From: Rhodopseudomonas faecalis
Lineage (GTDB): Bacteria; Pseudomonadota; Alphaproteobacteria; Rhizobiales; Xanthobacteraceae
Length of the DNA stretch: 41,398 bases
NCBI RefSeq assembly: GCF_003217325.1
Contig: NZ_QJTI01000029.1
Coordinates: forward strand, 1 to 41,398
Reading direction: 5' to 3'
Shown here: positions 1-41,398 of the stretch, piece by piece
How positions within the stretch are numbered: the stretch's first letter is position 1
Layout: each line of letters opens with the position of its first letter
Translations under genes and position numbers: made by a program
The notes under the pieces: model-generated
The model's database searches: none
What the model was told of the DNA's origin: nothing
Seen by the model: the letters and a program-made list of their open reading frames with translations, nothing else

Positions 1-33
1 CTCCGCAAGGCTCAGTTGATCTCGCTCCGCCAT
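1..33 (-). CDS. Possible 5' end of a truncated gene
   Basis: An ATG at 33-31 on the minus strand opens a frame (MAERDQLSLAE...) that runs off the left edge. A GGAG Shine-Dalgarno-like sequence lies 6 nt upstream (40-43). Only 11 codons are visible, so the product cannot be recognised. It lies downstream of the HD-GYP gene in the same direction, with about 145 bp between them. The call rests on the start-site context alone. Confidence 0.35.
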   Translation of the reverse strand, partial: MAERDQLSLAE

Positions 34-177
34 CGCCGTCTCCGATCCAATGCCAAACCATTGAATCACCAATCGCCAATAACGCAACGATCCCCACAAG
101 GGGGAGGGACCAGAGGCGATGTGCTGTCCGAACTAACTGCTCGCCACGCCGCGAGCGCGATCCGCCGCCAGCAGCGC

Positions 178-1278
178 TCAGCGCCCGAGCACCACCGGCC
201 GGAACGCCTGCACCAGTTTCTGATCGAGCTTGTCGCCCATCGCCTCAAGGGCGGCAAAGGCCTGCTCGTGGTTGCGCGCCGGCTCGCCGGGGCGCCCCTC
301 GACAAACGAGGCAAATCGATCGACCAAGGTGATGATGCGCACCAGGTCGCAGATCTGGTCGCCATGCATGCCGTTGGGGTAGCCGCTGCCATCGAGCATT
401 TCGTGATGATGCAGCACCACTTCCAGCACTTCGCGCGGGAACCCGCCTTGCGCGGTCAGCGCCTCATAGCCGAGCTCCGGATGACGGCGGAACAGCACCA
501 TCTGCTCGGCGCTGAGCGCGGTGGTCTGGTTCAGGATCGCGGTCGGCACAAAGGCCTTGCCGACATCGTGCAGCAGCGCGGCGCGCGTCAGCCGGCGCTG
601 GTCTTCTTCGCGAACGCCGAGATATTGCGCGAACGCCACCACAAAGCCGGTCGCCGCCAGACAGTGCCGGTAGCTGGCATTGTGGTGCGAGCCGACAGCC
701 GACAGCCACTCGCGCAGCGAGGTGCGCTTGATAGCCTTCAGGATAGAGCTTTCCGCGGCCATCACGTCTTCAACGGTGAGCGGAATCCCCGCCGGCAGCT
801 TTTCGAAAATCTTCACCATGACGAGATGAGCGGCCGCGACGCCTTTCGACAGTTCCTTGCCGCGGGCGCCCGCTTCATCGACGTCGTCATCGACGCTGGG
901 CAGCGCCGCGCGGATGCGCTGCAAGATGTCATCAGGATCGAACGGCCGGGCAATGGTGTCGGTCGCGCCGAGCGCCCAGGCCTGCATCACGCCATGGTGC
1001 ATCAGATCGGCGAGCACGAACAGCCGCGGCATCGGCTGATAGGCCGCGCCCAGCAGTTTTCGCCGCACGTGCTGCACGGTTTCCGCCGAACGCAGATTGA
1101 TATCGACCACCACGCCGGCCAGGTCTTTGGCCGGGGAATCGGGCAGCCCGGAGGTCGGCACGGTCTCGACCTCGGCGACATTGGCCAGGATCCGCGCCAG
1201 TTCGCGGCTCTGATCGTGGCGATCCGACGCCAGTAGCAGGCGGCGTTTGGCAGTGGATTTCATGGCAGCAGCCGTCAT
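178..1278 (-). CDS. HD-GYP domain protein with receiver-like N-terminus
   Basis: 366 aa. Residues about 12-128 look like a response-regulator receiver: D59 (VVVDIN) fits the phosphoacceptor position, but the usual Lys of the KPF motif is Arg (RPF, 111-113). Residues about 195-340 form an HD-GYP domain with H237-D238 and K241 (LLHDVGK), HHHE at 290-293 and GYP at 299-301. HD-GYP domains hydrolyse cyclic di-GMP in two-component-like regulators; the motifs visible here suggest an active enzyme, but activity is inferred. Start chosen at 1278, with GAGG 4 nt upstream; an in-frame ATG at 1263 is the alternative. It is divergent from the small secreted protein at 1458. No histidine kinase gene is adjacent. 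Confidence 0.88.
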   Translation of the reverse strand: MTAAAMKSTAKRRLLLASDRHDQSRELARILANVAEVETVPTSGLPDSPAKDLAGVVVDINLRSAETVQHVRRKLLGAAYQPMPRLFVLADLMHHGVMQAWALGATDTIARPFDPDDILQRIRAALPSVDDDVDEAGARGKELSKGVAAAHLVMVKIFEKLPAGIPLTVEDVMAAESSILKAIKRTSLREWLSAVGSHHNASYRHCLAATGFVVAFAQYLGVREEDQRRLTRAALLHDVGKAFVPTAILNQTTALSAEQMVLFRRHPELGYEALTAQGGFPREVLEVVLHHHEMLDGSGYPNGMHGDQICDLVRIITLVDRFASFVEGRPGEPARNHEQAFAALEAMGDKLDQKLVQAFRPVVLGR

Positions 1279-1457
1279 GGTGCCTCAAGCCGAACAGAGG
1301 TCTGTGCTGTAACTGATAGCGGAAAAAAGGTTCTCGCAGATTAATCGTGTTCCTTAATGAATCGTCACGGCGTTGCGGCAAATGGTCGGCAATGGATTGC
1401 TCAGCACCGCAGCACGGGGCTAGCTTCGGCCATCACAGAGGAGCGTGCCACAACGCC

Positions 1458-1829
1458 ATGCCGAACAATTATCGAGCCCACCCGGCGCTGAGCGCGGTTT
1501 GCTGCATCGCATTGGCCGCCGTGATCGGCGGCGCTGCCAACCCCGCGGCCGCGCAGCAGCCGGCGGCGTCGGCCCCAGTGCCGTTTACCATGACGCTGTC
1601 CAACAATGTGCCGCTGACCTTCGGCATGGACCCGAGCAGCGTTGCGGCCGCGCTCGGCACCCCGCTCTATCACGTCAGCGGCCGGCCCGGTGATGAGGTG
1701 CTGATGGCGATCCGCGACGGCGGCGGCTCCGGGCTGCTGCCGCGGCGCGACCGGCTCTATCTGCAATTCCGCAGCGGCCGGCTGACCGGCTGGAAGGGCG
1801 ACTGGGGCCATAATTGGATGTGGCGCTGA
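1458..1829 (+). CDS. Small secreted hypothetical protein
   Basis: 123 aa from the ATG at 1458. A hydrophobic stretch (about residues 12-27) ends in an Ala-rich AAQQ-like cleavage region, typical of a Sec signal peptide, so export to the periplasm is predicted. The mature part is about 90 aa and contains a VPLTFGMDPSSVAAALGTPL segment and a basic C-terminus ending in NWMWR. I do not recognise a domain and assign no function. The reading frame extends upstream to 1347, but that part lacks signal-peptide character, so the shorter start is preferred. Confidence 0.6.
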   Translation: MPNNYRAHPALSAVCCIALAAVIGGAANPAAAQQPAASAPVPFTMTLSNNVPLTFGMDPSSVAAALGTPLYHVSGRPGDEVLMAIRDGGGSGLLPRRDRLYLQFRSGRLTGWKGDWGHNWMWR

Positions 1830-1911
1830 GCACCTTATCGCCGCGCTGGTGTCGCGTTATCGCGCGATGTGGACGCCGTTGCGCGTCGAGCAAACGCATC
1901 GGCACAGCAAG

Positions 1912-2625
1912 CTAGAACCAGCGTTCGCCGACCAGCAGCGTATCGCCCGGGCGCACCGGCGTGCCGAGCGGCACCGGAATGCGCAAAATGCCGCGCGCAT
2001 CGCTGCGGGTCAGCATCACCTCGTCACGCTTGGCGCGCGGCGAAAATCCGCCGGCGATCGCCACCGCGCTTTCGACGCTGAGATTGGGCACATAGGGATA
2101 CTGACCGGGTGCCGCGACCTCGCCGAGAATGAAGAACGGCCGGTAGGATTCGATTTCGACCGCCACCGAGGGATCGCGAATAAAGCCCGCGCGCAGCCGC
2201 GCCGCGATTTCCGCCGCCAGCCCGGCCGGGGTGCGGCCACGGGCCGGCACCGCGCCGATCAGCGGCATGGTCACCGCGCCGCTGGCATCGATGGCGTAAG
2301 TATTGGTCAGTCCCTCCTGGCCATAGACCAGCACCCGCAGCCGATCGCCGGAATCGAGCAGATAGCTCGGATCGTGCATCACCGGGCCCGGCAGCGGGGT
2401 CGCGGCATAGGCGCTGCGCGGACCGGCGGCACTTGAGGCAAATCCAGAGGTGAACAGGCCACGCGGCGGCAACGGCGCCGGACGCACCGGGCCGTAGGCG
2501 ATGGCGTCGAGACTGTCGGGCGCAGGCCGGCGCGCCAAGGAAGTGCCGTGTTGGGTGCAACCCGCAACACTCAGCACCAGCAGCGCCGTCACAACCGATA
2601 CTCGAAACACGCGCGCGAGCCGCAC
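1912..2625 (-). CDS. Polysaccharide export lipoprotein (Wza/BexD/KpsD-like)
   Basis: 237 aa. A short hydrophobic signal sequence ends in a VAGC lipobox, so C23 is the predicted lipidation site and the protein should be anchored in the outer membrane. Residues about 85-165 match the polysaccharide-export (Poly_export) domain: YLLDSGDRLRVLVYGQ near its start, then an IDASGAVTMPLIGAV segment. A soluble-ligand-binding beta-grasp-like segment follows (FILGEVAAPGQYPYVPNLSVESAVAIAGGF). Family members form the periplasmic and outer-membrane part of capsule or exopolysaccharide secretion channels. At 237 aa it is shorter than Wza (about 380 aa) and lacks the C-terminal amphipathic helix region, as in many short rhizobial homologues. 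No glycosyltransferase genes are adjacent, so the polymer is unknown. Confidence 0.85.
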   Translation of the reverse strand: MRLARVFRVSVVTALLVLSVAGCTQHGTSLARRPAPDSLDAIAYGPVRPAPLPPRGLFTSGFASSAAGPRSAYAATPLPGPVMHDPSYLLDSGDRLRVLVYGQEGLTNTYAIDASGAVTMPLIGAVPARGRTPAGLAAEIAARLRAGFIRDPSVAVEIESYRPFFILGEVAAPGQYPYVPNLSVESAVAIAGGFSPRAKRDEVMLTRSDARGILRIPVPLGTPVRPGDTLLVGERWF

Positions 2626-2656
2626 CTGCCATCCCTCACACCAGGAGATGGTCCAG

Positions 2657-2678
2657 TTAATAGGAGGTTAGGGTTAAC
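2657..2678. promoter_or_regulatory. CtrA-like motif upstream of export lipoprotein
   Basis: TTAA at 2657-2660, seven bases, then TTAG at 2668-2671, followed by TTAAC at 2674-2678. This is one mismatch from the CtrA consensus TTAA-N7-TTAA and lies about 30-55 bp upstream of the export gene start. The match is short and could be chance. Confidence 0.3.
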
Positions 2679-2815
2679 AAATGGTTCGGCAAGCGGCGCC
2701 GCCGCGCCGCACACTTGAGATACGGCGCGCAACTGATCGGTGCGCAACAGTCGCAGCGGCCGTGGTCGCATCACAGCCGCTGGGATTGTCTGACTGTGAC
2801 CGTGAGCGCGGCGCG

Positions 2816-3469
2816 TTACGCCGCAGTCAGCCCGGTCGGGCAGCTGACGCCGGTGCCGCCGAGCCCGCAATAGCCGCCCGGATTTTTGGCGAGATATTGC
2901 TGATGATAATCCTCGGCGAAATAGAACTCGGTCGCCAGCAAGATCTCGGTGGTGATGGCGCCAAAGCCGCGCGCGCTCAAGGCGCGCTGATACGCATCGC
3001 GCGAGGCTTTGGCGGCCTCGAGCTGCTCGGCACTGCTGGTGTAGATTGCCGAGCGATATTGCGTGCCGACATCATTGCCCTGACGCATGCCCTGGGTCGG
3101 GTCGTGGCTTTCCCAAAAAGTCTGCAGCAGCCGCTCAAAGCTGATGCGGCCGGGATCGAACACCACCAGCACCACCTCGGTATGGCCGGTTCTGCCTGAG
3201 CACACTTCTTCATAGGTCGGATTGGGGGTGTGGCCGCCGGCATAGCCGACCGCGGTGACGTGAATGCCCTCGCCGAGCTGCCAGAATTTGCGCTCGGCGC
3301 CCCAGAAGCAGCCAAGCCCGAACTCCGCGCGCTGCAAGCCCTGCGGATAAGGCGGCGCGAGCGGCCGCCGCAGCACCGCATGGCTGGGCGCGATCGGCAG
3401 CGGCGTGCGGCGCCCCGGCAGCGCTTCATCGGCCGTGGGCAGCGTGGACTTCTTGCGCGAGAAAAACAT
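2816..3469 (-). CDS. msrA: Peptide methionine-S-sulfoxide reductase MsrA
   Basis: 217 aa from the ATG at 3469, which has GGAG about 8 nt upstream; a longer frame opens at 3544, but its extra 25 residues are low-complexity and Arg-rich. MsrA reduces the S-epimer of methionine sulfoxide in proteins and free methionine. The catalytic motif GCFWG is at 53-57, with nucleophile C54. YAGG and the [12 protein letters not shown] segment follow, and the C-terminal [13 protein letters not shown] carries the resolving cysteines. The roughly 45-residue N-terminal extension before the catalytic domain is common in long bacterial forms. Cytosolic and probably monocistronic. Confidence 0.95.
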
Positions 3470-3621
3470 CGGCGATCTCCAGGCACGGCCGGCGCCCGCT
3501 CGCGATCGGCACCAGCCGACAACCGAGGGAACAGCGGCGTTCAACGAAGATGCGATATAATGTCAGTTGCGGCGGGCGGCAGGGGCGCCCTCGCCCGCCG
3601 CCGTCACAAAATTGGCACCGC

Positions 3622-3939
3622 TCAGTCGCGGGCGTAGCCGATCAGCGGCTTGCGCGGCCGAAACAGCACCATCAAGGCCAGTCCGAGCACGCCCAGCACC
3701 GCAAAGGTCGGCTGGTTCAGCACAACCTGCACCACGCCATTCCACAACCAGGGCGCGATGTCCTCGACCTCGGCGCGGAAGCTCTGCTGGCTGAACTGAT
3801 GGATGTCATTCCAGAACTCGCCCAGCCGGGTGATGCGCAGGCTGCTGTCGGCGACCGAGCGGGCGCCGTCATAGACCAGGAAGATGAACCCGCCGGCCAG
3901 CATCAGCAGCCCGATCAAACGGAAAAATCCGCGAAACAT
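3622..3939 (-). CDS. Small membrane protein, two predicted TM helices
   Basis: 105 aa from the ATG at 3939, preceded by GAGGTGG. An N-terminal hydrophobic helix (FFRLIGLLMLAGGFIFLVY) and a C-terminal one (FAVLGVLGLALMVLF) flank a soluble segment of about 55 aa containing RITRLGEFWNDIHQFS. The C-terminus is basic (RPRKPLIGYARD), which places it on the cytoplasmic side by the positive-inside rule. Similar small proteins are conserved in Nitrobacteraceae, as I recall, but I know no function. The frame extends upstream to 4635 across the rpsT gene on the other strand; that extension is not credible. Confidence 0.7.
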   Translation of the reverse strand: MFRGFFRLIGLLMLAGGFIFLVYDGARSVADSSLRITRLGEFWNDIHQFSQQSFRAEVEDIAPWLWNGVVQVVLNQPTFAVLGVLGLALMVLFRPRKPLIGYARD

Positions 3940-4071
3940 GCGCCACCTCGTCAGCCATTCGCCCCATAAAGCCCGCCCGGCAATAGCGGCCCACCCGGCA
4001 AAATTCAACCTCGCCAGCGACTTATCACCGGCGACGCAACCGCGCACCGCTGTAAACGCCCCCGCAAGCCG

Positions 4072-4100
4072 TTGACGGTGCTGTTTGCGACCACTATAAG
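4072..4100 (+). promoter_or_regulatory. Sigma-70-type promoter of rpsT
   Basis: TTGACG (-35, 4072-4077), a 17-bp spacer, then TATAAG (-10, 4095-4100). Transcription would start near 4107, giving an rpsT leader of about 157 nt. It is the clearest housekeeping-type promoter in the window. The 324-bp gap at 3940-4263 holds this promoter and the leader; I see no gene in it. Confidence 0.7.
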
Positions 4101-4263
4101 GGCGTGCAGTTGGCGGTGGGGGCGATCCTGCCGCCGCTGTTCTTTGAGCGGCGCTGTGGTTTGAGCTTGCCGTTTGGGGATGGCATTTCACGAACACCCG
4201 GACACACATCAGCGTCGCTTGTGACGCCCGGTCACGCGCTGGCCGCTGAAGGATTGAAACACG

Positions 4264-4530
4264 ATGGCCAATACCTCTTCCGCCAAGAAGGCGACCCGAA
4301 AGATCGCGCGCCGCACCATCATCAACAAGTCGCGTCGCAGTCAGATGCGCGGCACGGTCCGGAACGTTGAAGAAGCGATTGCCAAGGGCGATCGTGACGC
4401 CGCGCTGCAGGCGATGGCGAATTGCGAGCCGGCACTGATGCGCGCTGCTCAGCGCAACATCATTCACAAGAACACTGCCAGCCGTAAGGTCTCGCGCCTG
4501 ACGCATCAGATCGCCAAGCTGGCGAAGTAA
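4264..4530 (+). CDS. rpsT: 30S ribosomal protein S20
   Basis: 88 aa, the full family length. It begins [17 protein letters not shown], has the S20-typical run of basic residues near the N-terminus and ends in [13 protein letters not shown]20 binds the 5' and 3' minor domains of 16S rRNA and assists 30S assembly. A GAAGGA ribosome-binding site precedes the ATG. It has its own promoter (4072) and its own terminator (4561), so it is monocistronic. rpsT directly upstream of dnaA is a known arrangement near the chromosome numbering origin in this family. Confidence 0.97.
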
Positions 4531-4560
4531 ACTACACGCCTTCCAGCTACGCGCTGCATG

Positions 4561-4586
4561 AAGCCCGGCATTGGCCGGGCTTTTTT
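4561..4586 (+). terminator. Intrinsic terminator of rpsT
   Basis: A 7-bp GC-rich stem (GCCCGGC 4563-4569 with GCCGGGC 4574-4580), an ATTG loop and six T residues (4581-4586), 30 nt after the rpsT stop codon. Confidence 0.9.
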
Positions 4587-4839
4587 GTTGCGTAGTTGCC
4601 ATCATCACGCGCTGACAGCGTCGCAGCGCGTGCATTCAACAAAGATGGCAGTGCGACTTCGTGAAGATACGAAGGTGTTTTCCAGCTTCTCAGGAAACCG
4701 TCGCAAAACTGTCGGGAAACGCTCGCAGCAACAGCCTTTTTTGGCTGTGGCGGCTGCCCGAGCTTGAACAAAAAAGCAAGCTCACGCCCCCTCCTGCAGC
4801 GCGTTTTCAACGGGGGTTACCCTGGTCAGACGCTCACAA

Positions 4840-5040
4840 AAAATCGCGACTCGATAATCACTTACCGGCATAGCGCGGAAAAGCACTTCAAAAAGCCGGA
4901 CCGCGTCGCGGCAAAAGTTACTGATTGATGAATTTATTTTCGGCTTAACGCGCAGCCACAACGATCCGCTCACGATCTGAATCCGTGCGAAGATTCAAAA
5001 CCTTGTGGAAAGGTCGTTAAAACTTGCCGCTTTTCCACGG
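4840..5040. other. Candidate replication origin (oriC-like) region
   Basis: Part of a 1.2-kb gene-poor interval (4531-5758) between rpsT and dnaA. It contains an AT-rich tract (4913-4948, about 73% AT), three GANTC (CcrM-type) sites at 4848, 4979 and 4992, and two imperfect DnaA-box-like sequences. These are TGTGGAAAG at 5004-5012 (reverse strand) and TTTTCCACG at 5031-5039, each two mismatches from TTATCCACA. Most genes to the left run on the minus strand, and dnaA-gyrB run on the plus strand. No perfect DnaA box is present, so this is a candidate only. Confidence 0.4.
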
Positions 5041-5462
5041 TCCGCTAGCTGAATTCTGCGCCGCTCCCCCAAAATCAATCCCATTGCGACAGCGCGATCG
5101 TCGTGTATTTCTTAATCCGCTCGCGGCGCCCACGGTTCTTCGATCAGCGCGATCTAAGACCCTTGGGCAAGCACGCAAATCGGCGGCGATTAGCGTGTTA
5201 GCGACACTTTCCAAGCGATGGATGGTTTGCAACTCATAGCGATATGAGAACGGTCGACTTTGCTTCAACTCTATTCCGCCGCTCAGCAGAACAGCTGTGT
5301 GAAGGACAGAACGGACGAAGCCGATCGCAAGCCTCTAAGCTGGAACTCGCGACGCTCGGTTCACCGGGGGCTCTGCCAACGAACCGATGCATTGCGGGGG
5401 GTTTGATTGCTGGTGGGACGACAGTCCTGTCGCGCGGTTCGCGGCAGGAAGGGGGAGGTCTG

Positions 5463-5606
5463 ATGAATATCCAATTGACCTGTTCGATCGAACGCAGCGC
5501 AATCTCGGCTCCCGTTTTGCTGATCGATGCGCTGAGCTTCACGAGCGATCCGCTCTGCGCTGGCCCTCCGCCGCGTGCGTCGCTGGGGGCCCCTGGTCCT
5601 CGCTGA
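5463..5606 (+). CDS. Possible short ORF upstream of dnaA
   Basis: 47 codons from the ATG at 5463, starting MNIQLTCSIERS and ending GAPGPR. A strong Shine-Dalgarno-like tract (AAGGGGGAGGT) lies about 4 nt upstream, which is why it is listed. There is no recognisable domain, and the C-terminus is Pro/Gly/Ala-rich as in random GC-rich frames. It may be a leader ORF for dnaA or chance. Confidence 0.25.
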   Translation: MNIQLTCSIERSAISAPVLLIDALSFTSDPLCAGPPPRASLGAPGPR

Positions 5607-5758
5607 ACTAGTTAACCCTCATCGCTGATCCGACCTCGGCAATCGCCGATGGGCGGAGCTATGGCCGAAGATAGGCAAAGCACCCGGCAATTCGCCGCGG
5701 CGCTGCGACGACTGACGCCTCAGCTTGGAATTCGTTTTCTGAAGAAATCTGGAAAGCC

Positions 5759-7195
5759 ATGACAAATACCGAACAGGATCGCTGGTCTCGAGTTAAGGGC
5801 CGTCTGCGCTCCAGCGTCGGCGAAGACGTGTACTCGAGTTGGTTCGCCCGCATGGATCTCGAAAGCCTGCAGCAGGAGAGCGTGCATCTGTCGGTGCCCA
5901 CCCGGTTTTTGAAGAGCTGGATCCAGACCCACTATGCCGACCGCGTGCTGAGCTGCTGGCAGGCGGAAATGCCGGAAGTTCATCGCATCGATCTGACCGT
6001 GCGCTCGGCGGCGCGTTGTGCCGCGCCGGTACGTGATGCGCAGGCCGCGCCGACCGAACCGCGTCGTGATGATCACCATCATCCGCGTCCCGCTGCACAG
6101 GAAGTACGCAGCAGCGCGGCAACGCCGGTATCGACCAGCCATGATGCGCTCGGCGGCTCGCCGCTCGATCCGCGGCTGACTTTCGCCAGCTTCGTGATCG
6201 GCCGTTCCAACACGCTGGCGCATGCCGCTGCTAAGCAAGTCGCCGAAGGCCGTCATGGCGATCCGGTGATGTTCAACCCGCTGTACATCCACTCCGGCGT
6301 CGGCCTTGGCAAAACCCATCTGCTGCAGGCGGTGACCTGGGCCGGCAATTCCAACCCGGACCGCAAGGTGCTGTATCTCACCGCCGAGAAATTCATGTAC
6401 GGCTTTGTCGCGGCGCTGAAGTCGCAGACCTCGCTGGCCTTCAAGGAAGCGCTGCGCGGCATCGACGTGCTGGTGATCGACGATCTGCAGTTCCTGCAGG
6501 GCAAGACCACCCAGGCCGAGTTCTGCCACACGCTCAATGCGCTGATCGATGCCGGCCGTCAGGTGGTGATCGCCGCCGACCGTCCGCCGTCCGATCTGGA
6601 AAGCCTTGATGAGCGCGTGCGCTCGCGGCTCGCCGGTGGTCTCGTGGTCGAGATGGGCCAGCTCAGCGAAGATTTGCGGCTTGGCATTCTGAAGTCGCGC
6701 GTCACCGCGGCGCGCGCCCATCACGCCAGCTTTGATGTGCCGCAGCCGGTGCTGGAATATCTGGCGCGTAGCATCACCCATAACGGCCGCGACCTGGAAG
6801 GCGCGATCAATCGGCTGCTGGCGCATTCCAAGCTCAATTCCCAGCCGGTGACCCTGGAAATGGCGGAGCGCGAAGTGCGCGATCTGATCCGCCCGCAAGA
6901 GCCGAAGCGCATCAAGATCGAGGACATCCAGCGCGTGGTGGCCCGGCAGTACAATGTCAGCCGCGCCGATCTGTTGTCGTCGAGGCGCACCGCCAATGTG
7001 GTGCGGCCGCGCCAGGTGGCGATGTATCTCGCCAAAACGCTGACGCTGCGGTCGTTGCCGGAAATCGGCCGCCGGTTCGGTGGCCGCGATCACACCACGG
7101 TATTGCATGCCGTGCGCAAGATCGAAGGGCTGGTGTCCAAGGACACCACCTTGTCCGATGAGGTCGAACTCTTGAAGCGCCAGCTTCAGGAGTAA
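5759..7195 (+). CDS. dnaA: Chromosomal replication initiator DnaA
   Basis: 478 aa, the usual length. Domain I (about 1-85) is followed by a variable, His/Pro/Arg-containing linker (about 90-130). The AAA+ domain has Walker A GVGLGKTH (180-187) and Walker B VLVIDD (237-242). The C-terminal DNA-binding domain carries the DnaA signature around 427-450 ([21 protein letters not shown]). DnaA-ATP binds DnaA boxes, melts oriC and loads the helicase; it also acts as a transcription factor. GGAAAG lies just upstream of the ATG. It is first in the dnaA-dnaN-recF-gyrB order, with 258 bp to dnaN. Confidence 0.98.
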
Positions 7196-7208
7196 CCAGC
7201 TCGCGCAC

Positions 7209-7228
7209 CGGGCGCCGCTCGGCGCCCG
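7209..7228 (+). terminator. GC-rich hairpin after dnaA
   Basis: A 9-bp perfect stem (CGGGCGCCG 7209-7217 with CGGCGCCCG 7220-7228) 13 nt after the dnaA stop. There is no T-run, so it may attenuate or stabilise rather than terminate. Confidence 0.35.
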
Positions 7229-7355
7229 AAGCCTCCGGAATCACGGGGACATTTGGCATCGTCCGCCAAAGCGCCACTTGCGCCGCGGCGGCTTTGCCGT
7301 CACCTTGCGGTCCCCCGCGGTTCCGGCCGCGGCGGCGATCGCCCGGGAGAGATCC

Positions 7356-7400
7356 CCAGGGACTTGCTCCCAAGGGACTTGCTCCCCAGGGACTTGCTCC
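7356..7400. repeat. Three tandem 15-bp repeats upstream of dnaN
   Basis: Three head-to-tail copies of CCAGGGACTTGCTCC (7356-7370, 7371-7385, 7386-7400). The second copy differs at one base (CAAGGG). They end 53 bp before the dnaN ATG, in the dnaA-dnaN interval. Confidence 0.9.
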
Positions 7401-7453
7401 GCGGCTGATCGGTCATTTCGAAATGTGTGTGGGTTGGACCAGGCGGGTTTGCA

Positions 7454-8572
7454 ATGAAGGTCACGGTGGAACGCGCGCAGCTCCTCAAGTCGCTTGGCCA
7501 CGTCCATCGCGTGGTTGAACGGCGCAACACGATTCCGATCCTTGGAAACGTGCTGGTCCGCGCTGAGCAAGGCCGGTTGTCGCTCAAAGCCACCGACCTC
7601 GACCTGGAAGTCACCGAGACCCTGCCGGCCGAGGCCGCGCAGCCGGGCGCCACCACGGTGCCGGCGCATATGTTCTACGACATCGTGCGCAAGCTGCCGG
7701 ATGGCTCGCAGATCGTGCTGGAAAGCGACGGTGAGCGCGCCGTGCTGGCGATCCGTGCCGGCCGTTCGCGCTTCACGCTGCAGACCTTGCCGGAAAGCGA
7801 TTTCCCCGATCTTGCCGCCGGCGAGATGGGCCATGCGTTCGCGTTGCCGGCCGCCGACGTCAAGCGGTTGATCGATCGCACCCAGTTCGCGATCTCGACC
7901 GAAGAAACCCGCTACTATCTGAACGGTATCTATCTGCACAGCGCTGACAGCGCCGGCACCGCGACCCTGCGCGCGGTCGCGACCGACGGTCACCGCCTGG
8001 CTCAGGTCGAGCTGCCGCTGCCGTCCGGCGCCGCCGGCATGCCGGGCGTGATCGTGCCGCGCAAGACCGTTGGCGAAGTGCAGCGGCTGATCGAGGATTC
8101 TGAGATCGGCATCGGCATCGAGCTGTCGACCAACAAGGTGCGCTTCACCATCGGCAATGTGGTGCTGACCTCAAAACTGATCGACGGCACCTTCCCCGAT
8201 TACGGCCGGGTGATCCCGCAGAACAACGACAAGGAACTGGTGGTCGACAAGCACGAATTCGAAGCGGCCGTCGACCGCGTGTCCACCATTTCCAGCGAGC
8301 GCGGCCGCGCCGTCAAACTGGCGCTGTCAGCCGGCAAGCTGGTGCTGACCGTGACCAATCCCGACTCCGGCAGCGCGACAGAAGAACTCGAGGTCGAATA
8401 CGCTTCCGACGCGCTCGATATCGGTTTTAACTCGCGCTACCTCTTGGACATCGCCGCACAGATCGAGGGCGAAGCCGCCGTGCTGAAACTCGCCGATCCC
8501 GGCTCGCCGACCCTGATTCACGACCGCGACGCCAAGGGCGCGCTGTACGTGCTGATGCCGATGCGCGTGTGA
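7454..8572 (+). CDS. dnaN: DNA polymerase III subunit beta (sliding clamp)
   Basis: 372 aa from the ATG at 7454 (MKVTVERAQLLKSLGHVHRVVERRNTIPIL), matching the usual beta-clamp N-terminus and length; the frame opens at 7427, but those nine residues are not family-like. Three clamp domains are visible. Characteristic segments include ATDLDLEV, FPDL in the first domain and a second FPDYGRVIP. The C-terminus (YVLMPMRV) matches the conserved P-M-R ending. The dimeric ring tethers Pol III and other partners to DNA. The 15-bp tandem repeats lie in its leader. It is followed by a palindromic repeat element before recF. Confidence 0.97.
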   Translation: MKVTVERAQLLKSLGHVHRVVERRNTIPILGNVLVRAEQGRLSLKATDLDLEVTETLPAEAAQPGATTVPAHMFYDIVRKLPDGSQIVLESDGERAVLAIRAGRSRFTLQTLPESDFPDLAAGEMGHAFALPAADVKRLIDRTQFAISTEETRYYLNGIYLHSADSAGTATLRAVATDGHRLAQVELPLPSGAAGMPGVIVPRKTVGEVQRLIEDSEIGIGIELSTNKVRFTIGNVVLTSKLIDGTFPDYGRVIPQNNDKELVVDKHEFEAAVDRVSTISSERGRAVKLALSAGKLVLTVTNPDSGSATEELEVEYASDALDIGFNSRYLLDIAAQIEGEAAVLKLADPGSPTLIHDRDAKGALYVLMPMRV

Positions 8573-8577
8573 GCTTT

Positions 8578-8712
8578 CTTCCCTTCTCCCCTTTTGGGAG
8601 AAGGTGCCTTCGCGAAGCGAAGGCGGATGAGGGGGGATGTCCTCGGATGCAGCCCCCTCACCCGGCGCCTCGCTTCGTTCGGCGTCCCCCTCTCCCCCAA
8701 GGGGAGAGGGTT
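8578..8712. repeat. Multi-hairpin palindromic repeat between dnaN and recF
   Basis: Successive inverted repeats: CCTTCTCCC/GGGAGAAGG (8582-8604), GCCTTCGC/GCGAAGGC (8606-8624), a looser TGAGGGG/CCCCTCA pairing, and CCCTCTCCCC/GGGGAGAGGG (about 8689-8711). The outer arms are related, so the whole element could fold into one long cruciform. It resembles dispersed palindromic repeats of Nitrobacteraceae. The recF reading frame continues through it to 8569, which explains the false long N-terminus. Confidence 0.8.
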
Positions 8713-8736
8713 CAATCAGCGCTTCCCACGAGCGAT

Positions 8737-9876
8737 ATGACCGCCGCCCGCATTCATCGCCTCTTGCTCAGCCAGTTCCGCAACTACACGGCGGCCAGTC
8801 TGCGCGTCGAGGCTGACCTGGTGGCGCTGGTCGGCGCCAATGGCGCTGGCAAGACCAATTGCCTGGAAGCGATCTCGCTGTTGTCGCCGGGCCGCGGGCT
8901 GCGCCGCGCCACGCTCGACGACATCGCCAATCGCCACGGTGACGGCTCATGGGCGGTGTCGGCCGAGGTCGAGGGCGCGCTTGGGCTTGCCACGCTCGGC
9001 ACCGGCATCGAGCCACGGCGCGATGACGCCGCCGCCAGCAGCCGACGCTGCCGGATCGACCGCGAGAATGTCAGCTCGGCGGCGGCCTTTGGCGATCATC
9101 TGCGCATGGTGTGGCTGACGCCGGCCATGGACGGGCTGTTCACTGGCCCGGCCGCCGAACGGCGGCGGTTTTTCGACCGGCTGGTGCTGGCGATCGACAG
9201 CGAGCATTCCAGCCGGGTGGCGGCGCTGGAGCGCAGCCTGCGCTCGCGCAACCGGGTGCTGGAGGAACGCTGCCAGGATTCCCATTGGCTCGACGCCATC
9301 GAACGCGAGACCGCGGAATTGGCGGTCGCGGTGGCGGCGATGCGCGGCGAAACCGTGATGCGGCTCGGCGCGGCGCTGGCGGCGCGCGGTGCCGGCTCGG
9401 CGTTTCCCTCGGCTGACATCGCGCTCGATGGCTGGATGGAAAACGCGCTGCGCACGGAGCCCGCAACCGCCATTGAGGATCGCTACCGCGCGGTGCTGCG
9501 CGAGGCGCGGCCGCGCGACGCCGCCGCCGGCCGCACGCTCGACGGCCCACATCTCACCGATCTGCGCGTGGTCTATGCCGCCAAGGCGATGCCGGCGCGC
9601 GACGCCTCCACCGGCGAGCAGAAAGCGCTGCTGATCGGCCTGATCCTGGCCCATGCGCAGCTGGTGGCGGAGATGACCGGCATCACCCCGCTGCTGCTGC
9701 TCGACGAGGTGGTGGCGCATCTTGATCCCTCGCGCCGCCGCGCTTTGTTTGCGGAGCTGCAGCGGCTCGGCGCCCAGGTCTGGATGACCGGCGCTGATCC
9801 AGCGGCGTTCGCCGATCTTGCCGGCGGCGAGGTGTTTGACGTCGAGGACGGCCGGATAGCGGCGCGGGCCGACTAG
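8737..9876 (+). CDS. recF: DNA replication and repair protein RecF
   Basis: 379 aa from the ATG at 8737. An SMC-like ABC ATPase: Walker A GANGAGKT (33-40), the N-terminal LSQFRNYTAASL segment, the ABC signature region STGEQKALLIGLILA, and Walker B LLLLDEVVAHLD. RecF with RecO and RecR loads RecA at single-strand gaps. No strong Shine-Dalgarno precedes this start, but upstream codons lie inside the palindromic repeat and are not RecF-like. It is separated from gyrB by the RTX-like gene, which breaks the usual recF-gyrB adjacency. Confidence 0.95.
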   Translation: MTAARIHRLLLSQFRNYTAASLRVEADLVALVGANGAGKTNCLEAISLLSPGRGLRRATLDDIANRHGDGSWAVSAEVEGALGLATLGTGIEPRRDDAAASSRRCRIDRENVSSAAAFGDHLRMVWLTPAMDGLFTGPAAERRRFFDRLVLAIDSEHSSRVAALERSLRSRNRVLEERCQDSHWLDAIERETAELAVAVAAMRGETVMRLGAALAARGAGSAFPSADIALDGWMENALRTEPATAIEDRYRAVLREARPRDAAAGRTLDGPHLTDLRVVYAAKAMPARDASTGEQKALLIGLILAHAQLVAEMTGITPLLLLDEVVAHLDPSRRRALFAELQRLGAQVWMTGADPAAFADLAGGEVFDVEDGRIAARAD

Positions 9877-9950
9877 GACTTTGCCGATCGCCCGCGCGAG
9901 CATCGATCATCGAACGCAACTTTAACGCGATCTTCACTCCATCCGAGCAA

Positions 9951-9967
9951 GGTTCGTCTGACGAACC
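9951..9967 (+). other. Short hairpin after recF
   Basis: GGTTCGT (9951-9957), CTG loop, ACGAACC (9961-9967). A perfect 7-bp stem between recF and the RTX-like gene, without a T-run. Confidence 0.4.
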
Positions 9968-10007
9968 GCGCGAAAGCTCATGCCGGGATTCAAGAAGGAC
10001 AGATCCG

Positions 10008-11087
10008 ATGCACGTCGCCTCCTCGAGCCTGCCCCTGGATCATACCGTCAGATCGTTCCGCCATCAGACCGCCGAGGCATCGGCGCAGCAACAGGGCAGC
10101 GGCGACATCCACGGTTTCCCCGTGTCCGCTTCAAACACGGCGATCAGGATCGAGATCTCCGACCGAGCCAAACTACTATTGGCCCGCGCCAATGCGGAGC
10201 AGCCCGTGGTGCAGCAACTGCAAGCGCAGATCAATGCGCTCCGCCACGCCGCATCGTCGATGGGCCTCGGCAGGCCGTTCGACATCCTCGACAATGTCAC
10301 CATCACCACCGGCTCCGGCGACGACGTCATCACCGCTCTGAGCCACGCCACCATCAATGCCGGCGACGGCAATAACAGGGTCAGCACTTATAACCACTCC
10401 ACCGTGACCACCGGCGCGGGTGACGACGTGGTCGACACCTATGGCTGGTCCACCGTCAACGCGGGCGACGGCAACAACAGGGTCAGCACCTATAACCACT
10501 CCAACGTGACCACCGGCGCGGGTGACGACGTGGTCGACACCTATGGCTGGTCCACCGTCAACGCGGGCGACGGCAACAACAGGGTCAGCACCTATAACCA
10601 CTCCACCGTAACCACCGGCGCGGGTGACGACGTAGTCAGCACTTATGGCTGGTCCACCGTCAACGCGGGCGACGGCAACAACAGGGTCAGCACCTATAAC
10701 CACTCCACCGTGACCACCGGCGCCGGCAACGACGTGATCAACACCGGCAACACCTCAACGATCTTCGCGGGCGGCGGCGATGACATCATCACCACTGCCG
10801 GATGGTCCACGGTTCAGGGAGGAGCCGGCAACGACACCATCCGGGTCGGAACGCTGTCCATGGTGATGTTTGGCAGGGGTGATGGTCGTGACGAAATTCA
10901 CGTCAACGGCAGAGTGACATTGCAGATCAGCGGCTATTCGGCGTCCGACGTCACGGTGACCCGCGATGGCGACAACGCCGTGCTCAGCTTCAAAGGATCG
11001 GAGGATTCCATCATCCTCAAGCTCGACGCCGGCAGTTCTGCCACCCTGAAATTCACCGACCAGGCGGCGCTCGACATCAAGGTTTAG
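10008..11087 (+). CDS. RTX-like tandem-repeat protein
   Basis: 359 aa, preceded by a GAAGGA ribosome-binding site. Residues 1-95 are non-repetitive with no Sec signal. Residues about 97-275 hold about five copies of a 34-aa unit. Each unit contains two glycine/aspartate turns (GAGDD and NAGDGNN type) separated by STV and TYNHS strands. Such nonapeptide-like GxGxD turns resemble calcium-binding beta-roll repeats. The C-terminal part (GGAGNDTIRV, then GRGDGRDEIHV and the ISGYSASDVTVTRDGDNAVLSF segment) resembles the domain found next to haemolysin-type calcium-binding repeats. Type I secretion is therefore likely, but no transporter gene is nearby. At DNA level the three central units are nearly identical. 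The substrate or role is unknown. Confidence 0.75.
   Translation: MHVASSSLPLDHTVRSFRHQTAEASAQQQGSGDIHGFPVSASNTAIRIEISDRAKLLLARANAEQPVVQQLQAQINALRHAASSMGLGRPFDILDNVTITTGSGDDVITALSHATINAGDGNNRVSTYNHSTVTTGAGDDVVDTYGWSTVNAGDGNNRVSTYNHSNVTTGAGDDVVDTYGWSTVNAGDGNNRVSTYNHSTVTTGAGDDVVSTYGWSTVNAGDGNNRVSTYNHSTVTTGAGNDVINTGNTSTIFAGGGDDIITTAGWSTVQGGAGNDTIRVGTLSMVMFGRGDGRDEIHVNGRVTLQISGYSASDVTVTRDGDNAVLSFKGSEDSIILKLDAGSSATLKFTDQAALDIKV
10398..10703 (+). repeat. Three near-identical 102-bp tandem repeats
   Basis: Units at 10398-10499, 10500-10601 and 10602-10703, exactly 102 bp (34 codons) each and in frame, differing at only a few bases. A diverged unit precedes (about 10296-10397) and another follows (from 10704). 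High DNA identity implies recent duplication or gene conversion. Confidence 0.93.
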
Positions 11088-11119
11088 CGCCGCGCGCCGC
11101 CGGTATCGGGCTGGTTTGA

Positions 11120-13780
<2,661 letters not shown>

Positions 13781-13864
13781 TCGGCGCCGCCCCTCCCCTC
13801 CGCCCGCCGCGGCATCGGTGCAATCCCGATTGCCGCGCTTGGCGCGCCGTGATCAGATCGCGGC

Positions 13865-14806
13865 ATGGATTCCTCATCCGCTTTACCGCTCCCGAGCCTC
13901 TTTGGCTGCGCCCTCGCTCGGCGCCGCTGGCGCGACGGCATGGTGCGGGCTGCCGCTGCGCTGGCCGTGCTTTGGTTCACCGCGATTGCCGCCGCGCTGC
14001 CCGCGGCCGCGGCCAAGGATGACGATGATGATGACGACGACACGCCGGCCAAGCCAGCGGTGCCCAACATCTATCTCGATCTCAGCACCGCGGCGGTCAC
14101 CATCCCGGCCAACAGCCTGGCGCTCGGCTTTGGCGGCGGGCAGTGGCTGTCGCGGCTGCAATTATCCTCGCCTGCTGCGATCGGCGTCGGCGTCAGCGCG
14201 CCGTTGACGGTCGACCTGACCGACCGGCTGTCGGTATATGCCGGCGTGTTTGGCAGCACGGCGCTGCCCGACAACGGCTCATGGACTAACTTTGAGATCA
14301 ATAGCTGGATGGCCGGTTTCACCGCCGAGCTTTATCAGCAGAACGGCGGCACATTTCCGACCGTGACGCTGCAATCGACGCTGTCAGCGCCGACCATCGA
14401 CTGGCGCATCAACGCCTCCAGCATCGATAACAATCTGGAGTTCGACTACGCGCTCGACGCGGACGAAACGCGCGGCCTGCTCGCCGGTGTGCGCTACATT
14501 CAGGTGCTGGTCGACAGCGCGGCGGTGACCGTGCGTTCGCCGATCATCGGCTATCTCGGCGGCTATTATCAGTGGCCGAATAATTGGAAGGCGTCGGTGC
14601 GGGCCGGACTGCAGCATTTCGGCGGCGCGCAGCTTGGCACGCTGACGCCGATCAAGTCGTTCACCCAGCCGATCCTGCGCATCGATCTCGATCAGATCGA
14701 CGACAATGACAACCGGCTGTTTGGCGTCTCGGGGCAGATCGCCTGGACCCCGACGCCGTCCTACATGCTGACGCTGCGCACCCCGATCTATGCGGTGCGC
14801 AACTAG
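13865..14806 (+). CDS. Outer-membrane-like hypothetical protein
   Basis: 313 aa. A long N-region with Arg residues, a hydrophobic core (VRAAAALAVLWFTAIAAALPAAAA) and Ala-rich cleavage site indicate a signal peptide ending near residue 50. The mature N-terminus has eight consecutive Asp residues after a Lys, then a Pro-rich spacer. The rest alternates beta-strand-like segments with Gly/aromatic residues (LALGFGGGQWLSRLQL, GYLGGYYQWPNNW, the C-terminal YMLTLRTPIYAVRN), which suggests an outer-membrane beta-barrel. An alternative start is the internal MVRAAAALAV. I know no function. The Asp run may bind divalent cations. Confidence 0.7.
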   Translation: MDSSSALPLPSLFGCALARRRWRDGMVRAAAALAVLWFTAIAAALPAAAAKDDDDDDDDTPAKPAVPNIYLDLSTAAVTIPANSLALGFGGGQWLSRLQLSSPAAIGVGVSAPLTVDLTDRLSVYAGVFGSTALPDNGSWTNFEINSWMAGFTAELYQQNGGTFPTVTLQSTLSAPTIDWRINASSIDNNLEFDYALDADETRGLLAGVRYIQVLVDSAAVTVRSPIIGYLGGYYQWPNNWKASVRAGLQHFGGAQLGTLTPIKSFTQPILRIDLDQIDDNDNRLFGVSGQIAWTPTPSYMLTLRTPIYAVRN

Positions 14807-14840
14807 AACACTTCGGCACCCACCGCCCACCGATCACCCA

Positions 14841-14937
14841 TCATGCCGCGCTTGTCGCTGGCATCCACGTCTTACTCAGTGATTCAGGAGCAAAGACGTG
14901 GATAGCCGGAACGCGCCCAGCCATGACTGGGCTGCGT
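14841..14937. repeat. Dispersed inverted-repeat element, copy A
   Basis: Two hairpin arms around an inner inverted pair, CCACGTCTT (14865-14873) and AAGACGTGG. The same architecture appears at 32757 and 39307. This copy is the most degenerate in its outer arms. Confidence 0.75.
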
Positions 14938-14967
14938 GACTGGTATCAATCGCGATAAGTGCCGCGA

Positions 14968-15477
14968 TTACGCCGCTTCCAGCGCCGGCACCGGCAACGC
15001 CGTCACCGACTTGATCTTTTCCATCGCAAAGCGCGAGGTGACGTTCTTGAGCGGCACGGCGCTGATCAGCTTCTTGTAGAAGATGTCGTAGCTGCGCATG
15101 TCGGCGACCACCACGCGCAGCATGTAATCGACATCGCCCGCCATGCGATAGAACTCGATCACTTCGGGCATCGCGCTGACCGCGTTGGCAAACGTCTTCA
15201 GCCAGGCGTCGGAATGATCGCCGCTCTCGATCGAGACGAACACCGTGAGCCCCAGGCCGATCTTGTTCTGATCGACCAGCGCGACCCGCTTGGTGATGAC
15301 GCCATCGGCCTCGAGCCGCTGAATGCGCTTCCAGCACGGCGTCGACGACAGCCCGACCCGATCGCCGATCTCCGCCACCGACAGCGAGGCGTCATTTTGC
15401 AGCACGGTGAGGATTTTGCGGTCGATCGCGTCGAGCCGGCGGTTCGATTCAACCTGCGGGACAGACAATTCAGCCAT
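14968..15477 (-). CDS. Lrp/AsnC family transcriptional regulator
   Basis: 169 aa from the ATG at 15477; a GGAAG lies about 12 nt upstream. An N-terminal winged helix-turn-helix (LDAIDRKILTVLQNDASLSVAEIGDRVGLS, then STPCWKRIQRLEADGVI) is followed by an RAM/AsnC ligand-binding domain (GLGLTVFVSIE through YRMAGDVDYMLRVVVADMRSYDIFY). This family binds amino acids and regulates amino-acid metabolism or transport genes. No obvious target is adjacent, so the ligand and regulon are unknown. The frame opens 9 codons earlier at 15504, but the shorter start fits family N-termini. Confidence 0.93.
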   Translation of the reverse strand: MAELSVPQVESNRRLDAIDRKILTVLQNDASLSVAEIGDRVGLSSTPCWKRIQRLEADGVITKRVALVDQNKIGLGLTVFVSIESGDHSDAWLKTFANAVSAMPEVIEFYRMAGDVDYMLRVVVADMRSYDIFYKKLISAVPLKNVTSRFAMEKIKSVTALPVPALEAA

Positions 15478-15619
15478 GAGAGAAACTTTCTTCCAAATGA
15501 CCACGACATCGCGGCCTCGTTTGGGATTTTATTTCACGCGATGGCTTAGCTTGTCAAGAACCCGAACCATCGGTCCGGCATCGCGCCGCGGGCGCGGCGC
15601 GATCATCCGGCGCAGCGGC

Positions 15620-15841
15620 TCAGGCCGCTTTGGCCACGACCGGACGCGAGCCGGCCTTGGACTTGTCGAGCGACGCTAGATGGCGCAGCGCCGCCTTGTG
15701 CGCCTCGCCGGGCGAGCGGAATTCGCGGCCGTCGAGCAGATTGAAATCGTGGCTGGCGGCGTGGAACCGATAGGCACGGCCATCGCGGACCACGATGCCG
15801 GCAGCGTGCGACTGAACTTCAATGATGAATGCAGTGGACAT
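15620..15841 (-). CDS. Small conserved-type hypothetical protein
   Basis: 73 aa from the ATG at 15841 (MSTAFIIEVQSHAAGIVVRDGRAYRFHAAS). The middle part is LLDGREFRSPGEAHKAALRHLASLD and the C-terminus is Lys/Ala-rich. It looks like a compact soluble protein. I recall similar short proteins in Bradyrhizobium-type genomes but no function. The frame opens further upstream to 15994; the extra residues are poor in typical coding character. Confidence 0.6.
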   Translation of the reverse strand: MSTAFIIEVQSHAAGIVVRDGRAYRFHAASHDFNLLDGREFRSPGEAHKAALRHLASLDKSKAGSRPVVAKAA

Positions 15842-15924
15842 GACAAACCCGTCGCCCGGCTCGCTGGCCGGCGCCTTTTCTGGTTTGAAGAAATCGAATG
15901 GGGTGGGGTTGAAGGGGTTCTGCT

Positions 15925-16245
15925 TCAACAACAACAGGACGGCAGATGCATTCGACTGCACACGTCCACCACACGCGATACCACGCTCGACCACCGCTGA
16001 CGCAAAGACATCATCAATCCCCGTTCGGTCAGCACCGCTGGATCCGCCCCCGCCGGCTCAGCCTGCTGGCCGAGGGGGGCGTCGCTCATGGGACCAATCA
16101 CGGTCGGCATGCCCGCCGCCGTTTGATCCACAAGCGCCTTTTCCACCATAGGTGGCATCAAAGTCAATGGCTCGCGCAAAAAGAGTTGTTCGTTCTCCGC
16201 GAGCACCGCAGCGGGGAATGACCTGCTGTCAATATGGGGCTGCAT
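15925..16245 (-). CDS. Candidate orphan ORF, 106 aa
   Basis: This occupies most of the 478-bp gap at 15842-16319. An ATG at 16245 is preceded at good spacing by AAGGGGAG. The product starts MQPHIDSRSFPAAVLAENEQ, contains PMVEKALVDQTAAGMPTVIG, and ends with three Cys (SCCC). No domain is recognised and there is no signal peptide. Third-position GC appears lower than in neighbouring genes. It could be a real orphan gene, a decayed gene or chance; apart from it I see nothing in the gap. Confidence 0.33.
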   Translation of the reverse strand: MQPHIDSRSFPAAVLAENEQLFLREPLTLMPPMVEKALVDQTAAGMPTVIGPMSDAPLGQQAEPAGADPAVLTERGLMMSLRQRWSSVVSRVVDVCSRMHLPSCCC

Positions 16246-16319
16246 CTCACTCCCCTTCTGCGGCACGGGCATCCTTTGATGGGGCGGGTCGCGCCAAAAC
16301 GGCGGCGCACCCCATGGCC

Positions 16320-16496
16320 TCAGCGTTCGTGCTGCACCGGGGCCGGGGTCGGCGGCTGCTCGTCATCGGCGATCGCCCGCCAGGCGGCGCCGTCGAGGTC
16401 CTCGTATTGGCCGCTCTTCAGCGACCACAGGAAGCCGATCAGACCCAGCAATCCGAGCGCCAGAGCCAGCGGAACCAAGATCACCATCACTTCCAT
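16320..16496 (-). CDS. ccoS: cbb3 oxidase maturation protein CcoS (FixS)
   Basis: 58 aa. It has one N-terminal transmembrane helix (VILVPLALALGLLGLIGFLWSL), followed by the family motif SGQYEDLDGAAWRAI and a short acidic/Pro-rich tail. CcoS is needed for cofactor insertion (haem/CuB) into the cbb3 oxidase in bacteria studied. The gene begins 11 bp after ccoI, the usual last position of ccoGHIS. Short, but the sequence and position leave little doubt. Confidence 0.93.
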   Translation of the reverse strand: MEVMVILVPLALALGLLGLIGFLWSLKSGQYEDLDGAAWRAIADDEQPPTPAPVQHER

Positions 16497-16507
16497 GACG
16501 CAGTCTC

Positions 16508-18682
16508 CTAATTCACCCGACGCGCACGCAGCGCATTCAGCATCACCAGCAGCGACGAGCCGGACATCGCCACCGCGGCGATCAGCGGCGTCGCGAAGCC
16601 GAAGATCGCGATCGGCACCGCGAGCACGTTGTAGCCGATCGCCAGTCCGAGATTTTCACGCATCAGCCGCATGGCCTTGCGCGCGTAGTCGATCGCCGTC
16701 ACCACCGGCGCCAGTTCCTTGCCGAGAAACACCAGGTCGGCGGTGCTCTGGCTGAGATGGGCGGCGCTGATCGGCGACATCGACACGCTCGCCGCCGCGA
16801 GCGCCGGCGCGTCGTTCATGCCGTCGCCGACCATCATCACCTTGCGGCCGCGGCGCTTCAGCGCCTCGATATGCGCGATCTTCTCGGCCGGCTTGACGCC
16901 CGCCTGCCAGATAGCGACACCAAGCGTATCAGCCGCATGGCGCACGGCCGGCTCGCGATCGCCCGACAACAGCTCGACGATCACGCCGCGGGCATGCAGC
17001 GCTGCGATCGTGTCCTTGGCGTCGGCGCGTAGTTGCTGGCGCACGGCAAATACGTAGCGCTCATCACCGCGGCGGAACGCCACCACCGACACTTCCGGAT
17101 CCTCGCTCATCACCGCCAGCGCTTGCGCCTCGGCGCCGCAATAGGCCGGGCTGCCGAGCCGCAGCTCCTGGCCGTCGAGCACGGTGCGTACGCCCTGCCC
17201 CGGCTCCTCGACCACATCGGCGAGCGGCGAGCGCGCCTGCGCCGCGCGAGCCACCGCGGCGGCGACCGGGTGATGGCTGGCGAGCGCCAGCCGTCCGGCG
17301 AGCTCGAACACCGCGGGCGGCACCGCGCCGGCATTGACGACGTCGAGTTCCGGCAACGTCAGCGTGCCGGTCTTGTCGAACACCACGGTGTCGACATCGG
17401 CGACGCGCTCGATGGCATCGCCGGAATTGAGCAGCACGCCGGCGCGGAACATCGCGCCCGACGCCACGGTCTGCACCGCGGGAATCGCCAGGCCGAGCGC
17501 GCATGGACAGGTGATGATCAGCACCGCGATCGCGGTGACGATCGCGTCGTGCCAACTGGCGCCAAACGCCACCCAGCCGAGCATCGTCAGTAGCGCGGTG
17601 ATATGAACCAGCGGCGCATAAAGCCGCGAGGCACGATCGGCGAGCTGCACATAGCGCGAGCGCGCTTGCAGCGCATTCTCGAGCAGCCGCGAGATTTCCG
17701 CCAGCAGCGTGCCTTCCGCCGCCGCCGACACTTTGATGCGCAGGCTGCCCGACATGTTGAGCGTGCCGGCATAGACCGCGACGCCGCGCTCGGCGGCGAC
17801 ATGGCGGGTTTCGCCTGTGATCAGGCTTTGATCGATCTCGGAGCGGCCTTCGATCACCACGCCATCGACCGCGCAGCGCTCGCCAGCGCGCAGCAGCACG
17901 ATGTCGCCGGGCTGAACCGCTGCAATCGGCACTTCGCGGATCTCATCGGGCCCGACAAATTTGGTGGCGGTTTCCGCTTTCAGCGCCGCGAGATTGCCGG
18001 CGACCGCGCGGGTGCGCTGCCGCATCTTCTGATCAAGGAACCGGCCCGCCAGCAGGAAGGTGAGCAGCATGATCGCTGCATCGAAATAAGCGTGCTCGGC
18101 GTGATTGATGGTTTCCACTAGCGACATCGCCAGTGCCAGGATCACGCCGATCGAGATCGGAACGTCCATATTGACGCTGCGGGCGCGCAGCGCCTGCCAG
18201 GCCGATTTGAAGAACGGCTGGCCGGCATAGGCCGCACTCGGCAGCACCACCAGCGCCGACAGCCAATGGAAGAAGTCGCGGGTCTCCGGCAGCATGTCGG
18301 TGCCGACCCAGATCGGGATCGACAGCATCATCACGTTCATGCTGGCGAAGGCGGCAACGCCGAGGCAGGTCAGCAGCCATTTGGCGCGGCTCGCTTCCTC
18401 GATCTCGGCGCGCATCGGCTCGAACGGATAGGCCTTGTAGCCGAGTTCGGCGAGCCTATCGATGAACAGCGCCGGGTTGAGCGCGCCCTTCTTCCATTCG
18501 ATGGCAAGCCGGCGATCGGTGAAATTGACGCGCGCCCGGGTCACGTCCGGGATCGAGGACAGCCCGCGCTCGATCTTGGCCATGCAGCCGGCGCAGCTCA
18601 CGCCCTCGACCGCGAGATCGAGATGGGCGGTGTCGGCATCGACGTCTTTAACGTAGTGAGAAAAGTCCCGGGTCATCAGCAT
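16508..18682 (-). CDS. ccoI: Copper-transporting P1B-type ATPase CcoI (FixI)
   Basis: 724 aa. An N-terminal heavy-metal-associated domain has C30-A-G-C33. Several transmembrane helices follow, with the ion-path motif CPC at 392-394. The phosphorylation motif starts at D436 (DKTGTLT), the actuator motif is TGET (289-292), and GDGMNDAPAL lies in the P-domain. CcoI exports Cu(I) from the cytoplasm to supply CuB of the cbb3 oxidase. It starts 9 bp after ccoH, within the ccoGHIS operon, and so is probably under the FixK box upstream of ccoG. ATG codons at residues 1 and 3 are both possible starts. Confidence 0.97.
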   Translation of the reverse strand: MLMTRDFSHYVKDVDADTAHLDLAVEGVSCAGCMAKIERGLSSIPDVTRARVNFTDRRLAIEWKKGALNPALFIDRLAELGYKAYPFEPMRAEIEEASRAKWLLTCLGVAAFASMNVMMLSIPIWVGTDMLPETRDFFHWLSALVVLPSAAYAGQPFFKSAWQALRARSVNMDVPISIGVILALAMSLVETINHAEHAYFDAAIMLLTFLLAGRFLDQKMRQRTRAVAGNLAALKAETATKFVGPDEIREVPIAAVQPGDIVLLRAGERCAVDGVVIEGRSEIDQSLITGETRHVAAERGVAVYAGTLNMSGSLRIKVSAAAEGTLLAEISRLLENALQARSRYVQLADRASRLYAPLVHITALLTMLGWVAFGASWHDAIVTAIAVLIITCPCALGLAIPAVQTVASGAMFRAGVLLNSGDAIERVADVDTVVFDKTGTLTLPELDVVNAGAVPPAVFELAGRLALASHHPVAAAVARAAQARSPLADVVEEPGQGVRTVLDGQELRLGSPAYCGAEAQALAVMSEDPEVSVVAFRRGDERYVFAVRQQLRADAKDTIAALHARGVIVELLSGDREPAVRHAADTLGVAIWQAGVKPAEKIAHIEALKRRGRKVMMVGDGMNDAPALAAASVSMSPISAAHLSQSTADLVFLGKELAPVVTAIDYARKAMRLMRENLGLAIGYNVLAVPIAIFGFATPLIAAVAMSGSSLLVMLNALRARRVN

Positions 18683-18691
18683 GACGGCATC

Positions 18692-19192
18692 CTAGTTCAG
18701 CACCATGCGATTCTTTGACAGAAACACCCGGTTGCCGGTGGCATCGCCTTCCAGCACCAGCTCCCACAGACCCGGCTGCACGCCGCTGGTCTGGCCCCGA
18801 TAGATGCCCTCGCCGATCTCGGCGAGCGTCAGTTCCTTGTCGCCGCGCTTGTCGGCGGGTCGTTCCAGCCGGCCGAAGAAGGTCAGCCCGGCCAGCGGCA
18901 CGCCGTTGTGATCGCGGGCCTCGACGCGCAAGGTCGCGAGCCCATCGGGCTGCCGCTCGACCTTGGCGTCGATCTTCCAATCGCGCTGCGCCTGTTCGCG
19001 CGCCGCCGCGATTTCATTGTCGTAGCGCAGGCTGGCGAGATAGGCGCTATCGACATTGGTGCCTGGCAAAGTATCGATCGCCAGTTTCATCATCAGCAAA
19101 TTGACGCCGATCACCAGGCCAAAGAACCCGAGCAGCAAGCCGAGCACCATGCGGCCGGTGAGCGGACGTGGTGAAGAGATCGACTTGCTCAT
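18692..19192 (-). CDS. ccoH: cbb3 oxidase assembly protein CcoH (FixH)
   Basis: 166 aa. One N-terminal transmembrane helix (MVLGLLLGFFGLVIGVNLLMMKLAI) is followed by a periplasmic domain. That domain contains AYLASLRYDNEIAAAREQAQRDW and a C-terminal beta-rich part (PLAGLTFFGRLERPAD, GIYRGQTSGVQPGLWELVLEG), the FixH family pattern. CcoH interacts with assembling cbb3 subunits. It lies 16 bp after ccoG and 9 bp before ccoI. Confidence 0.95.
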   Translation of the reverse strand: MSKSISSPRPLTGRMVLGLLLGFFGLVIGVNLLMMKLAIDTLPGTNVDSAYLASLRYDNEIAAAREQAQRDWKIDAKVERQPDGLATLRVEARDHNGVPLAGLTFFGRLERPADKRGDKELTLAEIGEGIYRGQTSGVQPGLWELVLEGDATGNRVFLSKNRMVLN

Positions 19193-19208
19193 CGGGCACT
19201 CCTTGGCC

Positions 19209-20666
19209 TCACGGCGTCACGAAATTGTCGGTCGCGGCCGCGACCTCGCCGGATTTGGTATCGGTGACGCGGAACCTGACCGGGGTCGACTTGTCGAGAT
19301 TTTCCTCGGAGCCGACTGTGACCAGCACGCGCAGTTCCAGCGTCTGATCGCGGCCGATCGAAATGGTCGGACGTTCAGCCGCCGCGGCCTCCACGCCGAT
19401 CACCTGAAGGGTCGCGGACGGCGGGCCTTCGACCTCGACCGACACCACACGATCGATGCCCTGCTTGTTGAGCACGCGCATAGTGTAGCCGTTACGCACC
19501 GAGCCATCGCTGAGCCGCACCGCCAGCGGGTTGCGGTCGTGCAGCACGTTGACGTCGAGCAGGGTGCGATGGCTGAGCGTGTACAGCATGATCGCGCCGA
19601 CCACGGCGATCAGCACCGTGTAGATCACGGTGCGCGCCCGGATGGTCCGGAACACCTCCGGCTTACCCTCCATGCGGCGATGGATGTTGATGTCGTTGTC
19701 ATAGCCGATCAGCCGCGGCTCGCGGCCGATCTTCTTCATCACGGTGTCGCAGGCGTCGATGCACAGCCCGCACTGGATGCAGGCGAGCTGCGAGCCGTCG
19801 CGGATATCGATGCCGGTCGGGCACACCGCCACGCATTGATTGCAGTCGATGCAATCGCCGACCTTCTCGCCCGCCGCGCGCGCTTGCTCGGCCTTTTTCA
19901 GCGAGGTGCGGGTTTCGCCGCGGTCGTATTTATAGGTGACGTTCAGCGCCCATTCGTCGGTCAGCGCCGCCTGGATGCGCGGCCACGGGCACATATAGAC
20001 GCAGACCTGCTCGCGCATGAAGCCGGCCAGCACATAGGTGGTGAAAGTCAGGATGCCGATCCAGATATAGGCGACCATCGACGCCTGGAACGTGACCAGC
20101 TCCTTCATCAAGGTCGGGGCATCGGCGAAATACAGCACCCAGGCGCCGCCGGTCCACCATGCGATCATCAGCCAGATCGAATGTTTCAGCGTCAGTTCGG
20201 CGGCGCGCTGCAGCGTCAACCCTTCCGCCTCCTTCTTCATGCGCTCGCGGCGGTCACCCTCGATCGCGCGCTCGACCGCATAGAACAGATCGGTCCACAC
20301 CGTCTGCGGGCACAGATAGCCGCACCACACCCGGCCGCCGAGCGAGTTCATCAGGAACAGCACGATCGCGGCGATGATCAACAGGCCGGTGAAGTAATAA
20401 ACTTCCTGCGGCCACAGCTCGATGAAGAAGAAATAGAAGCGGTTATTGGCCAGGTCGAGCAGCACCGCCTGATCCGGCAGACCGGGCCCGCGGTTCCAGC
20501 GCACAAAGGGCAGGAAGTAATAGATCCCCAGGCACACCGCCATCAGGATCCACTTGATCCGCCGGAACGTTCCGGACACGCGCTGCGGATAGATCTTCTT
20601 TTGGGCTACGTAGAGCGGCCCATCGGGATCGGGGTTGAGTTCGCTCGGCAGCACTGTCTTGTTCAT
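19209..20666 (-). CDS. ccoG: Ferredoxin-like membrane protein CcoG (FixG/RdxA)
   Basis: 485 aa from the ATG at 20666. Membrane segments with CGYLCPQTVW and CVYMCPWPRIQ precede a polyferredoxin region with two [4Fe-4S] motifs, CIDCNQCVAVCPTG and CIQCGLCIDACD. A C-terminal periplasmic Ig-like domain is typical. CcoG acts in cbb3 biogenesis, with a role in copper reduction reported. A GTG start at 20687 is possible, but the FixK box (20724-20737) predicts transcription start near 20690, leaving almost no leader for it. The ATG gives a leader of about 24 nt, like that inferred for ccoN. First gene of ccoGHIS. Confidence 0.94.
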   Translation of the reverse strand: MNKTVLPSELNPDPDGPLYVAQKKIYPQRVSGTFRRIKWILMAVCLGIYYFLPFVRWNRGPGLPDQAVLLDLANNRFYFFFIELWPQEVYYFTGLLIIAAIVLFLMNSLGGRVWCGYLCPQTVWTDLFYAVERAIEGDRRERMKKEAEGLTLQRAAELTLKHSIWLMIAWWTGGAWVLYFADAPTLMKELVTFQASMVAYIWIGILTFTTYVLAGFMREQVCVYMCPWPRIQAALTDEWALNVTYKYDRGETRTSLKKAEQARAAGEKVGDCIDCNQCVAVCPTGIDIRDGSQLACIQCGLCIDACDTVMKKIGREPRLIGYDNDINIHRRMEGKPEVFRTIRARTVIYTVLIAVVGAIMLYTLSHRTLLDVNVLHDRNPLAVRLSDGSVRNGYTMRVLNKQGIDRVVSVEVEGPPSATLQVIGVEAAAAERPTISIGRDQTLELRVLVTVGSEENLDKSTPVRFRVTDTKSGEVAAATDNFVTP

Positions 20667-20723
20667 GATGAGGGCTTTGCTCGCCACCAGAGAGGAAGGT
20701 TAGCTCCCCTCTGATGAACGCCT

Positions 20724-20737
20724 TTGATTAACCTCAA
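20724..20737 (-). promoter_or_regulatory. FixK/FNR-type box upstream of ccoG
   Basis: TTGATTAACCTCAA matches TTGA-N6-TCAA exactly. Its centre is about 64 bp upstream of the ccoG ATG. A class II position (-40.5) would put transcription start near 20690. Confidence 0.8.
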
Positions 20738-20786
20738 GTGTCGCACGCCATGAAACTTGTCCGCGGCGCGCGGCACTCACGACTGC

Positions 20787-21674
20787 TTATTTGCCCCCGC
20801 CTAGTGAATGTACGTAAACGGCCATCGCCTTGATGGTGCCGGTATCAAGCCGGCCTTCCCATGACGGCATCACGCCGGCCCGTCCATTGGTGACGGTTTC
20901 AATGATGCTGGCTTCATCCGAACCGTAGAGCCAGATTTTATCGGTGAGATTCGGCGCGCCAAGCTCGGGATTACCCTTGGCGTCCTCGCCATGACACGCC
21001 ACGCAATTCTCCGTGAACAGCTTCTCGCCGGCGGCCTTGTCGAAGCCCGGCCGGGTCGGAAGCCCCGACAGCGAGCGCACGTAGTTGGCGACCGTGACGA
21101 TCTCGTCGGGCTTGAGCACGCCTTCCTTGCCGAACGCCAGCATCTGGCCTTCATGCGCTTCGGCATGGCCCGAGCGCGCGCCGAACTGGATGGTTTTCAT
21201 GATCTGGTCAAGCGAGCCGCCCCACAGCCAATCGTCGTCATTGAGGTTGGGGAAGCCCTTGGAGCCGGTGGCGCCGGTGCCGTGACAGGGCGCGCAATTG
21301 TCGCCGAACACCGCCTTGCCCTTGGCACGCGCCATCGCCAGCAGGGCCGGGTCCTTCTGGATATCTTCAAGCGAAGCGGTCGAGAGCGCTGCCATCTTGC
21401 CGCCGCGGATCGCGTCGAGCTTGGCGAGTTCCACCGCGACGTCGGCGCGCGAGGAGTAGTTGAACCAGCCGGTGGTGTGGTCCTTCACCAAGGGCCACGC
21501 CGGATAGACGATCCAATAAGCGATCGACCAGACGATGGTGGCGTAAAAGGTCCACACCCACCAGCGCGGCAATGGCGTATTGAGTTCCTGAATGCCATCC
21601 CATTCGTGGCCGGTCGTGGTCCTGCCGGTGACTTTGTCGAGTTCGCCATGAGGTGCGTGGTCAGCCATGTTCAT
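20787..21674 (-). CDS. ccoP: cbb3 oxidase dihaem cytochrome c subunit CcoP (FixP)
   Basis: 295 aa. One N-terminal membrane helix (about 38-60) is followed by two cytochrome c domains with C127-A-P-C-H131 and C224-V-A-C-H228. CcoP passes electrons from cytochrome c towards CcoO and CcoN. The start chosen (MNMADH) overlaps the ccoQ stop codon in a TGATG arrangement and has GGAGG upstream, suggesting translational coupling; the second ATG, two codons on, is the alternative. It is the last gene of ccoNOQP. Confidence 0.97.
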   Translation of the reverse strand: MNMADHAPHGELDKVTGRTTTGHEWDGIQELNTPLPRWWVWTFYATIVWSIAYWIVYPAWPLVKDHTTGWFNYSSRADVAVELAKLDAIRGGKMAALSTASLEDIQKDPALLAMARAKGKAVFGDNCAPCHGTGATGSKGFPNLNDDDWLWGGSLDQIMKTIQFGARSGHAEAHEGQMLAFGKEGVLKPDEIVTVANYVRSLSGLPTRPGFDKAAGEKLFTENCVACHGEDAKGNPELGAPNLTDKIWLYGSDEASIIETVTNGRAGVMPSWEGRLDTGTIKAMAVYVHSLGGGK

Positions 21675-21838
21675 CAATCCTCCCGCAGCGGCATGCGGGC
21701 CGCGGCATCGAATTTCGCCTTGTTGCGCGGCCAAAGGGCGTAAACCACGATGGCGATGAAGAGACCGACGAACAGCGGCGTCCAGAACGTCAGCACGAAG
21801 TCCGAGATGAAATTGTCGGCGGCGAGAATTGCTTTCAT
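21674..21838 (-). CDS. ccoQ: cbb3 oxidase small subunit CcoQ (FixQ)
   Basis: 54 aa with one transmembrane helix (FWTPLFVGLFIAIVVYALWP), then a basic cytoplasmic tail (RNKAKFDAAARMPLRED). CcoQ stabilises the CcoNOP complex. It lies 12 bp after ccoO, and its stop codon overlaps the ccoP start by one base. Confidence 0.93.
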   Translation of the reverse strand: MKAILAADNFISDFVLTFWTPLFVGLFIAIVVYALWPRNKAKFDAAARMPLRED

Positions 21839-21850
21839 GTCACCGCTCCA

Positions 21851-22585
21851 TCACCGCAGGTTGGCTTTTGCGTCGTAGAGTTTGAAATCGACGAGCGTAC
21901 CGAGCATCTGCAGATAGGCGATCAGCGCATCCATCTCGGTGGGATTGCCGTCCTTGCCGTCGAAATTACGCACCACGGCCTTGGGATAGCGCTTCATCAG
22001 CTCGGCCGCGCCGGGACTGTCCGGATCGACCTGCGCCTTCATGTCCTCGGTGGCACTGGCGATCTGCTCGTCGGTGTAGGGCACGCCGACCAGCCGGTTG
22101 GTGCGCAGATGTTCGGCAATGTTGCTGCTGTTGACCTCGTTCTTGGCGAGGAAGGCGTAGTTCGGCATCACCGATTGCGGCACGATCGCCCGCGGGTTCT
22201 TCAGATGGGTGACGTGCCAGTCGTCGGAATATTTGCCGCCGACCCGGGCGAGATCAGGCCCGGTGCGCTTCGATCCCCACTGGAACGGATGATCGTACAT
22301 GCTTTCCGCCGCCAGCGAGAAGTGGCCGTAGCGTTCCACTTCGTCGCGCAGCGGGCGGATCATCTGCGAATGGCACAGATAGCAGCCTTCGCGGATGTAG
22401 ACGTTGCGGCCGGCAAGCTCGAGCGGCGTATAGGGCCGCACGCCGTCGACCTTCTCAATGGTGCTCTTGAGATAGAACAGCGGCCCGATTTCGACCAATC
22501 CGCCGATCGAGATCACCACGACAATGCCGATGATCAGGATGATGGAGTTCTTTTCGAAGATCTTGTGGCGATCCCAGAATGACAT
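21851..22585 (-). CDS. ccoO: cbb3 oxidase monohaem cytochrome c subunit CcoO (FixO)
   Basis: 244 aa. An N-terminal membrane anchor ([25 protein letters not shown]) precedes the haem c site C68-Y-L-C71-H72. A downstream Met in the SVMPNYAFL segment fits the axial ligand. CcoO relays electrons from CcoP to the CcoN catalytic subunit. It starts 11 bp after ccoN. Confidence 0.98.
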
Positions 22586-22596
22586 TGTGAGATCTC

Positions 22597-24243
22597 CTAT
22601 TCAGCGGCCTGAAGCGCAACGCGCGGCTGCGTTTCCGACGATTCGCCGACACGCACCGTCATCCAGAGATTGTAGGCCATGATCAGCGCTCCGATCAGGA
22701 ACAGTCCGCCACCCGCAGCGCGGATCACATAGAACGGGTGCATCGCTTCGACCGTCTCGATGAACGAATATTCGAGGAAGCCGAGCGAGGTGTACGCACG
22801 CCACATCAGGCCTTGCAGGATGCCGGACACCCACATTGAGGAGATGTAGAGCACGATCCCGAGCGTCGCGATCCAGAAGTGCCAGTTGACGAGTTTCAGG
22901 CTGTAGAGTTGCTTGCGGTTCCAGACCCACGGCACCAGGCAGTACAGCGCGCCGAACGACACGAAGCCAACCCAGCCGAGCGCACCGGAATGCACGTGGC
23001 CGACGGTCCAGTCGGTGTAGTGGCTGAGCGAGTTCACCACCTTGATGGCCATCATCGGGCCTTCAAAGGTGGACATGCCGTAGAACGCCACCGACACCAC
23101 CAGCATGCGCAGCACGGGGTCAGTGCGCAGCTTGTCCCAGGCGCCGGACAGCGTCATCAGGCCGTTGATCATGCCGCCCCAGGACGGCATCCACAGCATG
23201 ATCGAGAACGTCATGCCGAGCGTCTGCGTCCAGTCCGGCAGCGCGGTGTAGTGCAGATGGTGCGGACCGGCCCAGATGTACAGGAAGATCAGCGCCCAGA
23301 AGTGGATGATCGACAGCCGATAGGAATAGACCGGCCGCTCGGCCCGCTTCGGGATGAAGTAGTACATGATGGCCAGGAAGCCGGCAGTCAGGAAGAAGCC
23401 GACCGCGTTGTGGCCGTACCACCACTGGAACATGGCGTCCTGCACACCGCCCCAGGCGATGTAGGATTTTGAGCCGAAGAACGACACCGGCACGGTCGGG
23501 TTATTGCCGAGATGCAGCACCGCAATGGTGATGATGAAGGCAAGATAGAACCAGTTGGCGACGTAGATGTGCGGCTCTTTGCGCTTCATCAGCGTCATCA
23601 CGAAGGTCAGCAGATAGACCACCCAGATCACGGTGAGCATCAGGTCCGCGTACCATTCCGGTTCCGCGTATTCCTTGCTCTGGGTGACGCCGAGCAGATA
23701 GCCGGTGCCGGCGATCACGATGAACAGGTTGTAGCCGATCACCACGAACCAGGGCGCCAGTTCGCCGGCGAGCCGCGCCCGCGAGGTTTTCTGCACCACG
23801 TAGAACGAGGTGGCGATCAGCACGTTGCCGCCGAAGGCAAAAATCACCGCGGAGGTGTGTAGCGGCCGCAGCCGTCCGAAATTGACCCATTCGCCGAGAT
23901 TGAGCGCCGGGAACGCCAGCTGCGAGGCGATGATCACCCCGACCGTGAACCCGGCAATGCCCCAGAACATCGCCATGAAGGCAGTGAACTTCACCGGCCC
24001 GAGATTGTAATTGGGGACGCCGTTGATTTCCTGCGGCGGCAGCGCACCGCGCGCGGAATAGCGGGTGATGATCGCCACCACGGCCCAGACGCTGACCGCC
24101 GCCAATATCGCGGCGTGGAAAGCGAAAGCGCCATCCTGCGCCTTGAACACGCCAAGGACGCAGTAAGCAGCCAGGACGACGAAGAAGGCGATCAAGCCCC
24201 CCTCGCCGACGGTGATTCGTTTCGAAGTCAGGGCCTGGGTCAT
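22597..24243 (-). CDS. ccoN: cbb3-type cytochrome c oxidase catalytic subunit CcoN (FixN)
   Basis: 548 aa, a multi-helix haem-copper oxidase subunit I. The [17 protein letters not shown] helix carries a CuB/active-site His, [13 protein letters not shown] is the paired-His loop, and further haem-ligand His residues lie in [12 protein letters not shown] and [16 protein letters not shown]. It reduces O2 with high affinity at low oxygen and pumps protons in the inner membrane. GAGAAG lies 8 nt before the ATG. A perfect FixK box is 61-74 bp upstream, so microaerobic induction is expected. First gene of the operon. Confidence 0.98.
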
Positions 24244-24303
24244 GGGGTCAGCTTCTCAAGCAGGACGGTGCCATTCAGCAAATGCGTTTTCATCGCATTC
24301 CAT

Positions 24304-24317
24304 TTGATCGAAATCAA
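24304..24317 (-). promoter_or_regulatory. FixK/FNR-type box upstream of ccoN
   Basis: TTGATCGAAATCAA, a perfect TTGAT-N4-ATCAA palindrome, centred about 67 bp upstream of the ccoN ATG. Class II activation would start transcription near 24270. The remainder of the 247-bp intergenic stretch to the next gene shows nothing else clear. Confidence 0.88.
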
Positions 24318-24490
24318 ATTGCTCATTCGGTAGGCAGAGGTGGCCAGAGCCGCACGCAAACGCTTCGCAGAGGGCCAAGCATTTGCAGAAGTATTCTAAT
24401 TCCAGATGGCAGCGTCGCCGCTTTTCTCAGATTGGCAAATACCTTGCGACGAAAGTCTGAGAACAAAACTGCATTATCGGTAAAATTGCC

Positions 24491-25408
24491 TTACCGGCGC
24501 AGCTGCTCGTAGGTAGCCAAGTGAGTGAGAATAATGTGCAGTCGCGGCACCGGCACTTTGCTCGTTTCACCGCGCGCGATCAGATCGCCGATCATGTGAT
24601 TCGCTTCGATCGGCGCGCCGGCCTGGATGTCGCGGAACATCGAGGCGGTCAGTGACGATCCTTGAGTGGTCAAAAGTGCTCTCGTGCGCGTCAGCGACGG
24701 CGCGCGCGGCGGATAACCGGCGGCCTCGGCGACCGCGCAGCATTCGTCGAGCACGCCTAAAATGAACTCAGGGCCGCCCGGGCTGGCCATGATCGCGCCG
24801 ACCGGCCCGCGCATCAGCGTGGTGACGCCGGCCAGCGTCGCCACGAACACCCACTTCTCCCACATCTCCTGCAGAATCGCGGTGCTGGCATGAACCTCAA
24901 AGCCGGCACCCTTGAGCGTTTCGGCGATCGCCTGCACGCGCAGCGACAGCGTGCCATCACGCTCGCCAAAGGTGATGGCGTTCATCGGCACGAGCTGCAC
25001 CACATGGCCGTCGCCATCGAGCGTGGCCGCGATCACGCATTGCCCGCCCAGCACCCGCTCAGCATCAAAGGCGGCATCGAGCGCGTCGAGATGGGCGAGG
25101 CCATTGAGCAGCGGCAAGATCACGGTGGTTGGACCGATCGCGGCACGGATCGACGCCATCGCGGCATCGAGATCGAACGCCTTGCAGCTCAGCAGCACCA
25201 GATCGAACGGCTCGGCCAATTGTTCGGTGAGCAGCAGCTTCGGGGTCAGCGTGACATCGCCATGCGGGCTTTTGATCACCAGGCCATCGCTGCGCAATTG
25301 CTGCGCACGCCGCGGCCGCACCAGGAAGGTGACGTCGCGCCCGGCCTCGACCAGACGCCCACCAAAATAGCCGCCGACCGCGCCGGCGCCGACCACCAGA
25401 ATCCGCAT
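24491..25408 (-). CDS. panE: Ketopantoate reductase family protein (PanE-like)
   Basis: 305 aa. The N-terminal Rossmann fold has GAGAVGG (7-13), with an SCK segment (K76) typical of the family. The likely catalytic Lys is in WEKWVFVA (K185). The C-terminal all-helical domain has the GAPIEANHMIGDLI substrate-binding segment. PanE reduces 2-dehydropantoate to pantoate with NADPH in pantothenate/CoA synthesis. Paralogues of this family act on other substrates, so the exact reaction is uncertain. It is not next to other pan genes. Confidence 0.82.
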   Translation of the reverse strand: MRILVVGAGAVGGYFGGRLVEAGRDVTFLVRPRRAQQLRSDGLVIKSPHGDVTLTPKLLLTEQLAEPFDLVLLSCKAFDLDAAMASIRAAIGPTTVILPLLNGLAHLDALDAAFDAERVLGGQCVIAATLDGDGHVVQLVPMNAITFGERDGTLSLRVQAIAETLKGAGFEVHASTAILQEMWEKWVFVATLAGVTTLMRGPVGAIMASPGGPEFILGVLDECCAVAEAAGYPPRAPSLTRTRALLTTQGSSLTASMFRDIQAGAPIEANHMIGDLIARGETSKVPVPRLHIILTHLATYEQLRR

Positions 25409-25543
25409 CTCGCTCCCCTCACGCCGTTATCACCGGCCTTGCGTCGCTGTTAGCGCATTTTGGCGGCCAAGACACGCGCTTCGCGCGGGCCAATTGGAAC
25501 GGTCAGCTGCAACGGCGAGGTGGAACCGGCAGATCGCGCGCGG

Positions 25544-26275
25544 CTACCATTTCTCCTTGAACGGCCGGATATCCATTTCAAAAGTCCAGGCGCTATTGGG
25601 CTGCTGATAAAGCTGCCAATAGGCATCGGCCACCGCTGCTGGCGGCATCAGCACGGCGCCCGGATCGAACGACGAGCCGGCTTCGGCGCGGCGCTCGCGC
25701 ACCCAGGCGGTGTCGACCCCGGCGTCGATGATCAGATGCGCGACATGGATGTTGTGCGGCCCGAGTTCCCGCGCCATCGCCTGAGCCACCGCGCGCAGCC
25801 CGAATTTGGCAGCGGCAAAGGCCGCATAGCCGGCACCGCCGCGCAGGCTGGCGGTGGCGCCGGTGAAGAAGATCGCGCCGCGGCCGCGCGGCATCATCAG
25901 CCGGGCCGCTTCGCGCCCGCTGAGAAAGCCGGCATAGCACGCCATCTCCCACACCTTGCGGAACACCCGGTTGCTGGTGTCGAGAATCGGAAAACGGACA
26001 TTGGCGCCGACATTGAAGATGCAGACCTCGAGCGGCGCATGCGCGTCGGCTTCATTCAGAAAGCCCGCCACCTGCTGCTCGTCGCGGGCATCAAGCGATC
26101 GCGCCACCACCCGGCCGCCCGCGGCTTCGATCTCCTCGACCAGCGGCTGCAGCTTGTCGCCCTGGCGCCGCCCGGCAAACACCGTAAAACCTTCGGCGGC
26201 AAATTTCTTGGCGATCTCGGCGCCGATGTAATCGCCGGCGCCGATCACCGCGGCAGTCGCGTTGCGGTCGGCCAT
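25544..26275 (-). CDS. Atypical short-chain dehydrogenase, catalytic Tyr replaced
   Basis: 243 aa from the ATG at 26275, with AGGAG upstream. A Rossmann nucleotide-binding motif (VIGAGDYIGAEIAKKF, 10-25) and the NVGAN segment (88-92) are present. In the classical SDR alignment, the catalytic Tyr of YxxxK is F153 (FAAAK, K157 kept; a Tyr lies at 150) and the catalytic Ser position is A140. The NIHVAHLIIDAG segment (175-186) is typical of a conserved non-canonical SDR subgroup I have seen in proteobacteria. It may therefore bind NAD(P) without standard oxidoreductase chemistry, or use other residues. It lies 58 bp after the DsbA-like isomerase gene, in the same direction, so probably co-transcribed. 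Confidence 0.82.
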   Translation of the reverse strand: MADRNATAAVIGAGDYIGAEIAKKFAAEGFTVFAGRRQGDKLQPLVEEIEAAGGRVVARSLDARDEQQVAGFLNEADAHAPLEVCIFNVGANVRFPILDTSNRVFRKVWEMACYAGFLSGREAARLMMPRGRGAIFFTGATASLRGGAGYAAFAAAKFGLRAVAQAMARELGPHNIHVAHLIIDAGVDTAWVRERRAEAGSSFDPGAVLMPPAAVADAYWQLYQQPNSAWTFEMDIRPFKEKW

Positions 26276-26333
26276 CTCGCTCTCCTGCTGCTCTGATCGT
26301 ATCGCGCGCACTCAATGGCTTCCGCGCGATCAA

Positions 26334-26933
26334 CTACGCAAACATCTCCTCGACATCGCGCAGCTGTTCCTTGCCAAAGAACATCTCGTCACCGACAAAG
26401 AAGGTCGGCGCGCCGAACGCGCCGCGCTTCACCGCGTCCTCAGTATTGGCGATCAGTTCGGCTTTGACATCGGGATGCTGCGCGCGCTCGAGAAGGCCAG
26501 CGCCGTCGAGCCCGGACGCGGTCAGCGCCGCCGCCGCGACCTGCAGGTCGCCCATCGGCTTTGGCTCCGCCCACATATGGAAGAACGCCGCCTCCACATA
26601 GGGCGCCAAGATACCCTCCCGGCGCGCGGCGACCGCGCCGCGCATCAGGTTCAAGGTATTGACCGGGAAATGCGGGTTCCAGACATAGCGCGGCACGTTG
26701 TAGCGCTTGAGGAAACGCCGGGTCTCGGTCTCCATGAATTCCAGCTTGTTCTTGATGCCGGCCAGCGCCTCGATCGGCGACTTGTTGTTGGTGGCCTTGA
26801 AGATGCCGCCGAGCAGCACCGGCACGTAGTCGAACTTGACGCCGATACGCTGTTCGATCGCCGGGATCGCGAGATGGGCAAGATAGGCATTGGGACTGCC
26901 GACGTCGAACAGGAACTGCGGCGCGGCGGGCAT
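26334..26933 (-). CDS. DsbA-like thioredoxin-fold protein, HCCA isomerase family
   Basis: 199 aa from the ATG at 26933, with AGGAGG upstream. N-terminal FLFDVGSPNAYLA has Ser13 at the place used by 2-hydroxychromene-2-carboxylate isomerases (kappa-GST-like) rather than a CxxC. The middle helical insertion and the C-terminal GAFGAPTFFVGDEMFFGKEQL match that family. Known members isomerise 2-hydroxychromene-2-carboxylate in naphthalene degradation using glutathione. No aromatic degradation genes are adjacent, so the substrate is unknown. It is followed by the atypical SDR gene. Confidence 0.83.
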   Translation of the reverse strand: MPAAPQFLFDVGSPNAYLAHLAIPAIEQRIGVKFDYVPVLLGGIFKATNNKSPIEALAGIKNKLEFMETETRRFLKRYNVPRYVWNPHFPVNTLNLMRGAVAARREGILAPYVEAAFFHMWAEPKPMGDLQVAAAALTASGLDGAGLLERAQHPDVKAELIANTEDAVKRGAFGAPTFFVGDEMFFGKEQLRDVEEMFA

Positions 26934-27025
26934 GGTGGCTTCCTCCTGATGACTGGCGGTCTTAAGCCGCCCGGCCCCATTGTTCATATGATGGTGATCA
27001 TTTCAACAACTTTGCCGCAAGCGAC

Positions 27026-27052
27026 CGGCGGTCCGCGCGGGGCGGACCGCCG
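27026..27052 (-). terminator. Strong hairpin downstream of the HSDL2-like SDR
   Basis: A perfect 11-bp stem (27026-27036 with 27042-27052) and 5-nt loop, starting 34 bp past the gene end. No T-run follows, so factor-assisted termination or mRNA stabilisation is possible. Confidence 0.4.
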
Positions 27053-27085
27053 TGCCTGGTCTGTAGTGGGTTAGGAGCGGCCGCG

Positions 27086-27976
27086 TTACGCCTTGGCGGC
27101 CGAGACTGACGGCAGCGGCATCACGCTGACGCCAGGCGGCGGCACGTCATCATCCGGCACGAAGAAGTCCGACATCAGCTGCGCGCTCGGATCGACCCGG
27201 TAGTGCTCGAAATCGGTGACGCCGGCGGCATAGAGCACCTTGTCGTCGATGCAGAACTGCCCGGTGAATTCCCGCGCCGGCTTGGTGAGGATCGCATGCG
27301 CGGCATCGCCCATGATCTCCGGGGTGCGGCTGCAACGGATCATGGCGTCGCCGCCGAGCAGATTGCCGACCGCGGCGGTGGCAATCGTGGTGCGCGGCCA
27401 CAGCGCGTTGACCGCGATGCCGGCGCGCTTCAGCTCGCCGTACAGGCCGAGCACCACCATGCTCATGCCGAACTTCGCCATGGTATAAGCGGTGGAATGC
27501 TCGAACCATTTCACATTCATATCGAGCGGCGGCGACAGCATCAGGATATGCGGATTGTCCGACTTCTTCAGATGCGGAATGCAATATTTCGACACCATGA
27601 AGGTACCGCGGCTGTTGATGCCCATCATCAGGTCGTAGCGCTTCATATCGGTGGCCTGCGAGTTGGTCAGGCTGATCGCGCTGGCATTGTTGACACAGAC
27701 GTCGATGCCGCCGAATTCGGCCACGGTCTGATCGATCGCGGCAATCACCTGGGCTTCGTCGCGAATGTCGCACACCAGCGGCAGCGCCCGGCCGCCCGCA
27801 GCGCGGATTTCCTCGGCGGCGGTGTAGATGGTGCCCTGCAGTTTGGGATGCGGCTCCGCGGTCTTGGCCGCGATCGCGACATTGGCGCCGTCGCGCGCCG
27901 CGCGCAGCGCGATCGCCAATCCAATGCCGCGGCTCGCGCCGGTGATGAACAGCGTTTTGCCTTGCAGTGATGCCAT
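27086..27976 (-). CDS. SDR family oxidoreductase, HSDL2-like
   Basis: 296 aa. TGASRGIG (12-19) binds NAD(P), NNASA is at about 96-100, and the catalytic set is S148 with Y164-T-M-A-K168. The segment LSPPLDMNVKWFEHSTAYTMAKFGMSM and the extended C-terminal part (GQFCIDDKVLYAAGVTDFEHYRVDP) resemble hydroxysteroid dehydrogenase-like protein 2. The true substrate of this family is poorly defined; a fatty-acid or steroid-like alcohol is plausible. Unlike the neighbouring SDR at 25544, the catalytic residues are intact. Confidence 0.88.
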   Translation of the reverse strand: MASLQGKTLFITGASRGIGLAIALRAARDGANVAIAAKTAEPHPKLQGTIYTAAEEIRAAGGRALPLVCDIRDEAQVIAAIDQTVAEFGGIDVCVNNASAISLTNSQATDMKRYDLMMGINSRGTFMVSKYCIPHLKKSDNPHILMLSPPLDMNVKWFEHSTAYTMAKFGMSMVVLGLYGELKRAGIAVNALWPRTTIATAAVGNLLGGDAMIRCSRTPEIMGDAAHAILTKPAREFTGQFCIDDKVLYAAGVTDFEHYRVDPSAQLMSDFFVPDDDVPPPGVSVMPLPSVSAAKA

Positions 27977-28098
27977 GTTCCGTCCCTTGGTTGGCGCCGT
28001 GGCGCGTGTTTCCTTGATCTGCCGTGCTAACGGAAATCGCGGCAGCCACCAAGCAGATCATTGGTCGCGCGGCTTGTGTCGACCGGCCGCGCCAAGCG

Positions 28099-29859
28099 TT
28101 ACTCCGCTGCCGCTGCCGCGCCGCGGGTGCGCGGATCGGGTGCGCCGCGCGGGCCTTGCGCGGTCATCAGGATCGAGTTGGCCGAGGTCTGGCCGAGCGG
28201 CGTCACGATCTGGTGGCCTTTGCTCTGCAACGCGCCCAGCACCGCCGGATCGAAGCCGCGCTCGACCCGCACTTCATCGGGCTGCCATTGATGATGGACG
28301 CGCGGCGCCGCCACCGCGGCAGCGACGTCCATCTGGTAGTCGAGCACATTGACCATCACCTGCAGCACCGCGGAAATGATCCGGCTGCCGCCCGGCGAGC
28401 CGGTGACCAGCAGCACTTTGCCGTCTTTCAGCACGATGGTCGGCGCCATTGATGACAGCGGCCGTTTTCCGGGGCCCGGCAAATTGGCTTCAAAGCCAAC
28501 GAGGCCAAAGGCATTGGCGGCGCCGGGCGCGGCAGTGAAGTCATCAAGCTCGTTGTTGAGCAAGACGCCGGTGCCCTCGGCGATCAGCCCGACGCCATAG
28601 GAGAAATTCAGCGTGGTGGTGTTGCTGACCGCGTTGCCCTGCGCATCGACCACCGAAAAATGGGTGGTGTTGTCGCCCTCGCGCGGCGGCGGCAACATCT
28701 CGGTCGCGGGCGTGGCGCGATCGGCGTGAATCGAGGCGCGCTGCTTGGCGGCAAAATCCTTGTCGAGCAGCCGCGACAGCGGCGCATCGACGAATGCCGG
28801 ATCGCCGAGATAGCGGGCACGGTCGGCATAGCCGCGCTTCATCGCCTCGATCAGCCAATGCAGCGACTGCGCCGAGCCTTGCGGCGCATCGCGCAGCGGC
28901 AGCCCTTCCAGAATGTTGAGCGACTCGATCAGCACCGGCCCGGCCGAGGATGGCAGCGGCATCGCCACGATGTCATAGCCGCGGTAGCTGCCACGCAGCG
29001 GCGTGCGGATCAGCGCCTGATAGGAGCGCAGATCCTCGGTCGTGATCAGGCCGCCGGCATCCTGCACCGCGCGCGCCAGTCTGTCGGCGACGGGACCGTC
29101 ATAAAAGCCGCGCGCGCCCTGCGCCGCGATCGCTTCGAGCGTGACGGCCAAATCGGCCTGCACCAGCCGGTCGCCCTCGCGATAGGGACCACCATCAGGC
29201 CGCGCCAGCACGCGCGCGGTCGAGGGCCAGCGCGTCAGCCGGCGATGCCAATCCGGCAACGTATCGGCAAGGTCGTCGCTGACCACAAAGCCATCGCGCG
29301 CCAGCGCGATCGCCGGTTGCAGCAGTTCAGCGAGCGAGAATTTGCCGGAGCCGTATTTCTCCAGCGCCAGCGTCAGCCCGGCGACCGTGCCGGGCACGCC
29401 GATGCCGAGTGCGCTGTCGCGCGATTTGGCGTTGTCGGGCTTGCCATCGGCGCCGAGGAACATGTCGCGAGTGGCGGCGGCCGGCGCGGTCTCGCGATAG
29501 TCGATCGCGACGTCATCGCCGCCGGCGCGGTGGATCAGCATGAAACCGCCGCCGCCGATATTGCCGGCGCGCGGATAAGTCACCGCCATCGCAAAACCGG
29601 TCGCGACCGCGGCGTCGACCGCATTGCCGCCCTTGGCCAGCACGTCGCGGCCGACCTCGGCGGCGAGCCGCTCCTGCGCGACCACCATGCCGCGCGTGCC
29701 GACCACCGCCATTGGTGCGCCGAGCGGCGCGCTGGCGCCGCGGCGGTCCTGGGCGCTGGCGATGCCGAGCAGCAGCGCCGTGATGATGCCGCAATAAAGC
29801 AGCAGCGACGCCAGCCGATGCGGCCCGCGGCGGATCCGGAAAAACGTTGTCTGCACCAT
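28099..29859 (-). CDS. ggt: Gamma-glutamyltransferase
   Basis: 586 aa. The signal peptide (LASLLLYCGIITALLLGIASAQD) directs it to the periplasm. The N-terminal nucleophile hydrolase precursor is expected to self-cleave before T399 in DNTTHFSVVDAQGN, giving large and small subunits. Other family marks are GGNAVDAAVATGFAM, YRETAPAAA, GVPGTVAGL and the PLSSMAPTIVLKDGK motif. It cleaves glutathione and transfers gamma-glutamyl groups. Its length matches the family. It is divergent from the MFS gene, with 68 bp between the starts. Confidence 0.96.
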   Translation of the reverse strand: MVQTTFFRIRRGPHRLASLLLYCGIITALLLGIASAQDRRGASAPLGAPMAVVGTRGMVVAQERLAAEVGRDVLAKGGNAVDAAVATGFAMAVTYPRAGNIGGGGFMLIHRAGGDDVAIDYRETAPAAATRDMFLGADGKPDNAKSRDSALGIGVPGTVAGLTLALEKYGSGKFSLAELLQPAIALARDGFVVSDDLADTLPDWHRRLTRWPSTARVLARPDGGPYREGDRLVQADLAVTLEAIAAQGARGFYDGPVADRLARAVQDAGGLITTEDLRSYQALIRTPLRGSYRGYDIVAMPLPSSAGPVLIESLNILEGLPLRDAPQGSAQSLHWLIEAMKRGYADRARYLGDPAFVDAPLSRLLDKDFAAKQRASIHADRATPATEMLPPPREGDNTTHFSVVDAQGNAVSNTTTLNFSYGVGLIAEGTGVLLNNELDDFTAAPGAANAFGLVGFEANLPGPGKRPLSSMAPTIVLKDGKVLLVTGSPGGSRIISAVLQVMVNVLDYQMDVAAAVAAPRVHHQWQPDEVRVERGFDPAVLGALQSKGHQIVTPLGQTSANSILMTAQGPRGAPDPRTRGAAAAAE

Positions 29860-29927
29860 GGTTCGGAAAGCTATCCTGAAAGACGCGGCTGTGGCAAAGC
29901 GGGCATCTGTCGGGAGGAACCAGCGAC

Positions 29928-31316
29928 ATGGCGGACACTTTGCCGGGGAGCACGCCGCTCGCCCCCACCAGCTATCCGCCGCGCCGCGCCGTGATCGGCT
30001 GGATTTTGTTCGATTGGGCGGCGCAGCCCTATTTCACGCTGATCACCACCTTCATCTTCGCCCCCTATTTCACCACCTTCGTGGCGCCTGATCCGGCGAC
30101 CGGACAATCATGGTGGGGCTTTGCCACCGGCAGCGCCGGTTTGGTGATCGCGCTGGCATCGCCGCTGCTCGGCGCGGTCGCCGATGCCAGCGGCCGGCGC
30201 AAGCCCTGGATCTTCGCATTCGGCGCGCTGCTGGTGATCGGCTCGTCGCTGATGTGGTTCGGCAAGCCGGGCGATCCCAGTCTGATCCTGCCGCTGCTGA
30301 TCGCCTATGGCATCGCCACCATCGGCGTCGAATTCGCCACCGTATTCAACAATGCGATGATGCCGACGCTGGTGCCGCCGGAAAAGATCGGCCGACTGTC
30401 CGGCACCGGCTGGGCCACCGGCTATGTCGGCGGCATCCTGTCGCTGGTGCTGGTGCTGGGCTTTCTCGCCGGCAGCCCGGAGACCGGCCGCACGCTGTTC
30501 GGCATCACGCCCTGGTTCGGGCTCGATCCAGCGACGCATCAAGGCGACCGCATCACCGGGCCGCTGACCGCGCTGTGGTTCGTGGTGTTCGTGCTGCCGA
30601 TGTTTCTGTTCACGCCGGATTTCCCGGCGCGCAGCAAAGTGCGCTCGGCGCTGCGCCAGGGAGTTGCCGAGCTGCGCGACACGCTGCGGCAATTGCCAAA
30701 GCACCGCGCGATGGCGACCTTTCTGATCGCCAACATGATCTACACCGACGGGCTGGTGTCGCTGTTTGCCTTTGGCGGCATCTATGCGGCCGGCACCTTT
30801 GGTTGGCACACGCTGGAGATCGGCACGTTCGGCGTGCTGCTGGCGATCGCCGCGGCGTGCGGCGCTTATCTCGGCGGCAAGCTCGACGATGCGTTCGGGC
30901 CGAAGCGGGTGATCGCCGGCAGCCTGGTGCTGCTGCTGATCGCGGTGTTCGGCATCCTGCTGATCGACCGCGATTCCATTCTGTTCATGGCGGTGACGCC
31001 GCCGCAGCCGGGCGGCGGGCTGTTCGCCTCGCCCGCGGAACAAGCCTATCTGCTGCTCGGCAGTCTGATCGGCATTGCAGGCGGCCCGCTGCAAGCGGCC
31101 TCACGCACGCTGCTGATCAAGCTGGCGCCGCGCGATCGCGTTGCGCAGTTCTTTGGGCTGTTCGCGCTGACCGGCAAGGTCACCGCGTTCATCGGCCCGA
31201 TGCTGATCGGGCTGATCACCGCGCTCACCGCCAGCCAGAAAGGCGGGCTTGCGGTGCTGGTGCTGTTCTTTGTCGCTGGTCTGGCGCTGCTGGCCACGGT
31301 GCGGGTACGGCGGTGA
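29928..31316 (+). CDS. MFS transporter, Atg22/UMF1-like
   Basis: 462 aa with a strong GGGAGGA site upstream. About 12 hydrophobic segments are visible. The first helix region (VIGWILFDWAAQPYFTLITTFIFAPYF) with DWA and the VADASGRRKPWIF loop after helix 2-3 are typical of the vacuole-effluxer Atg22-like (UMF1) group of the major facilitator superfamily. The bacterial substrate is unknown. It is divergent from ggt, so a link to amino-acid or peptide efflux is possible but only inferred. Confidence 0.88.
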   Translation: MADTLPGSTPLAPTSYPPRRAVIGWILFDWAAQPYFTLITTFIFAPYFTTFVAPDPATGQSWWGFATGSAGLVIALASPLLGAVADASGRRKPWIFAFGALLVIGSSLMWFGKPGDPSLILPLLIAYGIATIGVEFATVFNNAMMPTLVPPEKIGRLSGTGWATGYVGGILSLVLVLGFLAGSPETGRTLFGITPWFGLDPATHQGDRITGPLTALWFVVFVLPMFLFTPDFPARSKVRSALRQGVAELRDTLRQLPKHRAMATFLIANMIYTDGLVSLFAFGGIYAAGTFGWHTLEIGTFGVLLAIAAACGAYLGGKLDDAFGPKRVIAGSLVLLLIAVFGILLIDRDSILFMAVTPPQPGGGLFASPAEQAYLLLGSLIGIAGGPLQAASRTLLIKLAPRDRVAQFFGLFALTGKVTAFIGPMLIGLITALTASQKGGLAVLVLFFVAGLALLATVRVRR

Positions 31317-31390
31317 CCAAGCGCTAAGGTGATGGTTTGACAGGTTTTCTCGGCGCAGAACGGTATTGCCGCCGCACGAAAACGCGCGCG

Positions 31391-31419
31391 TGGACAATCA
31401 GGCCGGTCTGGGCTATAGG
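31391..31419 (+). promoter_or_regulatory. Promoter of the DAHP synthase leader
   Basis: TGGACA (-35, 31391-31396), a 17-bp spacer and TATAGG (-10, 31414-31419). The -10 box ends 6 nt before the leader ATG at 31426, so transcription would start at or next to the A of that ATG. An upstream TTGACA at 31337-31342 has no good -10 partner. Confidence 0.65.
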
Positions 31420-31425
31420 ACGACC

Positions 31426-31503
31426 ATGATCCACTCGACCGCCTCGTTTTGGTACTTTTATTACGACAGCTCGCTGGCGGCGGGAGGATTGCGCTCGATC
31501 TGA
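31426..31503 (+). CDS. Aromatic-rich leader peptide of the DAHP synthase gene
   Basis: 25 codons, ATG 31426 to TGA 31501-31503. Residues 8-13 are F-W-Y-F-Y-Y (codons 31447-31464), covering all three aromatic amino acids consecutively. There is no Shine-Dalgarno sequence, and the promoter spacing suggests a leaderless message. The downstream codons include CTGGCGGC (31474-31481), which can pair with the terminator's 5' arm. This is the architecture of an attenuator leader peptide: a ribosome slowed at uncharged aromatic codons should leave the antiterminator segment free. The peptide itself is probably not structural. Confidence 0.85.
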   Translation: MIHSTASFWYFYYDSSLAAGGLRSI

Positions 31504-31535
31504 AGATTGCAGCATCAAATCCGAAAAGCCGCCAG
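31474..31535 (+). promoter_or_regulatory. Predicted antiterminator pairing of the attenuator
   Basis: CTGGCGGC (31474-31481), inside the leader ORF, is exactly complementary to GCCGCCAG (31528-31535), the 5' arm of the terminator. The two structures are mutually exclusive. A weaker CCGCC (31439-31443) just before the aromatic codons could pair with GGCGG (31476-31480), acting as the protector segment. Confidence 0.7.
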
Positions 31536-31550
31536 ACCTGGCGGCTTTTT
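31524..31550 (+). terminator. Attenuator terminator before the DAHP synthase gene
   Basis: AAAAGCCGCCAG (31524-31535) and CTGGCGGCTTTT (31538-31549) form a near-perfect hairpin ending in five T residues (31546-31550). It lies 20 nt after the leader stop codon and 40 nt before the gene start. Confidence 0.93.
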
Positions 31551-31567
31551 CGTTTAAGCCGGCGGGT

Positions 31568-31581
31568 CTCCTGATCAGGAG
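31568..31581 (+). other. 14-bp perfect palindrome covering the Shine-Dalgarno
   Basis: CTCCTGATCAGGAG contains the AGGAG (31577-31581) that serves the GTG start at 31591. In RNA it could hide the ribosome-binding site; as DNA it could be an operator. A chance palindrome is possible. Confidence 0.5.
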
Positions 31582-31590
31582 CTAACTGCC

Positions 31591-32685
31591 GTGTTGACCA
31601 CCACCGACGACCTTCGCCTCAAGCAGATCACCGAACTCAGTACACCCGACGAGGTGATGCGCGAGATTCCGCGCACGCTTGCCGCGACGCGCACCGTTGC
31701 CGCCGCCCGCAGCGCGATTCACGACATCCTCACCGGGGCCGACGACCGACTGATTGTCATCGTCGGCCCTTGTTCGATTCACGATCCGGCTGCGGCCATG
31801 GACTATGCCAGCCGTCTGGCGGCGCTGCGCGAGGCCCTCGCCGACCGGCTCGTGATCGTGATGCGGGTGTATTTCGAAAAGCCGCGCACCACTGTGGGGT
31901 GGAAAGGGCTGATCAACGACCCCGATCTCGACGGCAGCTTCCGGATCGACAAGGGGCTGCGGCTGGCGCGGCAGGTGCTCGCGGCCGTCAACAAGCTCGG
32001 CTTGCCGGCCGCGACCGAATTCCTCGATCTGATTACGCCGCAATACATCGCCGATCTGATCGCCTGGGGCGCGATCGGCGCGCGCACCACCGAAAGCCAG
32101 ATCCATCGCGAGCTGGCGTCCGGCCTGTCGTGCCCGATCGGCTTCAAGAACGGCACCGACGGCAATGTCCGGATCGCGGCCGAGGCCGTGAAATCGGCCG
32201 CGCAGCCGCATCATTTCATGGCGGTCACCAAGGGCGGCCGCAACGCGATCGCGGCGACCACGGGTAACAGCGACTGCCACATCATCCTGCGCGGCGGCGT
32301 TGCGCCGAACTTTGATGCCGCAAGTGTTGATGCCGCCGCAGTCGTGCTCGGCAAGGTCGGCGTCGCGCCGCGCGTGATGATCGATACCAGCCACGCCAAC
32401 AGCGGCAAGAAGCCGGAAAATCAGCCGGCGGTGGCGGCCGACGTGGCGCGTCAGGTGGCGGCCGGTGACAACCGCATCATTGGCTTGATGATCGAGAGCA
32501 ACATCGCGGCCGGCCGGCAGGATGTGGTGCCGAATAAGCCGCTGACCTACGGCCAGAGCATCACCGATGGCTGCATCGACTGGGCGACCACCGAAAGCGT
32601 GCTGCACGAACTCGCCGCCGCCGTGGAAGCCAAGCGTGCTGCCCGGCAACCCCAGCGCCAGCAGCACGGCGGTGCCGCGGCCTGA
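31591..32685 (+). CDS. aroG: 3-deoxy-7-phosphoheptulonate synthase, class I (AroG/F/H type)
   Basis: 364 aa from a GTG start with AGGAG 9 nt upstream. It condenses phosphoenolpyruvate and erythrose-4-phosphate, the first step of the shikimate pathway. Class I motifs are visible: GPCSIHD with metal-ligand C61, EKPRTTVGWKGLINDP, the GARTTESQIHRELASGL loop, KNGTDGN, IDTSHANSGK with a metal His, MIESNI and SITDGCIDW. The C-terminal tail is Gln/Arg/Ala-rich. Transcription appears to be controlled by the upstream attenuator, in addition to any allosteric feedback. Which feedback isozyme type it is cannot be read safely from the sequence. Confidence 0.95.
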   Translation: MLTTTDDLRLKQITELSTPDEVMREIPRTLAATRTVAAARSAIHDILTGADDRLIVIVGPCSIHDPAAAMDYASRLAALREALADRLVIVMRVYFEKPRTTVGWKGLINDPDLDGSFRIDKGLRLARQVLAAVNKLGLPAATEFLDLITPQYIADLIAWGAIGARTTESQIHRELASGLSCPIGFKNGTDGNVRIAAEAVKSAAQPHHFMAVTKGGRNAIAATTGNSDCHIILRGGVAPNFDAASVDAAAVVLGKVGVAPRVMIDTSHANSGKKPENQPAVAADVARQVAAGDNRIIGLMIESNIAAGRQDVVPNKPLTYGQSITDGCIDWATTESVLHELAAAVEAKRAARQPQRQQHGGAAA

Positions 32686-32756
32686 AGCACGCGCAGCGGG
32701 ATCGCGATCATTCGCTGTCCCGCTATCGCTTCATCGTCGATACCACCTAACTAATC

Positions 32757-32845
32757 GTCATGGCCGGGCTCGTCCCGGCCATCGACGTCTTTGAACTTGG
32801 TCAGCGTGTAAGACGTGGATACCCGCGACAAGCGCGGGCATGACG
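32757..32845. repeat. Dispersed inverted-repeat element, copy B
   Basis: Arm 1 is ATGGCCGGG...CCCGGCCAT followed by CGACGTCTT (about 32783-32791); arm 2 is AAGACGTGGAT (32810-32820) followed by CCCGCG...CGCGGG. It is flanked by GTCATGG/CATGACGG. It has the same plan as copies A and C and lies between convergent aroG and purH. Confidence 0.85.
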
Positions 32846-32897
32846 GTCATTGGTGGGAGCCGTTGGTATTCAAACCCTACACGGCTCCTAAAACGCG

Positions 32898-32922
32898 AAT
32901 GCCCGCGCAAAGCGCGGGCATT
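32898..32922 (-). terminator. Hairpin terminator of purH
   Basis: A perfect 11-bp stem, AATGCCCGCGC (32898-32908) with GCGCGGGCATT (32912-32922), AAA loop. On the minus strand it is followed closely by a TTTT. It begins 27 bp past the purH stop. Confidence 0.7.
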
Positions 32923-32948
32923 GCCAGTCCCCTTGAGGACGATTGGTC

Positions 32949-34541
32949 TTAGTGCCGGAAGTGGCGGGTGCCGGTGAACACCATGGCGATGCCGGCGTCG
33001 TCGGCGGCCTTGATCACTTCATCGTCGCGCACCGAACCGCCCGGCTGGATCACCGCGGTGGCGCCGGCCTCGATCGCCACCAGCAGGCCGTCGGCGAACG
33101 GGAAGAACGCATCGGAGGCCACCACCGAGCCCTTGGTCATCGGCGCCGCCAGCTTCAGCTCGGCAGCGGCGTCCTCGGCCTTGCGCGCCGCGATGCGCGC
33201 GGAATCGACCCGGCTCATCTGACCGGCGCCGATGCCGACCGTGGCGAGATCCTTGGCGTATACGATGGTGTTCGACTTGACGTGCTTGGCGACCCGGAAC
33301 GCGAACTTCAGATCGCGCAGCTCGGCTTCGGTCGGCTGACGCTTGGTCACCGCCTTCAGCACCATGTCATCGACCACGGCATTGTCGCGGCTCTGCACCA
33401 ACAGACCACCGGCCACGGTCTTGTAGGTCAGGCCGTTGGCGCGCGGGTCCGGCAGGCTGCCGGCGAGCAGCAGCCGCAGGTTCTTCTTGGCGGCGACGAT
33501 CGCGATCGCTTCGTCGGTCGCGTCCGGCGCGATGATCACTTCGGTGAAGATCTCGGTGATGGCGCGCGCCGCTTCGGCATCGAGCGTGCGGTTGAGCGCG
33601 ACGATGCCGCCGAACGCCGAGGTCGAGTCGCAGGCCAGCGCCTTGCGATAGGCGTCGAGCAGGCTGCTCCCCTCGGCGACGCCGCAGGGATTGGCGTGCT
33701 TGACGATCACGCAGGCCGCGGTGCGGCTCGCGTCGAACTCGCCGACGCATTCATAGGCGGCGTCGGTGTCGTTGATGTTGTTGTAGGACAGTTCCTTGCC
33801 CTGCACCTGGCGCGCGGTGGCGACGCCCGCACGCTTCTCCGGCGTGGCGTAGAACGCCGCGTTCTGATGCGGGTTTTCGCCATAGCGCAGGCTCTGGATC
33901 AGCCGGCCGCCGACCGCGCGGAAGTCCGGCGCGTCGGTCTTGAGCTGGGTGGCGAACCAGTTCGAGATCGCGGCGTCATAGGCGGCGGTGCGGGCATAGG
34001 CCTTGGCGGCCAGGCGCTTGCGCAGCGTCAGCGTGACGGCGCCGTCATGGGCGGCGAGTTCGTCGAGCACCGCCTGATAATCGGCGGCTTCCACCACCAC
34101 CGCGACGTCGTCGTGGTTCTTGGCGGCCGCGCGGATCATCGCCGGACCACCGATATCGATATTCTCGATGCAGTCCTCGTAGCCGGCGCCCTTATCGACG
34201 GTGGCCTCGAACGGATAGAGGTTCACCACCAAGAGATCGATCGGCACGATGCCGTGGTCGCCCATCGCCTTGACGTGCTCGGCATTGCCGCGGATCGCCA
34301 GCAGGCCGCCATGGACCTTGGGATGCAGGGTCTTGACCCGGCCATCCATCATTTCCGGAAAGCCGGTCAGGTCGGACACGTCCTTGACCGCCAGCCCCGC
34401 GGCCGCGATCGCCTTGGCGGTGCCGCCGGTCGACACCAGTTCGATGCCGCGCGCCGCGAGCGCGGTGGCGAATTCGATCAGGCCGGTTTTGTCGGAAACG
34501 GACAGCAAGGCGCGGGTGATACGGCGCGGATGGTCAGTCAT
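32949..34541 (-). CDS. purH: Bifunctional AICAR transformylase / IMP cyclohydrolase
   Basis: 530 aa, the standard length. The N-terminal IMP cyclohydrolase (MGS-like) domain has [28 protein letters not shown] and the [15 protein letters not shown] motif. The C-terminal AICAR transformylase has [14 protein letters not shown], the KHANPCGVA motif, [14 protein letters not shown] and the C-terminal [33 protein letters not shown]. It catalyses the last two steps of de novo purine synthesis. It follows the heparinase-like gene after a 204-bp gap; rsmB-heparinase-purH is a common order in related alphaproteobacteria. Confidence 0.98.
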
Positions 34542-34745
34542 GTCGATTGTTCTCGGTAATATGATATGGGTTGAATGCGCCGACGAGCTTCACAGCGGGG
34601 CGCGTCAATTCGAGACGCCGCCTAGCATGGATTGCCTGGCCACGGAACCACAGCGTCGGCAATTGACGAATAATTGCTGACTTTGCCGCGCCAAACTGCT
34701 GATAGCGCGCGGTTTGGGCGGCCGCGCGACCCGCTCCGGCGCGCC

Positions 34746-36503
34746 TTACAGCGGCAATTGCGGCGCCCGGCTGGCGCTGCGGCGCGCGGCGGTGGCGCTC
34801 GGCGAGCCGGCAGCGGAGCGGGTAAAACTCCAGCGCACGGTGGCGTTGTGCTTGGCATCCTGGCGCACCACGATCTGCACGCTGCGGCGCGGCCCGTCAT
34901 TGCCGGCCAAAAACACGCTTTCCTCGAGATCGACCTTGTCGTCATGGGCCTCGAAGGTCCAGACCTCGCGCGAGGGCAGCACCAGCACCACCGCACGGGC
35001 ATCGTCGAGCCGATTGGCCTTGACCGCCGGATGCAAATGGAAACGCACGGCGAAACTGCCCTCGCCGCCCTTGATGCGGCCGCCCGACGGCGGCGACAGC
35101 GTATCCTCGCCATCGAGCCGCGAGCCATCCGGCGCCATGGTCAGCACCCGGCGATGGATGATGTTGAAGCGCGACTGATAACCGTCATGCGAGGCGGTGA
35201 GCGTGGTGCCGTTCGGTCCGACCTCGCGATAGACCTCGACATTCGAGGGGCCGGACACGATCGGCGCGCCGCGCAAGAACCGCTTCATCGCGCCGCGCTC
35301 CACGAACTGACACGACGAGCTGTCGTGATAGGTCACGGTGGAATGCGCCGCGGTGGCGCGGGCAAAGACCCGCCAATTGTCGCGCCCGGAGGTCGGCACG
35401 CCGCAATTGACCACGATCCGGCTCGGGCCCGACGACATCTCGAACGACAGGCAGCCGGCATGGGCTTCGTCGCTGACATTGGGCGGCGGCGGCGGGCCGG
35501 TATCGACGATCACGGTCAGCGCGGCGGCGTCGAGCCGCTGAAAACCGGAATGCGGCATGCTCGCCATCGGGCTGCCATGGGTGTCGTCATAGGCCAGCAG
35601 CGTCGCCAAGAGATCGGTGGGCGTGCTGCTCATGCCGTTGAACAGCGCGAAATTGCCGTCGCCATGGCGGAAGAAGCGCAGCATCGGCATCATGCGGTCG
35701 ATGGCATTGAGCAGCGCCGGCGGCGGCGCGATGTTGCGCGCCGAAAAAGTCTGCCGCAGCGGCAACAGATCGATCATCAGCTCGATCAGCGCGCCGGGAT
35801 TGCGCGAGAAATGGCCGCCATCGGGCAGAATCTGGCGTTGCAGCTCGTCCGACAGCCGGCGCGACGCCGAGCGGATGTAGCGCGCCTGATTGGCAAGACA
35901 CAGCGAGGCGTAACACAGCGCGATCGTGACCTGCAGCCGCGGCAGGCCATCGGGAATGTTGCCGGTCGGGAAGCGCAGCACCCGGATTTCACCGGCGAGC
36001 GCGCGCAAATAGCGCCGATAGAATTTGCCGTCGGTGTCGCTCAGCACCAGCGGCGCCTGCGACAATAGCGAGATCACCCGGCGCGCCATCACTTCGGGGC
36101 GGTTGCCGGCCGGGCGGCGCCGGCCGCCGAGCGTCATCCATTCATCGACCAAGGAGCGCGCATTGGCGCGGGTGATGGCGGTGTCGGCGGCGCGCAGATG
36201 GCGCAGCCAGCCAAAGCCGAGCAACGCCACTTCCCAATCATGGGACGGCGGTTCGTGCTCGAAGATCGAACGGCCATGGCAGGTGACGATCTTGCCGGCG
36301 AACACGAAGCGGCCGGCATAGATCTCCGCGGCGCGGGTGGCGTCGGCAGTGCGCAGATCATTGGGGGCGATGGTCAGCCGGTCGGTGCGCCCCGGCCACA
36401 GCCGCGACACCGCCAGCGTGCCCTGCGTGACGCGCGCCATCACGTTCCGGGCGAACCGGCCCAGAACCAGCGTTGACAGGCGTCTGCGATAGGCTCCCGA
36501 CAC
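34746..36503 (-). CDS. Heparinase II/III family protein
   Basis: 585 aa from a GTG at 36503; an ATG at 36440 is an alternative start. The N-terminal half is helical (WEVALLGFGWLRHLRAA, then the RQILPDGGHFSRNPGALIELMIDLLPLR segment), like the alginate lyase/heparinase toroid. The C-terminal half (from about residue 370) is the beta-sandwich heparinase II/III-like domain, with SRIVVNCGVPTSGRDNWRVFARATAAHSTVTYHDSSS and SHDGYQSRFNIIHRRVLTMAPDG. Family members cleave acidic polysaccharides by beta-elimination, but the substrate here is unknown. There is no signal peptide. The low-complexity Ala/Ser/Arg C-terminal tail is likely disordered. Confidence 0.9.
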   Translation of the reverse strand: MSGAYRRRLSTLVLGRFARNVMARVTQGTLAVSRLWPGRTDRLTIAPNDLRTADATRAAEIYAGRFVFAGKIVTCHGRSIFEHEPPSHDWEVALLGFGWLRHLRAADTAITRANARSLVDEWMTLGGRRRPAGNRPEVMARRVISLLSQAPLVLSDTDGKFYRRYLRALAGEIRVLRFPTGNIPDGLPRLQVTIALCYASLCLANQARYIRSASRRLSDELQRQILPDGGHFSRNPGALIELMIDLLPLRQTFSARNIAPPPALLNAIDRMMPMLRFFRHGDGNFALFNGMSSTPTDLLATLLAYDDTHGSPMASMPHSGFQRLDAAALTVIVDTGPPPPPNVSDEAHAGCLSFEMSSGPSRIVVNCGVPTSGRDNWRVFARATAAHSTVTYHDSSSCQFVERGAMKRFLRGAPIVSGPSNVEVYREVGPNGTTLTASHDGYQSRFNIIHRRVLTMAPDGSRLDGEDTLSPPSGGRIKGGEGSFAVRFHLHPAVKANRLDDARAVVLVLPSREVWTFEAHDDKVDLEESVFLAGNDGPRRSVQIVVRQDAKHNATVRWSFTRSAAGSPSATAARRSASRAPQLPL

Positions 36504-36717
36504 CGGCGCTAGCGTCCCGGTTCCCAGAGTCGCGTCACGTTGTAGCCCCCTCTTTCCCCACGCCTGTTCCTAGCAACCTTTCGTGCGCAAATGGATGGTG
36601 CAGCGGCGCCCCGCGCTGGAGATCCGGACGGCGCGCCCATGACGACATGGTGTGAATCAGAACGCACCAGATTTAACGAGACTTTTCTGCACCTGTTCTA
36701 GTCCGGAAATCTCTCGG

Positions 36718-36735
36718 GCACACCTTTGGGTGTGC
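36718..36735. other. Hairpin in the rsmB-heparinase gap
   Basis: GCACACC (36718-36724) with GGTGTGC (36729-36735). It lies 55 bp past the rsmB end. There is no T-run on either strand. Otherwise the 286-bp gap (36504-36789) shows no gene. Confidence 0.4.
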
Positions 36736-36789
36736 AAGACCGCCGCGACGAGTCGGCCCGGCTCGCTATAACCGATTGAAAAACAGAGA

Positions 36790-38139
36790 TTAAGGGGCTT
36801 TGAGCAGCCGCGCGGCATAGAAGCCGTCAAGCCCGGCAAAGCGCGGATCGGCATGCGGCAGATGGCACGGCAGGGTGCGCAGCTCGCCCTGCGCCGTGAT
36901 GATCTCCGAAAGCCCCGCCACTTCGGAGGCCGTGACCGGTACCCGGCTCAGCGACGAATCCGCCGCCAGCAGCGCCGCGATCGCCTGTTCGCCCTCTTCG
37001 GGCTCGAGCGAGCAGGTGCAATAGACCAGCAGCCCGCCCGGCCGCAGCAGCGATGACGCCTTGCGCAGCAGCCGGCTTTGCAGATCGCACAGCGCGGCGA
37101 TGTCGCTGTCCTGTTTCAGCCAGGCGATGTCGGGATGGCGGCGGATGGTGCCTGTGGACGAACAAGGCGCATCGAGCAGAATGCCGTCATAGAGGCTGTG
37201 GCCGTCGCCCCATTCGGTGGCGTCGGCGACCACGGTTTCGGCCTTGAGCGACAGCCGGGTCAGATTTTCCTGCAGGCGCGCGATCCGGTTCGGTGAGCGA
37301 TCGATCGCGGTGACGATCGCGCCGGCATGGGCGAGCTGCGCGGTCTTGCCGCCGGGCGCGGCACAGAGATCGAGAATGCGCTGGCCGGCGACCTCGCCGA
37401 ACAGCCGCGCCGGCAGCGCGGCGGCGGCATCCTGCACCCACCATTGGCCGTCATCATAGCCGGGCAGCATGCGCACCGAGCCTTGCAGCAACGTGCGCAC
37501 CGTGCCGGTCGGCAGCACTTCGCCATGCAACCGCGTGGCCCAGGCCTCATGATCGGATTTCACGGTGAGATCGAGCGAGGGTTCTTCGCCGAGCGCCTGA
37601 GCGATTTTGCGCGCGGTGTCCTCGCCATAATGCGCGCTCCAGCGCGCCAAAAGCCAGGACGGCACGTCGGGCGACTGGCCCTGCAATTCGTCGATCAACT
37701 GCGCGGCTTCGCGCGCGCAGCGCCGCAGCACGGCATTGACCAGCCCGGCATAGCGCGAGGCGCGCCGGTCGGACTGCACCAGCCGCACCGACAGATCGAC
37801 CGCGGCATGGTCGGGTACATCCATCCAGAGAATCTGCGCGGCGCCGATCAACAGCGCGCTATGGGCGCGCGGCGCATCGGTCGGCACGCCGCGATCGAGC
37901 AGCCGCGCCAGCACGTGATTGAGCGTGCCGAGCCGGCGCAAAATGGTCGCGACCAGCCGGCGCATCAGCGCGCGGTCGCGATCGGACAGCGTCTTCAAAC
38001 CCGGATGGGCGGCAGCGCCATCAAGCTGATCGTCCAAGGTGCGGCGCTTGAGCAGCACGCCGTCGAGGATATCGGCGGCGATGCGGCGCGCAGCGAGGCC
38101 AGGGACTTCGGAGGGCGGCGCGAATCTGGTGGAGGGCAT
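36790..38139 (-). CDS. rsmB: 16S rRNA (cytosine-C5)-methyltransferase RsmB family
   Basis: 449 aa. An N-terminal NusB-like domain (about 15-150, with LSDRDRALMRRLVATILRRLG and RYAGLVNAVLRRCARE) precedes the SAM-dependent Rossmann domain. The SAM motif is LDLCAAPGGKTAQLA (256-270); DAPCSSTGTIRRHPD carries C326, and YCTCSLEPEEGE carries the catalytic C376. RsmB methylates C967 of 16S rRNA in E. coli. Length and domain order match. It is the first gene of the rsmB-heparinase-purH minus-strand run. Confidence 0.95.
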   Translation of the reverse strand: MPSTRFAPPSEVPGLAARRIAADILDGVLLKRRTLDDQLDGAAAHPGLKTLSDRDRALMRRLVATILRRLGTLNHVLARLLDRGVPTDAPRAHSALLIGAAQILWMDVPDHAAVDLSVRLVQSDRRASRYAGLVNAVLRRCAREAAQLIDELQGQSPDVPSWLLARWSAHYGEDTARKIAQALGEEPSLDLTVKSDHEAWATRLHGEVLPTGTVRTLLQGSVRMLPGYDDGQWWVQDAAAALPARLFGEVAGQRILDLCAAPGGKTAQLAHAGAIVTAIDRSPNRIARLQENLTRLSLKAETVVADATEWGDGHSLYDGILLDAPCSSTGTIRRHPDIAWLKQDSDIAALCDLQSRLLRKASSLLRPGGLLVYCTCSLEPEEGEQAIAALLAADSSLSRVPVTASEVAGLSEIITAQGELRTLPCHLPHADPRFAGLDGFYAARLLKAP

Positions 38140-38328
38140 GCGAACAGGCTATCATGATTGCAGGCTGCGGATCGACGCCGAAGGCGCGATCTTTCACGGG
38201 TTGTGCGTGATGGCATGCGAATATGCCAAATGTAAGAATCCACTTCGCGGCGCAACCAGCCGATGATAGCCAACACGCCATGAGCGTCCGGTGGTTCACG
38301 CTGGGAACCGTCGCGCGGGAGAGTGCCG

Positions 38329-38556
38329 ATGACGGAACAAAGCAAAGCAACCACCACCGACAATGAGGCGCCCGCCGAGCAGCCCGCCAAGGTGCTGTCG
38401 CCGGCGGCGCAGCGCGCGCTCGCCGAAGCGGCCGAACGCCGCGCCAAGGCTGAAGCCGAAGCCAAGGAGGCCGCCAAGGAGATCAACGGACCGAAGGGTC
38501 CGGAGCCGACCCGCTATGGCGATTGGGAACGCAAAGGCATCGCGTCGGATTTTTGA
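38329..38556 (+). CDS. DUF1674 protein (SDHAF4-like)
   Basis: 75 aa from the ATG at 38329, with GGGAGAG upstream; a GTG two codons earlier is possible. The N-terminal half is an Ala/Glu/Lys-rich helix (SPAAQRALAEAAERRAKAEA). The C-terminal GPKGPEPTRYGDWERKGIASDF is the conserved DUF1674 signature. The eukaryotic homologue SDHAF4/Sdh8 binds flavinated succinate dehydrogenase subunit A during complex II assembly; the same role here is inferred. It is divergent from rsmB. Confidence 0.88.
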   Translation: MTEQSKATTTDNEAPAEQPAKVLSPAAQRALAEAAERRAKAEAEAKEAAKEINGPKGPEPTRYGDWERKGIASDF

Positions 38557-38696
38557 GGGCTGCGCGATTTGCAATCGCGATGTCGCCGGCGGTTCCGGGA
38601 GCAACCAGACGCCGCACGCACGCGCGTTATCAGTCCGTCAATCACAATCTGTGATTGACGTTGCGCACCGATCGCGACTCGCTGTAGCCTAGGAAT

Positions 38697-39278
38697 ATGT
38701 ACCCAGCTCCACGACCAGGATCGGTGGTGCGCTTTCCGTCACCCTGGCGGCGGAGGCTGACGCCCTGGCGACGGCGATCAACGAGCCTGTGGCCCTGGGT
38801 ATTCGTGCTTGGCATCGCGATTGGCAGCCTGTTGCCAGACCAGTTTGCGCTGCGATGGCCTAGTCCAGGAACTCCGCCGGACAACAGGGAAATCTGGCAG
38901 CAACCGACCGCCCCTGGCGAGCGACTTGCCGCCAAGGTGCTCTATGTCGTCGATGGCGACACCTTTTCCGCCCGGTTACGGCTGTCGAATGGCAGCGAAA
39001 TCACCGAGCGGGTGCGGCTGCGCGGCATCGACGCACCGGAGATGAAGGGGCAATGCGCCGACGAGCTGCGCCGCGCGGAAGCAGCCGCCACAGCGCTGCG
39101 CGCAATGCTGGCCGAAGGCGGGGTGACGATCACCAATATCGGTCCTGACAAATATGGACGGGTGCTGGCCGATGTCGCGACCAAACGCACCGACAATGTG
39201 GCGGCGGCGCTGATCGCCGCCGGTCATGGCCGCCCTTACAATGGCGGCCACCGCGGCGGCTGGTGTCCGGTGCGCTAA
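38697..39278 (+). CDS. Thermonuclease (SNase-like) family protein
   Basis: 193 aa. The Arg-rich N-terminus is followed by one hydrophobic segment (LWPWVFVLGIAIGSLLP, 31-47), a membrane anchor or signal. The SNase domain follows: VVDGDTF (84-90) and RLRGIDAPEMKGQC (107-120) with the Ca-binding and catalytic region, then the DKYGRVLADV motif (151-160). SNase enzymes are Ca-dependent nucleases of DNA and RNA. It probably acts in the periplasm. The Shine-Dalgarno (AGGA) is close to the ATG, so the exact start is uncertain. Confidence 0.85.
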   Translation: MYPAPRPGSVVRFPSPWRRRLTPWRRRSTSLWPWVFVLGIAIGSLLPDQFALRWPSPGTPPDNREIWQQPTAPGERLAAKVLYVVDGDTFSARLRLSNGSEITERVRLRGIDAPEMKGQCADELRRAEAAATALRAMLAEGGVTITNIGPDKYGRVLADVATKRTDNVAAALIAAGHGRPYNGGHRGGWCPVR

Positions 39279-39306
39279 CGACGCTTAGCGGCCGCTGCCA
39301 TTGCCC

Positions 39307-39396
39307 CGTCATCCCCGCGCTGGTCGCGGGGATCCACGTCTTAGCAGCCGTGCAGGTTCAAAGACGTGGATGGCCGGGACAAGCCCGGCCACGACG
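39307..39396. repeat. Dispersed inverted-repeat element, copy C
   Basis: Arm 1 is CCCCGCG...CGCGGGG then CCACGTCTT (39334-39342); arm 2 is AAGACGTGGAT then GGCCGGG...CCCGGCC. Same plan as copies A and B, with GTCAT at its left end and an ACGACG at its right end. It lies between the convergent thermonuclease and alkaline phosphatase genes. Confidence 0.85.
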
Positions 39397-39420
39397 TGCG
39401 GAGAGTTTGGTCTCAACCCA

Positions 39421-41175
39421 TCATTCCTTTTTCGCTGCCGCCAACCCCAGCGCTTCGGCCATCACCCGAAACACCTCGGTATTGTCCATCGAACCGCGCA
39501 CCCGCTCGCTGCCCGGGCCGGTGGCGGTGAGGATCACATCCTCGCCGGAATGAACGCTGGCATTCATCATCGCCGGCAGATTGCCGATCCGCAGCACCGC
39601 GCCCGGCACATCCTTGTATTTGTCATTGGCCTTGAACGTGCCTGGCGTGTCGCCGGGCGTGGTCGGCTCATTGGGGCCATCGAGCTTCGGGCGCAAAGTC
39701 TCGTAGTGATCGGGCAGGCTGGCCGACAGGATCGCCAGCCGGCGGCTGACGTCGATCCGCGCCGGATAGCCGTCGGCATCGGGCGATGGGTAGTTCGGGA
39801 AACCGGCCTTGTCATAGACGCCGATCCGCTCGCGCGCCGTGCCGCTCGGCGGCGCGCTCATATCGTCGTTGATGGTGCCAACCAGCGCATTGGGATGATT
39901 GTGATCGGCAAGCACCAGGATCAGCGTGTCGTCGCCGCGTGCTTTCGCCCAGTCGCGGGTCTGGCGCACCGCATTGTCGAGCATGATGGTGTCGTAGACC
40001 GCGCGCTCCATGTCGAGCGCATGGGCGTATTTGTCGATCAGTCCCGACTCGACCATCAGAAAAAATCCGGCATCGTGCTTCGACAGCACATCGAGCGCGA
40101 CCGCGACCTGCTGGGTGAGATCGGGCTGATCGGGATTTTTGGCAACGCCGCCGCCTTTCAGGAAACGGCGATCGAGCACGCCGTCCATATTGCCGGGCGC
40201 AAACAGACCGAGCAATTTTGGCGGAGTGTCCTTGCTGACGGCATCGAGTTCCGTGGCGGTGGTCGCGATGCGATAGCCGGCATCGCGGAACTTGGCAAAA
40301 TAGTCGGCGCCATCTTTGCGCTTGCCACCGGCTTCTTTCGGCAGGAAATGCGCACCGCCGCCGCCCATCAGCACCTGCGGCTGAGCGGCAAACAACTGCT
40401 CGACAATCTGATCATAGGCCGCGCGCCGCCTGGTATGCGTCAGCATCGCGGCCGGGGTGGCGTCCTCGATCTCGGTATTGGTGACGATGCCGACCGCAAG
40501 GCCGAGCCGGCGCTTGGCGAGTTCAGCGATCGTTTCCACCTTGGGATCATCGAACGGGCTGGCGCTGCGATCGGCATAGACGCCCATGGCGTTGACCGCG
40601 GTCTTGTGGCCGGTGGCATAGGCGCTGGCGGCATTGGCCGAGTCGGTGATGATAGAATCGGAGCCGGCGGTCGCGACCAGCGCCATTTGCGGCATGTCGT
40701 CGATCGCGAGCTTGCCAAAACTCTTGCCCTCGCGGATGCCCTTGGACAGCAGCCGTGCCGCGATGCGATGCGCCGGCGACAGCCCGTCGCCAATGAACAG
40801 GATGACGTTTTTCGCGCGGCGCGGCGCGGTGTCATAGACCGTCCAACGAACGCTCTGTTGGCTGCTGCCATCGGAGGCCTGCACCTGATAGTGGCCAGCC
40901 GGCAGCGTCAGCTCGCGCAGCAGCAGCGCCGATTGCGGCTTGCCGTCCTCGCGCGCGATCAGCTCCGGCGCCTTGCCGAACAGAGTCGCGGCATCGGTGC
41001 CATTGATGGTCAGTGAGGCGTTGCCCGCGGTCACTTCGCCGGCGAACTCGACCTTGAGGTCGAACTTGGCGCCAGCCACCATCTCGGCGCGGTCGATCGG
41101 ATAGATGGTCTGCGCCGCGGCTGCCGAGCTGATCAGCATGGCGGCGGCAATGGTGGTGACGAAGTGCCTGGTCAT
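39421..41175 (-). CDS. Alkaline phosphatase
   Basis: 584 aa from the ATG at 41175. The N-terminal signal peptide ends near residue 21 (ISSAAAAQ), so it is periplasmic. A domain of about 90 aa precedes the catalytic alkaline phosphatase fold, which begins KNVILFIGDG with metal-ligand D130. The nucleophile is S179 in TDSANAASAYATGHKT. Later motifs are VESGLIDKYAHALD and LADHNHPN with metal-binding Asp/His, and the C-terminal VHSGEDVILTATGPGSE loop. It hydrolyses phosphomonoesters to release phosphate. The pre-catalytic domain is an addition relative to E. coli PhoA. No Pho box was identified. A longer frame opens at 41220. Confidence 0.93.
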   Translation of the reverse strand: MTRHFVTTIAAAMLISSAAAAQTIYPIDRAEMVAGAKFDLKVEFAGEVTAGNASLTINGTDAATLFGKAPELIAREDGKPQSALLLRELTLPAGHYQVQASDGSSQQSVRWTVYDTAPRRAKNVILFIGDGLSPAHRIAARLLSKGIREGKSFGKLAIDDMPQMALVATAGSDSIITDSANAASAYATGHKTAVNAMGVYADRSASPFDDPKVETIAELAKRRLGLAVGIVTNTEIEDATPAAMLTHTRRRAAYDQIVEQLFAAQPQVLMGGGGAHFLPKEAGGKRKDGADYFAKFRDAGYRIATTATELDAVSKDTPPKLLGLFAPGNMDGVLDRRFLKGGGVAKNPDQPDLTQQVAVALDVLSKHDAGFFLMVESGLIDKYAHALDMERAVYDTIMLDNAVRQTRDWAKARGDDTLILVLADHNHPNALVGTINDDMSAPPSGTARERIGVYDKAGFPNYPSPDADGYPARIDVSRRLAILSASLPDHYETLRPKLDGPNEPTTPGDTPGTFKANDKYKDVPGAVLRIGNLPAMMNASVHSGEDVILTATGPGSERVRGSMDNTEVFRVMAEALGLAAAKKE

Positions 41176-41313
41176 AACAACGGGTCCGTTTGGGAGCGCG
41201 GGACCGTATGAGTGGCACATGACGGGTCGATGACGAAGACCGCCTGACCTTGTCGAACAGGCAGGCCGAGAACCCGCCCCAAAAGCGCGCGAGCGTCAGA
41301 ACTGTAGCAACCA

Positions 41314-41398
41314 TTAGAGCGCGGTGTGGTTTTCGACCCATGGCGAGCCGCGCTGGACGACGGTGTTTGCGTAGATGAGGAGTTTGCGAGCGCAGGCG
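41314..41398 (-). mobile_element. C-terminal fragment of an IS110-type transposase
   Basis: A minus-strand frame enters from the right edge and ends at TAA (41316-41314). The visible end reads ARKLLIYANTVVQRGSPW..., matching the conserved C-terminus of IS110-family transposases. The rest of the gene lies outside the window, so intactness cannot be judged. The 41221-41313 stretch downstream shows no terminal inverted repeat, as expected for IS110. Confidence 0.6.

Follow-up and report, generated by a model that had tools for sequence, protein, structure and literature searches.

A predicted ribosome-mediated attenuator with phenylalanine, tryptophan and tyrosine codons precedes a class I DAHP synthase gene in many proteobacteria

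Upstream of a class I DAHP synthase gene of Rhodopseudomonas faecalis lies an element that is very probably a ribosome-mediated transcription attenuator of that gene. We document its parts, its position, its conservation and compensatory changes in both its antiterminator (2:3) and terminator (3:4) helices, and comparative searches indicate that the leader-attenuator recurs in many alpha-, beta- and gammaproteobacteria, the class labels of the loci in our tree having been assigned by hand. An attenuator architecture had already been proposed here in an initial annotation, and the arms, the alternative pairings and their conservation all support it.

Results

The window analyzed here, a stretch of 41,398 nucleotides, contains on its forward strand a gene at 31591-32685 (GTG start at 31591, preceded by AGGAG at 31577-31581) that had been annotated as a class I DAHP synthase. 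This assignment stands, as the gene (aroFGH family) exceeded the cut-offs of both PF00793 (310.9 vs 25.5, E 6.9e-93) and TIGR00034 aroFGH (520 bits vs 173.2), with only the stricter AroG equivalog cut-off not being reached (524 vs 568). DAHP synthase opens the route to the aromatic amino acids, and the leader was first thought to control carbon entry to the shikimate pathway. That claim is too strong, because a class II DAHP synthase is also encoded in this genome and in all 26 of the alphaproteobacterial genomes examined that carry the class I gene. Thus, the attenuated class I gene specifies a second isozyme. The 400 bases upstream of the class II gene of the same genome contain no stretch with ≥3 aromatics in 7 residues.

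Ahead of the class I gene, a predicted leader ORF of 25 codons (MIHSTASFWYFYYDSSLAAGGLRSI, forward strand 31426-31503, ATG to TGA, translation read from the sequence) contains the run Phe-Trp-Tyr-Phe-Tyr-Tyr at 31447-31464 (TTT TGG TAC TTT TAT TAC), just as originally described. Attenuators of the trp/phe/his type depend on a short translated leader with consecutive codons for the pathway product, and this putative ORF has that form. It is the sole ATG ORF of 10-45 amino acids with ≥5 aromatics in 7 residues on either strand of the window, and first-order shuffles gave a chance of 0.005 per window for a 5-of-7 ORF and no 6-of-7 ORF in 200, which are estimates for the 41-kb window rather than for the whole genome. 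A sigma-70-type promoter is predicted at 31391-31419 on the same strand (-35 TGGACA at 31391-31396, 17-nt spacer, -10 TATAGG at 31414-31419), and its layout, with exactly 17 nt between the two elements and 6-8 nt from the -10 to the leader ATG, is found in 34 of 41 alphaproteobacterial loci; in a control, 2 of the window's 556 ATGs showed it. The transcript would be expected to begin at the leader ATG or beside it, and the leader ORF is probably leaderless in alphaproteobacteria. A generic promoter/terminator scan of the window flagged neither this promoter nor the terminator described below, the likely reasons being that the T run is taken up into the stem and that the -10 reads TATAGG.

Four alternating arms on the forward strand are predicted to form a protector (1:2), an antiterminator (2:3) and a terminator (3:4), all three of which emerged from the folding and energy comparison that had been suggested for this region. 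The near-perfect intrinsic terminator previously noted before the gene (segments 3:4, 31523-31555) was recovered as a stem of 31523-31534 with 31539-31550 at -19.0 kcal/mol, a stability equaled by 0/200 shuffles, followed by UUUUU-CG-UUU (T runs at 31546-31550 and 31553-31555); folding thus places an intrinsic terminator between the leader ORF and the structural gene. The motif CTGGCGGC occurs twice, at 31474-31481 and 31538-31545, and we confirmed that its first copy is identical to the 3' arm of the terminator and can pair with the 5' arm at 31528-31535 (GCCGCCAG). The antiterminator is longer than first recognized, since GGATT at 31486-31490, the other part of segment 2 (31474-31490), also pairs as GGAUU with AATCC at 31518-31522 (AAUCC in the RNA), the other part of segment 3 (31518-31535). 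It is predicted to be mutually exclusive with the terminator, overlaps the end of the leader ORF, shows covariation and encloses a small predicted hairpin over the leader stop codon (31493-31513). Segment 1 (31428-31443), the 5' strand of the protector, pairs with 31476-31490 at -23.3 kcal/mol. This protector was matched in stability by 2/200 shuffles and in pairing strength by 3/300 synonymous recodings of the leader, and the 2:3 duplex of the window was matched by 74/300 recodings. In the full-length RNA 3' of a stalled ribosome (31465-31552), the terminator is preferred at equilibrium (-37.8 vs -30.8 kcal/mol for the antiterminator), and therefore antitermination must win by folding first.

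Transcription through this element would begin at or beside the leader AUG. Were Phe-, Trp- or Tyr-tRNA in short supply, the leading ribosome would slow within the FWYFYY run and cover segment 1, so that segment 2 (CUGGCGGC...GGAUU) would be free to pair with segment 3 (AAUCC...GCCGCCAG); with 2:3 formed, no terminator would arise and aroG would be transcribed. Once all aromatic tRNAs were charged, the ribosome would clear the run and leave at the stop codon, segment 1 would re-pair with segment 2 as the protector, segment 3 would pair with segment 4 and transcription would stop ~40 bases before aroG. The initial annotation had instead ascribed the off state to a ribosome at the stop codon covering arm 2, which is unlikely here from the distances. 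A ribosome at stop codon 31501 should, from the size of its footprint, protect the RNA only to ~31484, and thus arm 2 at 31474-31481 would be left uncovered. Based on the modeled pairings, the protector is probably a better account of the off state than ribosome masking at the stop codon of the window. It is strong in the window and, by energy, in alphaproteobacterial leaders, and weak in most Oxalobacteraceae. Stop distances were measured in 60 leaders (L055 was left out), and in seven of these (six from Oxalobacteraceae and L080) the stop codon lies 5-8 nt past the arm-2 core. In these seven, where the protector is weak, segment 2 could be masked by a ribosome sitting at the stop. Across the 60 leaders, protector strength and stop distance correlated weakly (Spearman -0.25, p 0.05), a relationship confounded by descent.

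The initial annotation would have been undermined had neither the aromatic run nor the alternative pairings been kept in related genomes; both are conserved, and well beyond the family. A leader is present in 23/23 loci of the family sample with this class I DAHP synthase gene, and among 103 loci fetched by protein similarity, 76 have leader and terminator by rule, 10 further loci, judged by inspection, contain an ORF with aromatic codons and a hairpin resembling a terminator, and 17 are without them. Searching 397 Pseudomonadota genomes with a covariance model (R1) under stricter filters, which make the counts lower bounds, yielded at least 65 matches in at least 63 genomes; the family genomes among these include training loci of the model, so that matches there are not independent, and overlap with the training loci is also possible for other genomes of the sample. 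Matches were checked in 64 cases, a set that excludes the 65th (G350, E 0.0079), which overlaps the main match of its genome on the other strand. Fifty-eight of them, including the first 57 listed, lie upstream of a class I DAHP synthase gene at a distance of 21-253 nt, and an aromatic leader was picked up by script in 56 of the 58. Every alphaproteobacterial genome of the sample with a class I gene (26/26) has a match, and the genome studied here has a single real one, its next having E 0.37. One match (L168) adjoins pheS, upstream of it, rather than a DAHP synthase gene, and presumably represents a pheST leader; L167, L169, L170, L171 and L173 (E 1.6e-4 to 0.0065), which also do not precede a DAHP synthase gene, were read as chance matches. 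Upstream of the leader, the same strand carries an MFS transporter gene (29928-31316) whose end is ~206 bases from the stem, a position from which the hairpin might be its 3' terminator and the small ORF a product of chance. This can hardly be so, as the 58 matches preceding DAHP synthase genes include other families and classes, the aromatic run has its low chance expectation, and the promoter is kept at a fixed distance from the leader ATG.

The compensatory changes that we had been advised to look for in relatives were seen in both 2:3 and 3:4. They were scored in an alignment (A1) of 73 of the 103 loci, 3 having been dropped as identical and 27 by the leader and terminator rules. Paired cells amounted to 93.0% for 3:4 and 80.2% for 2:3, with 44 double-change cells in 3:4 (13.8 when shuffled) and 81 in 2:3 (44.7 when shuffled), all against shuffles that do not keep relatedness. 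The covariation scores (0.161 for 3:4 and 0.171 for 2:3) were reached by 0/500 shuffles and fell to 0.03-0.11 when slid. Less distinctive were the number of pairs with double changes, reached by 12/500 (3:4) and 38/500 (2:3) shuffles, and the further pair types, reached by 47/500 and 298/500, respectively; in the inner 2:3 helix, no more than 64.3% of cells are paired. Covariation cannot be shown within A1 for the GGCGG/CCGCC core, because a given base there takes part in several pairings and is nearly invariant. Informative changes come from the margins of the core, from the inner helix and from rows left out of A1, in which compensatory 2:3 core changes occur in L022/L023 (CUGGCAG/CUGCCAG) and L062 (AGCGG/CCGCU). 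Folds with a stalled ribosome gave the antiterminator in 75/76 loci, and folds without ribosome and without arm 4 left arm 3 mostly free in only 29/76. Across 61 distinct leader peptides, the 1:2 duplex averaged -17.7 kcal/mol vs -13.7 for synonymous recodings, and only 13/61 leaders for 2:3 and 25/61 for 1:2 were matched by ≤15/300 recodings.

The downstream half of the leader is conserved as RNA, since a nearly identical RNA is read in a different frame by two or more lineages: L022 and L023 are read as PLAEEG vs PWQRKG, and Devosia reads the region as SRWQPKG. This bears upon whether the main product might be a trans-acting small RNA or peptide like the Sinorhizobium rnTrpL/peTrpL, with cis control of aroG being secondary. 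A terminated leaderless RNA of ~125 nt would indeed arise, as in the parts of the S. meliloti trpL accounts available to us (PMC7298713, PMC10117765), but the peptide beyond the aromatic run is not conserved across lineages, and the differing frames make a conserved peptide function unlikely; we regard such a main role as improbable. A metabolite-binding RNA could likewise have conserved alternative structures before a biosynthetic gene, yet neither the window nor any of 18 related loci matched Rfam at gathering score, and conservation by column is highest in arms 2-4, the T run and the Us of the aromatic codons, which leaves a riboswitch very improbable in place of a ribosome-read leader. Below threshold, the pheA attenuator family Phe_leader (RF01859), itself a phenylalanine leader, matched weakly over its full length at 31428-31554, scoring 26.5 bits vs a gathering score of 55. 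The relaxed search also gave an RNAI match (31.1 bits vs 47, E 0.0004), read as chance, and seven weaker matches.

Judged by its codons, the leader of the window may sense Phe, Trp and Tyr. Trp is present in the run of every leader examined from its own genus (10), the same-family group (19), Mesorhizobium (3), the Devosia group (5) and Xanthomonadales (8), and in 0/12 examined from Oxalobacteraceae, so three-way sensing is not universal; L140, a leader of Oxalobacteraceae look, does have Trp. Codons were counted in 75 of the 86 loci with a leader (L041, L047, L075, L079, L080, L084, L085, L086, L090, L091 and L101 were left out). Phe codons are strongly shifted (TTT:TTC 176:28 in runs vs 42:390 in the genes that follow; Fisher p 8e-84, taking codons as independent), whereas Tyr codons show only a mild shift (TAT:TAC 92:100 vs 152:278). 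At about even confidence, we propose a three-input OR gate in which a single leaderless leader monitors the supply of Phe, Trp and Tyr together and a shortage of any opens the second DAHP synthase, gene and attenuator forming one cassette, partly horizontally transferred, across three proteobacterial classes, with the Trp input absent in some lineages. It is also possible, if on balance doubtful, that the same attenuator responds to only one or two amino acids, most likely Phe, with Trp and Tyr codons as passengers or fine tuning. The uneven codon shifts and the 12 Oxalobacteraceae leaders lacking Trp favor this, as does the Corynebacterium glutamicum aroR leader (Phe-Tyr-Phe), which reportedly answers to Phe but not to Tyr (PMC11802643). 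However, Trp is kept in all runs of the five other groups, and the spacing from the last aromatic codon to the arm-2 core is also kept (12-20 nt, median 14, 60 leaders).

Discussion

Classical ribosome-mediated attenuation is an already known mechanism. What is new is a widespread proteobacterial family of putative attenuators on DAHP synthase, usually with all three aromatic codons. In C. glutamicum, aroR-aroF (Neshat et al. 2014; PMC11802643, PMC4046766) is likewise presented, in the excerpts available, as a DAHP synthase gene under ribosome-mediated attenuation by a Phe-Tyr-Phe leader, but it is actinobacterial and no Trp codon is named there, whereas the window leader has F, W and Y and is of a kind common to alpha-, beta- and gammaproteobacteria. 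The Acholeplasma uORFC-13-1 motif, a predicted Phe-reading uORF and terminator before an aroF DAHP synthase gene, differs in being described as limited to Acholeplasma and environmental sequences, in reading Phe alone and in being computational (PMC8632094, in the part available). In the accessible passages of another source, the 5' UTR of Shewanella aroF is listed as 'Attenuator sensing tyr-tRNA', with reference to Camakaris 1980 on E. coli, and that of aroH as 'Possible transcription termination', citing Zurawski 1981; no Phe-Trp-Tyr leader is described in those accounts of E. coli and Shewanella aroF/aroH (PMC2659441). As far as these excerpts go, E. coli aroF-tyrA/aroH and Shewanella aroF/aroH are gammaproteobacterial genes of another branch, with tyrosine or unspecified signals and computational or older proposals. 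An attenuator before aroA(I)-tyrA is also mentioned for two Vibrio species, citing the Merino database (PMC1173090, in excerpt). In the sections seen, S. meliloti trpL starts at its AUG (PMC7298713, PMC10117765); trpL-trpE is thus similar as an alphaproteobacterial attenuator with a leaderless leader ORF, and different in reading Trp and acting on anthranilate synthase. E. coli AroF/AroG/AroH share the enzyme step and end products, but according to the excerpt available the control lies in the DNA-binding regulators TyrR/TrpR and in allosteric isozymes instead of one RNA leader (PMC5343134). Full-text literature searching, to the extent that its sources were available, met no DAHP synthase leaders beyond those of Phe/Tyr type (Corynebacterium, Acholeplasma) and the older E. 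coli/Shewanella proposals, and found no proteobacterial leader with codons for Phe, Trp and Tyr together; predictions of this unit may exist in Vitreschak et al. 2004, Panina et al. 2001, Neshat et al. 2014, Camakaris et al. 1980 and the Merino database.

If the OR gate is true, a single RNA would take on the work that in E. coli is divided among three feedback isozymes, TyrR and TrpR. To our knowledge, little is known of DAHP synthase control outside enteric bacteria. The natural variants, with or without Trp and with stop codons accompanied by a strong or weak protector, constitute a ready comparative series, and the leader offers a possible sensor for aromatic starvation. The element would provide a compact, sequence-defined rule for when many rhizobia and their relatives, as well as Burkholderia-group and Xanthomonas-group bacteria, make a DAHP synthase, which in alphaproteobacteria is a second one.

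An alternating leader RNA precedes aroG

Profile searches identified a class I DAHP synthase gene, aroG, at 31591-32685 on the forward strand. On the same strand, the gene is preceded by a 25-codon leader ORF (31426-31503; product MIHSTASFWYFYYDSSLAAGGLRSI) containing the aromatic run F-W-Y-F-Y-Y (31447-31464), and between this ORF and aroG the sequence forms a stable hairpin that ends in a T run (31523-31555). An ORF scan found no second ORF of this aromatic kind within the window. Shuffling yielded on average 0.005 such ORFs per window when 5 aromatics in 7 residues were required, and none in 200 shuffles when 6 in 7 were required. Folding of the leader revealed four RNA arms that alternate in pairing. 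The protector joins segment 1 (31428-31443) to bases 31476-31490 of segment 2 (-23.3 kcal/mol), segment 2 (31474-31481 and 31486-31490) is alternatively the partner of segment 3 (31518-31522 and 31528-31535) in an antiterminator (-30.8 kcal/mol including the enclosed hairpin), and segments 3 and 4 form the terminator stem (31523-31534 with 31539-31550; -19.0 kcal/mol). On the other side of aroG, the interval up to a purH-like gene holds short palindromic repeats (32740-32925; CCGGGCT...GTCCCGGCCAT and CCGCGCAAAGCGCGGGCAT), which look like dispersed intergenic repeats; similar sequences also occur 3' of the gene in three relatives (L002, L009, and L010).

The predicted promoter upstream of the leader ATG consists of TGGACA, 17 nt, TATAGG, and 6 nt to the ATG. 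A pattern search for this layout (exactly 17 nt, then 6-8 nt to the ATG) matched 34 of the 41 loci from alphaproteobacteria, compared with 2 of 556 ATGs in the window as a control. The pattern did not permit ATGACA as a -35 element, and four of the seven failing loci show ATGACA plus a TATA box. Because the conserved spacing places the -10 element 6-8 nt before the ATG, the leader ORF is probably leaderless in alphaproteobacteria, much like trpL of Sinorhizobium meliloti, which is reported to be leaderless (PMC7298713, PMC10117765). This reading is not valid for the Burkholderia-type loci inspected, since their TATAAA-like box lies ~45 nt 5' of the leader ATG.

Proposed mechanism of attenuation

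We have high confidence that the mechanism class is ribosome-mediated attenuation; for true three-way sensing of Phe, Trp, and Tyr, as proposed in the initial annotation, our confidence is moderate, at about even odds. A ribosome held in the aromatic run would cover segment 1 and thereby leave segment 2 free, while a ribosome finishing the leader would release segment 1 to take segment 2, so that segment 3 would fall to segment 4. When the RNA 3' of the stalled ribosome was folded as far as arm 3, the antiterminator formed in 75 of 76 loci. Folds that omitted both the ribosome and arm 4 left most of arm 3 unpaired at only 29 of 76 loci, and the off state therefore depends on the protector and the terminator hairpin alike. 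The complete RNA lacking segment 1 favors the terminator at equilibrium (-37.8 kcal/mol for 31465-31552), and thus folding order must decide, as it does in attenuators generally. The initial annotation had further supposed that a ribosome at the stop codon covers arm 2, which disagrees with the distances, as the stop lies 20 nt past the arm-2 core in the window. Seven leaders have a stop only 5-8 nt past the core and weak protectors (mean -8.8 kcal/mol); in these, a stop-codon ribosome may cover arm 2. Overall, protector strength correlates weakly with stop distance, a relationship that is confounded by descent.

Phe codons in the run are predominantly TTT (TTT:TTC 176:28), compared with 42:390 in the downstream genes (first 340 codons of each), while TAT:TAC was 92:100 in the run versus 152:278 downstream (75 of 86 leaders; the Fisher test assumes independence among codons from related species). 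The TTT excess is no proof of slow decoding, because a U-rich, unpaired run would also favor TTT. The last aromatic codon lies 12-20 nt (median 14) from the GGCGG core in 60 leaders. The run includes Trp in 45/45 leaders examined from our own genus, the same-family group, Mesorhizobium, the Devosia group, and Xanthomonadales. Trp was also found in 11/14 leaders of the Burkholderia group, 2/4 of other alphaproteobacteria, and 0/12 named Oxalobacteraceae leaders; L140, a leader of Oxalobacteraceae look, does have Trp.

Distribution of the leader

In a sample of 198 genomes of the family, 23 carry the class I gene, and the leader is present at all 23. Protein similarity to the DAHP synthase provided 103 loci, and 76 of these have the leader and terminator by rule, with examples from Bradyrhizobium (MITVATSYFWYFSYDSSLAAGGSRSI), Mesorhizobium (MIHLTATYWYFSSSLAAGGLRSI), the Burkholderia group (MSAKFYFYFFWYLRPLADREG), Xanthomonas (MNASCRSFYFWYYGFPMPLAEEGSRSP), and Oxalobacteraceae (MTCFFFTGYFYFSNSNPKAVE). 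Inspection added 10 loci that combine an ORF bearing aromatic codons with a hairpin resembling a terminator (L101 weakly so). Leader and terminator were absent by rule or inspection in the remaining 17 (L059, L066, L069, L072, L081, L087, L089, L092-L099, L102, and L103), including L059 with just 52 bases of upstream sequence and L081, in which the aromatic ORF is present and the terminator is missing by rule. L066 and L081 are close DAHP synthase relatives from MAGs titled Melainabacteria and Anaerolineae, and L081 has the aromatic-rich ORF upstream. By our rules the leader is missing, possibly through loss, from a set of DAHP synthase genes in beta- and gammaproteobacteria such as Rhodocyclales, Methylotenera, and Ferrovum (L092-L099, L102, L103, and relatives).

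A covariance model built on 73 of the loci found 65 matches across 63 of 397 Pseudomonadota genomes. Of 64 checked matches, 58, each in a different genome, are followed within 21-253 nt by a gene for class I DAHP synthase; these include all of the first 57 listed, and a script recovered the aromatic leader in 56 of these 58 (all but L124 and L132). Five others are weak (E 1.6e-4 to 0.0065) and precede neither DAHP synthase nor pheS, while one precedes pheS. This leader (L168 in genome G347, match 2550-2669; pheS as PF01409) has a weak aro-model score (E 1.8e-4), and the match shows that aro and pheST leaders are alike in their predicted design. A class I homolog (E 1e-20 or better) is present in 220 of the 397 genomes; the attenuator was matched in 26/26 such alphaproteobacterial genomes versus 32/194 outside that class. 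DAHP synthase genes of enteric bacteria are under TyrR or TrpR, and by analogy many class I genes without the attenuator may be as well. The phylum sample also contains a further leader type in one family, f46 (L148-L158, L161, L165, L166, and L172; e.g., FYFWFSVPGGREA). Two class I DAHP synthase matches are listed for 13 of these 15 genomes, and each genome has a single place with an attenuator match before a class I gene.

Selection on RNA pairing

The alternative pairings are likewise conserved in relatives, with compensating changes in both 2:3 and 3:4. In the 73-locus leader alignment, 93.0% of cells of the terminator helix are paired and 44 have double changes, versus 13.8 expected by shuffling; for the antiterminator helices the figures are 80.2% and 81 versus 44.7. 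The shuffles ignore the relatedness of the sequences. Covariation scores in register were 0.161 (terminator) and 0.171 (antiterminator), which 0/500 shuffles reached, and fell to 0.03-0.11 when partners were slid. Little or no excess was seen in three measures: how many pairs had double changes (a value reached by 12 of 500 shuffles for the terminator and 38 of 500 for the antiterminator), further pair types (47 and 298), and the inner antiterminator helix, which is paired in only 64.3% of cells. Outside the alignment, the core has compensating changes in L022 and L023 (CUGGCAG with CUGCCAG) and in L062 (AGCGG with CCGCU, with arm 4 keeping a G-U pair). Segment 2 of L022 and L023 is almost identical in nucleotides and read in different frames (PLAEEG versus PWQRKG), the Devosia reading of this region being SRWQPKG. 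Since nearly the same nucleotides are read in different frames, the downstream half of the leader is conserved as RNA rather than as peptide. Across 61 leaders, mean duplex energies were more favorable than those of synonymous recodings for both 1:2 (-17.7 vs. -13.7 kcal/mol) and 2:3 (-18.2 vs. -14.4 kcal/mol). Individual leaders were often unremarkable, with ≤15/300 recodings as strong in 25/61 (1:2) and 13/61 (2:3); for the 2:3 duplex of the window, 74/300 were as strong.

Relation to known leaders and gene history

The attenuation mechanism itself is long known. A DAHP synthase leader with Phe-Tyr-Phe is described for Corynebacterium glutamicum (PMC4046766, PMC11802643) and one with Phe codons is predicted for Acholeplasma (PMC8632094), whereas the leader in the window has Phe, Trp, and Tyr codons. 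Attenuation or termination is proposed for aroF and aroH of Escherichia coli and for the corresponding Shewanella genes (PMC8632094, PMC2659441), and the Merino database is cited for an attenuator upstream of Vibrio aroA(I)-tyrA (PMC1173090). A Phe/Trp/Tyr DAHP synthase leader unit was not found described in the openly available full-text literature searched.

In a DAHP synthase protein tree, our own genus joins Mesorhizobium (support 100/97), apart from Bradyrhizobium of its own family. Same-family loci are placed with Bradyrhizobium (Nitrobacteraceae) records. The 41 rows from alphaproteobacteria cluster together (96/73), adjoining a group of eight Xanthomonadales rows. These groupings suggest joint spread of the gene and its leader, in part through horizontal transfer, and it is probable that our own genus acquired both in this way. 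A class II DAHP synthase is also encoded in the same genome and in 26/26 alphaproteobacterial genomes with the attenuated gene; in the one genome examined, no aromatic leader lies upstream of the class II gene. In alphaproteobacteria the attenuated class I gene therefore encodes a second isozyme, which is presumably induced by starvation.
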